DNA of 44,823 nt from a virus: positions 1 through 44,823 of the IMG/VR virus record IMGVR_UViG_3300033388_004910. One strand, given 5' to 3'. Shown here one piece after another: positions 1-44,823 of the stretch. The notes under the pieces were generated by a model. It searched no databases and was not told the origin of the DNA. It was given only the letters and a program-made list of their open reading frames with translations. How positions within the stretch are numbered: the first letter of the stretch is position 1; each line of letters begins with the position of its first letter. The translations under genes and the position numbers were made by a program.

Positions 1-55
1 CCTGACCTGTTTTGACCGCAGAATTAGTAGAGGGGGGGTTAAAATTACAGAATTA

Positions 56-64
56 TGCTATAAT
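56..64 (+). promoter_or_regulatory. Extended -10 promoter candidate
   Basis: The sequence TGCTATAAT combines a perfect -10 hexamer (59-64) with the upstream TGn extension. No good -35 box lies 16-18 bases upstream; the TTGACC at 12-17 is too far away. A start near base 71 would give a transcript of about 75 bases ending at the hairpin at 118-144 unless termination is prevented. Confidence 0.5.
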
Positions 65-117
65 GAGGTGTATTCCTCAAGTTACCACCTGTTTACAGAC
101 CTTCTTTTTTCACAGGA

Positions 118-147
118 AGCCCGGCCTACCCAGCCAGGCTTTTTGTT
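118..147 (+). terminator. Short terminator-like hairpin
   Basis: AGCCCGGCC (118-126) pairs with AGCCAGGCT (132-140) with one internal mismatch and a small loop, followed by five T and more T-rich sequence. It lies about 60 bases after the extended -10 element, so the pair could make a short leader RNA or an attenuator. Confidence 0.5.
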
Positions 148-228
148 TTCTTCCAGGAGTGCTATACTGATTTCAGTTTATATGAATATTGGCCAGCTCT
201 CCGGAGAGGGTCTTTTTTTTGGAACGAA

Positions 229-259
229 CTCCGAACATTTGCTTGCAAAGCTCCGAACA
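229..259. repeat. Direct repeat CTCCGAACA, possible operator
   Basis: CTCCGAACA occurs at 229-237 and again at 251-259, 22 bases apart start to start, which is about two helical turns. Two same-face copies in a non-coding control region suggest a protein binding site. No binding protein can be assigned. Confidence 0.35.
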
Positions 260-273
260 AATAAAATCAGAAT

Positions 274-320
274 CGCTCAACCATGCGGGGGGCTCAATTG
301 TTTATTTGATTTGTTGAGCG
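274..320. repeat. Inverted repeat CGCTCAAC / GTTGAGCG
   Basis: CGCTCAAC (274-281) is exactly complementary to GTTGAGCG (313-320), separated by 31 bases. It could form an RNA stem or be a pair of inverted protein sites. Neither use can be proved from sequence. Confidence 0.35.
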
Positions 321-488
321 TGAAATCGAAAATATGATCAACAAACTACTTTGATGCGTATAGACGAGTCACAAAATATTTTATCGATCTCGGCAAAATG
401 GTTATGTAATTTGTCGGATCTCGATTTGTTTTGACAGTAATTTTTATCCGGACGGGTAACGACAAGGTTTTGGATCATCAGCAGCTGA

Positions 489-502
489 CGCTTCCGGAAG
501 CG
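489..502. repeat. 14-bp perfect palindrome
   Basis: CGCTTCCGGAAGCG is a perfect palindrome in the non-coding leader. A dimeric DNA-binding protein is the usual reader of such a site. It is too short to be a terminator and has no T tract. Confidence 0.35.
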
Positions 503-567
503 CCCAGGGAGAGTCTGGCCAGAACATGTTATGTAATCGGGTTTACCGGTTCAATAAAAAATTAAAC

Positions 568-598
568 TTGAATATTTTGAAAAGATGCCCGATATTAT
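568..598 (+). promoter_or_regulatory. Weak promoter candidate for the early operon
   Basis: TTGAAT (568-573) and TATTAT (593-598) are separated by 19 bases, slightly longer than ideal. The position, about 235 bases before the first gene and upstream of a hairpin and terminator, suits an early promoter with a regulated leader. A perfect TTGACA at 431-436 has no good -10 partner. Confidence 0.3.
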
Positions 599-659
599 AT
601 ACATGACTCAACCGCCAACCCAGATCATGACATTTGATTTTTCCTGCCTTTTATGGCAC

Positions 660-698
660 CAGTGGGGTTTTACACTTGGCGGTGGAGTCTCCCCACTG
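660..698 (+). other. Leader RNA hairpin
   Basis: CAGTGGGG (660-667) pairs exactly with CCCCACTG (691-698) around a 23-base loop. No T tract follows, so this is not a simple terminator. It lies between a promoter candidate and the terminator at 781-814 and could be part of an antitermination or attenuation leader. Confidence 0.35.
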
Positions 699-780
699 CG
701 AATATTGGAAGATCCCCAAACTCCAACCCGGGTGACCCCCAAATGCCCGGAACTCTCTGAGGATCTTCTTTTCATAAGAA

Positions 781-814
781 AGGCTCCTGGTGATCGATCT
801 ACCGGGAGCCTTTT
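781..814 (+). terminator. Terminator just upstream of the first gene
   Basis: AGGCTCCTGG (781-790) pairs with CCGGGAGCCT (802-811), allowing one G-T pair, and is followed by a short T run. The first gene starts 20 bases later with its own ribosome binding site. A terminator here implies either separation from transcription entering from the left or control of early expression by antitermination. Confidence 0.55.
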
Positions 815-833
815 CATTAACCAAGGAGGTATT

Positions 834-935
834 ATGCCAGACCATTTTTATGAAGGACTTATGTGTATTATTTTCGGGGCTTTGATGTGTTATGCGGTAA
901 TGCAAATGATCGAATCTCTACCGGCGGTGTCATGA
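834..935 (+). CDS. Small membrane protein (33 aa)
   Basis: An ATG follows CCAAGGAGGTATT, a strong ribosome binding site. The 33-residue product has one hydrophobic stretch (about residues 8-25) and no known domain. Its stop overlaps the start of the next gene, so the two are probably translationally coupled. It opens a run of four small membrane proteins, a common arrangement for phage early proteins acting at the host envelope, but no function can be given. Confidence 0.65.
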   Translation: MPDHFYEGLMCIIFGALMCYAVMQMIESLPAVS

Positions 936-1129
936 TGAGTGCGGAGACATTCGTAGAAATTTTATTACGCTGTATTTTTGTAATTGCTCTGCTTATTTTT
1001 TTGTGGAACGATTACAAGTTACGCAAATATAATCAGATTATTCATGAATCGAACTTGGAAATAGCAAAGATATTAAAAGAGCAGCTTTTTAGATTGGAGC
1101 TGAGAATGGATAGGTGTCGCAAATCATGA
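932..1129 (+). CDS. Small membrane protein with charged tail (65 aa)
   Basis: The start is one of two adjacent ATG codons (932 or 935) overlapping the stop of the previous gene. One transmembrane segment (about residues 8-24) is followed by a charged helix of about 40 residues that looks able to form a coiled coil. The stop overlaps the next ATG. No family is recognised. Confidence 0.65.
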   Translation: MMSAETFVEILLRCIFVIALLIFLWNDYKLRKYNQIIHESNLEIAKILKEQLFRLELRMDRCRKS

Positions 1130-1251
1130 CCTTCATCAAGAACTTACCCTGGTCTTTCTGGGCTCTCTTTCTGCTGGCTGTGGTCTTACTCGGGGCCGGA
1201 TCGGTGTTCATCAGGTTTGTGATCTTTATTAAGTCCGGAGGAGCAATATGA
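1126..1251 (+). CDS. Small membrane protein (41 aa)
   Basis: The ATG overlaps the stop of the previous gene (ATGA) and the stop overlaps the ATG of the next, so it sits in a coupled chain. The 41 residues are mostly hydrophobic, with one transmembrane segment (about residues 9-33). Its own ribosome binding site is not obvious. No function is recognised. Confidence 0.55.
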   Translation: MTFIKNLPWSFWALFLLAVVLLGAGSVFIRFVIFIKSGGAI

Positions 1252-1493
1252 AAGATTTAATGCATGCAATTTTTTGGATTGCAATCGGGTTTTGTTTGAG
1301 TGTTTATATGGGCGGTAGTGTGAGCATCAGCATACCAATTGGTGATATTGTCTACAAATTACTGCTGAGCCTTGTTTTCGGAGGTGCGGTTATGGTCTCG
1401 GGTGGATGCCACGATGATACCAGTGAGATTAAATATCTTGTACTGGGCTGGATCATAATGATTGTAGCTGTATTCCTGGTGGATCTGGTATGA
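1248..1493 (+). CDS. Membrane protein with about three helices (81 aa)
   Basis: The ATG is preceded by CCGGAGGAGC. Three hydrophobic stretches are visible (about residues 7-24, 33-50 and 62-80) with very short loops, so it is probably an integral membrane protein. It ends three bases before the methyltransferase start. No family is recognised. Confidence 0.65.
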   Translation: MKDLMHAIFWIAIGFCLSVYMGGSVSISIPIGDIVYKLLLSLVFGGAVMVSGGCHDDTSEIKYLVLGWIIMIVAVFLVDLV

Positions 1494-1496
1494 GAA

Positions 1497-2501
1497 GTGA
1501 ATAAACACATTGACACGATCATTCAAGGCGATTGCCTGGAAGTTCTCAGGACCTTCCCGGATGATTGTATTCAAACCGTAGTTACTTCTCCACCTTATTG
1601 GGGACTGCGAGACTATGGAGTTGACGAGCAGCTTGGTCTTGAAAAAACTCCGGAGATCTATGTCGAAAAGATGCTCCAGATCTTTAACGAAATCAAACGC
1701 ATTCTCAGGACTGATGGAACACTTTGGTTAAACCTTGGTGATACATATGCTTCTGGTGGTAACGGTGGCGGTGGATGTTATATGGATCAAAGAGAAAAAG
1801 CATGGTCTGCTTCTTATAATCATCGGTTGAAAAAGAAAGGTTGGAGACCTCCTCCAGCTGGATTAAAACATAAAGATCTAGTTGGCATTCCTTGGCGTGT
1901 TGCATTCGCCCTGCAGGGTGCAGGGTGGTACTTGAGGCAAGATATTATTTGGGCGAAAACTAACTGTATGCCAGAAGCTGTCAGGGATCGTTGTACAAAA
2001 TCTCATAAATATATCTTTCTCATGACAAAAAAACCAAAATATTATTGTGATATGGATTCCATAAAGGAACGAGCAAGCGAATTTACAAAACCTCGAGGCA
2101 AAGGTGTAAATAAAAAATCAGTAACTCCAACATATTGGGATACAGAAAAAGGTGGACACGGGAAATATAAAAGAAATTTCATCAAACAGAATAAAAGTTT
2201 CTCAGGCGCCATTAAAGGAATTGTACCTTTCAGGAATAAGAGATCTGTTTGGAAGATCCCCACAGCACAGTGTAAGGAAACTCACTTTGCTACATTTCCT
2301 CAGGACCTCGTTAAACCTTGTGTACTTGCCGGTTGTCCTAAAGATGGAATTGTTCTCGATCCTTTCTCGGGATCAGGAACAACTGCGATTGTTGCAAAAC
2401 TTCTCGGGCGCCACTTCATTGGCATAGACATCTCAGCTGAGTATTGCGAAATAGCCAGGAAGAGACTGGCAAAAACATATTATAACGAGGAATTATTTTA
2501 A
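1497..2501 (+). CDS. DNA methyltransferase (N4-cytosine/N6-adenine, beta-type order)
   Basis: This 334-residue protein has the two hallmarks of amino-methylating DNA methyltransferases. The catalytic motif is TSPPYW near residues 30-35 and the S-adenosylmethionine motif is DPFSGSGTT near residues 288-296. The catalytic motif precedes the cofactor motif, as in beta-class enzymes. SPPYW is common in both N4-cytosine and N6-adenine enzymes, so the modified base cannot be fixed. The specificity region is probably the Lys-rich stretch around 90-250. No restriction enzyme partner is adjacent, so it is an orphan methylase, likely protecting phage DNA or marking it for packaging or replication. The start is a GTG with a poor ribosome binding site. 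Confidence 0.93.
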   Translation: MNKHIDTIIQGDCLEVLRTFPDDCIQTVVTSPPYWGLRDYGVDEQLGLEKTPEIYVEKMLQIFNEIKRILRTDGTLWLNLGDTYASGGNGGGGCYMDQREKAWSASYNHRLKKKGWRPPPAGLKHKDLVGIPWRVAFALQGAGWYLRQDIIWAKTNCMPEAVRDRCTKSHKYIFLMTKKPKYYCDMDSIKERASEFTKPRGKGVNKKSVTPTYWDTEKGGHGKYKRNFIKQNKSFSGAIKGIVPFRNKRSVWKIPTAQCKETHFATFPQDLVKPCVLAGCPKDGIVLDPFSGSGTTAIVAKLLGRHFIGIDISAEYCEIARKRLAKTYYNEELF

Positions 2502-2510
2502 GGAGGAGAA

Positions 2511-2903
2511 TTGAAAGCACTATCAATCAAAGAACCATGGGCCTCGATGATAGTTGGTGGAATCAAAACAATCGAAACCCGAACCTGGCAGACCAAGCAC
2601 AGAGGAGATCTCCTCATCTGTGTCACCAAGGAACCTGTTTTCCTTCTTTCAGGGATGGCGATCGCTGTTGTAGAACTCGTGGACTGCAGACTTGGAAGGC
2701 GCGAGGACAATCACCGTGCCAGGTGCGACACATACAACAAATACTGCTGGATTCTGGAGAATATCCGGAAGATCCACCCTTTTCCAGTGAAAGGGAAGCA
2801 GAGGCTGTTTGAAGTGGAATATCCTGTTTGCAGTTCGTGTTATGGAGAATTTTTGTGTGATAGGAAAATGATGGAAAGATGTAGTAAAAGAAGAGGAGTT
2901 TGA
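2511..2903 (+). CDS. ASCH-domain protein
   Basis: A TTG start follows AGGAGGAGAA. The N-terminus (KALSIKEPWASMIVGG followed by IKTIETR) and the hydrophobic strands around residues 33-60 match the ASCH fold, a PUA-like domain found in many phage and bacterial proteins and thought to bind RNA or modified nucleotides. The C-terminal 20 residues hold a Cys-x2-Cys and more cysteines. It follows the methyltransferase by nine bases. A role linked to modified bases is possible but only an inference. Confidence 0.8.
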   Translation: MKALSIKEPWASMIVGGIKTIETRTWQTKHRGDLLICVTKEPVFLLSGMAIAVVELVDCRLGRREDNHRARCDTYNKYCWILENIRKIHPFPVKGKQRLFEVEYPVCSSCYGEFLCDRKMMERCSKRRGV

Positions 2904-2904
2904 A

Positions 2905-3069
2905 ATGAAAATGAAAGTTGTTAATCTCGAAACAAAAGAAGAAAAAATAGTCTTTGCTCCGGCAACGGCTGAAGATTGGATTGCCTTCAAAAAATTAAAA
3001 GAAGCACCAGAATCAGAACTGGAATGTGTTTGTGTAAACATGAATAAATACACAAGGGCTAAGGAGTAA
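2905..3069 (+). CDS. Hypothetical protein (54 aa)
   Basis: The ATG follows AGAGGAGTTTGAA at good spacing and the stop lies just before the next gene. The 54-residue product begins MKMKVVNLETKEEK and has a Cys-Val-Cys near residue 41. No family is recognised; strong coupling to neighbours and clean boundaries support it as a gene. Confidence 0.65.
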   Translation: MKMKVVNLETKEEKIVFAPATAEDWIAFKKLKEAPESELECVCVNMNKYTRAKE

Positions 3070-3071
3070 CC

Positions 3072-3377
3072 ATGCAAATAACAATCAAGCGCATTGACGA
3101 ACTCATTGCCATCGAAGAAAAAGCTTGCGCCATACTGAGTGGGGTTGCGCCTACCAATAGGTTGTATTGGGCAAGGGAGCGGTTGGAGGTGCTGAAGCTT
3201 GCGAGGGAGCGATTAGAACAGCGCACACACTTGACCACACAACTGCACTATGAACTAGAGGAAAAGTTTTGTAGCGATTGCAAATACTATGATATGTGGT
3301 GTCCAGTTAACTGCCCAATTGAAAAGCTTGGCAAAATTGTAAGTGCTTTTGGTGCTGAAGAAACGGAGGTGAAGTGA
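3072..3377 (+). CDS. Hypothetical cysteine-motif protein (101 aa)
   Basis: The ATG follows AAGGAGTAACC. The N-terminal two thirds is helical and charged. Near residues 73-86 there are two Cys pairs (CSDC ... CPVNC), resembling a small zinc site. The CSDCKYY segment recalls the C-x2-C-[KR]-aromatic element of the proteins at 16215-17603. Function unknown. Confidence 0.7.
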   Translation: MQITIKRIDELIAIEEKACAILSGVAPTNRLYWARERLEVLKLARERLEQRTHLTTQLHYELEEKFCSDCKYYDMWCPVNCPIEKLGKIVSAFGAEETEVK

Positions 3378-3625
3378 TGCCAGGATTAAGTATTGAGCGG
3401 ATAGAAGAGATAAGAGAAAAAAACCTCGTTTGCAACAGACAAGAGTTTAATGAAATCCTGATTCTTGCCAGGAATAACAAAGAAATTGTTAAAGAATATT
3501 CTGAATTAAATGCTAAAGATTGCACTGCTTTCCGTGACGGGCGATGCCCTTCAAACCCAGAGTGTGAAAAGGAAGGGTGTGAGGAAAAGCAACTGATTGA
3601 TAAACTCACAAAAGGAATGGAGTGA
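3374..3625 (+). CDS. Hypothetical cysteine-rich protein (83 aa)
   Basis: GTG (3374) or the adjacent ATG (3377) overlaps the previous stop, with CGGAGGT upstream. A helical N-terminus is followed by a cysteine cluster (about residues 50-70, CTAFRDGRCPSNPEC) that probably binds zinc. Function unknown. Confidence 0.7.
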   Translation: MMPGLSIERIEEIREKNLVCNRQEFNEILILARNNKEIVKEYSELNAKDCTAFRDGRCPSNPECEKEGCEEKQLIDKLTKGME

Positions 3626-3777
3626 TGGTCTATAGTTCTGCACCATGCCAAAAATGCGGAGGACAGACAACCCTTTGTATGTTTTGCCTCGAATATCATT
3701 GTAATGAATGTGATTATGATCAATGGGACAAGTGCTCTACTGAGCGATATGATAAATACAACGGAGGTGATGAATAG
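3625..3777 (+). CDS. Small zinc-finger-like protein (50 aa)
   Basis: The ATG overlaps the previous stop. The 50 residues contain CQKCGG, CMFC and CNEC pairs, a density typical of a zinc ribbon or treble clef. The stop overlaps the GTG of the next gene. No specific family is recognised. Confidence 0.6.
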   Translation: MVYSSAPCQKCGGQTTLCMFCLEYHCNECDYDQWDKCSTERYDKYNGGDE

Positions 3778-4088
3778 TGGGTCGTAAACCTTGCCCTTTT
3801 TGCGGAAAAACTAATATTTGTGTTGGCACTAAAGATGGATACTTTGCTCTCAAATGTGAATCATGCGGAATGTCTGGCCCTTTCTTTAAGACATTGAATG
3901 AAGCTAATTTAGCCTGGGATATTCGAACTGGGGAATATGAACATATATTTCAGATCCAGAAGCTTGAATGTTTGCGGGATCAAATGGCGGGTCTGTTAGG
4001 AAGATGGCTAAGAAAACCGAAGTTTTTTGATGCATTGAGAAAAGATACAGAGAAATTAATAAATCAAGCCTTGAAAGGTGGTGAATGA
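3777..4088 (+). CDS. Lar-like zinc ribbon protein
   Basis: The N-terminus KPCPFCG ... LKCESCGMSGP, with cysteines at about residues 6, 9, 27 and 30, followed by an asparagine- and tryptophan-containing helix (NEANLAWDIR), is the pattern of the Lar (restriction alleviation) family seen in many phages. In the Rac prophage Lar eases type I restriction; whether this homologue does so is inference. The C-terminal 50 residues are an additional helical tail. A GTG start overlaps the previous stop. Confidence 0.75.
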   Translation: MGRKPCPFCGKTNICVGTKDGYFALKCESCGMSGPFFKTLNEANLAWDIRTGEYEHIFQIQKLECLRDQMAGLLGRWLRKPKFFDALRKDTEKLINQALKGGE

Positions 4089-4270
4089 TGGCAGAAGAGA
4101 AAAAATCGAATTGTACTGAATGCGGTAAATTATTAGGACATAATTGTTATTGTTATAGCTGCATTTGTAAAAGAGATGAAAGGCTGAGGGAGCTTGAAGG
4201 TCGAAACAATAGATTGGAGTATATGTTGACACTTGCCTTAGAAACATTGGCAAAGAAAGGAAGTAAATAA
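4085..4270 (+). CDS. Small cysteine-rich coiled-coil protein (61 aa)
   Basis: Two adjacent ATG codons (4085 and 4088) overlap the previous stop. Cysteines cluster in residues 10-28 (CTECGK, CYCYSCIC), then a helix rich in Glu, Arg and Leu that could form a coiled coil. A zinc-tethered helix is likely. Function unknown. Confidence 0.6.
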   Translation: MMAEEKKSNCTECGKLLGHNCYCYSCICKRDERLRELEGRNNRLEYMLTLALETLAKKGSK

Positions 4271-4500
4271 TGGACGAATATTCCAGAGAAGAACAACTTG
4301 AAATTAATAACATACTTCTCCACTCCCGCATCCAGGAGCTTGAGAAAGCGATCCATGCAATCAGGCTTGCTTTTGTAGAGGGAGCGCCCAGCGCGATCCT
4401 CGGGCATACAGAGATTGTACTTACCTGCGAAGAGAAACAGACCCTGAAGCAGTTTCCGGAACCATATGAAATACTGAAGAACATGTACAACGGGAGGTAA
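4270..4500 (+). CDS. Hypothetical helical protein (76 aa)
   Basis: The ATG overlaps the preceding TAA by one base. The N-terminal half is a charged helix with a heptad-like pattern; no motif is recognised. It is part of the tightly packed early operon. Confidence 0.65.
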   Translation: MDEYSREEQLEINNILLHSRIQELEKAIHAIRLAFVEGAPSAILGHTEIVLTCEEKQTLKQFPEPYEILKNMYNGR

Positions 4501-4501
4501 C

Positions 4502-4714
4502 TTGATCAAAATAACAAAGAAGATTTGGGCAGCGAAGGATATGGACGGTGAATGGTGGTTTTATTTAGTCAAACCGGAAAAGGGTGATGACGCCTGGGAT
4601 ATTAGGGTTAGCAATTATCGTTGCGGTTTATATAAGGCACCATTTCCGATCGCCGACAAGAACTGGGAGAAGTCCCTGATGAAGATAGATCTTTCAATTA
4701 AGGAGGTAAAGTGA
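4502..4714 (+). CDS. Hypothetical protein (70 aa)
   Basis: A TTG start follows GGGAGGTAAC. The product has several Trp residues and alternating strands, but no known motif. Its end overlaps the start of the next gene. Confidence 0.6.
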   Translation: MIKITKKIWAAKDMDGEWWFYLVKPEKGDDAWDIRVSNYRCGLYKAPFPIADKNWEKSLMKIDLSIKEVK

Positions 4715-4995
4715 AAGCATGGTTGGGATTTTTAATGCTTGCTATTTGTTGCTGGGTTATCTTTACTCAGGGATGTATAAGAGTGAAGCTAGACACGCCT
4801 TATGTTAAAGCTGTCAGAAGGATTACAAACTATATCGATAAAAAAGTTTCAGAAGCAGAAAAGATTGTCCGTAACTGCGATATAACTGTTGAGGTTAGGG
4901 CATTTTCGTTCCAGCTATTCGTATATAAAGACATCATGGATATTATAAACGAAGAGATAAACGGGGTTGAATCAGGCAACCCTATGATTAAATAA
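4711..4995 (+). CDS. Small membrane-anchored or secreted protein (94 aa)
   Basis: A GTG start follows AAGGAGGTAAA. The N-terminus has a hydrophobic segment (about residues 4-18) ending in FTQGC at Cys22, which resembles but does not match a good lipobox. It is therefore either an anchored protein or a poor lipoprotein. The rest is a charged helix. No family is recognised. Confidence 0.6.
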   Translation: MKAWLGFLMLAICCWVIFTQGCIRVKLDTPYVKAVRRITNYIDKKVSEAEKIVRNCDITVEVRAFSFQLFVYKDIMDIINEEINGVESGNPMIK

Positions 4996-4996
4996 A

Positions 4997-5182
4997 ATGA
5001 TCAAGATCCGCGATCTTACAGAAAAAGACAAGGGCCGGGCTGTAACATACCATTCTTTCAATCAAAGAGAATATGGACATATCACATCCTGGAACCTGAA
5101 ATATATTTTTGTGGAATTCCGGCCCCGTACCTGTGGCAGGGGAGAGTCCTGCAGACCGGAAAGTTTAACCTGGAATCACTAA
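4997..5182 (+). CDS. Hypothetical protein (61 aa), phage-type beta-barrel-like
   Basis: The sequence pattern IRDLTEKDKGRAVTYH ... GHITSWNLKYIFVEF resembles short phage proteins of unknown role that look like a small SH3/KOW-like barrel. The ATG lies just after the previous stop with a poor ribosome binding site. No function is known to me. Confidence 0.6.
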   Translation: MIKIRDLTEKDKGRAVTYHSFNQREYGHITSWNLKYIFVEFRPRTCGRGESCRPESLTWNH

Positions 5183-5192
5183 AGGAGGAACT

Positions 5193-5381
5193 TTGAAAGT
5201 AAAACATCTTAAAACAGGGCGCTTTTATGAAATTGTGGCTGAGCGGGTTTTATATCTTGACACTGACCTTTTCATGGTGGTTTACAAACGGACTGATGAG
5301 ACTGACGGGAAGGTGAGACATTGGTGCAGAACTTCAATAGAGTTCTGGCAGAAATTTGAGAAAGTGAAAAAGGAGGTGTGA
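5193..5381 (+). CDS. Hypothetical protein (62 aa)
   Basis: A TTG start follows AAGGAGGAACT. The short beta-rich product (KVKHLKTGRFYEIV...) resembles small phage proteins of unknown role. No motif is recognised. Confidence 0.6.
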   Translation: MKVKHLKTGRFYEIVAERVLYLDTDLFMVVYKRTDETDGKVRHWCRTSIEFWQKFEKVKKEV

Positions 5382-5382
5382 T

Positions 5383-5604
5383 TTGAGTAAGAAAATTGAT
5401 TTCAAATGTGACATTTGTGGAAAAAAAGCGGATGCGCGAGAAGAGAATTTTTCAAGCGCTGAAACATGCAGAAGAAATGTTGAATTAATGGATTGGGGAG
5501 CAGAAGGTGTATCTTATCAAAAAAATGAATATGACCTCTGTTTGAAGTGTTACGACAAATTAAAGGTAATGCTATTCAAATTTAAGGAAAGTAAAGGCAA
5601 ATGA
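5383..5604 (+). CDS. Small zinc-finger-like protein (73 aa)
   Basis: A TTG start follows AAGGAGGTGTGA. Two pairs, CDICGKKA near residues 9-12 and CLKCYDKL near residues 58-61, would bind one zinc. Function unknown; another member of the phage's large set of small cysteine-pair proteins. Confidence 0.65.
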   Translation: MSKKIDFKCDICGKKADAREENFSSAETCRRNVELMDWGAEGVSYQKNEYDLCLKCYDKLKVMLFKFKESKGK

Positions 5605-5741
5605 GCGAAAAAGAACTAAATCAAAAGATTAATCAGATCTGGGTAGAACTAAAAGACTGTGAAAGGAGGTATGCAGACAAGATCAAGGAACTGAATCAGC
5701 TGCAAAGGCTGGAAAAGGAACGAAGGAGGAAAGTTGGCTAA
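5601..5741 (+). CDS. Small coiled-coil protein (46 aa)
   Basis: The ATG overlaps the previous stop (ATGA). Nearly the whole 46-residue product is charged and helical with a heptad pattern. The stop overlaps the TTG of the next gene. No function is recognised. Confidence 0.55.
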   Translation: MSEKELNQKINQIWVELKDCERRYADKIKELNQLQRLEKERRRKVG

Positions 5742-6081
5742 GAAGAAACCGAAGGAAAAACACACGAATCAAAAGTTGCTTAACTGTAAGCCTGTCAAAG
5801 GAATCAACCTTGATGGTGTACAATCAGAAATGCAACACAGGATTGTTCTTGACATTGCCAATGAAGATGCTTTCAATAGTGTTTTCACTAAACCTTTAAA
5901 GGATGCTCTTGAAGAGATGGGCTTTAAAGGAACAAGACTCATGGAATATCGCCCTGGGGAGAAAATGACCATCAATGCTGTGATCAGGATGGACGAAGGA
6001 GAACCAGGGGACGCACCCGGACAGATGAAGATCGGGGATGATAATACCGGTCATGACGGAGAGGATTTCACAGAAGAATGA
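5734..6081 (+). CDS. Hypothetical protein upstream of the exonuclease (115 aa)
   Basis: A TTG start follows CGAAGGAGGAAAG. The lysine-rich N-terminus is followed by a mixed domain and an acidic tail (last 20 residues rich in Asp and Glu). Its ATGA overlap with the exonuclease suggests coupling and perhaps a recombination-related role, which is inference only. Confidence 0.7.
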   Translation: MAKKKPKEKHTNQKLLNCKPVKGINLDGVQSEMQHRIVLDIANEDAFNSVFTKPLKDALEEMGFKGTRLMEYRPGEKMTINAVIRMDEGEPGDAPGQMKIGDDNTGHDGEDFTEE

Positions 6082-6995
6082 TTCAGCTTTGGGATAAGAA
6101 ACAGGAACTAACATCAGGGATCTTTGCGGAGATCCCTGAACCGTCTTACAGAAAAAACAAAGGGCTTTCGCAGTCTGAATTGAAGATTATCGATAAAAAG
6201 ACCACTAATTTCGTCTCAAAGTCAAAAAGACCTAAATTTTTCCTTGAAAGGGCAGCACACTGTGTAATTCTGGAGCCTCACAAGTTCGATGATCAATTTC
6301 AGGTGTGTCCTTCAGCATTCAAGGGCTCAAAGGCTGCAGCATGGAAAAAGCAGGTAAGATACAACAATCCGAACATGGGAGTGCTTGATTACGCCGATTA
6401 CAAGAAATTACAGCGTATGAGGGCCAAGTTTGACGAACATCCACTGGCACCTCATCTTGTTTCCGGAGGATATGCGGAGCTTTCCATGTTCTGGGACGAA
6501 CATCTCACTTGTCCCTTATGCAATGGTGAGGGTTGTGCACCATGTAACTTTACTGGAGTAATCGTAATACCTTGTAAGGCCCGTCCGGATTATGTTATTC
6601 GGAAGGGAAATCAGATCATCATAGTCGATTACAAGACCTGCCAGGATGCTTCTGAGGAAGAATTTTCCAGGACAATCAGCAAATACAAGTATCATCTGCA
6701 AGCTGCCTGGTATATTCGAGCTGTCCGGAGGCTCCTGAAGTCAGATATCCAGCATTTCATCTTCATTGCCCAGGAAAAAGAGATTGTTCCTTTCGATCTG
6801 GCCGTTTATCCCCTGGAACAGTTCGATAAGTTTGGTGTCGAGATCGAGGACAATGATGTCATCATGGGCGGGAAGTTAGCTGATAAAATCCTTGATAAGT
6901 ATGCAAAGTGCCTACTTACAAACGAGTGGACAGCATATCCAACGGGGATGTGTCCGATCCGGAGACCAAGATATCATTATGGGAGGTGCATTTGA
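6078..6995 (+). CDS. RecE-like PD-(D/E)XK exonuclease with a zinc insertion
   Basis: The 305-residue protein matches the exonuclease VIII/RecE-like phage family. It has GLSQSELK near residue 29, AAHCVILEP with His61, the catalytic Asp near 171 (KARPDYV) and the D-x-K pair in VDYKT (184-186), followed by YHLQAAWY. Such enzymes digest one strand of double-stranded DNA to leave single-stranded tails for an annealing partner; RecT is encoded two genes downstream. Unusual is CPLCNGEGCAPC at 145-156, a DnaJ-like zinc element inserted just before the catalytic Asp strand. The ATG overlaps the previous gene. Confidence 0.9.
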   Translation: MIQLWDKKQELTSGIFAEIPEPSYRKNKGLSQSELKIIDKKTTNFVSKSKRPKFFLERAAHCVILEPHKFDDQFQVCPSAFKGSKAAAWKKQVRYNNPNMGVLDYADYKKLQRMRAKFDEHPLAPHLVSGGYAELSMFWDEHLTCPLCNGEGCAPCNFTGVIVIPCKARPDYVIRKGNQIIIVDYKTCQDASEEEFSRTISKYKYHLQAAWYIRAVRRLLKSDIQHFIFIAQEKEIVPFDLAVYPLEQFDKFGVEIEDNDVIMGGKLADKILDKYAKCLLTNEWTAYPTGMCPIRRPRYHYGRCI

Positions 6996-7159
6996 TTGGT
7001 GAATTTATATTAAACAAAGAAGAGATCAAAAGTGCGATATTTGAGTACATGAGTAATAGAATCCAAATTAATACGGGAGATCACATTAAAAGTATGTCGG
7101 ATGAAGATATAAAAGCCCTTCCTGAATCCATAACAATGCTGTATGTTAAAAGAATTTAA
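6992..7159 (+). CDS. Hypothetical protein (55 aa)
   Basis: I chose the TTG at 6992, seven bases after GGGAGGTG and overlapping the exonuclease stop, rather than the upstream ATG at 6908, which would overlap the exonuclease by almost 90 bases. The short acidic product has no motif. Confidence 0.55.
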   Translation: MIGEFILNKEEIKSAIFEYMSNRIQINTGDHIKSMSDEDIKALPESITMLYVKRI

Positions 7160-7172
7160 TTAGGAGGTACAT

Positions 7173-8075
7173 TTGAATTGTAATGATTGTCCGAGAGAAT
7201 GGTGTTGTCTTAGATCTTCCTTAAAAAAGGAGCCTACAACAACACGAGGAGTTTTTCCGAAAGATTCAAGGATAACAGCAAAAGATATTGAAAGATTGGC
7301 TGATTTGTTCACACGACCAAGGCTAAGAAAACCTTTCAGTATCTTTGATCGGGGTCTTTATTTTACCACCCCACAAAAATTCACAAAGAAGGATCTTGAA
7401 TTTGTAGAACTCACAAGGAATGGATTAAAAGAAATTGACAAACTGTTCAAAGGGCTTTTTCCATCTCCTTTCACTCTTCCAATTCTAAACTTACCTAAGG
7501 AGGAAAATTCTATGGGGCCGAAAACATGTGCGTGGTGCGGAGATAAAATCAAAGACTACAACCTGGGATTGAAAATGGGACATGGGGATGTAGAGATATG
7601 CAGCCAGAACTGCAAAACTGCAACAGACATCCATATTAAGCATCTTGATTTCGATCCATACAATGAGTATCACAACTGTGATTTCTGTACAAAAAAAGAT
7701 CTTGATCGTGATTCTTGTATTTATAACCAAAAATTACCGGTTTTGAGAATCTGTTCTTCATTGTGTGTTGACCCCGATGTTGTGGAAAAAAATAAGAAGG
7801 AAAAAGGGGGAAAAGTAGATCTCATCGGAGAAAAAATCACCATCCCTGAGGAACACTGGGAGGATCTCGAAGAAAAAACGCTATTGGCTGCAAGAGCAGA
7901 AACAGACATGCACACTGCCAAAAGCACCTTCATGGCCAAAAAATCAGACTGCCTGAGAGTCAAAGATGAGCTTAAAGAACTCGTCAACACTACCATTCCC
8001 GGCCTTGACAAATACGATTACACATATAATCCCTTTGATCAGTCGGTTACGGTTCATGGTGTGAAGCATGAGTGA
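7173..8075 (+). CDS. Cysteine-rich protein between exonuclease and RecT (300 aa)
   Basis: A TTG start follows TAGGAGGTACAT. The N-terminal part (about 1-113) begins CNDCPREWCC. A second cysteine-rich part runs from about 114 to 200 (CAWCG, CSQNC, CDFC) and looks like several zinc-binding knuckles. The last 80 residues are a charged helix. An in-frame ATG at 7512 (residue 114) has its own AAGGAGG six bases upstream, so a shorter C-terminal product may also be made. The position between exonuclease and annealing protein suggests DNA recombination. No family is recognised. Confidence 0.75.
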   Translation: MNCNDCPREWCCLRSSLKKEPTTTRGVFPKDSRITAKDIERLADLFTRPRLRKPFSIFDRGLYFTTPQKFTKKDLEFVELTRNGLKEIDKLFKGLFPSPFTLPILNLPKEENSMGPKTCAWCGDKIKDYNLGLKMGHGDVEICSQNCKTATDIHIKHLDFDPYNEYHNCDFCTKKDLDRDSCIYNQKLPVLRICSSLCVDPDVVEKNKKEKGGKVDLIGEKITIPEEHWEDLEEKTLLAARAETDMHTAKSTFMAKKSDCLRVKDELKELVNTTIPGLDKYDYTYNPFDQSVTVHGVKHE

Positions 8076-9177
8076 TGGCAAAAAAGACTATGGAAAAATG
8101 GGCCAGGAGAGCAGCAATCAAAACAACATTGAAGAATTCTTTAATGTCGCAGAGAAACAATTGGCTGTTGCTCTCCCAAAGCATCTCGAAGTGCCGAAGC
8201 TCACTCGATCGTTTCAGACAGCACTCCTGAAGAATCCGGAACTCAGGAAGTGCACAGTCCTTTCCATGTTCAATGCAGCAATCGAGTGCGCCCACATGGG
8301 CCTGGAGCCTGGCAGACTTCTCCACCTTGTACCTTTCAAGACAAAGCTCACTGTCATTGTCGATTACAAAGGCCTGATCGAACTCGCCCGGAGATCTAGC
8401 CAGGTAATTAGTGTTAATGCTGTCTGTGTCTATGAGAATGAACCACACGAGTATCGGGAAGGCTTAAATCGTACTTGTAAGCATACTCCTCTTCCAAGAT
8501 CAAAGAGAGGAGAGAATAAAATCGCGGCGTATGCTGTAATCCAGTACAAAGACGGATACTCAGACTTTGAATGGATGTGGACTGATGACATTCTTGACAT
8601 CCGGAACAGATCTGCAGGATACAGAAAAGATCCGGAAGGATGTATTTGGGTGAAGCATGAGGATGAGATGTTCAAAAAGACAACCGTCCGGAGAGGATCG
8701 AAACGCTGGCCCCAATCTGCAGAGATGCAGTATGCTCTGGATCGTGATGAAGATCTCGAACCAATCCATCTTGGTGAAGCTGAAAGAAATGAAGATCTGG
8801 AAGAAATACTCGCAAACGGTGAAAAAGAAACTCTTGGTGGCGAAGATATCAAAACTCCAGAGCAAGAAATTATTCCTCCTGAGAGAAAAGAAGGAGATGA
8901 TCCGAACAAAGTTACATCCGGAGGAAATAAAAGCCCACAGAAGCAAAAATACATCCTCACCGGATATCATTCTCCGAAGGCTAACGGTAACAAAGGGGCT
9001 GATATCGCTGTGATACAGGTTGAAGATACCGCAAATGCAACCGTTATCCTGGAGACCCGGTATGTCAATCTGGACAAGAGCATTGGATCTCGTGTCCCTG
9101 GTGTAAGTGACTGTGAATCATTCGATGAGGTTAAATATATCCTCTCCGGATACTCTGGATTAGAGAAGAGGGAATAG
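8068..9177 (+). CDS. recT: RecT-family single-strand annealing protein
   Basis: Residues 20-235 match RecT: NPELRKCTVLSMF near 56-68, AAIECAHMGLEP near 70-81, HLVPFKTKLTVIVDYKG near 86-102 and the following beta region ending in RRGSKRWP. RecT proteins coat single-stranded DNA and anneal complementary strands, working with the upstream exonuclease. At 369 residues it is longer than usual. After an acidic linker (about 236-290) comes an additional domain of about 80 residues containing KYILTGY and KYILSGY, which I cannot place. The ATG overlaps the previous gene by eight bases. Confidence 0.92.
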   Translation: MSDGKKDYGKMGQESSNQNNIEEFFNVAEKQLAVALPKHLEVPKLTRSFQTALLKNPELRKCTVLSMFNAAIECAHMGLEPGRLLHLVPFKTKLTVIVDYKGLIELARRSSQVISVNAVCVYENEPHEYREGLNRTCKHTPLPRSKRGENKIAAYAVIQYKDGYSDFEWMWTDDILDIRNRSAGYRKDPEGCIWVKHEDEMFKKTTVRRGSKRWPQSAEMQYALDRDEDLEPIHLGEAERNEDLEEILANGEKETLGGEDIKTPEQEIIPPERKEGDDPNKVTSGGNKSPQKQKYILTGYHSPKANGNKGADIAVIQVEDTANATVILETRYVNLDKSIGSRVPGVSDCESFDEVKYILSGYSGLEKRE

Positions 9178-9178
9178 T

Positions 9179-9463
9179 ATGCTTGATGCGGGTGCTATCA
9201 TCAAAGCAGCAAATGAAAACAAGGATAAAGCTTATCGGTGGCCAAGTATTAGATATGGTGAAGCTGTCGGAGATATGAAATTATTCCGGGAAGAGCTTAT
9301 TAAGGGCAGAATAAAGAATATTGTATTAATGGGTTCTCGGCAGATTCTTTTTCCATCCGGAAGCATGATTGTGTTTACAATAGCGAGTGACAATTTGGAC
9401 GGGCATATCTTCACTGATGTAGAGACTGGGGAAGATATGTACGGGCCATACGAGCCGTATTAG
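9179..9463 (+). CDS. Hypothetical protein (94 aa)
   Basis: The ATG follows AGAGGGAATAGT. The product is a compact mixed alpha/beta protein of 94 residues with no motif I recognise. It ends the recombination block; a 187-base gap follows. Confidence 0.7.
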   Translation: MLDAGAIIKAANENKDKAYRWPSIRYGEAVGDMKLFREELIKGRIKNIVLMGSRQILFPSGSMIVFTIASDNLDGHIFTDVETGEDMYGPYEPY

Positions 9464-9476
9464 TGAGTGTCACAAC

Positions 9477-9503
9477 TTGTTTTCAGTTTTGCTGTTTTAT
9501 ACT
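9477..9503 (+). promoter_or_regulatory. Promoter candidate for the replication block
   Basis: TATACT (9498-9503) is a good -10 box; the best -35 is TTGTTT (9477-9482) with a short 15-base spacer. It lies in the 187-base gap (9464-9650) before the initiator gene. The rest of the gap has a GC-rich stretch (about 9571-9606) with partial dyad symmetry. Confidence 0.3.
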
Positions 9504-9650
9504 TTCGTGCTATTTTGATTACAGGGTAGATAATCGATTACAACATTGAACATATATAAAGCTAACCTCGGCTGGGCTCTTTCTACCCTGCCTGGCCGGG
9601 GGGTGCTGCTACACGCAGAGGTGTGTTATCTGGAAAATAAAGGATAGAGG

Positions 9651-10502
9651 ATGGCGAAAAATAATTATTTCATCGTGAACAGAAGTATTGTTAAACATTG
9701 GGTTTGGGATGATAAACCATTTAGCAAAGGTCAAGCTTGGATCGATATGATCAGGATGGCAAACAGCCAGGATAAAAAAATCCCTTACAAAGGTGAATTA
9801 GTTGTTGTCAAAAGAGGTTCTTTCATCACTTCTTTAGCCAAGTTATCAGAGAAGTGGGGTTGGTCGATCAACAAAACCCGCCTGTTTATCACACATTTAA
9901 AAAATGACGAAATGTTGGTATCGATAAAGGTATCGATAAAGGATAATAAAAAGCACCGGTACATCCTTACTAACTACGAGGATTTCCAGTTTTCACCACA
10001 TGATAAAGGTATCGATAAAGGTATCGATAAAGGTATGGGTAAAGGTATGGGTAAAGGACATAAACAAATAAGTATTAAAGAAGAAGAATTAAATAAGATA
10101 TCTTTGTCAGAAGTTATAAATTTGTGGAATGAAATCATGGGTAAAAAGGTGCGAGTTACCGATGGCCGTAGGGAAAAGTTCAATACACGCATCAAAGAAT
10201 GGAAAGATCTTGCTACTATCAAAAAAATATTAGATAAAATCAAAGCTTCCTCCTTCTGCATGGGAAAGACAGGATGGAAAGCTGATATAGATTGGTTACT
10301 GGATAATGATACCAACTGGGTGAAAGTAATCGAGGGTAAATACGATGATCAGGAAGAAAGCAAAAGAACACCCCAAGAGAACGAAGATATCAAAACCGCA
10401 TATAGATGTGCCGGAAGGAACCCTGGATGTACAAAAGGAGAAGAACGAGTGTGTAAAGTATGCCCGAATAAAATTGCAAGAAAGGAGCGAATGAAATTAT
10501 GA
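9651..10502 (+). CDS. Replication initiator-like protein (winged-helix, DnaD-like)
   Basis: The N-terminus (NYFIVNRSIVKHWVWDDKPF...AWIDMIRMAN...RGSFITSLAKLSEKWGWSINKTRLFITHL) matches the winged-helix domain of phage replication/replisome-organiser proteins, which bind the phage origin and recruit helicase loading functions. The middle is a repeated Lys-Gly linker (KGIDKGIDKGMGKG), encoded by 12-bp DNA repeats. A C-terminal helical domain (about 145-230) resembles the conserved C-terminal part of such proteins. The last 50 residues carry C-x5-C and C-x2-C, a possible zinc site. No separate helicase or loader is seen nearby. The ATG follows a weak AGGATAGAGG. Confidence 0.8.
   Translation: MAKNNYFIVNRSIVKHWVWDDKPFSKGQAWIDMIRMANSQDKKIPYKGELVVVKRGSFITSLAKLSEKWGWSINKTRLFITHLKNDEMLVSIKVSIKDNKKHRYILTNYEDFQFSPHDKGIDKGIDKGMGKGMGKGHKQISIKEEELNKISLSEVINLWNEIMGKKVRVTDGRREKFNTRIKEWKDLATIKKILDKIKASSFCMGKTGWKADIDWLLDNDTNWVKVIEGKYDDQEESKRTPQENEDIKTAYRCAGRNPGCTKGEERVCKVCPNKIARKERMKL
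9917..10055. repeat. 12-bp iterons inside the initiator gene, probable origin
   Basis: GGTATCGATAAA occurs at 9917-9928, 9929-9940, 10008-10019 and 10020-10031, and the variant GGTATGGGTAAA at 10032-10043 and 10044-10055. A partial copy follows 9940. Each core contains the palindrome ATCGAT or its variant. A markedly A-rich stretch (10056-10110) follows. Iterons plus an A+T-rich segment within the initiator gene is the layout of the lambda origin inside gene O; the role here is inferred from that analogy. Confidence 0.65.
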
Positions 10503-10714
10503 AAAGAATAAAAGTTGGAATGAGAGGAAAAGTAGAGTTAGTTCGTAATATTGGAAGTAACGCACAATCTGCTAAAGCTGGAACGATTTGTTTCGCTGAA
10601 AAAATGTATGGTGGATTTAAAATAAAAACAGAGAGATGTTCACATTGTGGTATTGCTGTATATATCACTAAAGTTCAAGAGCGAGATTTTATAATTATAG
10701 AGGCGTTTAAATGA
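10499..10714 (+). CDS. Hypothetical protein (71 aa)
   Basis: The ATG overlaps the end of the initiator gene. The basic, beta-rich product has one Cys-x2-Cys (CSHC, about residues 47-50). It may bind nucleic acid, but no family is recognised. Confidence 0.65.
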   Translation: MKRIKVGMRGKVELVRNIGSNAQSAKAGTICFAEKMYGGFKIKTERCSHCGIAVYITKVQERDFIIIEAFK

Positions 10715-11046
10715 GAGAACCATGGTGTGTAAAGTGTGGGACAACTGGGTGGGCATCGATCGGGACTTATAAGATGGTGGAATTTAAGGGTGTGGATGGC
10801 AAAGAGTATGTGGCCGAGGACTGGAAAATAGTCGGAAATGCAGTGTGTGACTGCCAGAGCGAGAAGGCAGTCAGGCTCAGAAACGGAGGGAAGGTAGATT
10901 ATAACTACTTCCTGGAGAACAGGGATATAGGAGATCAAAAGATAAAGTATTGGCAAGATCCTCGGCAAGCAGCAGCAGAGGACCACCGACAAAAAGGCTT
11001 TGATGATCTTGTGAATAAAACTGCCCAAGGGCAGAAAATAAACTAA
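10711..11046 (+). CDS. Hypothetical cysteine-motif protein (111 aa)
   Basis: The ATG overlaps the previous stop (ATGA). WCVKCGTTGW at the N-terminus and CDC near residue 46 could form one zinc site. The C-terminal half is charged and helical. It is downstream of the initiator, so a replication accessory role is possible but unsupported by sequence. Confidence 0.65.
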   Translation: MREPWCVKCGTTGWASIGTYKMVEFKGVDGKEYVAEDWKIVGNAVCDCQSEKAVRLRNGGKVDYNYFLENRDIGDQKIKYWQDPRQAAAEDHRQKGFDDLVNKTAQGQKIN

Positions 11047-11056
11047 GGAGGATCTT

Positions 11057-11305
11057 ATGTACGGAGACAAAGAATTACTGGAAAAAGCTATTAAGGATCA
11101 AGAGAAATTATTGAGTAGAATTAACGCTTACATCGCATGGGGGAGAAAGGCGATTTTAATTGAAGAAAACTATAAGACTGGGGATTACAAAGAAGAAATC
11201 AAAGAAATTAATGATCATGTTAAAAAAAGAAAGAAGGAAGCTGAAGAAAGTAGATGGAATATTTATTTCCTGAAAGCACTGTACAAGATGCAATACGGCG
11301 AATAA
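11057..11305 (+). CDS. Hypothetical coiled-coil protein (82 aa)
   Basis: The ATG follows AAGGAGGATCTT. The whole product is charged and helical (many Lys and Glu), suggesting a coiled coil. No family is recognised. Confidence 0.6.
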   Translation: MYGDKELLEKAIKDQEKLLSRINAYIAWGRKAILIEENYKTGDYKEEIKEINDHVKKRKKEAEESRWNIYFLKALYKMQYGE

Positions 11306-11321
11306 GCCAAAAGGAGGAGCA

Positions 11322-11636
11322 TTGGGCAGTAATATAAAAAAACAAAGAAGAAAGCTCCGGATGATTCTCTCCGGAGCCCCGGTCGCAGATCCACAAAAGA
11401 AATTGACGCAATTAATTAACCAGGGATATCCCAAAAAGATGGTCGAAGAGATGCTTGGCATTGATCAGGAAAAACCAGAGTTCACAGTTGGCCGGGCAAA
11501 AGAGGTTTACAAGGATATCATGATGAAATTCAAAAGGGATAAAAAAAAGGATGTTGAGAGACTTGGATATGATCCTACTAAAAATCTTAGTTTCTTCCCT
11601 TCTATGATGCGTAACACCTCCAGGAGGACACCGTAA
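11322..11636 (+). CDS. Hypothetical basic protein (104 aa)
   Basis: A TTG start follows AAGGAGGAGCA. The product is very basic at the N-terminus (SNIKKQRRKLR) and helical through the centre. The last 20 residues read differently in character. Basic composition suggests nucleic acid contact; no family is recognised. Confidence 0.6.
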   Translation: MGSNIKKQRRKLRMILSGAPVADPQKKLTQLINQGYPKKMVEEMLGIDQEKPEFTVGRAKEVYKDIMMKFKRDKKKDVERLGYDPTKNLSFFPSMMRNTSRRTP

Positions 11637-11638
11637 TT

Positions 11639-11674
11639 ATGCCAAGCGTTGATGAGATAAACACCAAATTATGA
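11639..11674 (+). CDS. Possible 11-residue leader peptide
   Basis: An ATG preceded by CAGGAGGACACC opens an 11-codon frame (MPSVDEINTKL) whose stop overlaps the ATG of the resolvase gene. The strong ribosome binding site and exact ATGA overlap suggest it couples translation of the resolvase. It could also simply be an evolutionary remnant of the site. Confidence 0.35.
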   Translation: MPSVDEINTKL

Positions 11675-12036
11675 AGAAGATTATATTTGAGATCCCCATC
11701 AAGATCGAGACAGCCAACAACCGGCCAGTGAATTTCTGGGTAGCAGCTGAGAGACAGAAAGAACACAGGTACTTTGCCTTACCGTTAACACTTTCGGCAG
11801 TCCATGGAGCTAAATTCTATCCTTCAAAGGATGAAGTCCTGCAGGTGACGATCATGAGGGTTTCTCCTGGGGTTCTTGACAGTGATAACCTTGGAACTTC
11901 TTTCAAAGGCATCCGGGATGGGATAGCAGACGGGCTCTGGCGTAAGAATGATACTGATAACTTCATCTGGAAATATGATCAGGCATCCAGGGGCCGTGAT
12001 TACACCGTATTTGTGGAGGTGAAGGTTGTTGAATAA
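11671..12036 (+). CDS. RusA-like Holliday junction resolvase
   Basis: The 121-residue protein shows the RusA signature DSDNLGTSFKGIRDGIADGL (about residues 70-89) followed by KNDTDNF: Asp70, Asp72, Asp83 and the later Asp near 94 fit the metal-binding acidic residues of RusA. These small dimeric endonucleases cut four-way junctions symmetrically, resolving recombination intermediates before packaging. The presence of exonuclease, RecT and replication genes upstream fits this. The start is an ATG overlapping a tiny upstream frame. Confidence 0.85.
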   Translation: MKKIIFEIPIKIETANNRPVNFWVAAERQKEHRYFALPLTLSAVHGAKFYPSKDEVLQVTIMRVSPGVLDSDNLGTSFKGIRDGIADGLWRKNDTDNFIWKYDQASRGRDYTVFVEVKVVE

Positions 12037-12052
12037 AGAGAGGATTGAGTAG

Positions 12053-12166
12053 ATAAAAGAATTATTCAAAGGGTGTTGTATATACGCAAGCGGAAATGGG
12101 ACATATACAGGTTATGAGATCAGGGAGATCTGTGACTTGGCATTAAAAGAATTGGAGGATAAATGA
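12053..12166 (+). CDS. Short coding-like frame with no normal start (37 aa)
   Basis: From the stop at 12050-12052 to the TGA at 12164-12166 the frame reads a plausible peptide (ending EIREICDLALKELEDK), and its stop overlaps the next ATG as real neighbours do here. The only upstream TTG (12045) is out of frame by one base. It may be a gene with a frameshift, a non-standard start such as ATA, or a sequencing error in the run of A bases. Confidence 0.35.
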   Translation: MKELFKGCCIYASGNGTYTGYEIREICDLALKELEDK

Positions 12167-12816
12167 TCAAAATTCTATTTTTATTGATTGCAGTGGTGTG
12201 TTGTGCAAACCCTGACATTTATAATGACACAGTATTGACCAGAACAACATATCAAAAGATCGAGGTTGAAAAACACAAAGCTTTTTTAGGCGAACAATGC
12301 GAGGCCTCTATATATACCCGGGAGATCAGGGCGTACAAATTCACCTGCCCGATATGTGCGGAGATTATCGAATATGAGGAATTTGGGGTTGCTGACAGTT
12401 CGGATGTTTGCGGATGTTATTTTTATTATCCGTCTAAAAAAGGATGCTATAAACTCGAAGGTATTTTTGATCCTGGGGATAACACTGCAGTTTATATCAG
12501 CAGAGCATTGTTTTTTGTGTGCAAAAACTGCAAAAAGCAAACACAAAAAGCACTAAACGAAATCAGAAAAGAATTTCAAGAAAGCTTGATCGTAGATGTT
12601 AAAGCACACTTAAAATTGAAGATGGCCCTGAAAATGACGAATGATGATATTTATCCCGGCAATCCCAGGGGATCTAATTTTATTGTTGTATCACCAAGAA
12701 AAGAACACCTCACAGGGATCGTGGTGCCACAAAAAAAGAGCCCTGAGGAAACAGTGATCAAATACTATGTTGATCCAGGGGCCACTTACAGAATAATAAT
12801 CCATGGTATGGAGTAA
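12163..12816 (+). CDS. Lipoprotein-like or secreted cysteine-rich protein (217 aa)
   Basis: The ATG follows TGGAGGATAA. The N-terminus MIKILFLLIAVVCC is a strong signal segment with Cys13-Cys14 where a lipobox would put the modified Cys, though the -3 residue is not ideal. The mature part has CPIC, a CGC and CKNCKK, so a zinc-binding fold outside the cytoplasm or a disulfide-rich fold. Its function is unknown; an envelope-acting protein such as an exclusion or lysis helper is possible, but that is inference. Confidence 0.7.
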   Translation: MIKILFLLIAVVCCANPDIYNDTVLTRTTYQKIEVEKHKAFLGEQCEASIYTREIRAYKFTCPICAEIIEYEEFGVADSSDVCGCYFYYPSKKGCYKLEGIFDPGDNTAVYISRALFFVCKNCKKQTQKALNEIRKEFQESLIVDVKAHLKLKMALKMTNDDIYPGNPRGSNFIVVSPRKEHLTGIVVPQKKSPEETVIKYYVDPGATYRIIIHGME

Positions 12817-13262
12817 TGCCGGAGCAGATGAGGATTGGCGTATCAAAACACAAACATCTTGTCGAAAGGGCTGTTATGTGGCTGAAAAGGAAAAGATATC
12901 CTGTTATTTTACCTGAATTTATTGCTTATACTTGGAACAGAGAAAACCCGGATGTTATAGCCTTTAATTCCCATCACTCAGTAGTGATTGAATGCAAAAC
13001 AAGTAGGTCTGATTTTCTCAGGGATAAGAAAAAACCATGTAAAAACCTTATTTATAAAGGCATGGGAAACTATCGGTATTACCTTTGCCCGGAAAATATA
13101 ATTCAAATTGATGACGTACCGAAAATATGGGGCTTAATCTGGGTTGTTGAAAAGAAATTCATTTTAAGAAAACAAGCCCCTTTTATCCCTTGGGCTGAGA
13201 TATGCTATAAAAGCGAGATTAACACACTTGTCTCAAAAGTGCGCAGAAATGAGGTTGGTTAA
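12816..13262 (+). CDS. PD-(D/E)XK nuclease-like protein (148 aa)
   Basis: The sequence ENPDVIAFN (Asp46) followed by VVIECKTSRSDFLRD (Glu59, Lys61) is the D-(x)n-E-x-K active-site pattern of PD-(D/E)XK endonucleases, with a conserved Arg-Ser-Asp-Phe stretch after it. A Glu in the first helix (HLVERAVMWLK) fits too. Similar small proteins in phages are annotated as resolvase- or MmcB-like nucleases. Substrate unknown. The ATG overlaps the previous stop. Confidence 0.75.
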   Translation: MPEQMRIGVSKHKHLVERAVMWLKRKRYPVILPEFIAYTWNRENPDVIAFNSHHSVVIECKTSRSDFLRDKKKPCKNLIYKGMGNYRYYLCPENIIQIDDVPKIWGLIWVVEKKFILRKQAPFIPWAEICYKSEINTLVSKVRRNEVG

Positions 13263-13504
13263 TGCCAGAACAAATGATGATCCTCATAGAAATCAAGAGA
13301 GAAAGAAAAAGGCAAGATAAACTCCATCCTGACAATAAGCTTGAGGATATGAGCGGATATTTGACTGAAGAATACCTGGAAGCAACCAGGGAATGGAACG
13401 ATGGAAACTATGAGAAATTACGAGAAGAATTAATCCATGTAATTGCCACAGGCGTTAGATGGATTGAGATGTTAGATGAGAGGAAAAAACATGGTAAGAG
13501 ATGA
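13262..13504 (+). CDS. MazG-like all-alpha nucleotide pyrophosphohydrolase (80 aa)
   Basis: The N-terminus EIKRERKRQDKLHP and the later EEYLEATREW and EELIHVIATGVRWIE match small phage MazG-like proteins, which hydrolyse (d)NTPs. The acidic helix EEYLE (residues 36-40) and EEL (55-57) fit the metal-binding pattern, but the usual acidic residue in the last position is His59, so activity is uncertain. It begins MPEQM, identical to the start of the gene before it. Confidence 0.6.
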   Translation: MPEQMMILIEIKRERKRQDKLHPDNKLEDMSGYLTEEYLEATREWNDGNYEKLREELIHVIATGVRWIEMLDERKKHGKR

Positions 13505-13772
13505 TTTGAAATTTGTAATATTGCTGATGTTCCTGACACCGTTTTTATGCTTCCTTTGCTGGGATCTGGGGAGGTTGCATTCGATAGTCGATTGCCCCCA
13601 GGAAATTACGGTCAGGAACATCGGCACCATAACAATGTCAGTGGAGGAAGTTCCACAGAAAGGGGATCATAGTTATTATGGAATTTTACGACAAGCTGAA
13701 AGTAAAAAAGAACGCAAGCCCGGAGACAATCAAGAAGGCGTACTACGACCAAGCGAAAGAGTGTCACCCTGA
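13491..13772 (+). CDS. Small membrane protein overlapping the J-domain gene (93 aa)
   Basis: I chose the ATG at 13491, which overlaps the previous gene and follows GAGAGGAAAA. One hydrophobic segment (about residues 7-26) is a membrane anchor or signal. The last 31 codons run out of frame through the start of the J-domain gene, an unusual overlap of 95 bases, so either the C-terminal tail is real overlap or the frame was extended by mutation. Function unknown. Confidence 0.5.
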   Translation: MVRDDLKFVILLMFLTPFLCFLCWDLGRLHSIVDCPQEITVRNIGTITMSVEEVPQKGDHSYYGILRQAESKKERKPGDNQEGVLRPSERVSP

Positions 13773-14346
13773 CACTCATCCTGGAGATCTGAAGAAGGCT
13801 GCACAATTTATCGAATTGAATAAGATACATAATGTGTTATCTGATCAATCAAGACGAGAATATTACGACAAAACAGGGGACGGAGAAACACTGCACAATC
13901 TTCCTGCAGAAACCATCGGAATGATGACTCAGATGTTCAATGCCACGATTGCAAACAACATCACTCACATAAATGACTTTGATGTTGTCGGCAATATGAA
14001 ATTAACAGTCGAACAAGCCTTGATTGTATGTGACCAAAACGTAAAAAAACATAGCAAGGAGATCTTAAAACTTAATGAGGCAAAGAAGAAGTACATGTTC
14101 AAGGAATCAGAATTCTTAGGTACAAACCTACTTGAAAATGTGTTTATTTCAAAGATCCAGTATTACGAAAGGGAAAAGGCTGAAGCTGAGAATAAAATCA
14201 AAGTATTAAAGGAGATCAAAAAAATGCTTACCTGTTTCAAAACGCAGTTCAGCAGAAGTGCAGCTATCCGGAATGTCATGAAACACAACTTTCCGGATGC
14301 AGATATAAATTTCAGTGATTCAACAGTAGGAGGTTTCAGTGAGTAA
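13678..14346 (+). CDS. J-domain (DnaJ-like) protein
   Basis: The first 65 residues are a J-domain: FYDKLKVKKNASPETIKKAYY, then CHPDTHPGD with the His-Pro-Asp motif at 30-32, and LSDQSRREYYDKTGDG. The HPD motif is required to stimulate Hsp70 ATPase. There is no Gly/Phe region or DnaJ zinc domain; the remaining 150 residues are helical with a long coiled coil around 135-190. It may recruit host DnaK to a phage complex, as lambda replication does via host DnaJ. The start is an ATG with a weak AAGGGG site. The stop overlaps the radical SAM gene. Confidence 0.85.
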   Translation: MEFYDKLKVKKNASPETIKKAYYDQAKECHPDTHPGDLKKAAQFIELNKIHNVLSDQSRREYYDKTGDGETLHNLPAETIGMMTQMFNATIANNITHINDFDVVGNMKLTVEQALIVCDQNVKKHSKEILKLNEAKKKYMFKESEFLGTNLLENVFISKIQYYEREKAEAENKIKVLKEIKKMLTCFKTQFSRSAAIRNVMKHNFPDADINFSDSTVGGFSE

Positions 14347-15058
14347 GTTCATTTATGAACCATCAGGAAGAGCCCGGGAATATGCACCTCTGGCAGTCAA
14401 TCTTTACACGGGATGTCCTTTTGGCTGCACATACTGTTATGTGCCAGCAACGATGAGGAAGAAGGTAGCTCAGTTTCACAACAAATCAGAGGTGAGAAAA
14501 GGGGTCCTGGAAGGGCTCGAAAAGGAAGCACCAAACTATTCTTGTCAGGAAGTATTGTTGTGCTTCGGATGCGATCCTTACCAGCCACTTTCCAGAACCA
14601 CCATCATTACCAGGGACGCGATCAAGATTCTGGGCAGAGCAGGGTGTATCCCCGTGATCCTGACAAAATCTAATGTCAGGCAGGATTTTGATCTGCTGAA
14701 AAAGTTCCGGGGAAAACTTGGCGTATCTTTGACTTTGTTGGATGCTCGTGACAGCTTGGCATGGGAACCCAGAGCGACACTTCCTCACCAGAGGATTGAA
14801 TACCTGAAGGCAGCAAAGTTTGTCGGATTGAAAACATGGGTCTCCCTGGAACCTGTCATAGATCCGGAGCAAACAAAAGAGCTGGTGCATATGACTCAAC
14901 CATATGTAGATCACTACAAAGTAGGGAAACTCAACCACGATCCGATAGTAGAGAAAGATATCGATTGGGCGAAGTTCGCACATGAGATAAAGGAAATATT
15001 CGACCATTACCAGCAGCCACACTACATAAAACAAGACCTGCAAGACTATATAAAGTAG
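14339..15058 (+). CDS. Radical SAM protein (SplB-like)
   Basis: The protein has the radical SAM iron-sulfur motif C-x3-C-x2-C as GCPFGCTYCY (Cys26, Cys30, Cys33). The order of elements (NLYTGCPFGCTYCY, later LTKSN, then SLEPVID) resembles the spore photoproduct lyase-like group of radical SAM proteins (COG1533 type). These use S-adenosylmethionine to make a radical; the substrate here cannot be known. At 239 residues it is near the normal length for this group. GTG start after GTAGGAGGTTTCA. A DNA or nucleotide modification or repair role is the best guess. Confidence 0.85.
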   Translation: MSKFIYEPSGRAREYAPLAVNLYTGCPFGCTYCYVPATMRKKVAQFHNKSEVRKGVLEGLEKEAPNYSCQEVLLCFGCDPYQPLSRTTIITRDAIKILGRAGCIPVILTKSNVRQDFDLLKKFRGKLGVSLTLLDARDSLAWEPRATLPHQRIEYLKAAKFVGLKTWVSLEPVIDPEQTKELVHMTQPYVDHYKVGKLNHDPIVEKDIDWAKFAHEIKEIFDHYQQPHYIKQDLQDYIK

Positions 15059-15082
15059 GCGTTTTCCAGGAGCGGAGGAGCA

Positions 15083-15403
15083 TTGCCGATATACGATACT
15101 GACCAAGAGAGTATCCTCATTCAAAAGCATTCAGACGAGTTTGAAAAGATAAAAACTGCCCAGTCTACTGCCATCCTCTCAATCCTGGATAATTATTTAT
15201 CTGATGACGAGAGGATGGTAATCAAACTCATCCGTACCGAAAATAGTTACAGGCAAACAGCAGTTATTCTCGGAAAAACAAAAGGATCTGTCAGGCGCAT
15301 TTACAAGCGGGGCGAGAGAAAGCTCACAAAAATATCAAAGCTATTTGTCACCCTTGCAGATCTGATGAGCGTACCAGAAACGAAACGGATCGATTCTTTA
15401 TAG
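15083..15403 (+). CDS. Sigma region 4-like transcription regulator (106 aa)
   Basis: A TTG start follows GCGGAGGAGCA. Residues 40-92 (LSDDERMVIKLIRTENSYRQTAVILGKTKGSVRRIYKRGERKL) read as a helix-turn-helix of the sigma-70 region 4 type. Phage late activators of the ArpU/RinA group have a similar size, fold and position just before HNH and terminase. It probably turns on the packaging and structural genes, though the target promoter is not visible. Confidence 0.75.
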   Translation: MPIYDTDQESILIQKHSDEFEKIKTAQSTAILSILDNYLSDDERMVIKLIRTENSYRQTAVILGKTKGSVRRIYKRGERKLTKISKLFVTLADLMSVPETKRIDSL

Positions 15404-15406
15404 GAG

Positions 15407-15544
15407 GTGTTTTCGCAAACCAATGTTTCAATAATCGTGAAAGATCTTGAATCTGCAGCTAGAAAAATGACCGCCTTGGGATGGACAGGCCGGGCAAAAA
15501 GGGTAGATGAGATATTAAAAGAAATCCTGGAGGTATATTCATAA
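15407..15544 (+). CDS. Hypothetical small helical protein (45 aa)
   Basis: The frame from GTG 15407 ends by overlapping the next ATG. The GTG is part of the AGGAGGTG ribosome binding site itself, so translation more likely starts at the second GTG (15434) or at a non-standard codon. The peptide (KDLESAARKMTALGW...) is helical. Translation coupling and good composition support it. Confidence 0.45.
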   Translation: MFSQTNVSIIVKDLESAARKMTALGWTGRAKRVDEILKEILEVYS

Positions 15545-15729
15545 TGGAAAATCACAAAAAGTCAATCTTCCTTCTTCCACCCAGACATAACTATGGGTGG
15601 ATTTGTCCTCAGTGCAGAAGGGTGCATGCTCCCTGGTCATCCACTTGCACATGCATTCCAACAGTACAGCCTTATCCTGTGACCGGGGGATTCGCCTGGC
15701 AACCTCCGGACGGGGTTGAAGTACGCTAA
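15544..15729 (+). CDS. Small zinc-finger-like protein (61 aa)
   Basis: The ATG follows CTGGAGGTATATTCATA. WICPQCRRVHAPW and the later CTC form a short zinc-site pattern that appears in many phage proteins of this size near terminase genes. Function unknown. Confidence 0.6.
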   Translation: MENHKKSIFLLPPRHNYGWICPQCRRVHAPWSSTCTCIPTVQPYPVTGGFAWQPPDGVEVR

Positions 15730-16082
15730 TGGCAAAGAAGGCAATTAGAAAATGTTCCAAGATGGGCTGCATGAAACTAACGCGATCGCGGTTTTGTGAG
15801 AAGCATACCAAAGAGTTTGATGAGAAGCAAAAAACCACCAAGCACGATCGAGATCTTCATCGAGGATCTTCCTCAGAAAGAGGATATGACAAAACCTGGC
15901 AGAGGTTCAGGAAATTCTATCTCCGGAGACACCCGATATGTGAGAAGTGTGAAGATTACAAAGATCTCCATGTTCATCATATAAAGCCAATCAATGAAGG
16001 TGGGGCCAGGCTCGATCCGGATAACCTGATGACGCTCTGCAGAAGCTGTCATGAGAAAGTACACGGGAGAAAAAGGCAGTGA
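15729..16082 (+). CDS. HNH endonuclease
   Basis: Residues 71-112 form the HNH site: CEKC (71-74), LHVHHIKP (His83, His84), Asn99 in DPDNLMTLC, CRSC (104-107) and His112. Four cysteines supply the structural zinc and the His-Asn-His triad holds the catalytic metal. An N-terminal Cys-His cluster (CSKMGC ... FCEKH) may form a second zinc site. HNH proteins beside terminase genes of HK97-type phages are known to assist terminase in DNA cutting at packaging; that is the likely role. Two uncoupled accessory genes lie between it and terminase here. ATG start overlapping the previous stop. Confidence 0.88.
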   Translation: MAKKAIRKCSKMGCMKLTRSRFCEKHTKEFDEKQKTTKHDRDLHRGSSSERGYDKTWQRFRKFYLRRHPICEKCEDYKDLHVHHIKPINEGGARLDPDNLMTLCRSCHEKVHGRKRQ

Positions 16083-16228
16083 AATATACGTTAATTTGTA
16101 GTTGTGAGGCGAAAATTTATATAGAAGTATCTTTTCCAACCATTGGAAAAAAATACTTTTGTCCTGTTTGCAATAAAGAATTTAGTATTTCAGCCAATAT
16201 ATTAGGAGGAAATCATGCCAGGGATTGA
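16079..16228 (+). CDS. Small zinc-finger-like protein (49 aa)
   Basis: A GTG overlapping the HNH stop opens a 49-residue frame with CSC and CPVC. It runs 14 bases into the next gene. The cysteine pattern and coupling match its neighbours, but the ribosome binding site is poor, so it is only moderately supported. Confidence 0.45.
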   Translation: MKYTLICSCEAKIYIEVSFPTIGKKYFCPVCNKEFSISANILGGNHARD

Positions 16229-16526
16229 AATATTCACAACGAATCTTGAAAACCTACATAAAAATATGATGGTAATACAACGGAAAATAATCAAGAAAAC
16301 AGCAGAGAATATGCTGAAATACGGGTTAGAGCATGGCCGATGTAGCTCTTGTAAGTGGTGGGATAAAGATCATGTGACCGGAAATGATAGCCATGATTGC
16401 GAACATTCTATGGTTGATACTGATGAATGCGCTTCAAATGGAGTGCAACCTACCGAAAGTTGTCTAGGATACGGAACTTTGAAAACCGGCCCTGAATTCG
16501 GATGTATCCATTGGGAGGGGAAGTGA
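16215..16526 (+). CDS. C-x2-C ... FGCxHW protein, member 1 (103 aa)
   Basis: The ATG follows TAGGAGGAAATC. After a helical N-terminus, residues 43-100 hold CSSCKWW, CEH, further cysteines and FGCIHW (Cys97, His99). The same elements recur in the genes starting at 16523 and 17322, indicating a family in tandem. Probably a small zinc- or metal-binding domain. Function unknown. Confidence 0.65.
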   Translation: MPGIEIFTTNLENLHKNMMVIQRKIIKKTAENMLKYGLEHGRCSSCKWWDKDHVTGNDSHDCEHSMVDTDECASNGVQPTESCLGYGTLKTGPEFGCIHWEGK

Positions 16527-17065
16527 TCACAAAAGAAAGAATATTAGAAGTAAAAGCTACTCTAAAAGGAGTTTACGACACTGATAAGCAAAAAGAAGGA
16601 TTCGGATTAACCGCAGATGAATTTCATTCATTATTAGATCTCGCTATTTTTGGCCTGGATAAATCACACAAAACATTGAATGAAATGAGAGCCGAAGAAG
16701 ATCTTCCAAGATTGCCAGAACCTCTCTATGTATATGACCCGAACAAACAAAAGAAATCGATAACCGGAGAGGATTGGGCGATAATCAATAAAATGATAGC
16801 TGATGCAATGCAAAAGGCTTCCGGTGAATTTATGGGCGAACTGGTTTTATATGGTGATTTTTACAGAAAATGCGGAAGCTGTAAATTCAGAGATACCACT
16901 GTATGTACTCATGATATGGTATCTGCAAAAGAAGAAACTGAAGAAGGTGTTTATCTTGAGCCGGAAGATTATCACGAACCAGATTTAAGAGTTGGATCAA
17001 AATTTGGTTGCACACATTGGGAAGGCGCTGAAATACCTTTTGAAGTATACAGGAGGGAAAAGTGA
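16523..17065 (+). CDS. C-x2-C ... FGCxHW protein, member 2 (180 aa)
   Basis: I chose the GTG at 16523, which overlaps the previous stop and has TGGGAGGGG upstream, over the ATG at 16502 inside the previous gene. The N-terminal 110 residues are helical and acidic. The C-terminal part has CGSCKF (Cys117, Cys120), another Cys at about 128, and FGCTHW (Cys163, His165). Function unknown. Confidence 0.65.
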   Translation: MITKERILEVKATLKGVYDTDKQKEGFGLTADEFHSLLDLAIFGLDKSHKTLNEMRAEEDLPRLPEPLYVYDPNKQKKSITGEDWAIINKMIADAMQKASGEFMGELVLYGDFYRKCGSCKFRDTTVCTHDMVSAKEETEEGVYLEPEDYHEPDLRVGSKFGCTHWEGAEIPFEVYRREK

Positions 17066-17325
17066 AAGTCTATGTTGTCGAATGGGATGGAAAAGAGATT
17101 GCAGGGGTGTTTTCGTCCTTAGAAAAAGCAGAGGTTTACACTAACAAAGACACGGTGAGCTATCGGATAGATGAATTCACCTTAGACATTGATTCACAAC
17201 TATGTATGCGATGCGATCACATGGAAGAACTGCCTACATTCAATCGCTGTATATGCAAGAAAACAAGGGAGAAACACCATACAACAGACAGGTGCAATAC
17301 CATTCATTACAGGAGGACAACATGA
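17062..17325 (+). CDS. Hypothetical protein with a partial cysteine motif (87 aa)
   Basis: A GTG start follows AGGAGGGAAAA. The N-terminal half is a small alpha/beta unit (VYVVEWDGKEIAGVFSS). CMRCDHM near residues 51-54 and further Cys and His to the C-terminus resemble a degraded relative of the flanking FGCxHW proteins. Function unknown. Confidence 0.6.
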   Translation: MKVYVVEWDGKEIAGVFSSLEKAEVYTNKDTVSYRIDEFTLDIDSQLCMRCDHMEELPTFNRCICKKTREKHHTTDRCNTIHYRRTT

Positions 17326-17603
17326 TTCTGTTTTACATGTTTATATTGGGTTTTATGGCTGGCGCAACTATTTTTCTCCTTAATCGTAGACATGACGAAA
17401 GATCCTTGCAGAGTGTAATCAAACAGTGCACCGCCAGATATGGTTGCTGTAAAGATTGCCGATGGTGGGAAAAAATAAACACTTATTGCATTTGTCCAGA
17501 ATTACGCTGTTTTTATACTGCTTCTGATTTTGGCTGTGTTCACTGGGAGAGAAAAGGAGACATCCCACCGGAAGTATGTCCGGCACACGAGGGAGCATTG
17601 TGA
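17322..17603 (+). CDS. Membrane-anchored FGCxHW protein, member 3 (93 aa)
   Basis: I chose the ATG at 17322, right after CAGGAGGACAAC. Residues 2-20 are a transmembrane segment; then comes CCKDCRWW (42-49), CIC (56-58), Cys63 and FGCVHW (Cys72, His74). It is the same module as the two proteins upstream but tethered to the membrane. Function unknown. Confidence 0.65.
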   Translation: MILFYMFILGFMAGATIFLLNRRHDERSLQSVIKQCTARYGCCKDCRWWEKINTYCICPELRCFYTASDFGCVHWERKGDIPPEVCPAHEGAL

Positions 17604-17764
17604 TGGACTCGCCCGGAATAACGATAACAAGGTGCTGGCATTGCGAGCATTTAGATCAAGTTAATGACAGATTTGGTATATGCGGGAAATATGTCAGGAA
17701 TGATTTGTTAGACAAGGATGCAGGTCAAATAAATTGTTCTGAAAACCAAAAGGAGGGAAATTGA
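17603..17764 (+). CDS. Small cysteine-rich protein (53 aa)
   Basis: The ATG overlaps the previous stop, with GGGAGC upstream. CWHCEHL and a further CGK pattern look like a reduced relative of the C-x2-C proteins before it. Function unknown. Confidence 0.55.
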   Translation: MDSPGITITRCWHCEHLDQVNDRFGICGKYVRNDLLDKDAGQINCSENQKEGN

Positions 17765-18174
17765 ATCAGGCAGAATACACAGAGGTTACATTGAGAACAG
17801 GAATTATATGGGAAGCAAACCAGAGAGTCTTGAATGAAATGAAAGATGTGGCACTCACTGAGAATCAAAGGTTCAGGATAACAGCGGAGCTTGAACGAAT
17901 AGGAGAGCAGGTCGAGCAGCTGGACAGCTTGGATAGATCCGATGAAGATGAAGAAGAAGTGACCACCTGGGAAGCACCACAACCACCAGTCTATTATGAA
18001 GCCGGAATAGTAGGCTTGGTTCCTGACAAACAAGAATATGGAATTAAGCATCCAAATGGGACTTTCCTCTCTGAAAATGCGAACAACTGGACAATGAGGC
18101 CAGAGTTGAGGTATTCGCACAAGGATAAAGAGTCTGCAATTGGTTTCCTAAATATCCTGCAGGGGAAAGCATGA
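17761..18174 (+). CDS. Hypothetical protein (137 aa)
   Basis: A TTG start follows AAGGAGGGAAA. A helical N-terminal half is followed by an acidic stretch (DRSDEDEEEV) and a Pro-rich hinge, then a compact C-terminal segment. No family is recognised. Confidence 0.65.
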   Translation: MNQAEYTEVTLRTGIIWEANQRVLNEMKDVALTENQRFRITAELERIGEQVEQLDSLDRSDEDEEEVTTWEAPQPPVYYEAGIVGLVPDKQEYGIKHPNGTFLSENANNWTMRPELRYSHKDKESAIGFLNILQGKA

Positions 18175-18470
18175 AGAAGTATAAGATCCGAATAAAAGAA
18201 TGTGAAGAGAGTAAGGATATAGCTGATGTTGTTCATGAAAGATTGAAAGAGCTGGACTTCCAGGCATCGAGTGCAAACAAGATCTTGTTTATCAAATACC
18301 CAGGGCAATTATCACAAGTAGCATATTTGAGGATTATTGAGGCACTTCACAAACAAGTGGGAGAGTATTTTGAAAAAATATTGATTCTTGAATCAGGGTT
18401 GGACTTGGGCGTATTAGAGATTATCGAAGATGAAGAAACTGTCCCGATGTCAATAGGAGATGGAGTTTGA
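18171..18470 (+). CDS. Hypothetical protein (99 aa)
   Basis: The ATG overlaps the previous stop. The product is a small alpha/beta protein without recognised motif, directly upstream of terminase small subunit. Confidence 0.65.
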   Translation: MKKYKIRIKECEESKDIADVVHERLKELDFQASSANKILFIKYPGQLSQVAYLRIIEALHKQVGEYFEKILILESGLDLGVLEIIEDEETVPMSIGDGV

Positions 18471-18964
18471 AAGGAAGAAAACCTACACCCACAGCCTTGA
18501 AACTACTCAAGGGCAATCCTGGGAACCGGCCTGTTAATAAGAATGAGCCGAAGTATAGCTTTGATATCCCAAAGCCAATACACACCTTGAACAAATACGG
18601 AAAGAAAGAGTGGGAAAGGATCTGCACTTTGTTGGAAAGTACAAAGCTTTTAACTGAAGCAGACTGGACTGCTCTTTCTTGTTATTGTCAATGCTTTGGA
18701 CGATGGGTAAAGGCTGAAGAGAATGTGAAGAATAAAGGCATGCTGATCAAAACAAAAAACGGCAACTTGGTTCACAACCCATATCTTGACATTGCGAATA
18801 GATGTATGAAGCAGATGCAATTCTATCTTACAGAATTCGGATTCACACCCTCCTCCAGGAGTAAGGTTGGAGACTTCCCGCCAGGCGGGAAGTCTAAAAA
18901 CCCATCCGGAAACAAACCCAGCGAATTTGAGGCTTTCAGGAATAAAAAGAATAAGAAGGGCTAA
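18467..18964 (+). CDS. terS: Terminase small subunit (P27 family)
   Basis: Features of the P27 small terminase family are present: KGRKPTPTALKLLKGNPGNRP at the start, KYGKKEWERICTLLESTKLLTEADWTALSCYCQ in the centre, and a C-terminal unit with NPYLDIANRCMKQMQFYLTEFGFTPSSRSKV. It recognises the packaging site and regulates the large subunit. A TTG start follows AGATGGAG at modest strength and overlaps the previous gene. The C-terminal tail (KVGDFPPGGKSKNPSG) is coded by an unusual 23-base palindrome. The stop overlaps the large subunit. Confidence 0.9.
   Translation: MKGRKPTPTALKLLKGNPGNRPVNKNEPKYSFDIPKPIHTLNKYGKKEWERICTLLESTKLLTEADWTALSCYCQCFGRWVKAEENVKNKGMLIKTKNGNLVHNPYLDIANRCMKQMQFYLTEFGFTPSSRSKVGDFPPGGKSKNPSGNKPSEFEAFRNKKNKKG
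18872..18894. repeat. Perfect 11-bp inverted repeat in terS
   Basis: GACTTCCCGCC and GGCGGGAAGTC are exact reverse complements separated by one base, followed by TAAAAA. It is within the small terminase coding sequence, in a segment encoding a probably disordered Pro/Gly-rich tail. It may be an inserted palindromic element or an RNA hairpin acting on downstream expression. Confidence 0.5.
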
Positions 18965-20652
18965 TGGCTGCTCAAATCAGAGAAGGTGTCCAATACGCTC
19001 TCGATGTCATAAACGACAGGATTGATGTTTGTACCTGGACAAAGAAATCCTGTGAGCGATTCCTTTACGATCTCGAAACCGAAGTACATAGACCTTTCTA
19101 TTTTTGTGAGGACTCAGCACAGCATGTCCTGGACTTCTTTGATTATCTCGAACACTCGAAAGGAGAGTGGGAGGGAGAAATAATCAAGCTGGAGCCCTGG
19201 CAGACCTTCATCCTGATCAATATATTCGGATTCCTTAATCGCTCTAATGATACTCGGCGCTTCCGGAACGCACACATTGAGATCCCCAGGAAGAACGGAA
19301 AGACTACCCTGGCTGCAGGGATCGGACTTTATATGATGGTAGCCGATGGTGAGGGTGGCCCTGAGATATATGCTGCAGCTTGTAAAAGAGATCAGGCAAA
19401 GCTGTGTTTTGGTGAAGCATCCCGGATGGCAAAGAAATCAAAAAACCTCCGGCAGCTGCTGACCATTCATCTCAACAACATGTGTATCCTGGATAGTGCT
19501 GCAAAGTTCGAGCCCCTTTCCAGTGACTACAACTCCCTGGACGGATTGAATCCACACTGCAACATTTGTGACGAAACTCACGCCTGGCCAGACTGGAAAC
19601 TTTGGAATGTTCTCCGGAGCGCCCTGGGATCTCGGAGCCAGCCCCTTACCTTCGAGATCACAACAGCTGGATTCAATGTTTTCTCTGTTGCTTACCAGAA
19701 CAGGGAATACCTATTCAAGATCTTGGAGGGGTATAACAAACCCGGTGGTTTCAATGATGATACGATGTTCGGGATTGTATATACCATTGACAAAGAGGAT
19801 GACTGGACTCAGGAATCTTCCTGGAAAAAAGCCAATCCGAATTATGGAATATCAGTAAAGCCGGATTACATAGCTCAGGAATGTAAGATGGCAATCGAGA
19901 TCCCGAGCCAAAGACCGAACTTCATGACCAAGCATCTGAATATTTGGACACAATCCGAGGAAAGATGGATTCCCATAGAAGCCTGGGATGATTCCGGAGA
20001 GCCCTTCGATGAAAAAGAGCTTGAGGGCCGGGCTTGTTTTGCAGCTGCTGACTTATCCAGCAAGCTGGATCTCACTTGTTATCTTCTTATGTTCCCGCCT
20101 ATCGGTGATGAGAAGCATTGGAAATTCCTCTGCAGATCTTATTGTCCGGAAGATGGCATTCTTGAAAGAACAAAAAATGACAAAGTACCGTATGATGTGT
20201 GGGCAAAAGACGGGTATCTTACAGCCATTCCAGGAAGTGTGGTTGATTACAAATATCTTATCCGAGATATCCAGGAGGACGCGAAAAAATACAAGATAAA
20301 AGCCATCGGATACGATCCCTGGAGTGCTTCCCAGTTCGCCATCGAACTCGAAGAATTAGGATTCAAGATGATCGAGATCCGGCAGGGTATAAAATCCATG
20401 TCTGAGGCATCAAAAGAATGGGAAGGAATGATCTTCTCGAAACTGATTTCACATAATTGCCATCCTGTATTGAGGTGGTGTGTCCAAAATGTCATTGTCC
20501 GGAAGGATGTGAATGCTAATTACATGCCAGACAAAGCCAAGAGCAACGGGAGAATTGACCTTGTAGTTAGTTCAATAATGTGTGTAGTGGTCTCGATTCT
20601 TGAAATTGATACGGAATGTGTTTATGAGACTCGCGGAATTCTTACATTCTAA
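18964..20652 (+). CDS. terL: Terminase large subunit
   Basis: At 562 residues it has the ATPase and nuclease parts of the phage terminase family seen with HK97-type heads. The Walker A is RKNGKTT near 109-115, the Walker B with catalytic Glu is ICDE near 201-204, and an Asp near 363 (AAADLSSKLD) and GYDPWS near 447 are nuclease acidic residues. It cuts concatemeric DNA and pumps it into the procapsid, docking on the portal encoded next. Its ATG follows AAGAAGGGCTA and overlaps the small subunit's stop region by one base. Confidence 0.95.
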   Translation: MAAQIREGVQYALDVINDRIDVCTWTKKSCERFLYDLETEVHRPFYFCEDSAQHVLDFFDYLEHSKGEWEGEIIKLEPWQTFILINIFGFLNRSNDTRRFRNAHIEIPRKNGKTTLAAGIGLYMMVADGEGGPEIYAAACKRDQAKLCFGEASRMAKKSKNLRQLLTIHLNNMCILDSAAKFEPLSSDYNSLDGLNPHCNICDETHAWPDWKLWNVLRSALGSRSQPLTFEITTAGFNVFSVAYQNREYLFKILEGYNKPGGFNDDTMFGIVYTIDKEDDWTQESSWKKANPNYGISVKPDYIAQECKMAIEIPSQRPNFMTKHLNIWTQSEERWIPIEAWDDSGEPFDEKELEGRACFAAADLSSKLDLTCYLLMFPPIGDEKHWKFLCRSYCPEDGILERTKNDKVPYDVWAKDGYLTAIPGSVVDYKYLIRDIQEDAKKYKIKAIGYDPWSASQFAIELEELGFKMIEIRQGIKSMSEASKEWEGMIFSKLISHNCHPVLRWCVQNVIVRKDVNANYMPDKAKSNGRIDLVVSSIMCVVVSILEIDTECVYETRGILTF

Positions 20653-20727
20653 ACCTGTATAAAAATTACACTGTACCATTTCCGAAACACCCCAGCCCCA
20701 AGTAGAAGCAAAAACGAGGGGTTTTAT

Positions 20728-22077
20728 TTGAATATAATAACGCGAGCAATGAGTTTTATGGGCTGGGAAAAGCGCCGATTCAAGGGCAATGTATCGAACA
20801 ATTTGTTCTATGATGACATTGACGATATTTTAGCCTTTGGTGGTGCAATGTGGTACGACCAGGATCGTGCCATGAGAGAAATCACCACCATGTCTTGTGT
20901 TAAAGTAATCGCTGAATCTACGGCACAACTTCCTGTTGCACTTTGGCAAAACAGAGGAAGAGACAAAAAAGAAGTCAAACTCCACCCTTCTGCATATGCA
21001 ATCCGTAGGGAGCCTAATGAATATCAAAGTGCTTTTGCATTTCGTGAAACATTACAAGCTAATTCCCTTTTAAGCGGTAGCTTGTATTCATTCAAATCAT
21101 ATAATCGAAGAGGGGAAATCACTTCCCTCCTTCCGGTTAATTCTGAATTTGTTGTTCCCTTTTCATATAAAAATGAATTACGATTTCTGGGATATCAAGA
21201 TGGAAAGAATTTTAGCACCGAAAGATTACTTCCAGGCGGTAAAATAGGATTTCAGTACAAAGAACCAGGCGGTGGATACTCGTATTTCCTCAGAGATGAA
21301 ATGCTCTTTATTCCGGCACTTTCCATGAACGGTTTGGTGGGCTTCACTCCCATTCAATACATAAATGAAAGTATGTGTCTGGCTTCGACTGCAAGAAAGT
21401 ATGGGTCCAAACTTTTTAAGAATGGAGCAAATATTCGCGGCGTACTCCAGTATCCTGGAAAATTGACTGACAAAGAAATGGCCGACCGGATAAAGAAGTC
21501 CTGGGAAGAATCTTTCTCCGGACTTGAAAATGCTCACAAAACACCAGTTCTTGAACACGGTATGGAATACAAAGGAATCTCGATGTCTGCCAAGGATGCC
21601 CAGCTGCTCGAACTCAGGAAATTCCAAAGAGCAGAGATAGCGGGATTCTTCCGGGTTCCTCTTCATCTCATTGATGATCTGACAAGATCCACCTTTTCAA
21701 ATATTGAGCAACAGGATATTGATTTTGTTAAGCATTGCCTTATGCCCTGGGTGAGGAGATGGGAACAGGGGCTCGACCGAGATCTTCTCACAGATGATGA
21801 GCGCAGAAATAAGGATATGTATTTCCGTTTCAATGTTGATGCCATGCTTGCCGGTGATTCTGAGACCAGATCAAAAGTCTGGCATGCTGCAGTCCTTGAC
21901 GGATGGATGACTCCTAATGAAGTCAGGGAAAAAGAAAATCTTCCTCCGCACCCGGATGGTGACAAACTCTTAACCCCAATGAATACAATGCCATCCGATG
22001 AAGCGCAGGAACCGGAGAAAGATCCGAAAATTAAAAACGATGAGGAGGAAGAAGAAGATGGCGATGCCGAAGAATAA
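20728..22077 (+). CDS. Portal protein (HK97 family)
   Basis: A TTG start follows GAGGGGTTTTAT. The 449-residue sequence matches HK97-type portals: ALWQNRG, AYAIRREPNEYQSAFAFRETLQANSLLSG, NSEFVVPFSY, then LRKFQRAEIAGFFRVPLHLIDD with STFSNIEQQDIDFVKHCLMPW. Twelve copies form the packaging channel at the capsid vertex. A 75-base gap separates it from terminase. Its acidic C-terminus (EEEEDGDAEE) overlaps the protease gene. Confidence 0.95.
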   Translation: MNIITRAMSFMGWEKRRFKGNVSNNLFYDDIDDILAFGGAMWYDQDRAMREITTMSCVKVIAESTAQLPVALWQNRGRDKKEVKLHPSAYAIRREPNEYQSAFAFRETLQANSLLSGSLYSFKSYNRRGEITSLLPVNSEFVVPFSYKNELRFLGYQDGKNFSTERLLPGGKIGFQYKEPGGGYSYFLRDEMLFIPALSMNGLVGFTPIQYINESMCLASTARKYGSKLFKNGANIRGVLQYPGKLTDKEMADRIKKSWEESFSGLENAHKTPVLEHGMEYKGISMSAKDAQLLELRKFQRAEIAGFFRVPLHLIDDLTRSTFSNIEQQDIDFVKHCLMPWVRRWEQGLDRDLLTDDERRNKDMYFRFNVDAMLAGDSETRSKVWHAAVLDGWMTPNEVREKENLPPHPDGDKLLTPMNTMPSDEAQEPEKDPKIKNDEEEEEDGDAEE

Positions 22078-22657
22078 ACCGACAGGCACAAAGGAAAGAC
22101 GGTCTTTCTCGCATGAAATTCGTACTGAAAAGCGAGAAGAAGGACAAACCCCGCTTATTGTCGGCCATGCTGCAGTTTTTAACAGACTCAGTGACGGGCT
22201 CATATGGGGTTATTTCAGAGAGAAGATTGCTCCTGGAGCATTCAAGGATTGCCTTGATCAAGATGTCCGTGCGCTCTTTAATCATGAAGCCAGTTTGATT
22301 CTTGGGAGAACAAAGTCAAAAACACTGGAGATCAAAGAGGATGATAAAGGGTTGCATTACACAATAGATCCACCTGACACATCTGCCGGAAGAGATCTCC
22401 TAGTTTCCATGGATAGAGGAGATATCACCCAGAGTTCCTTTGCCTTTACAGTAGCAGAAGATCACTGGGATGAGATCAACGGTGAGACTGTCCGGACGAT
22501 TATCAAAGTGGAGAAATTATATGATGTATCCCCAGTTACCTATCCGGCTTATGAGGCATCGGAAGTGGGGTTGAGAAGCTTTGAAGCTTACATAGAAGGG
22601 AAGAAAGAGAAAAGGTTTGATCTCATTAAAAAGAGATTGGCATTACTCAAAATATAG
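22058..22657 (+). CDS. Prohead protease (HK97 family)
   Basis: I chose the ATG at 22058, after GAGGAGGAAGAAGAAG, because earlier ATG codons lie in portal gene sequence read in another frame. The 199-residue product shows GHAAVFNRLSDG, LFNHEASLILGR with a catalytic His (about 76) and DITQSSFAFTV with a catalytic Ser (about 127). It cleaves scaffold and capsid protein during maturation. The ending KRLALLKI is a typical C-terminal peptide. It overlaps portal by 20 bases. Confidence 0.93.
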   Translation: MAMPKNKPTGTKERRSFSHEIRTEKREEGQTPLIVGHAAVFNRLSDGLIWGYFREKIAPGAFKDCLDQDVRALFNHEASLILGRTKSKTLEIKEDDKGLHYTIDPPDTSAGRDLLVSMDRGDITQSSFAFTVAEDHWDEINGETVRTIIKVEKLYDVSPVTYPAYEASEVGLRSFEAYIEGKKEKRFDLIKKRLALLKI

Positions 22658-22669
22658 AGGAGGAAAAAA

Positions 22670-24034
22670 ATGCTTAAGAAATTACTGGAACTGAGAGCCA
22701 AGAGAGCAGCTGCTGTGGACAAACTCAGTGAGATGGTCAAGGCTGCTGAGACAGAGAACCGCGATCTTAACGAGGACGAAACCAAGCAGTATGACACGCT
22801 GTTTGCTGAGGTCGGGGAGATGAGAAAGAGGGAAGCCCGGCTTGAACTTATTGTGGATCAAGAGAAGGAAGATGCCAAGGACGCTGGCGCAGGTTCCGAT
22901 GAACTTCGTGACAAGGGTGACAGTGGTGGATCTGGTGTAACAGTGAATCTCCCAATGTTCGATTATCTGGGCCAGCAGATGAGAGCTATCGTGATTAATA
23001 CCAGGACAGCCGAGGCTAACACCGGCGGTGTTGTGGTTGATCCCCGTCTGTTAAATGTCAGAAAGCGGTATGAGCATGAATTGAGAGCCACAGGAATGTC
23101 TGAGAGTGTTCCTGCAGAAGGTGGCTGGCTTGTGCAGAAGGAATTCAACCAAGAGTTGATGGACAAAAAACACCAGGAAGGAAAACTCAGATCAAAATGC
23201 GACATCCAGAAGGTCGGCCCTGGGAAGAATGGCTGGAAAGCCAATTTCGTCAAGGAATCATCCCGTGCTGCTGGTTCAAGATATGGTGGAATCAGATCTT
23301 ACTATGAGAAGGAAGCTGGAACCATCTCTGCTACTAAGCTCAACGTCATGCCAATTGAAGTGCAGCTCCAAAAACTGACCGGACTGTTGTATACAACAGA
23401 CGAGCAGCTTGAGGATACTGTTGCTCTCGATGGCTGGGTCAAGAGATCCTTCGGTAAAGAATTTGGTTTCAGGGAAGATGACAGTATTTTCAGAGGTAAC
23501 GGTACTGGAATGCCTCTCGGAATTCTGGCAGCTCCTGCCCTGGTTACTGTTGATAAGGAAGTTGGCCAGGTTGCTGATACAATCGTATCAGACAACATTT
23601 TCAAGATGTACGCCAGAATGTGGCCAGGTTCCCTGGCTAATGCTGAGTGGTACATAAACCAAGATTGCTGGCCACAGCTGTTCAAACTTTCAGTGGCTGT
23701 CGGTACTGGTGGTGTTCCTGTATTTATGCCAGCTGGTGGAATTTCATCTGCTCCTTTCGGATCTCTCCTGGGCAGACCTGTATTCCCGATCGAGCAGAGT
23801 TCGACTGTGGGAACAGTTGGTGACATCTCTTTTGTCGATCTGAAAGAGTATCTGTTCATCGAAAAGACAACTGGAATCCAGTCCGACATGTCCATACATG
23901 TCCAGTTCGTTACTGCTGAGACTTGTTTCCGTTTCATAATCAGACATAACGGTCAGCCTTACTGGGAAGATCCGCTAACTCCTTACCAGGGATCGGATAC
24001 CGTTAGCCCGTTTATCGTTCTCGCTTCCAGATGA
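22670..24034 (+). CDS. Major capsid protein (HK97 family)
   Basis: The first ~95 residues are a coiled coil that acts as an internal scaffold in this family (ELRAKRAAAVDKL ... EKEDAKDAG) and is presumably removed by the upstream protease. The remainder has the HK97-fold elements, including FREDDSIFRGNGTGMPLGIL and VRFVTAE-like strands near the end (HVQFVTAETCFRFIIRHNG). The ATG follows GGAGGAAAAA. It forms the icosahedral shell. Confidence 0.95.
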   Translation: MLKKLLELRAKRAAAVDKLSEMVKAAETENRDLNEDETKQYDTLFAEVGEMRKREARLELIVDQEKEDAKDAGAGSDELRDKGDSGGSGVTVNLPMFDYLGQQMRAIVINTRTAEANTGGVVVDPRLLNVRKRYEHELRATGMSESVPAEGGWLVQKEFNQELMDKKHQEGKLRSKCDIQKVGPGKNGWKANFVKESSRAAGSRYGGIRSYYEKEAGTISATKLNVMPIEVQLQKLTGLLYTTDEQLEDTVALDGWVKRSFGKEFGFREDDSIFRGNGTGMPLGILAAPALVTVDKEVGQVADTIVSDNIFKMYARMWPGSLANAEWYINQDCWPQLFKLSVAVGTGGVPVFMPAGGISSAPFGSLLGRPVFPIEQSSTVGTVGDISFVDLKEYLFIEKTTGIQSDMSIHVQFVTAETCFRFIIRHNGQPYWEDPLTPYQGSDTVSPFIVLASR

Positions 24035-24067
24035 TCCCGAGCATCACAATAAAGGAGGAATGATCTA

Positions 24068-24550
24068 ATGATGCACTTAAGCTCTTCTCACAAGATAGTC
24101 ACTGCCCTGAAGCCCCAGGATATCACTGGAGGCACCTGGGCAACCGATGTGTTTAATCTCAGATACTACAAGCACATCACTTTCATCGTGGAACAGGGGG
24201 CCTGGGCCGGCGGATCTTCAACCATGACGGTTGAATTTTGCGATGATACCACTCCGACCACAGATACAGCGATGATTTTCACTTACAGACAGGCTGTAAT
24301 GGATGGCACAACCGATACACTCGGGGCCAGGACTACGGTAGCTGCATCAGGTATCGCTCTTACTGTTGCAAACACCATGACGGTAATTGAAGTGGATGCA
24401 GACGAGGTATTGTCAGCAAGTTCCGAAGCCAATACTTACATCACACTCAAGGGTACTAGCCCAGGATCTAACGCAGACCTTCTGGGTGTTCTCGCTATAC
24501 TTGGTGAGCCTCGTTATGGAGGAGATGTACCAGCGACCTGCATAACTTAG
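24068..24550 (+). CDS. Probable capsid-associated or head decoration protein (160 aa)
   Basis: Two adjacent ATG codons (24068, 24071) follow AAAGGAGGAATGA. The product is beta-rich, with several Thr/Ser-rich strands and few charges, and sits between the major capsid gene and a strong terminator. That position and composition suit a head decoration or stabilising protein, but the sequence does not match a family I can name. Confidence 0.6.
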   Translation: MMHLSSSHKIVTALKPQDITGGTWATDVFNLRYYKHITFIVEQGAWAGGSSTMTVEFCDDTTPTTDTAMIFTYRQAVMDGTTDTLGARTTVAASGIALTVANTMTVIEVDADEVLSASSEANTYITLKGTSPGSNADLLGVLAILGEPRYGGDVPATCIT

Positions 24551-24570
24551 AATAATTGATCGAATGCCAA

Positions 24571-24603
24571 AAAGCCGGGGGCATTCCGTTCCCGGCTTTT
24601 TTC
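24571..24603 (+). terminator. Strong intrinsic terminator after the capsid genes
   Basis: AAAGCCGGG (24571-24579) pairs with CCCGGCTTT (24591-24599), with a run of T after the second arm. It lies just after the capsid-associated gene and before a three-gene insertion. It would lower downstream expression relative to the capsid genes or end transcription there. Confidence 0.8.
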
Positions 24604-24626
24604 AAAAATGAAAGGAGAATCACGAA

Positions 24627-25439
24627 ATGAACAGATACATACTCACGCTGCTTGTGGTCTTTCTTATGGTCACAGCAGGTTTCTCCGGAACTGAAGCAAC
24701 TTACAACTGGCAGAATTCCGGAAACCTTGTTTTCTTCAAATCTGGATCTTATGAATCGACAATCATCGCTGCCCCTGTAGTTTACTATGATGACTTCCTG
24801 GGAGCTGATCTTGTTATTCCTGCAGAAGCTTCGGATGAATCCGGATGTGATTGGGTAAAGGTAATTACCGGATCTGGCCCACCAACTTTAGCATATGGTG
24901 CTGATGCCAGTAACGGGACTGTAATTTGTGCTTTGGAGGCAACAGGAGAAACCCAGGAAGCTTTCCTGTCGATGGATGATCAGCGCACATTCACGATCGG
25001 GCAGGGGTGTATTTTCGAGGCCCGGGTTCAGCTGACTGTATTGCCTTCAACATCAACAACTGAAGTTTATATTGGGGTTGGATCGAACTCGGCCAGTAAC
25101 ACTGGAGAGTGTGTCTATCGAGCCTGTTTCATGGCTGCAGGATCTGGACTGCTGTATGCAGAGACAGACGATAATGCCACGGAATATTCAGCAACAACGG
25201 GTACAACCGCAACAACCTCAAGCTGGCACACACTGAGAATTGACATGCAGTCAGTTGCAGGGATTCGGTTCTATATTGACGGTGTACAGGTGGCAGACTC
25301 AACAACCTTTGCATATGCAGCTACAGGTGCAAATCTCACGCTGCAGCCATTCTGTGGCGTATACAAGGAAGATGGGACAGGCTTGGCAACACTCACGATT
25401 GACTACATAAGAATCTGGCAAAACAGAACTGCCCAATAA
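24627..25439 (+). CDS. Secreted concanavalin A/LamG-like protein (270 aa)
   Basis: The N-terminus (MNRYILTLLVVFLMVTAGFSGTEA) is a Sec signal peptide with a cleavage site near residue 20-24. The rest is beta-rich, with Trp- and aromatic-containing strands (SSWHTLRIDM, IRFYIDGVQVADST, LTIDYIRIWQN) that match the concanavalin A-like jelly roll of sugar-binding laminin G-type domains. Such a fold binds carbohydrate or surface polymers. It is followed closely by two genes of unrelated type and may be part of an inserted cargo. Whether it ends up in virions or on the host surface is unclear. The ATG follows AAAGGAGAATCACGAA. Confidence 0.8.
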   Translation: MNRYILTLLVVFLMVTAGFSGTEATYNWQNSGNLVFFKSGSYESTIIAAPVVYYDDFLGADLVIPAEASDESGCDWVKVITGSGPPTLAYGADASNGTVICALEATGETQEAFLSMDDQRTFTIGQGCIFEARVQLTVLPSTSTTEVYIGVGSNSASNTGECVYRACFMAAGSGLLYAETDDNATEYSATTGTTATTSSWHTLRIDMQSVAGIRFYIDGVQVADSTTFAYAATGANLTLQPFCGVYKEDGTGLATLTIDYIRIWQNRTAQ

Positions 25440-25448
25440 AGGAGCATC

Positions 25449-26153
25449 ATGAGAAATGTAGCGATATTAGGTAGCGCAAGTTCCAGCTCTCTCCAAGCAC
25501 CAACTGAAAATGCACAGTGGGAGATCTGGGCTATGGGTTTGGAAAATCGCCGAGTGCATAGATATTTTGAGATGCATGAAAAAAACAGAATCCGTCCGGA
25601 ATGTCGAGAAAAATTCAAAACAACTCTTGCAAAAGTATATATGAGGGATGTTCATGAAGATTTCCCTACCAGCGTTAAGTTCCCGATGGAAGAGGTTGTC
25701 AAAGATCTCGGCATAGATTACTTTGCATCTTCGATTGCTTATATGCTGGCTCTGGCCATTCATGAAAATGTAGAGCAAATAGGCATTTGGGGAGTGGATC
25801 TCATAAATGGCGATGAATACAAAGCTCAACGACCTAATCTTGAATATTTGATCGGGCTGGCGCAAGGGCGCGGATTGAAGGTTTATGTACCTGAAAGATC
25901 TGCGCTCCTTAAACTTCGGGCTCAGTATGGGACTCCTGAGGAAAAGCTCGATCCTGGTTTGCTGGCTATAAACCCGGCCATCTGTGAAGCGTGGATCAAG
26001 GATATCCAGGCTCAAAGGAAATCTTGTGCAGAACAAATGCTGAAGCTTCAGCATACAGGGATCTATCTTGAGGGCCGTGAAGAGCAAATGAAGTTAATGC
26101 ATTCATACCTAATGAATTTCATCGAAAATAAAGGAATAATACCAGGAGGTTAA
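25449..26153 (+). CDS. Rossmann-like protein of unknown role (234 aa)
   Basis: The start VAILGSASSS, ending a first strand, and the pattern IGIWGVDLINGDEYKAQRPNLEYLIGLAQGRGLKVYVPERSALL resemble phage proteins with a Rossmann-like nucleotide- or sugar-nucleotide-binding fold found near structural genes. Function is not established. ATG after AAAGGAGCATC. Confidence 0.65.
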   Translation: MRNVAILGSASSSSLQAPTENAQWEIWAMGLENRRVHRYFEMHEKNRIRPECREKFKTTLAKVYMRDVHEDFPTSVKFPMEEVVKDLGIDYFASSIAYMLALAIHENVEQIGIWGVDLINGDEYKAQRPNLEYLIGLAQGRGLKVYVPERSALLKLRAQYGTPEEKLDPGLLAINPAICEAWIKDIQAQRKSCAEQMLKLQHTGIYLEGREEQMKLMHSYLMNFIENKGIIPGG

Positions 26154-26617
26154 TGGTGATCAATAGACTGATCTTGATATTTGCTGCTGTACTCGCACTG
26201 ATGGTTGTTACTCAGAGCGCCTTTGCATCAGGATCGATTGTGCAGACAGACGAAACGATCGGAAACATCAGGGTGGTAATCCTGACTTGTACAGCAGACT
26301 CTTCAGCTGCTACATATCCGACCACAGAGATTACAGCATTCGAGGGACGATTGCTGAAAATAACAACAGCCCCAGGAGCAACAGGCCCGACAGACAATTA
26401 TGATTTTGTGATCAACAATCAATACAGCACCGATGTTCTGGGAGGAAGGTGTGCCGATCGTGATACTGCAGATAGTGAAGAGGTTGAGCTTTGGGACAAT
26501 GAGCCAACAGGACAGATCACGATTACCACCCTGGACGCACTCTCCATAATCATCAGTAATAACTCTGTGAATTCAGCAGTAGTAGTGATCCGATTATATT
26601 ACGCAATGGGGTTTTGA
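26153..26617 (+). CDS. Secreted beta-rich protein (154 aa)
   Basis: MVINRLILIFAAVLALMVVT followed by QSAFA is a textbook Sec signal peptide with cleavage after AFA. The mature portion is beta-rich, with repeated Thr/Val strands and a Cys pair (residues about 42 and 101). It resembles small capsid or tail surface proteins, but with export signal. Function unknown. ATG after CAGGAGGTTA, overlapping the previous stop by one base. Confidence 0.7.
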   Translation: MVINRLILIFAAVLALMVVTQSAFASGSIVQTDETIGNIRVVILTCTADSSAATYPTTEITAFEGRLLKITTAPGATGPTDNYDFVINNQYSTDVLGGRCADRDTADSEEVELWDNEPTGQITITTLDALSIIISNNSVNSAVVVIRLYYAMGF

Positions 26618-26618
26618 T

Positions 26619-27557
26619 ATGAAATTCGCACTGATAACAGCACCTACACTTGAACCGATTACCCTGGCAGAAGCCAGGTCACATCTCCATTTGGATGATT
26701 CAGATGGGGAACCGGCTCCCACTGAACTGACTGCAGCTCTCGCAGGAGATGGAGTGGGAAATGTGGACGATGGGATTCATCGTTATAAAGTGACCTTTGT
26801 GACAGCTGATGGTGAGACTGAGGGTGGAACAGCTTCTGATGCTCTCACAGTTGCTGATAAAAGCACAAACGGCATTGTAGATCTCTCAGGGATTCAAGTA
26901 GGTGGTGCTGGTGTCACAGCCAGGAAGATATATCGGACTGTTGCTGGTGGATCTACTTACAAGCTCCTTGCTACGATTTCTGATAATGTGACAGTGATTT
27001 ATGAGGATAATATCGCTGATGCTTCCCTGGGCGCTGATGCCCCGACAACAAATAATACTCTCGATCCTTACATCACAGGTTTGATCAAAGCTTCCAGGAA
27101 ATATGCTGAGGCCTATACCCGCCGAGCTTTTATCACTCAGACCTGGGAACTTCTCCTGGATAGATTTCCGGGCTCAAGAAACAGAGGGATCGAGCTTCCG
27201 AAAGCAGCTGCACAGTCAATCACTTATATCAAATACACCGATACTTCAGGAACCCTGACAACTTGGTCAAGTGATGAATACACATTGTTTGAAACTGCTA
27301 CACCTGGCTATATTAAACCGGCGTATGGTTATAACTGGCCGAGTGCAAGGAATGTGGATGGTGCGGTTGTCATTCGATTTGTTTGTGGATATGGAGCTGC
27401 TGCAAGCTCTGTTGATGCTGATGTTCTCCAAGCGATAAAGATTTTGATTGCTCACTGGTATGAAAATCGAGATCTGGTTAACCATTCGGGAATGCCTTCC
27501 AAAATTCCTCTTTCTGTGGATGCACTCCTGGATACACAAAGGGTGTTTAATTTCTGA
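26619..27557 (+). CDS. Head-tail connector with inserted Ig/FnIII-like domain
   Basis: The N-terminus (LITAPTLEPITLAEARSHLHLD) and the C-terminal part (TLDPYITGLIKASRKYAEAYTRRAFITQTWELLLDRFP ... VIRFVCGYG) form a gp6-like head-tail connector that sits beneath the portal. Between them, about residues 33-150, is a separate beta domain (YKVTFVTADGETEGG, VDLSGIQVGGAGVTARKIYRTVAGGSTYKLLATI) of the Ig or fibronectin type III-like kind common in phage tail proteins. Insertion into a connector is unusual. At 312 residues it is much longer than the usual 100-200. ATG follows GGGGTTTTGAT. Confidence 0.85.
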   Translation: MKFALITAPTLEPITLAEARSHLHLDDSDGEPAPTELTAALAGDGVGNVDDGIHRYKVTFVTADGETEGGTASDALTVADKSTNGIVDLSGIQVGGAGVTARKIYRTVAGGSTYKLLATISDNVTVIYEDNIADASLGADAPTTNNTLDPYITGLIKASRKYAEAYTRRAFITQTWELLLDRFPGSRNRGIELPKAAAQSITYIKYTDTSGTLTTWSSDEYTLFETATPGYIKPAYGYNWPSARNVDGAVVIRFVCGYGAAASSVDADVLQAIKILIAHWYENRDLVNHSGMPSKIPLSVDALLDTQRVFNF

Positions 27558-27907
27558 TGATAACTGGAAAATTAAAAGACAGAGTTGAATTCATTGCTTT
27601 AACTGGTGACGATGATGGCCAGGGTGGTTTAGAAAATGTCGCTTGGACAATCTCGAAAGTAAAGTGGTGTGAATTCAAACCTCTCCGGAGCATCGAAGTA
27701 GCGAATGCAGGACAAACGGAAAATCCGATTGTTGCGACTGTAAGAACACGGTATACCACCGACCTAGATGAGGAAATGAGGATCAGATACAAAGGCCTGA
27801 TTTATGAGATCGTTTCGATGTTGAATGTCAACAACAAAAATGAGGAGCTACTTTTTGAAGTGAAGCGGTTCCTGATTGATGAGGATGAGTATGGCGAGAA
27901 CGAATGA
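27557..27907 (+). CDS. Head-tail joining protein (SPP1 gp16-like)
   Basis: Residues 1-60 (ITGKLKDRVEFIALT ... VKWCEFKPLRSIEVANAGQTE) and the later LDEEMRIRYKGLIYEIVSM match the head closure protein family of phage, 116 residues long. It forms the stopper ring on the connector. Overlaps flanking genes. Confidence 0.85.
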   Translation: MITGKLKDRVEFIALTGDDDGQGGLENVAWTISKVKWCEFKPLRSIEVANAGQTENPIVATVRTRYTTDLDEEMRIRYKGLIYEIVSMLNVNNKNEELLFEVKRFLIDEDEYGENE

Positions 27908-28358
27908 CTTTGTTTCTCTTGAGCTTGAGGGTGCTGAACATCTTATCAGGGAACTGAACAAGACTGATGATAATGTCAGCAGGAAGGGCACGAAGAAAGC
28001 CACTTCAGCAGCTGCAAGGGTACTAAAGAAAAACCTCAAAGCTATATTGAGAAAAAGTAAGTCTCCTGCTGCCCCTGGGGAGCCTCCTGGCCGAGTCAAA
28101 AAAAACCTTATTAATTCTGTTGATTTTAGACAGGTGAAAACCAGAAATAAAAGGATGGCTCTTGCGATCGTGGGGCATAGAAGAGATAGAGGGGCCGGAG
28201 CTTCTGGTCGACATGCTCACCTTCTTGAATTCGGACACTTGACTGTCAGTGGAAGCTTTGTTCAACCTCGCCCTTACTTCAAAAAAACCTTCATCAGATC
28301 TGCAACTAGAATGCATGCAGTGATCAAAAAAACATTAACGGAGCATTTATATGCCTAG
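27891..28358 (+). CDS. HK97 gp10-like tail-joining protein
   Basis: I chose the ATG at 27891 (MARTND) because the upstream ATG codons lie well inside the previous gene. The protein (155 aa) has the gp10 signature: AARVLKKNLKAILRKSKSPAAPGEPPGR and the HAHLLEFGHL strand followed by RPYFKKTF. It takes part in joining tail to head. Confidence 0.85.
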   Translation: MARTNDFVSLELEGAEHLIRELNKTDDNVSRKGTKKATSAAARVLKKNLKAILRKSKSPAAPGEPPGRVKKNLINSVDFRQVKTRNKRMALAIVGHRRDRGAGASGRHAHLLEFGHLTVSGSFVQPRPYFKKTFIRSATRMHAVIKKTLTEHLYA

Positions 28359-28737
28359 AAGAATGGGACTCACTGAAACTCAGACTGCAATGAAAACTTT
28401 GCTGGAAAATGGTCTTTCATATGTTGTCCTTGATTATGTTCCTGAAAAGAGAAAATATCCTTTCATCGTAATCGGAGAAGATGAAAGTAATGAAAGTTAC
28501 CTGCAGGATAAAACCAATGATGCCAGGACGATGAATTGTGAGATTACTATCTGGTCAAAAAAGCATGGATATAAAGAGGTGAACGAAATCTCCCAGGAGA
28601 TCTTGGCATTGATTCCCAATATATCGATCTCGAATTTTGCTGTGATTGATTATTCATATAGTTCACGGAAAATAAAATCAGCTAAAGTCAGAAGGCTGAT
28701 TATGGATATAGATTTTGATTTGGATCAAATAAGTTAG
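28351..28737 (+). CDS. Tail terminator/completion protein (DUF3168-like)
   Basis: KYPFIVIGEDESNESY, the ...MNCEITIWSKKHGYKEVNEISQEILALI element and the late strands fit small tail terminator proteins, placed as usual between the gp10-like gene and the major tail protein gene. It caps the tail tube. ATG overlaps previous stop. Confidence 0.8.
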   Translation: MPRRMGLTETQTAMKTLLENGLSYVVLDYVPEKRKYPFIVIGEDESNESYLQDKTNDARTMNCEITIWSKKHGYKEVNEISQEILALIPNISISNFAVIDYSYSSRKIKSAKVRRLIMDIDFDLDQIS

Positions 28738-28749
28738 GAGGAAAATATC

Positions 28750-29148
28750 ATGGCTAAGGAAAAAGCTGTCAGTTTCTTACTTTATGTGGGTGCTGTTCCC
28801 ACCGCAATGGGATCGGAGACAAATACCACTCTGTCTTTCGCTCATACTCCCATTGATGTTACAGACAAAGGATCGAGCGAATGGGAAGAGAATCTGAGTG
28901 GCCTGAAGAGTTGGACTCTAGAAAACACCGGATTCTATATAACTTCCGATACTGCCTATGGAGAAATCGAAGCAGCAGCCCTGGCAGGAAACTCCCTGGC
29001 AATCAAACTCAGGGATACCAACAACAACGATCAGTGGACAGGCACTTGCTACATCACGGCGCTTTCTTTGACGGCAGCTAATCCCGAGGCTGTACAGCAG
29101 GCTATTTCTTTCAAGGGAACAGGAGCATTAGTTCCGTCCACATACTAA
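28750..29148 (+). CDS. Major tail tube protein
   Basis: At 132 residues it has the tail tube profile (AVSFLLYVGAVPTAMGSETN near the start, beta strands, then WTLENTGFYITSD and AISFKGTGALVPSTY). Position directly before the tail assembly chaperone and tape measure genes supports the call. The ATG follows AGGAGGAAAATATC. Confidence 0.85.
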   Translation: MAKEKAVSFLLYVGAVPTAMGSETNTTLSFAHTPIDVTDKGSSEWEENLSGLKSWTLENTGFYITSDTAYGEIEAAALAGNSLAIKLRDTNNNDQWTGTCYITALSLTAANPEAVQQAISFKGTGALVPSTY

Positions 29149-29173
29149 AAAAGATAAGATTCAGGAGGCATCC

Positions 29174-29530
29174 ATGACAAGGAACATCAACGGAAAAGAA
29201 ATCGAACTGAAACTCGGAGTAAGGGCGCTGGAAGAAATCGAGTCCAGGCTTGGTTGTGATTTACAGGGAATCTTTAAGAAAATAAGCGAACCCAAAACAT
29301 CTGAATTGAAGTTGGTTTTTTGGGCATCACTCCTCTACAAAAACAGGGATATCACCCTGGATGACTCTCTTGAGTTGGCAGAAGGGGTCGGAACAATTGA
29401 AGATCTGCAACAATTGATCAATGATTTGATCAAGGAAGCTTGGCCAAAGACTGCCTATGAGATGGAACAGGAAGAAGAGGAGGACGAAGATCCTGGAAAA
29501 AAGTCCCAGATTGGGAACGATGCACAGTAG
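29174..29530 (+). CDS. Tail assembly chaperone, short (non-shifted) product
   Basis: The 118-residue product sits between the tail tube and tape measure genes. It is acidic, with a Glu-rich tail (EQEEEEDEDPGKK). It corresponds in place and size to lambda gpG-type tail chaperones. A slippery A AAA AAG at its 3' end allows some ribosomes to shift into a second frame and make a longer protein ending at 29799. ATG follows AGGAGGCATCC. Confidence 0.85.
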   Translation: MTRNINGKEIELKLGVRALEEIESRLGCDLQGIFKKISEPKTSELKLVFWASLLYKNRDITLDDSLELAEGVGTIEDLQQLINDLIKEAWPKTAYEMEQEEEEDEDPGKKSQIGNDAQ

Positions 29531-29799
29531 AAAAATTCAAGGAGGAGGCCTATTCAATCGGCCTCCTTCCCGATAATCTCTGGGAGATCACTCCAGCTGA
29601 ACTGTTTTTGATTCTGAATGCGAGAAGGAAAAGAGATGGAAACCTTGAAATTGAAGGAGCCTGGTGGACGGATTACTTCAGACGGCTCCAAAACCCGCCG
29701 AAACTCTCACACTACCTTATCAAAGATCCAGTTGAGATCGATCCCGAGACAGCTGCTGAAGATAGAAAAAAAGTAGAGGAGGTCTGGAACCTTGGCTAA
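29174..29799 (+). CDS. Tail assembly chaperone, frameshift product (gpGT-like)
   Basis: A -1 shift at the slippery heptamer (29497-29503) joins the first 110 codons to a downstream frame read from 29503, giving 208 residues. After the shift the protein continues VPDWERCTVEKFKEEAYSIGLLPDNLWEITPAELFLILNARRKRDG, then to the TAA. The downstream frame has no plausible independent start (only a TTG within the shifted region without site), supporting frameshifting. It recruits the tape measure and tail tube protein in tail assembly in lambda-like phages. Confidence 0.8.
29497..29503 (+). other. -1 ribosomal frameshift site, A AAA AAG
   Basis: In the reading frame of the chaperone the codons are GGA AAA AAG, so the heptamer A AAA AAG lies in the required register, the most efficient type in bacteria. 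A GC-rich hairpin (29543-29567) begins 40 bases later, farther than usual for a stimulator, and a Shine-Dalgarno-like GGAGGAGG in its left arm could act too. The two frames it links have no other explanation. Confidence 0.85.
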
Positions 29800-31732
29800 A
29801 TCAATTGGAACCCTAAACGCTAAACTTGGTCTGAAATCTCAGGCCTTCCATTTTGGAATGAAGAACGCCACCAGGAGTATTAAGCGGTTTGGCAGAGATG
29901 TTAAGAAGATTGGGCGTTTGATTCGTGTAGGAATAATCGGACCTTTGGTTGCCCTGGGCGGTGTGACTTCTTTGGGATTGTTGATTAAACAATCAATGCA
30001 GCTTGCAGATGAAACAGGAAAGTATGCTGACCGTCTTGGAATCGGGGTTAAGGAATTGACCGGTCTTGGATTTGCAGCAAAGCTGACCGGAACAAACACC
30101 CAGGTTATGAACCGTGCTCTTGAGAAGATGATCATTAATCTAGGTCGGGCTTCTGCAGATGGAGGCGAACTTGAAAAAAAACTCCAAAGAATTGGTCTGG
30201 ATATTGAGAAGCTTAAGCGGATGCAAGCGGGTGCTCAGTTTATTGCGATAGCTGATGCAATGTCTAAAATGAGTTCAAAAATTGAAAGGGCTGCCATTGC
30301 ATCGGAGATCTTCGGTAGATCCGGAGCCCGAATGCTTAACCTTCTTGAAGGATCTAAAGGAAGTATAAAAGACTTGATCAAGGAAGCGGATCTACTGGGC
30401 ATTACTCTTTCTCGTATGGAAATCAAACAGATCGAAAATGCCAATGATATGATTGAAAGAATGAAACTGCTTTTGACAGCTGTTGGGTTGCAGCTCTCCA
30501 GAATAGTTGCTCCTTGGATATCAGAATTAGGAGAACGCCTCATAGCAGCAGCAAATGACGGGGACACTTTTAAAAATAAGATATCAAAAGCACTTGAAGC
30601 AGCAATAACAAGAGGTGCCTTATTTTTGGAAATATTGGCCAACATAGGAGCTGGTTTTAAAATATCCGGAATAGGTCTGGCAATTGATTTTGCAAAGATA
30701 GAAGTTTGGTACAGGAAATTTGACACTTTTGTTTTTGATATAAGTGCGAAATTTCATGGATTTGGTTTAAAAGTTATTGATACTTTCAGAGAAATAGCTA
30801 CGGAGATACCTAGATTACTTGGGCTTGGTGCTGATATTGCAATTGCCAAAATCTCAGAAAAATTCTCGATGTTATTAAGCAAATCACCTAAATCTATTTT
30901 GGATAAATTAGGATTGACAGAGCTTGGTTTTTTAGATGTTGCTGTTAAATTAAGAAAAGAACAAGCTGCATTAAACAAAGAACTTGATGCAACTGTTTCC
31001 GGAATAACAGGCATTTGGTCTGTTGGCAATATCGCTTATGCTGGTTTGACAAAACGAAGTGACGAAATGGGAGCCAGTTTAAAGTTAGCCGAAGATACAT
31101 TAAAAGAATTAGAAAATATGCTGAGTGAGGCGATGCCTGACAGATGGTTTAAAGATGGTAACGGATTCGCTGATAAGATGCTTGCCTGGATGAATAAGAT
31201 CACAAAGAAATGGGAGGATCTGGCAAGAAAACAAGCGGCTGCTTTGGAACCTAAACCATTCACACCAGGGGGAACAAGTCTCTCTAAGAAATTTGAAGAA
31301 GAAATGAAAAAAATGCAGAAATGGTTGGATAGATTTGAAAAGCAGATGACAAGAACTTTTACAAACCTGGCAATGAAGGGTGAACTGACTTTTAAGTCTA
31401 TCGGGGCAGCCTTCAGAGATATGATTCTGCAGATGATTTTAACAAAAGCATTCTCAGGAATTTCCTCCGGAATAATGGATTTTATAAGTCCTGTTCTTAA
31501 ACCTTTCTACCCTGGTGATATTTCTGGAAGTGTTTCAAAACCTCGATCAGGGGTCAGTAACACTTACCCTGTTCCGTCCGGAGGCGGTGGAGGAGTTGTT
31601 ATTCACCAGAATAATAATTTTGCGGAGAATGTTCCGGCATTAGCTAGGCAAGAGATCCTGGCTGCAGCCCCAATGATAAAATCCTCAGCTGTAGATGCCG
31701 TGAATGACGCAAGCAGAAGGAGGGGTTACTGA
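29792..31732 (+). CDS. Tape measure protein
   Basis: The 646-residue protein is mostly helical with a hydrophobic segment near residues 40-65 (IGRLIRVGIIGPLVALGGV), alpha-rich repeats and a Gly/Pro-rich end, the standard make-up of tape measure proteins. It sets tail length and enters the cell with DNA. At about 0.15 nm per residue the tail would be near 95 nm long. TTG start follows AGAGGAGGTCTGGAACC. Confidence 0.9.
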   Translation: MAKSIGTLNAKLGLKSQAFHFGMKNATRSIKRFGRDVKKIGRLIRVGIIGPLVALGGVTSLGLLIKQSMQLADETGKYADRLGIGVKELTGLGFAAKLTGTNTQVMNRALEKMIINLGRASADGGELEKKLQRIGLDIEKLKRMQAGAQFIAIADAMSKMSSKIERAAIASEIFGRSGARMLNLLEGSKGSIKDLIKEADLLGITLSRMEIKQIENANDMIERMKLLLTAVGLQLSRIVAPWISELGERLIAAANDGDTFKNKISKALEAAITRGALFLEILANIGAGFKISGIGLAIDFAKIEVWYRKFDTFVFDISAKFHGFGLKVIDTFREIATEIPRLLGLGADIAIAKISEKFSMLLSKSPKSILDKLGLTELGFLDVAVKLRKEQAALNKELDATVSGITGIWSVGNIAYAGLTKRSDEMGASLKLAEDTLKELENMLSEAMPDRWFKDGNGFADKMLAWMNKITKKWEDLARKQAAALEPKPFTPGGTSLSKKFEEEMKKMQKWLDRFEKQMTRTFTNLAMKGELTFKSIGAAFRDMILQMILTKAFSGISSGIMDFISPVLKPFYPGDISGSVSKPRSGVSNTYPVPSGGGGGVVIHQNNNFAENVPALARQEILAAAPMIKSSAVDAVNDASRRRGY

Positions 31733-32340
31733 TGGCACCTTATTCTTATCCGCTCACTGTTCCTGCTGATCCACAACCCAGAAATTGTGAAATAGGACTT
31801 AAGAGGGCAGAGGCTATATCCATAAGCCCTTTCAATTTCAATAAACAAATCCACGAGCACAGTGGAACCCAGTGGATGTTTTCTGTGCAGTATCCAATGA
31901 TGACTCATGCGAACGGAAAAGCCTGGGCAGCCTTTTTGCTTGAATTGAAAGGTATGGTCGGGACTTTTTATTTTTCAAACCCGGATGGTAATTTGGGGAC
32001 TCCTGCAGGATCTCCACTCGTGAATGCCTTTGCTGGCGATAAACTCTCTGTGACAACCACAGGATGGGATAATGATGCAGTTGATGTATTAAAGGCAGGA
32101 GACTTCATATCCTTCTCAAATTATGAATACAAAATGGTAATGGAGGATGTGACTGCAGATGCAGGAGGAGAAGCAACCATTTACTTTCAGCCTGTTATGA
32201 GAACAACTGTGGCAAATGGGACAGCGATCGCCACAGCTGCTTCAAAAGGGATCTTCAGGTTGGCCTCCCCTAATGTCAGATTCACTTCCAATCAATTCAA
32301 ATATCATGAAATCACCCTGGTGATGGAAGAGGATATATAA
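31732..32340 (+). CDS. Distal tail / tail tip-associated protein (202 aa)
   Basis: Immediately after the tape measure. Its beta-rich sequence (KRAEAISISPFNFNKQIHEHSGTQWMFSVQYPMM, later LASPNVRFTSNQFKYHEITLVMEEDI) matches a group of phage tail proteins found at the tail tip or hub. The stop of the tape measure overlaps its ATG. Confidence 0.75.
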   Translation: MAPYSYPLTVPADPQPRNCEIGLKRAEAISISPFNFNKQIHEHSGTQWMFSVQYPMMTHANGKAWAAFLLELKGMVGTFYFSNPDGNLGTPAGSPLVNAFAGDKLSVTTTGWDNDAVDVLKAGDFISFSNYEYKMVMEDVTADAGGEATIYFQPVMRTTVANGTAIATAASKGIFRLASPNVRFTSNQFKYHEITLVMEEDI

Positions 32341-32900
32341 TGTCCGATCGCTTGACTGGAGCAATGGTCACAGCTTTATCAACTGGAATAATCCGGGATG
32401 AATATCTGGTAGAGCTTGCCTATGATGAACCTGATCGTTTCTGGACCGGTCCACGAGATCTCGTCTGGAACGGCAGCACCTGGAATACGACATCGAGGCC
32501 GGAGAGTTTTGCTAATATTGAAGAATCGCTCGAACTCAGAGCTATCAATACACAGCTTGCCTTTACTGGAATCCCCGGGGCATATATTTCCCTGGCACTC
32601 TCTGAAAACTACAGGGGTAAAATAGGAACAATTTACCTGGCGTGTTTTAACAGCACAGATCCTACCGTTCCCCTGGCAGATCCAATCGAGATATATAGTG
32701 GGTACATCGACACACAGACAATCAAAGATACCGGAGACACAGCATCTATTATCGTAAGTATGGAATCGCTCATGGCAGACTTTGAAAGGCTTAGATTATC
32801 CAGGTACACACATGAAGATCAGCAGATTGATCATTCCGGAGATCTCGGGCTTGAATATGTGGCAGCACTAGCGAACAAAGAAATAACACTGGGGAAATAA
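32340..32900 (+). CDS. Tail tip assembly protein (DUF2163-like)
   Basis: DEYLVELAYDEPDRFWTGPRDLVWNGSTWNTTSRP and SGYIDTQTIKDTGDTASIIVSMESLMADFERL resemble tail tip baseplate hub proteins of the DUF2163 kind, seen between distal tail and gpJ-like genes. ATG overlaps previous stop. Confidence 0.75.
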   Translation: MSDRLTGAMVTALSTGIIRDEYLVELAYDEPDRFWTGPRDLVWNGSTWNTTSRPESFANIEESLELRAINTQLAFTGIPGAYISLALSENYRGKIGTIYLACFNSTDPTVPLADPIEIYSGYIDTQTIKDTGDTASIIVSMESLMADFERLRLSRYTHEDQQIDHSGDLGLEYVAALANKEITLGK

Positions 32901-32901
32901 T

Positions 32902-35900
32902 ATGGGTTGGTGGAGTGATATTAGAGCAACTGTAGTGGCTGTCGCGATAGGGGTCGCAACCGGAGGAATCAGCGCACTTGTTGTGTCGGGAAGCTATATT
33001 ATGGGCTCCTGGGGTGTTGGACTTTTGACAATAGCCTCGGTAGCTTATACAACCAGGCAAGCAAATAAAGCAAAAGAATCAGCCAGGCTTGCTGCCCTGG
33101 ATCGCGCTCGTGCAGCCTTCGGAAAATCCATCATGATCAAAGATCCAATTGCTCCCAGGCAGATTGTATATGGAAAGGATGTTAAGATCTCAGGGAACAT
33201 CGTCTTTGCAGAGTCCCCTGAGGCATCAAAGAATGATTTTTATATAATCATCTGCTTGGCAGATCATGAACTTCATTATGCTCCAGACACAATCTATCTT
33301 AATGAAGATAAGATAACAACTTGGACTCAAACAGGCCGTTGGAAAACTCCGACTTCAGGAGTATATAAAGATAACTTTCATGTTATATGGACTGAAATAG
33401 GAGTTACTGCAAATGCAGCTCTTCTTGAAGAAATTCCTGACAAGTGGACAGCAGACCATAAATTAACGGGGATTGCCTATCTTGTAATAAAAATCATCTG
33501 GAATAAAGATGTCTATTCAAACGGACTCCCAAATATATCAACCAGGGTGAATGGAAAAACATGTTATGATCCTCGGACATCCTCCACGGTCTTAACAGAA
33601 AATCCAGCTCTTATTCTCCTGGATTATCTCAGGGACTCTGATTATGGAATGGGATTTGCCGATGCAAATATAGACACATCAGCAACTGAATGGAGAGCTG
33701 AAGCTGATACCTGTGATGAGGATGTAGACGGTGAGGATCGTTATCAGTTCCATGGTGTATTTACCAGGGATATGAAACCAGCTGACATCATTCATGGAAT
33801 ATTGGATACATGTGCCGGGGCTATGTTCTATGCTGCTGGTAAATATCGGCTCAGGGTTGGAAAATACAGAAGCCCGACTGTTACCCTTGACGAATCAGAT
33901 CTCCGGGGGCCGGTTGAAGCAACCACAAAGAGATCCTGGCGCGATGTAATGAATCAGGTGCAAGGCCTCTTCCTCGATCCGGATGAAGATGTTCCGGCAA
34001 ACTACCCTGTAGTGAAATCAGCGACTTACATTTCAGCTGATGGAGCCATGCTTCCTTTTAAGCTTGATCAGCCTCATGTGAAACAGCCAGGCCAGGCCCA
34101 AAGGGTAGCCAATATCACAATGGAAAGAAACCGCAGGGAGATCACTGCCATAATAGAAGCAGGGCCAACTGCTTTACGGCTCTTTCCAGGAGACACCTTT
34201 TATTTTTCATATTCCAGGTATGGATGGAGTTCCAAAATATTCGAGATACAGAGCATGGGATTTGAAATGAGGAATGGTGCAATCATTGTCCCAATGCTCA
34301 TCAATGAAATGGATTCCGATGTTTATGGAGATCCGGAGGAATCCGCTTATGATCCAAGTTCATCAACAAATCTTCCGAGTGCCTATGATATTGAAGATCC
34401 TACAAATTTGGTGGTTACTGAGGAGCTGGTTCCCTTTGGTGATGTAGTAGGCAACAAAGTGACTCTCACCTGGGATGCTGCTGACACTCATTTTGTCAGA
34501 CACTATCCTGTTTCATTCAAAAAAGCTGGTGATGCAAATTATATATTTTTAACGAATGCCAAAGAACTCCGGGCCGAGATCCGGCTTGATGTAAACGAAG
34601 CCACTCTTTATGATTTTAAAGTTCAAACTGAAAATATGCTTGGCACAGTTTCAACCGGAATAACTTCCCAGGATAACATTGAAGGAAAAACTCTTCCTCC
34701 TTCAGATGTTGGTAGTGTATCTGCAGTTGTCCAGGGAGAAAAGATCCGGATAGATTTAACAAAGGTTTCAGATCTTGATGTCAAAGTCTATGAAGTTCAA
34801 TACAATAAAACTGCTGCTGCTTGGGATGCTGCAGGAAATGTTATTTTCAGAATTGCAGATTCTGACACTGCATTAATAGATGGGCTTTCAGAAGGTACTT
34901 GGAAGTTTATGGCAAAAGCTCTGGATACAACAGGCCATTATTCAGATAATGAAACATCGACAAATCTAATAATCCTCGATCCTCTCACTCCAACCAATCA
35001 AAATTCTAAGACCATCCACAATGAAGCCTGGATTAATTGGTATGATTCTCAGACTACTTTCCCGATTGATTATTATGAAGTCAGGAAAGGCGCAACATAC
35101 GCAAGCTCAGTGGAGATAGGAAAAGCAAAAAAGACTTTCACAGTTGTTTCTGAAGATGTAAAGGGTACATACACTTATTGGGTTACAGCTTACGATACCG
35201 CAGGAAATTCAAGCGGAAACATGCAGCTAGTTTTAACCGTGACTTCTCCTCCTGATTATCTCTTGCTGAAAGAATGGTTTGATAATTGGACAGGAGCAAA
35301 AACAAATTGTGCTTATGAGAAATTTACAAGATCTCAAAGATTAACAGCTCTGATAGACACATCCGAAACTTTCATTGACCATTTTGCTAACTTAGGATTT
35401 GATACAGTCGAAGAGGTCAAAGCCGCTGGCTTGGAATTTTATCCTGAAGAAACCCCAGAAACAGGGAGCTATGTCAGTGATTACATAAATGATTCCAGTT
35501 ATGATTATGGCTCAGTAATTACCGGGGGAGCAAAGATCATCGTATCACCATCTAAAGTTGAAGTTGCCGGGACGGTCACAACAGTTATTACTATCAGTCA
35601 TAAGGAAAACCCCGGGGACGGATGGACAGATGCAGCAGCAGGGCCATCAGCTGATATTACAGATGATTTCAGATATTTAAAAATTTCAATGGCTTTTACA
35701 GGAATAGGAACAAAGAATATTGCATACTTTACTGGCATTAAAGTCCAAATACAAAGGCAGTGGAGAGATGATCACGGAGTTATTGTGGTTGCTGGAAATC
35801 CGACACCGGTAACATTTACAACTCCTTTTTCTGGTATTCCTAAAGTGATTTTAACTTATGAAGGTGGGGACAATTATCATGCAACACACGACACCATAAC

Positions 35901-35991
35901 AGCATCGGGATTCAATGCAAACTTACATGACGCAAGATCTGGTGTTCCAAGAGTTGGGCCTGTGCACTGGTATGCAAAAGGAATTAAATAA
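32902..35991 (+). CDS. Tail tip/central fibre protein (gpJ-like), 1029 aa
   Basis: The N-terminal 100 residues include a hydrophobic segment (VVAVAIGVATGGISALVVSG), followed by TRQANKAKESARLAALD and KDPIAPRQIVYGKDVKISG. This order, and size, match the gpJ-like tail tip protein. The region from about 500 to 800 holds fibronectin type III-like repeats (VTEELVPFGDVVGNKVTLTWDAADTHFVRHYPVSF and similar). The C-terminal part (about 860-1029) is beta-rich and ends in FTGIKVQIQRQWRDDHG..., the receptor-contact region in related phages. It assembles with the fibres that follow. Confidence 0.88.
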   Translation: MGWWSDIRATVVAVAIGVATGGISALVVSGSYIMGSWGVGLLTIASVAYTTRQANKAKESARLAALDRARAAFGKSIMIKDPIAPRQIVYGKDVKISGNIVFAESPEASKNDFYIIICLADHELHYAPDTIYLNEDKITTWTQTGRWKTPTSGVYKDNFHVIWTEIGVTANAALLEEIPDKWTADHKLTGIAYLVIKIIWNKDVYSNGLPNISTRVNGKTCYDPRTSSTVLTENPALILLDYLRDSDYGMGFADANIDTSATEWRAEADTCDEDVDGEDRYQFHGVFTRDMKPADIIHGILDTCAGAMFYAAGKYRLRVGKYRSPTVTLDESDLRGPVEATTKRSWRDVMNQVQGLFLDPDEDVPANYPVVKSATYISADGAMLPFKLDQPHVKQPGQAQRVANITMERNRREITAIIEAGPTALRLFPGDTFYFSYSRYGWSSKIFEIQSMGFEMRNGAIIVPMLINEMDSDVYGDPEESAYDPSSSTNLPSAYDIEDPTNLVVTEELVPFGDVVGNKVTLTWDAADTHFVRHYPVSFKKAGDANYIFLTNAKELRAEIRLDVNEATLYDFKVQTENMLGTVSTGITSQDNIEGKTLPPSDVGSVSAVVQGEKIRIDLTKVSDLDVKVYEVQYNKTAAAWDAAGNVIFRIADSDTALIDGLSEGTWKFMAKALDTTGHYSDNETSTNLIILDPLTPTNQNSKTIHNEAWINWYDSQTTFPIDYYEVRKGATYASSVEIGKAKKTFTVVSEDVKGTYTYWVTAYDTAGNSSGNMQLVLTVTSPPDYLLLKEWFDNWTGAKTNCAYEKFTRSQRLTALIDTSETFIDHFANLGFDTVEEVKAAGLEFYPEETPETGSYVSDYINDSSYDYGSVITGGAKIIVSPSKVEVAGTVTTVITISHKENPGDGWTDAAAGPSADITDDFRYLKISMAFTGIGTKNIAYFTGIKVQIQRQWRDDHGVIVVAGNPTPVTFTTPFSGIPKVILTYEGGDNYHATHDTITASGFNANLHDARSGVPRVGPVHWYAKGIK

Positions 35992-35999
35992 CGGAGGAT

Positions 36000-37727
36000 A
36001 TGATGAGACTTTTAATTTTGTTTTTCTTTGTAATTTGTTTGGATTTCACTTGTTATGCTTATCAAGACACAGCTAATTATGATGAGCCTAATGATACAAC
36101 CAAGTTTGCAACATGGTCAGTGAGAATTAGAGATGTTAACGAACATCTTGCAAGAATGGATATAACTGATTCGGTTAATAATCAGCATACCGGCGAAATG
36201 TCTTTTGATAAAACGAATAGACTTTTGAAACAATGGAATGGTTCAAGTTGGGTTGATTTCACTCTAAATTTTACCGGATCGGTTGGGATTGGGACAGTAG
36301 CTCCAACGTATAAACTGCACCTGCACGAACCAACGGCAGCAACAGCTGTATATTATCAAATAACTAACAACGCAACAGGGCCATTAGGTACAGACGGGAC
36401 ACAAATGGGACTAAACGCAACCGGAGATTTCAGCATTTGGAATGTAGAAGCAACAGAACTTAGATTATATACCAGCAATGCACAAAGACTAACGATTCAA
36501 GCGGATGGTGATGTTGGTATAGGCACAACAACACCCGATGCTACTTTTGAAGTTGAGGGTGAGGTCCAATTTGATGCAGGTTTATTCATATTCAACGAGG
36601 ACTCAGGCGATTATGATTTCAGGGTTGAAGGAAATGGTAACACTCACTTGATTTTCGGTGATGCTGGTAGTGATCGAGTTGGAATTAAAACTTCTGGTCC
36701 AGAAGGGACTCTGCACTCTATGACGGCAACCGCCGGAACGGTTACCGCTCATGCAGATGCAGATGATATGATAATTGAGAACAGCGGTAATGGTGGCCTT
36801 AGTATGCTTGTTCCTGATGCAAATAACAGCAATTTGTTTTTTGGTTCACCAACTGATAATGCTGGTGCGAAAGCACAGTGGAATTATGATCTTGCTTTGA
36901 TGACCATTGGGACTCTGTTGTCTAGTGGAGAACTGCAATTAGTTAGTGCAGACGGTTCAAATGCAATGCGGATAGATTCAAGCGGTAATGTTGGGATAGG
37001 AACAACAAATCCAACTTGTGAGATTCATTATAAAAGCACAGAAGTTAGTGGATTGCTGGTTGATCCCTCAACAAAACTATTGCTGGAAGATTCTTCTGAA
37101 GATGTTGATATAGTACTAGCAACAGATTCAGCTGGACAAAGTAAGATTATTTTTGAAGATGGAGCAAATACAGAACCAGGGTCATTTATTTATAATCATT
37201 CAAATAACTCTTTAACATTAAGGGTTGACGAAACGAATGTAATGACAATTGATCAGTTTTCACAAGTTGTTATAAATGACGGAAGCACACTCAAAGAGCT
37301 TGATGTTAATGGGACGATTGAATGTAATGGACTTTTAATTGCTGCACTTGATGACGAATCTCAAACTCCTCTTGAATGGGATGGATCGAAAGTGGTTCAG
37401 GATACATCGGCCCTGAAATATAAGAAAGATATCGTCAACATTCACTCCGAAATCAACACGGAAAATATTTATAATTTGCAGGGTGTTGTGTATACCAGGA
37501 AAAGCAGCAAGACGGGTGCAAGAGAAATCGGAATCGTTGCCGACCATGCTTTTGAGATTATTCCCGAGCTTGTGGTTGTTCAAAAGGGAGAGATTGAAAG
37601 CTTCCGATATAGCAGACTTTCCGTACTCATGCTTGAGGAAATGAAAGTGCTCAAGAAGGAAAATATTCAGCTGAGAAAAGGCTTGGCAGCACTCATCCGG
37701 AAAGTGGAGAAACTGGAGGACAAATGA
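36000..37727 (+). CDS. Fibre protein with signal peptide and C-terminal S74 chaperone
   Basis: MMRLLILFFFVICLDFTCYA is a Sec signal peptide ending at CYA (residue 20). Repeats of VGIGTxxP followed by a strand (three copies, e.g. VGIGTTTPDATFEVEG) and DYDFRVEGNGNTHLIF-type units make a long beta fibre. The last ~105 residues (ALKYKKDIVNIH ... GIVADHAFEIIPELV ... LMLEEMKVLKKEN) are the peptidase S74 intramolecular chaperone that cleaves itself off after trimer folding, with a terminal coiled coil. A tail fibre normally lacks an export signal, so this is unusual. ATG after ACGGAGGATATG. Confidence 0.85.
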   Translation: MMRLLILFFFVICLDFTCYAYQDTANYDEPNDTTKFATWSVRIRDVNEHLARMDITDSVNNQHTGEMSFDKTNRLLKQWNGSSWVDFTLNFTGSVGIGTVAPTYKLHLHEPTAATAVYYQITNNATGPLGTDGTQMGLNATGDFSIWNVEATELRLYTSNAQRLTIQADGDVGIGTTTPDATFEVEGEVQFDAGLFIFNEDSGDYDFRVEGNGNTHLIFGDAGSDRVGIKTSGPEGTLHSMTATAGTVTAHADADDMIIENSGNGGLSMLVPDANNSNLFFGSPTDNAGAKAQWNYDLALMTIGTLLSSGELQLVSADGSNAMRIDSSGNVGIGTTNPTCEIHYKSTEVSGLLVDPSTKLLLEDSSEDVDIVLATDSAGQSKIIFEDGANTEPGSFIYNHSNNSLTLRVDETNVMTIDQFSQVVINDGSTLKELDVNGTIECNGLLIAALDDESQTPLEWDGSKVVQDTSALKYKKDIVNIHSEINTENIYNLQGVVYTRKSSKTGAREIGIVADHAFEIIPELVVVQKGEIESFRYSRLSVLMLEEMKVLKKENIQLRKGLAALIRKVEKLEDK

Positions 37728-38188
37728 TCTATATCGGATATTACAAAGGTACATCTTTATTTGAGCGGATAATAAGAATGTTTCGCCATTCCAGTTATAC
37801 CCATGCTTGCATTATCTCCGGAGAGGAAAAAATCGAGGCAGTAAAAAAAGGACTCCGGAAAACATCAAAAATGAATCATCCGAGAAAATGGGTGCTTGAA
37901 ATATATCAGGTAAAAGGACTCACTGAGGAACAGGCCAACAGGATCTGGGAAGATGCGGAAAAGGATTGTGAGAATAACCATGGCTATGATTTCCCAGGAG
38001 TAATAAGATTCAGGATTCCATTCATTCGACACAGCAGAAGGCGGTATTTTTGCTCTGAGCATGTAGAAGATAAGTTCCGGAAAGAGGGATATATTTTAAC
38101 ACCTGGAAAGAGGCCTTGTGATGTTGCTCCTGACATGCAACAGAAATCCAGTTACCTGTTGTTGAAAGAAACGGTGTTTAATAAGTAG
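37724..38188 (+). CDS. Permuted papain-like cysteine peptidase/amidase (YiiX-like)
   Basis: His27 (SYTHACI) and Cys110 (YFCSEHVEDKF), with GYDFPGV between, fit the circularly permuted NlpC/P60-like papain fold of the YiiX/YebB group, where His comes before Cys. Such enzymes can act on peptidoglycan peptides or lipids. It overlaps the S74 protein end and precedes a holin-like gene, so a lysis role is likely, though not certain. ATG start. Confidence 0.75.
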   Translation: MIYIGYYKGTSLFERIIRMFRHSSYTHACIISGEEKIEAVKKGLRKTSKMNHPRKWVLEIYQVKGLTEEQANRIWEDAEKDCENNHGYDFPGVIRFRIPFIRHSRRRYFCSEHVEDKFRKEGYILTPGKRPCDVAPDMQQKSSYLLLKETVFNK

Positions 38189-38200
38189 AGGGAGGAGATT

Positions 38201-38455
38201 ATGACAGATAAAATCAGCCCAGGGACGCTCCTGACAGCTGTGATTAGCACCTTAGTGATCACAGCGATTTCTTTTATTATCAACATGTCAGAAACTTATG
38301 TGCCAAGGAGAGAGTACGATAAAGACAGGAATAGTTTGAGTAAAAGGGTGGAAGATTTACAGGAACAAAATTCAAAAAGCTTTAAGGAGATTAAAACAGA
38401 TACCAAATCCGGATTTAAGGAAGTACAGAGAATGATCCGAGAGATTGGAAAATAA
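38201..38455 (+). CDS. Holin-like protein with coiled-coil tail (84 aa)
   Basis: The ATG follows GGGAGGAGATT. A single hydrophobic segment (about 10-28, TLLTAVISTLVITAISFIIN) is followed by a strongly charged coiled coil. One-helix membrane proteins with a coiled-coil tail next to a cell-wall enzyme occur as holins or XhlA-like proteins. The call rests on topology and location. Confidence 0.6.
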   Translation: MTDKISPGTLLTAVISTLVITAISFIINMSETYVPRREYDKDRNSLSKRVEDLQEQNSKSFKEIKTDTKSGFKEVQRMIREIGK

Positions 38456-38471
38456 GTAAAGGAGGAGCAAA

Positions 38472-39020
38472 ATGGGGGCGTTTAAAAGTATGAAGGAATG
38501 GTTAGTAAGCATCAAAAAAGCCTTCTTTCAGATCAATGACAAGTTTGCAGACGAAGAGGGTGAGATTGTGTATCAGGAAGTAAAAGAAAGGCGATGGGGA
38601 GATTTGAATCTTACATTGAAACGACAAAGAAAAAGAGGCGCTGCAGTCATGGGCTCACTCTATACCGAGAACCGATTTCTATGTTTTACCCTGGAAGATG
38701 AAATCAGAGAGAAAAAAATACCTGGCGTAACCGCGATCCCGGAGGGGAAATATGAAGTGAAATATACATATTCTCCTAAGTTCAAACGAAAACTTCCTAT
38801 TCTCTTGGATGTAGTTGGTTTCACAGTCATACGCATTCATTCTGGAAATCGTGCTTCCGATTCTTCCGGCTGTATTTTAGTGGGAAATGCCATGCATCAC
38901 GATACAATTTATGATAGCAAAAACGCTTTAATAGATGTGATCCAGGTGATCACTAATGCTCTTGGAAACAATCGCCGAGTTTACCTGGCGATCAAAAATG
39001 ATTTTAATAAATTAACCTGA
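38472..39020 (+). CDS. DUF5675-family protein, possible cell-wall acting
   Basis: LCFTLEDEIREKKIPGVTAIPEGKYEVKYTYSPKFKRKLPILLDV and IRIHSGNRASDSSGCILVGN match the DUF5675 family found in phages and elements. The IRIHSGN ... GCILVG segment recalls an L,D-transpeptidase-like His/Cys site. The basic N-terminal 50 residues are extra. Neighbouring holin-like and papain-like genes suggest a cell-wall role; there is no direct proof. ATG after AAGGAGGAGCAAA. Confidence 0.75.
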   Translation: MGAFKSMKEWLVSIKKAFFQINDKFADEEGEIVYQEVKERRWGDLNLTLKRQRKRGAAVMGSLYTENRFLCFTLEDEIREKKIPGVTAIPEGKYEVKYTYSPKFKRKLPILLDVVGFTVIRIHSGNRASDSSGCILVGNAMHHDTIYDSKNALIDVIQVITNALGNNRRVYLAIKNDFNKLT

Positions 39021-39030
39021 GGAGGTAAGG

Positions 39031-40998
39031 ATGCGCTTTATTCTAATTGGAGTCTTACTGTTTGCGGTGCTGGGGTTCGCTTATGATAGAAACAAATGGA
39101 ATGATCCAATAACAGACGAAAATAAGTACAACACTTTTGAGTTCATTGATATCGGTACACTCAGAAGTGTAGAAGTAAGCGGGGTCAGTGACAACGACAT
39201 CCTGACTTATGATGCAGCAACAGAAACATGGACAGCAGAGGCTGCAGTTAGTGCAATAACGGATACGATTGAAATTGTGGGAATAAGTGCAGAGGCTGCA
39301 GACGGAATATTGAGAACTTTAGGCGGTGCTGATTTCAACAGAGCCGGGGAAGATTTTGATTTTAAATTCAGATCAAACACAGTCGAAAACGCCCTATTCA
39401 TTGACGGTGCAACGGGTAAAATAGGGGTGGGAACTTCCTTAATATCTGCTGAAATAACAATATCAAAAGAGGTGTCAGACGGGGGAGTTGGTATTCTCAT
39501 ACAAAACTCATATTCGTTTGAGGGCTCAAAAAACGAATATGTTTATATTGATATGAGGCATAAAAACGAGAATGACGTTGTTGCAAATTGCGTTAGAATT
39601 GACGGTGGGAAAGATGAGGATTACAATGGCAACGCACTTGAGCAAGACGGTATGTTTGTGGTTAATGTCGCTCAAGATGGGGCATTAATCCCAATGCTTG
39701 AAATTGGGACCACAAACGGCAACGAGAGGTTTGAAGTTGATGACTGCAATTTTACTTTCAACCAAGACGGTGGCGATTTTGATTTCAAGATTGAATCTGA
39801 TGGAATAGCAAATATGTTTGTTGTTGATGGTACGCTTCAGGCCGTAGGAATTGGAACTGATGCACCGAAAGAAACTCTTGAGGTTATAGGTACTGTTTCT
39901 GCAGAGGCTTTTGTAATTGCCGGGGTAGCGGTAGGAGCAGCTTCTGGAACAATTTCAATCAGTGCAATAAGTGCAGAGGCTACGACCGTCAGGATCGAGG
40001 ATAAACTTGTGGTTGGGCATAATAAAACACCTTTGGGAGTTATCCATTTACAAGAAAACTCAAGCGGTGCGGCTCTATTGTGGATTTCCAACAACGATAC
40101 AACCCATAATGCCGGCTCTGGTGCATATTTGGGATTCAATAGTTCAGAACAACTTGTATTGAAAAATGAAGAGCCCAGTGACACCAAGTTTGTTATCGGA
40201 GCAAACACCCCATTCTTGATGGATTCAGGTGGCAATGTTGGAATCGGAACGGCTATTCCAGATCCTCCGGCGTACAACCTACACTTAGCAGGTGGTGGAA
40301 CAGGTGTCTTTGTGATGGGCATTACAAACGCAACCACAGGGCATGGTAATAATGACGGAGGTAGACTCGGTTTAAAGGCTGATGAAACCATTGAGTTTTT
40401 GAACCAGGAAGCAACCAGCCTTGAGATTGGTACAAACAACACTGTTTGTCTGACATTCGGCACTGACACTGCTGCTGAGTTTGTCGCAACAGTGGAAGCA
40501 ACAGCGTTTACGATTGGCGGCACTCCGGTAGGCACTTACGCTTACATCAAAATCACAGACACTAAAGCTTATGCAAGTCCTGATTCTGGCGACTTTAATT
40601 CTGGTGCATGGCAGTCCAGGGAAATCAATACAGAAGATTACGACTCAGGTAACAACTGCACAATCAACGCAACCAACAACTCATATTTTACGCTTGAGGC
40701 TGGAACATACATCGTATCTGCAAAGCTTCCTGCACTTAAAGTCAATGGTCATGTTGGAGCTTTATATAACCTTACGGCCAGCGACACTATCGAGTATGGA
40801 ACACCAGGGTATTCGCAAGCAGCAGACATTATTCAAGATTGGACTTTTATAAACGGCAGGTTTACGATTGGGGTAGCTTCAAGCTTAGAGTTTAGGCATA
40901 GATGTGTTGCAACAAAAGCCGCTAATGGATTTGGAAACAAAGCAGGAATACCGAGCGTGGATGAAAAATATACAACTGCTGAATTTTGGAAGGAATAG
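39031..40998 (+). CDS. Second fibre protein with signal peptide and C1q/TNF-like tip
   Basis: MRFILIGVLLFAVLGFAYD is a signal peptide or anchor. The body repeats DFDFK-type units and VGIGT motifs (VGIGTDAPKETLEVIG, NVGIGTAIPDP) shared with the fibre at 36000-37727, implying a common trimeric beta stalk. The last ~150 residues (YAYIKITDTKAYASPDSGDF ... TLEAGTYIVSAKLPALKV ... LEFRHRCVATKAANGFG) look like a C1q/TNF-like jelly roll, a common receptor-binding tip. There is no S74 domain. ATG after TGAGGAGGTAAGG. Confidence 0.85.
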   Translation: MRFILIGVLLFAVLGFAYDRNKWNDPITDENKYNTFEFIDIGTLRSVEVSGVSDNDILTYDAATETWTAEAAVSAITDTIEIVGISAEAADGILRTLGGADFNRAGEDFDFKFRSNTVENALFIDGATGKIGVGTSLISAEITISKEVSDGGVGILIQNSYSFEGSKNEYVYIDMRHKNENDVVANCVRIDGGKDEDYNGNALEQDGMFVVNVAQDGALIPMLEIGTTNGNERFEVDDCNFTFNQDGGDFDFKIESDGIANMFVVDGTLQAVGIGTDAPKETLEVIGTVSAEAFVIAGVAVGAASGTISISAISAEATTVRIEDKLVVGHNKTPLGVIHLQENSSGAALLWISNNDTTHNAGSGAYLGFNSSEQLVLKNEEPSDTKFVIGANTPFLMDSGGNVGIGTAIPDPPAYNLHLAGGGTGVFVMGITNATTGHGNNDGGRLGLKADETIEFLNQEATSLEIGTNNTVCLTFGTDTAAEFVATVEATAFTIGGTPVGTYAYIKITDTKAYASPDSGDFNSGAWQSREINTEDYDSGNNCTINATNNSYFTLEAGTYIVSAKLPALKVNGHVGALYNLTASDTIEYGTPGYSQAADIIQDWTFINGRFTIGVASSLEFRHRCVATKAANGFGNKAGIPSVDEKYTTAEFWKE

Positions 40999-41006
40999 GA
41001 GGGTTT

Positions 41007-41411
41007 ATGAAATACATAATTTTTATATTAATAATTGGGCTTTTAACGGCAGGATATACAGACAACACTAAAGCCAGAAGGAAGTTCCTCAGAACATACG
41101 ATTCGATTGAATGTAAGATCGGCGAGGTCACAAGCACAAACCACAAACAGAGCATTACTAATGTTGGGTCATTGAAAGCGAAACTTGCGGGCATACAAGT
41201 AAAACAGTGGGTTGAAGTTGGCACAGGCATAACAAGGTATGGGTTTGACGAAAATGAGCTTATGAACGAGATACCAGAAGTAGTTCAGATACTTCCTGCA
41301 ACAACAAAAGAAGTACATGGTGTGATTGTTGAGGACTTACCAGAGCAGAAAGTCATACTATATAAGGTTTTGCTTGCAATAATATTCAAGGCACTGCAAG
41401 AGAATTTGTAA
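41007..41411 (+). CDS. Secreted or anchored hypothetical protein (134 aa)
   Basis: I chose the ATG at 41007 after AATAGGAGGGTTT. The start MKYIIFILIIGLLTAGYTDN is a signal peptide or anchor. The mature part is mixed alpha/beta and, being next to a fibre, may be a cap or chaperone. No family is recognised. Confidence 0.65.
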   Translation: MKYIIFILIIGLLTAGYTDNTKARRKFLRTYDSIECKIGEVTSTNHKQSITNVGSLKAKLAGIQVKQWVEVGTGITRYGFDENELMNEIPEVVQILPATTKEVHGVIVEDLPEQKVILYKVLLAIIFKALQENL

Positions 41412-41425
41412 AATAAGGGGTAATC

Positions 41426-41785
41426 ATGGGAACCAATATCTACGAAGCTTATGAGATCAGTGCAGCGAAAAGAGATAACGGTGTAGCTGCAGTTATCAGG
41501 GGTATGAACTTCACAATAGCCTCAATAACAACCCCGAATTATGCAACAGAGTTAGCTGCAGCTCACGGTGCTTGCGGTGATAATTGTAAAAAATGTCCCA
41601 ATAATACAGGCTGTGAAACGACAGCATTAAGTAAGTCTGTATTGCTTGGTTGGGCTGATATTGATGATGAGGGGGACGATCCTTTAGCTTACTCTGCAGC
41701 CAATGCTAAAATAGTGCTCGATGCAATTCCGGAGTTCAAGATGCAAGTATTTGAATTCGCAAACGATTTAAGTAATTTCGTATAA
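41426..41785 (+). CDS. Hypothetical cysteine-cluster protein (119 aa)
   Basis: The ATG follows AAATAAGGGGTAATC. CGDNCKKCPNNTGC (about residues 50-63) is a cluster of four cysteines in a short span, likely metal-binding or disulfide-linked. Function unknown. Confidence 0.65.
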   Translation: MGTNIYEAYEISAAKRDNGVAAVIRGMNFTIASITTPNYATELAAAHGACGDNCKKCPNNTGCETTALSKSVLLGWADIDDEGDDPLAYSAANAKIVLDAIPEFKMQVFEFANDLSNFV

Positions 41786-41818
41786 CACCATAAGTGGTGA
41801 AAAATAAAGGAGGCATGT

Positions 41819-42190
41819 ATGTTTGGAAAACTTTTAAGCCGGATTGGGATCAAGGCTGAATACTTCGCGTATTTGAAGTTTATCCCAAATCTCCCGAAAT
41901 TTCTGAAGACAACAGGAACGGTCCTGGGAACGATCAAGACCGTAAAAAGGGTTGCAGGAAAATACTTCATTGATGGATTCATGCTCTGCAGACAAGGGCT
42001 CGATGAGGCAGAGAAAGCTGCTGCTAAAATCGACCTTGATGGTGATGGAAACTACGAGAATGATTGGGATGACTGGGCCTATGGTTTCCTTGGAGATCTC
42101 TGCGATGGCATCCTTGAGTTCTTCCATGCTGATGACGATTACGAGAAGTACAAGGCAATGAATGAGGCTGTTAATATTACTCCGAAATAA
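41819..42190 (+). CDS. Hypothetical protein with a DxDGDGN segment (123 aa)
   Basis: The ATG follows AAGGAGGCATGT. A basic, hydrophobic N-terminal half (LKFIPNLPKFLKTTGTVLGTIKTVKRV) precedes DLDGDGNYENDWDDW, which looks like one EF-hand or dockerin calcium loop. The last gene before the terminator. Function unknown. Confidence 0.7.
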   Translation: MFGKLLSRIGIKAEYFAYLKFIPNLPKFLKTTGTVLGTIKTVKRVAGKYFIDGFMLCRQGLDEAEKAAAKIDLDGDGNYENDWDDWAYGFLGDLCDGILEFFHADDDYEKYKAMNEAVNITPK

Positions 42191-42217
42191 AACGGATGTC
42201 TCATATGCTCCTTTATT

Positions 42218-42249
42218 AAAGCCCTGGTAAAACCCCGGGGCTTTTTTTT
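42218..42249 (+). terminator. Strong intrinsic terminator at the end of the late operon
   Basis: AAGCCCTGG (42219-42227) pairs with CCGGGGCTT (42234-42242), using one G-T pair, and is followed by seven more T. It lies 28 bases after the last rightward gene. Confidence 0.8.
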
Positions 42250-42271
42250 GTCTCTCCTGGAGAAAATAAAA

Positions 42272-42343
42272 AACTTGGCGCAGCTTTGGTTTTGGAAAAA
42301 AAAACTTGGCGTATTCCTGGTTTCTGAGAAAAAAAACTTGGCG
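42272..42343. repeat. Triple direct repeat A-tract plus CTTGGCG
   Basis: AACTTGGCG preceded by an A-tract ends at 42280, 42311 and 42343, so the period is 31-32 bases, about three helical turns. It lies in the non-coding gap between the two convergent operons and beyond the terminator. Three phased copies suggest a bound protein or a terminase/attachment site. A reading frame across it has no ribosome binding site. Confidence 0.6.
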
Positions 42344-42377
42344 CAATATCACTTCCTGGAAAATGGAATGAACAAAA

Positions 42378-42410
42378 AAGGCCCGGACATTCACCCGGGC
42401 CTTGGCTTTT
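42378..42410. terminator. Bidirectional terminator between convergent operons
   Basis: AAGGCCCGG (42378-42386) pairs with CCGGGCCTT (42395-42403), with A-rich sequence before and T-rich after, so it can serve both strands. For the - strand it follows the last small gene. It lies just beyond the triple repeat. Confidence 0.8.
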
Positions 42411-42422
42411 CCTCCTCAGGAA

Positions 42423-42593
42423 TCACTTCTTTTTCAGTATCTCCTTAAGGGCCTTTGCATCACTCGGAGTGAGAATATATTTGTCCCGGCCATCAACCAA
42501 GATGATAGGAGATATCCCAGCTTTCACGCAAGCAGCCATTAACTGCTGACTGTTGAAACCTTTGAAATGTCCGAACGAATAGAGCTTTTTCAT
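42423..42593 (-). CDS. Hypothetical protein (56 aa)
   Basis: I chose the ATG at 42593 (MKKLYSFGHF), preceded by AAGGAGA and overlapping the stop of its upstream neighbour; upstream codons in the same frame lie inside that gene. The product is mixed and small, ending in KALKEILKKK. It is the last gene of the leftward operon. Function unknown. Confidence 0.6.
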   Translation of the reverse strand: MKKLYSFGHFKGFNSQQLMAACVKAGISPIILVDGRDKYILTPSDAKALKEILKKK

Positions 42594-42847
42594 GGTGTTT
42601 TTTTCTCCTTTAAAAATGATTTTGCATATTCTGCTAATTGCTGTTGAGCCCACTTTTTGCAATCTTCTTCTGTTGCATCACGCTCTTTGAAATAATGAAT
42701 AGTTGGAATATAGAACTTGCAAACATATACTCCGTGCCTGTTAAATATTTCTGCTACAACTCTTCCATTTATATATCCAACATGAACATACTTGAATTTC
42801 CATTCAATCTCTTTGATAATTGTTTCACCTACTTTTACATAACCCAT
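42590..42847 (-). CDS. Hypothetical protein (85 aa)
   Basis: The ATG overlaps its upstream neighbour by 13 bases. The N-terminus is beta-rich (GYVKVGETIIKEIEWKFKYV) and the end is helical and charged. Function unknown. Confidence 0.6.
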   Translation of the reverse strand: MGYVKVGETIIKEIEWKFKYVHVGYINGRVVAEIFNRHGVYVCKFYIPTIHYFKERDATEEDCKKWAQQQLAEYAKSFLKEKKTP

Positions 42848-43029
42848 GATTCAAATTCCTCCTTCAGATAGTAGAGTTTGATACCGTCTCTGTTTTCTCT
42901 GTCTGTATATTTCCTGTAAAGCTGCCGGGCGTAGTCTACAGAAATACCCAACCGAATTGCAGCCATTTCAGGACAAACAAGCCCTTTAGAAGTCCTCAAT
43001 ATTTCAATCAATCTTTCATATTTCTTCAT
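42835..43029 (-). CDS. Helix-turn-helix-like DNA-binding protein (64 aa)
   Basis: I chose the ATG at 43029 (MKKYERLIEILRTSKGLVCPEMAAIRLGISVDYARQLYRKY), overlapping the upstream gene. The sequence from about residues 18 to 40 (CPEMAAIRLGISVDYARQLYRKY) fits a helix-turn-helix. A small regulator is likely, but its target is unknown. Confidence 0.55.
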   Translation of the reverse strand: MKKYERLIEILRTSKGLVCPEMAAIRLGISVDYARQLYRKYTDRENRDGIKLYYLKEEFESWVM

Positions 43030-43142
43030 AGGCAAACCCCTGTAAACCAGGACTGGAATGTTTCCCACAACCAGAATATAAGCAAAGCCATTCCAATAAT
43101 GCCTAGAATGAAGATTTCAACAACATCAAGCAATCTATCCAT
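43026..43142 (-). CDS. Small membrane protein (38 aa)
   Basis: The ATG follows GAGGAGGAATAAA and the stop overlaps the next ATG (ATGA). A hydrophobic segment (about residues 9-27, VEIFILGIIGMALLIFW) gives one membrane helix. Function unknown. Confidence 0.6.
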   Translation of the reverse strand: MDRLLDVVEIFILGIIGMALLIFWLWETFQSWFTGVCL

Positions 43143-43143
43143 T

Positions 43144-43221
43144 TTATTCCTCCTCAGCGTATTCTGAGATTTCTTCCCAAATTCCTGCTAAGCCAATTAT
43201 GAATATAAAGCTCAGTAACAT
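43144..43221 (-). CDS. Tiny membrane protein (25 aa)
   Basis: The ATG overlaps the stop of the upstream gene. The 25-residue product is hydrophobic for 14 residues with an acidic tail, and the DNA of the tail supplies the ribosome binding site of the next gene. Coupling supports it but the size makes it tentative. Confidence 0.4.
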   Translation of the reverse strand: MLLSFIFIIGLAGIWEEISEYAEEE

Positions 43222-43427
43222 AATTCACCATCCCACCGCATGTCATCAATCAAGCAATCCACATATTCAGCAATTTTACTTGGCAATACTGGGAGTTTAC
43301 TATTGTCAATCCTGCAACATATGAATTCAACAGCCTCAGGAGTCAATCTTTTTGATTCCAAGTAAATAACAGCCTGATTCAGGTTTCTCCTTTCTGATTT
43401 GTCTTTAAGTTCTTTCCATGTTTTCAT
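43212..43427 (-). CDS. Hypothetical protein (71 aa)
   Basis: The ATG overlaps the previous gene's stop. A helical, charged product with two adjacent Cys near residue 37. No motif recognised. Lies in the leftward operon. Confidence 0.6.
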   Translation of the reverse strand: MKTWKELKDKSERRNLNQAVIYLESKRLTPEAVEFICCRIDNSKLPVLPSKIAEYVDCLIDDMRWDGELCY

Positions 43428-43684
43428 GATTCTATTGCCTCCTGATTGATTCTAATTATTAAGTTGTCATTGAATTTAATAGCCTTGCCTTTTTCGGCAT
43501 AAAAGATCTTTGTTGCAGTAATATGGTCGAGTCTATCCCTGAGAAGTTTGTTATTAATGAATATGCTCCATTCAGGCCATATGTGGCCAAAACTCTTGGA
43601 AGGGGTATATCTGATTCTGACAACCTTTTTCTCAGCCTCATAGTTAATTGCCTTTTTGTAATCAACAACTTCAACACTTTTCAT
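43424..43684 (-). CDS. Hypothetical protein (86 aa)
   Basis: The ATG overlaps the previous gene (ATGA) with GAGGAGGAAG upstream. A mixed alpha/beta, basic protein of no known family. Confidence 0.6.
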   Translation of the reverse strand: MKSVEVVDYKKAINYEAEKKVVRIRYTPSKSFGHIWPEWSIFINNKLLRDRLDHITATKIFYAEKGKAIKFNDNLIIRINQEAIES

Positions 43685-43854
43685 GATTTTTCTTCCTCCT
43701 CAATGTGAAGATAAACTTTGTTATCAGACGCTTGTTTGTATATCCGATCAATCTGATATTGCTCATAGCAATCACCAAATTCACAATGACATACAATGTC
43801 AGCCTCTGGTATTTCTAATTCATTGAGCCTTTCAATCAGTTCTTTTACTTTCAT
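43681..43854 (-). CDS. Small acidic protein (57 aa)
   Basis: ATG and stop overlap the neighbours by four bases. A CHCEFGDC segment (residues 22-29) hints at a metal site. The last 10 residues are very acidic. The frame is continuous with good coupling. Function unknown. Confidence 0.6.
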   Translation of the reverse strand: MKVKELIERLNELEIPEADIVCHCEFGDCYEQYQIDRIYKQASDNKVYLHIEEEEKS

Positions 43855-44009
43855 GCCGTCACCTCGTCCTTGTATTTTTTGATAGTATCGATACTGGGAT
43901 ATTCGTTGCCTACATACTGTTCGATCCCTGAGTCAGTCTGTAGATAATAATCGTTGTAATCACGTTGTACATAGATGCCGTAATAATCCGTTTTGTGCGC
44001 GCTGGTCAT
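43851..44009 (-). CDS. Small Tyr-rich protein (52 aa)
   Basis: The ATG overlaps the stop of the upstream gene, with GAGGTGACGGT before it. The 52 residues contain nine Tyr, with DYYGIYV and DYNDYYLQ segments that look beta-stranded. Function unknown. Confidence 0.55.
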   Translation of the reverse strand: MTSAHKTDYYGIYVQRDYNDYYLQTDSGIEQYVGNEYPSIDTIKKYKDEVTA

Positions 44010-44176
44010 ACCGTCACCTCTTTAGGGCACCATGTTGCGCGGTCTGGGTTGTTCTCACCAAGCCACAAATCATCTCTTTGATAAGTGGTTCTAAATTGCT
44101 CTGTTGTCTGCTGCTGTGGTACTGGTTGGTTATAACTCCTGGTTCTACCATGACAAATCATGAGTGGATACAACAT
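44006..44176 (-). CDS. Hypothetical protein (56 aa)
   Basis: ATG preceded by AAGGAGGTTATTA and overlapped by one base with the upstream stop. Gln/Thr-rich middle, two Trp near the C-terminus, no known motif. Confidence 0.55.
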   Translation of the reverse strand: MLYPLMICHGRTRSYNQPVPQQQTTEQFRTTYQRDDLWLGENNPDRATWCPKEVTV

Positions 44177-44283
44177 TAATAACCTCCTTGGCCGTCAACA
44201 AACGCATTAATAAAGAGCTGTACTGAGAAGAGAGTACCCACAGCCATCACTGCAGCCTGGCCTAATAATGAGAGTTCTATCAT
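44176..44283 (-). CDS. Small membrane protein (35 aa), first of the leftward operon
   Basis: ATG preceded by CAGGAGGAATACC and a promoter 50 bases away. Most of residues 4-29 are hydrophobic, so one membrane helix. Function unknown. Confidence 0.6.
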   Translation of the reverse strand: MIELSLLGQAAVMAVGTLFSVQLFINAFVDGQGGY

Positions 44284-44331
44284 GGTATTCCTCCTGTTCG
44301 GGCGGTGCCCGGTTTATATTCACCTATATTC

Positions 44332-44360
44332 ATTATATCGACAACATCAAGGTATTACAA
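44332..44360 (-). promoter_or_regulatory. Sigma70-type promoter of the leftward operon
   Basis: On the - strand the -35 is TTGTAA (44360-44355) and the -10 is TATAAT (44337-44332), with an ideal spacer of 17 bases. A transcript starting near 44325 would reach the first ribosome binding site in about 30 bases, passing through a short CGGGC/GCCCG stem. Confidence 0.75.
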
Positions 44361-44365
44361 TAGAT

Positions 44366-44383
44366 TTATCATGGTAATGATAA
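44366..44383. promoter_or_regulatory. Inverted repeat TTATCAT/ATGATAA, operator candidate
   Basis: TTATCAT (44366-44372) and ATGATAA (44377-44383) are exact inverted copies with a four-base spacer, placed just upstream of the leftward -35. The position fits activator or repressor binding. Confidence 0.5.
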
Positions 44384-44431
44384 TTGAACCACCATCCACA
44401 GCTAAACAGTAAGATATAAAAGCTTTTATTC

Positions 44432-44690
44432 CTGAGTGATACCCTTGGACATTAAACATAAACTTCCAAGTATTTTACTATTATATTTTCCTATCGTTTC
44501 ACTTGGGAACAATTCGAATTATTCCGGAGTGAATGACTAGGAAATATATCCGAGCAATCAACTCGGCAACGGTCTGTTTTATTCCAAGTCCTGAACTCGG
44601 ATATCTATCCTATCAATTGACTAGGCATTTCCGTACGATTCTCCTACTCCTGAACTAGGGAAACTATCCTATCGGATTGCTGGGAAAAGC
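44432..44690. repeat. Degenerate 59-bp tandem repeat array
   Basis: Units at 44432-44490, 44491-44550, 44551-44609 and 44610-44668, plus a partial unit after 44669, are 59-60 bases long. Each holds two ACT-[ACT]-[GC]GG-type cores: C at 44502, 44537, 44562, 44596, 44621, 44655 and 44680, so alternating gaps of about 35/34 and 25. Most units end in TATC and resume with CTATC. The regular phasing points to a protein-binding array: origin, partition, packaging or immunity site are all possible. Confidence 0.75.
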
Positions 44691-44800
44691 CTGTTTCTGG
44701 GGCTTTTGGGAATCTCAGAGGCTGAAGCCCTTGAAAACAGAGGGGTGCAGGGATTCAGGCCCGGGGGGGTCGCAATCTCTAACAAAAGAGGAGCCTAGAC

Positions 44801-44820
44801 AGATCGGAAGAGCACACGTC
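44801..44820 (+). other. Illumina adapter match at the contig end
   Basis: The 20 bases AGATCGGAAGAGCACACGTC are identical to the start of the common Illumina TruSeq read 1 adapter. The final three bases differ from its continuation. This is not phage sequence and shows where the assembly ends. Confidence 0.93.
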
Positions 44821-44823
44821 CTG

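Follow-up and report, generated by a model that had tools for sequence, protein, structure and literature searches.

Arrays of dyad sites are, in general, already known. The operators of phage lambda are short dyad sites set in tandem, ~23-25 bp apart. The cI-cro region of phi11 holds three 15-bp operators (PMC3991615), and F parS is composed of twelve 43-bp tandem repeats with ten 16-bp inverted repeats (PMC6238139). Phage SPP1 has two replication origins ~13 kb apart, one of which lies within the initiator gene (PMC6316719). Stoperators of cluster A mycobacteriophages are many copies of a single phage regulator site (PMC9283540). Here, we describe an array of near-palindromic sites at alternating spacing in a siphophage contig. 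The array is a real element and, as no described element with its site and spacing was found, an undescribed one.

The window, meaning the whole stretch of DNA analyzed, is the entire linear IMG/VR record IMGVR_UViG_3300033388_004910, with a length of 44,823 bases. It encodes siphophage genes for a DNA methyltransferase, RecE-like exonuclease, RecT, DnaD/O-like initiator, HNH, TerS, and TerL (the HNH-TerS-TerL terminase region spanning 15.7-20.7 kb), and further for portal, protease, capsid, tape measure, and tail fiber J, as well as a sigma-like protein (15083-15403). Genes run rightward up to ~42.2 kb, followed by a leftward operon of small ORFs (42423-44283) and then non-coding DNA (44284-44800) containing the array, while bases 1-595 are without a convincing gene. 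Were the contig ends to meet, the gene order would read lysis and fiber genes, convergent terminators, leftward operon, array, and then rightward early genes, and the array would fall within a divergent control region of ~1.2 kb. Siphophage control regions usually sit at such a place in the gene order. Region 1-220, with an extended -10 sequence and terminator-like hairpins, is a possible candidate for an early rightward promoter with attenuation.

The contig tail, 44801-44823, reads AGATCGGAAGAGCACACGTC, which is Illumina TruSeq adapter; unrelated phage records also end in sequence matching these bases, which are foreign to the phage DNA. With the adapter confined to bases from 44801 and no sign of artifact in the array itself, we rejected the array as a product of assembly. 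No terminal repeat was found in the contig. Runs of seven G occur just twice, one near the left end (32-38) and one near the right (44763-44769), and the distance to the true end is 31 nt in both cases. Between the convergent gene clusters, at 42265-42358, we also observed three 31-32-bp direct repeats with the core AAAAAACTTGGCG. These adjoin a strong terminator-like hairpin and have ACTTGG, the right arm of an array site, without the left arm.

We then examined the periodicity and composition of the array. Autocorrelation over 44431-44684 was 0.51 at lag 59 and 0.43 at lag 118, and the lag-59 z was 7.6; among 2000 dinucleotide shuffles, no best lag exceeded 4.7. No other 254-bp segment of the 44.8-kb contig had as strong a periodicity. 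The 59-bp repeat proposed in the first-pass annotation is confirmed. Tandem Repeats Finder did not report the array, even at score 30, because the spacers have diverged, and the period is upheld by autocorrelation instead. The repeated object is a 17-bp imperfect palindrome, CCnA(g/t)y-N5-ACTnGG, in seven strong copies (44490-44684) and two weak ones (44432 and 44466). Relative to the first pass, the weak pair is an addition to the seven strong sites, and the ACTAGG "half-site" turns out to be the right arm of the palindrome, as the left arms (CCnA) are conserved too. Symmetry is imperfect, with the right arm kept better than the left. Steps between the nine successive sites are 34, 24, 35, 25, 34, 25, 34, and 25 bp; the spacing of 35, 25, 34, 25, 34, and 25 noted in the first pass was correct for the seven strong sites.

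Table 1. Coordinates of the array sites and neighboring features (positions are those of the window).
Feature	Coordinates	Strand	Basis and remarks
Extended -10 sequence, TGCTATAAT	56-64		Seen by eye
Terminator-like hairpins	123-140 and 196-211		3' of the extended -10 sequence
Rest of leftward operon, ~eight small overlapping or abutting ORFs	42423-44176	-	ORF list
Possible helix-turn-helix protein, 64 aa, candidate binder	42835-43029	-	
First ORF of leftward operon, 35 aa, hydrophobic, MIELSLLGQAAVMAVGTLFSVQLFINAFVDGQGGY	44176-44283	-	Read from sequence
Promoter-like, TTGTAA-17-TATAAT	44332-44360	-	Consensus scan; leftward operon
Weak site 1, CTGAGTGATACCCTTGG	44432-44448		Step 34 to next; 9 better-scoring positions elsewhere in contig
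Weak site 2, CCAAGTATTTTACTATT	44466-44482		Degenerate in the right arm but with a good left arm; keeps the register, step 24 to next; 32 better-scoring positions elsewhere
Promoter-like, TTCCCA-18-TATAAT	44480-44509	-	Consensus scan only; inside array
Site 3, CCTATCGTTTCACTTGG	44490-44506		Matrix scan and leave-one-out
Site 4, CGGAGTGAATGACTAGG	44525-44541		Matrix scan and leave-one-out
Site 5, CCGAGCAATCAACTCGG	44550-44566		Matrix scan and leave-one-out
Site 6, CCAAGTCCTGAACTCGG	44584-44600		Highest symmetry, 7/9 pairs
Site 7, CCTATCAATTGACTAGG	44609-44625		Matrix scan and leave-one-out
Site 8, CCTACTCCTGAACTAGG	44643-44659		Matrix scan and leave-one-out; within 32-nt direct repeat D1
Site 9, CCTATCGGATTGCTGGG	44668-44684		Matrix scan and leave-one-out; no in-register site after

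Using a symmetric 17-bp matrix, seven sites scored above 14 bits, all of them in the array, with the next positions in the contig at 13.2 and 12.8. Each strong site was recovered by a leave-one-out matrix, and at most two positions in the other 44.5 kb (0-2 per site) scored better. Columns 1, 4, 13, 14, 16, and 17 are invariant among the seven strong sites, and columns 2 and 12 nearly so. When sets of nine 17-mers were drawn 200,000 times from the genome background, none had as much arm pairing as the nine sites taken together. The weak sites extend the register leftward and are not distinctive on score alone. The array is intergenic, lying upstream of the leftward operon, and its last site is separated from the contig end by 116 bp. 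Its longest ORF is 41 codons, which bears out the earlier description of the array as non-coding. Examining the array as an RNA element yielded no Rfam family and no tRNA. Its single-strand fold was better than shuffles (z -2.7), as expected from the palindromes alone, and a hairpin reading was rejected.

Comparison of the repeat units shows where conservation lies. Core columns were 92% identical between 42-bp unit segments, compared with 45% for other columns, while identity in the 17-bp spacers was 27-35%, near random, and no step has changed in length by more than one base. On these grounds, both the sites and the distances between them look maintained; with so few units to compare, the case for selection on sites and spacing is strong but falls short of formal proof. 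The 32 nt at 44583 and at 44642 are 81% alike. We infer that a 59-bp unit with two sites was duplicated to build the array. What can be seen directly in the DNA is the set of sites with its spacing, cores and distances that are conserved while the spacers have drifted, and the intergenic position.

We also considered how the sites are arranged around the helix. With 10.5 bp to the helical turn, the 25-bp step amounts to 2.4 turns and the 34-bp step to 3.2, placing the site centers at 0, 86, 189, 309, 86, 171, 309, 34, and 171 degrees. Successive sites are rotated by ~140 and ~90 degrees, so that, for all their constant spacing, they follow a winding path around the helix. Helical phasing on a single face, previously read into the regular spacing, is ruled out by these computed angles. 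The longer step exceeds the shorter by 9-11 bp, about one turn, and a bound protein may therefore face its neighbors at much the same angle whether they are near or far. In a new kind of nucleoprotein scaffold, a dimeric protein would coat the nine sites in a spiral dictated by the alternating 25/34-bp steps, and the array would serve not as a plain operator but as a centromere, as a second replication origin, or to initiate packaging; we consider this unlikely.

Our favored reading, which we put forward tentatively and stop short of calling probable, is a multi-site operator to which a dimeric phage regulator would bind cooperatively. The phage would encode this DNA-binding protein, and the near-palindromic form of each 17-bp site suggests that it is probably a dimer. 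It would load onto seven to nine sites, and contacts between adjacent dimers, spanning the fixed 25- and 34-bp steps, would make the filling of the array cooperative. Upstream of the leftward operon, the filled array would then form a single nucleoprotein body that would repress or switch the leftward promoters; the rightward early promoter expected across the contig joint might be regulated too. In this scheme, protein binding, the dimer state, cooperativity, and the direction of regulation are what we infer. Several features count toward an operator: a period and sites far above chance, the lack of any ORF exceeding 41 codons, a leftward promoter-like sequence downstream, a place in the gene order that, if the contig ends meet, is usual for siphophage control regions, and a 25-bp step that, by analogy, is close to lambda-type operator spacing. 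After duplication, sequence also appears to have survived only at positions that a protein would read, and the distances have likewise been preserved. Counting against an operator, most sites lie away from predicted promoters, the two steps put neighboring sites on different helix faces, and the array was seen in no related phage searched.

The promoter predictions are themselves weak, the consensus scan having found 4 where 1.7 were expected in shuffles. One promoter-like sequence, within the array, is covered by site 3 and touches site 2. The main one, that of the leftward operon, lies 72 bp beyond site 1 and is followed downstream by an RBS-like AGGAGG and an ORF; the 35-aa ORF has its strong RBS-like AGGAGG before the ATG and a TAATG overlap with the next ORF. 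The first-pass annotation had suggested a multi-protein assembly site upstream of the leftward promoter, and the near-palindromes, conserved spacing, diverged spacers, and promoter-like sequence at 44360-44332 are consistent with this, the assembly itself being part of the proposed mechanism.

Next, we looked for a protein that could own the array. No six-frame match to an HTH_3 (CI/Cro-like) repressor was obtained at E <= 1 from this contig, which may be incomplete at its ends, and neither ribbon-helix-helix nor integrase families were detected on it. The usual owner of such operators is thus missing or lies in the unassembled gap, which counts against a plain immunity operator. When leftward-operon ORFs were compared with PHROGs, no match was better than E 0.003. 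The 64-aa protein at 42835-43029 had been put forward as a binder. Its PDB matches are helix-turn-helix/homeodomain-like, in keeping with that proposal, but all have E > 0.6 (best 0.63), the helical AlphaFold model has a pLDDT of 60, and there is no Pfam match; these data hint only faintly that it may be a helix-turn-helix binder of the array. Its sole match in a protein scan was a false positive. The many sites, and the failure to identify an owner for them on the contig, could also describe a sink that, in infected cells, binds and titrates a DNA-binding protein of the host. Nothing positive favors such a sink, however, and titration needs no strict alternating spacing, leaving this the most doubtful of the explanations, with very little chance of being correct.

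A partition site of a plasmid-like phage, akin to sopC/parS and loaded with a ParB-like protein, would have an architecture near that of the array, as F parS likewise has tandem repeats with inverted-repeat sites. However, ParA (AAA_31, PF13614), the ParB N-terminal domain (PF02195), and ribbon-helix-helix proteins were all absent from the contig, in scans that detected the positive controls. A ParA/ParB pair could be hidden in the gap at the contig joint. We judge a centromere very unlikely.

AT-rich DNA (~44320-44540, GC 0.27-0.33) borders the array on the left and extends beneath its first sites, raising the alternative of a second replication origin in which initiator sites stand beside an AT-rich stretch, as in SPP1 oriR. 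Such a stretch beside sites is a feature of origins, though promoters are expected to show the same. Within the DnaD/O-like replication gene (9651-10502), at 9917-10055, we observed 12-bp iterons, GGTATCGATAAA, in four exact and two diverged copies, and these likely form a replication origin of the SPP1/lambda kind. A replication-initiation gene with internal iterons is the layout of the first origin in SPP1, the initiator is ~32% identical to Bacillus phage replisome organizers, and, should the contig ends meet, the array would lie ~10 kb from the iterons on the far side of the joint. Against this, the iteron is absent from the array at <=2 mismatches, the array motif has no good match within the initiator gene, and an SPP1-kind origin has direct repeats, which differ from alternately spaced near-palindromes. 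On balance, a second origin seems unlikely.

The position of the array near the right contig end suggests another possibility, in which the array forms part of a packaging site bound by the small terminase, with the cut at or near that end (44800). The contig stops 116 bp past the last site and runs straight into adapter, as is possible at a physical DNA end, so the adapter at 44801 is a hint of a DNA end near the array. No real-looking gene is cut at either contig end, and the G7 runs are found only at their matched 31-nt distance from each end. Yet adapter is present at one end only, terminal repeats are absent, and adapter read-through is seen at ordinary assembly ends too. In most phages of such type, cos adjoins the HNH-TerS-TerL genes, which here are far from the array. 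A packaging role is accordingly quite unlikely. Among the four functions offered in the first pass, the operator is the one that we favor, with origin, partition, and packaging weakened by genes elsewhere on the contig.

To place the array among related phages, we searched for the element in other records. The closest TerL relatives are 39-45% identical, capsid relatives in phage records are at <=36% identity, and the initiator's resemblance to Bacillus phage proteins is the ~32% given above. Protein scans with the leftward-operon genes tried and with the RecT-like and initiator genes gave nothing useful. The array was absent from 50 viral records with related TerL, which held just three isolated one-mismatch motif pairs, and its motif was found in none of 21 genomes with related TerL. 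The strong 25-130-bp periods listed for large parts of 17 related-TerL records were all multiples of 3, as expected for coding repeats. Against IMG/VR, a three-site pattern gave 0 matches, and four relaxed CTNGG motifs at 25/34/25 spacing gave 21, close to the number that we estimate by chance, with none combining motif, spacing, and period. A literature search for a 59-bp phage repeat found no paper. The earlier statement that no named element has this layout accords with the IMG/VR pattern scans, which gave no relative. As such distant relatives are not expected to share a control region, absence from the searched records neither supports nor refutes any function. Separately, an unrelated, GC-rich record, IMGVR_UViG_3300031451_000166, carries ~four palindromes of the TGCCnAGTnGGCA type at 25/34/25 spacing at 2340-2500, between two divergent genes whose products are ribbon-helix-helix-like by eye. 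The record was picked by its spacing pattern, so the match may be chance, but its layout is that of an operator region.

Collectively, these data define a DNA element by its boundaries, its site, and its spacing; the phage lineage that carries it is without a close relative in the collections searched. Assigning its function could also assign one leftward-operon gene, and if it is not an operator, it would represent an undescribed way of organizing an origin, centromere, or packaging start. Compared with known systems, the array resembles lambda OR/OL and phi11 in having regularly spaced, short dyad sites in tandem, beside or, if the contig ends meet, between divergent units, but it has seven to nine sites rather than three and two alternating steps, on a contig without a detected repressor or integrase gene. 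With F parS/sopC, it shares tandem units that each hold inverted-repeat protein sites, those here being predicted. Its unit is 59 bp with two sites, however, whereas that of F is 43 bp with one, and the array is far more diverged and its contig lacks ParA and ParB. Like SPP1 oriR, it has (predicted) protein sites beside AT-rich DNA, ~10 kb from the likely first origin if the contig ends meet, versus 13 kb in SPP1, though its sites are near-palindromic, unlike the iterons in this phage's own initiator gene. Finally, stoperators are asymmetric and dispersed over the genome, whereas the sites of the array are near-palindromic and clustered in 253 bp.
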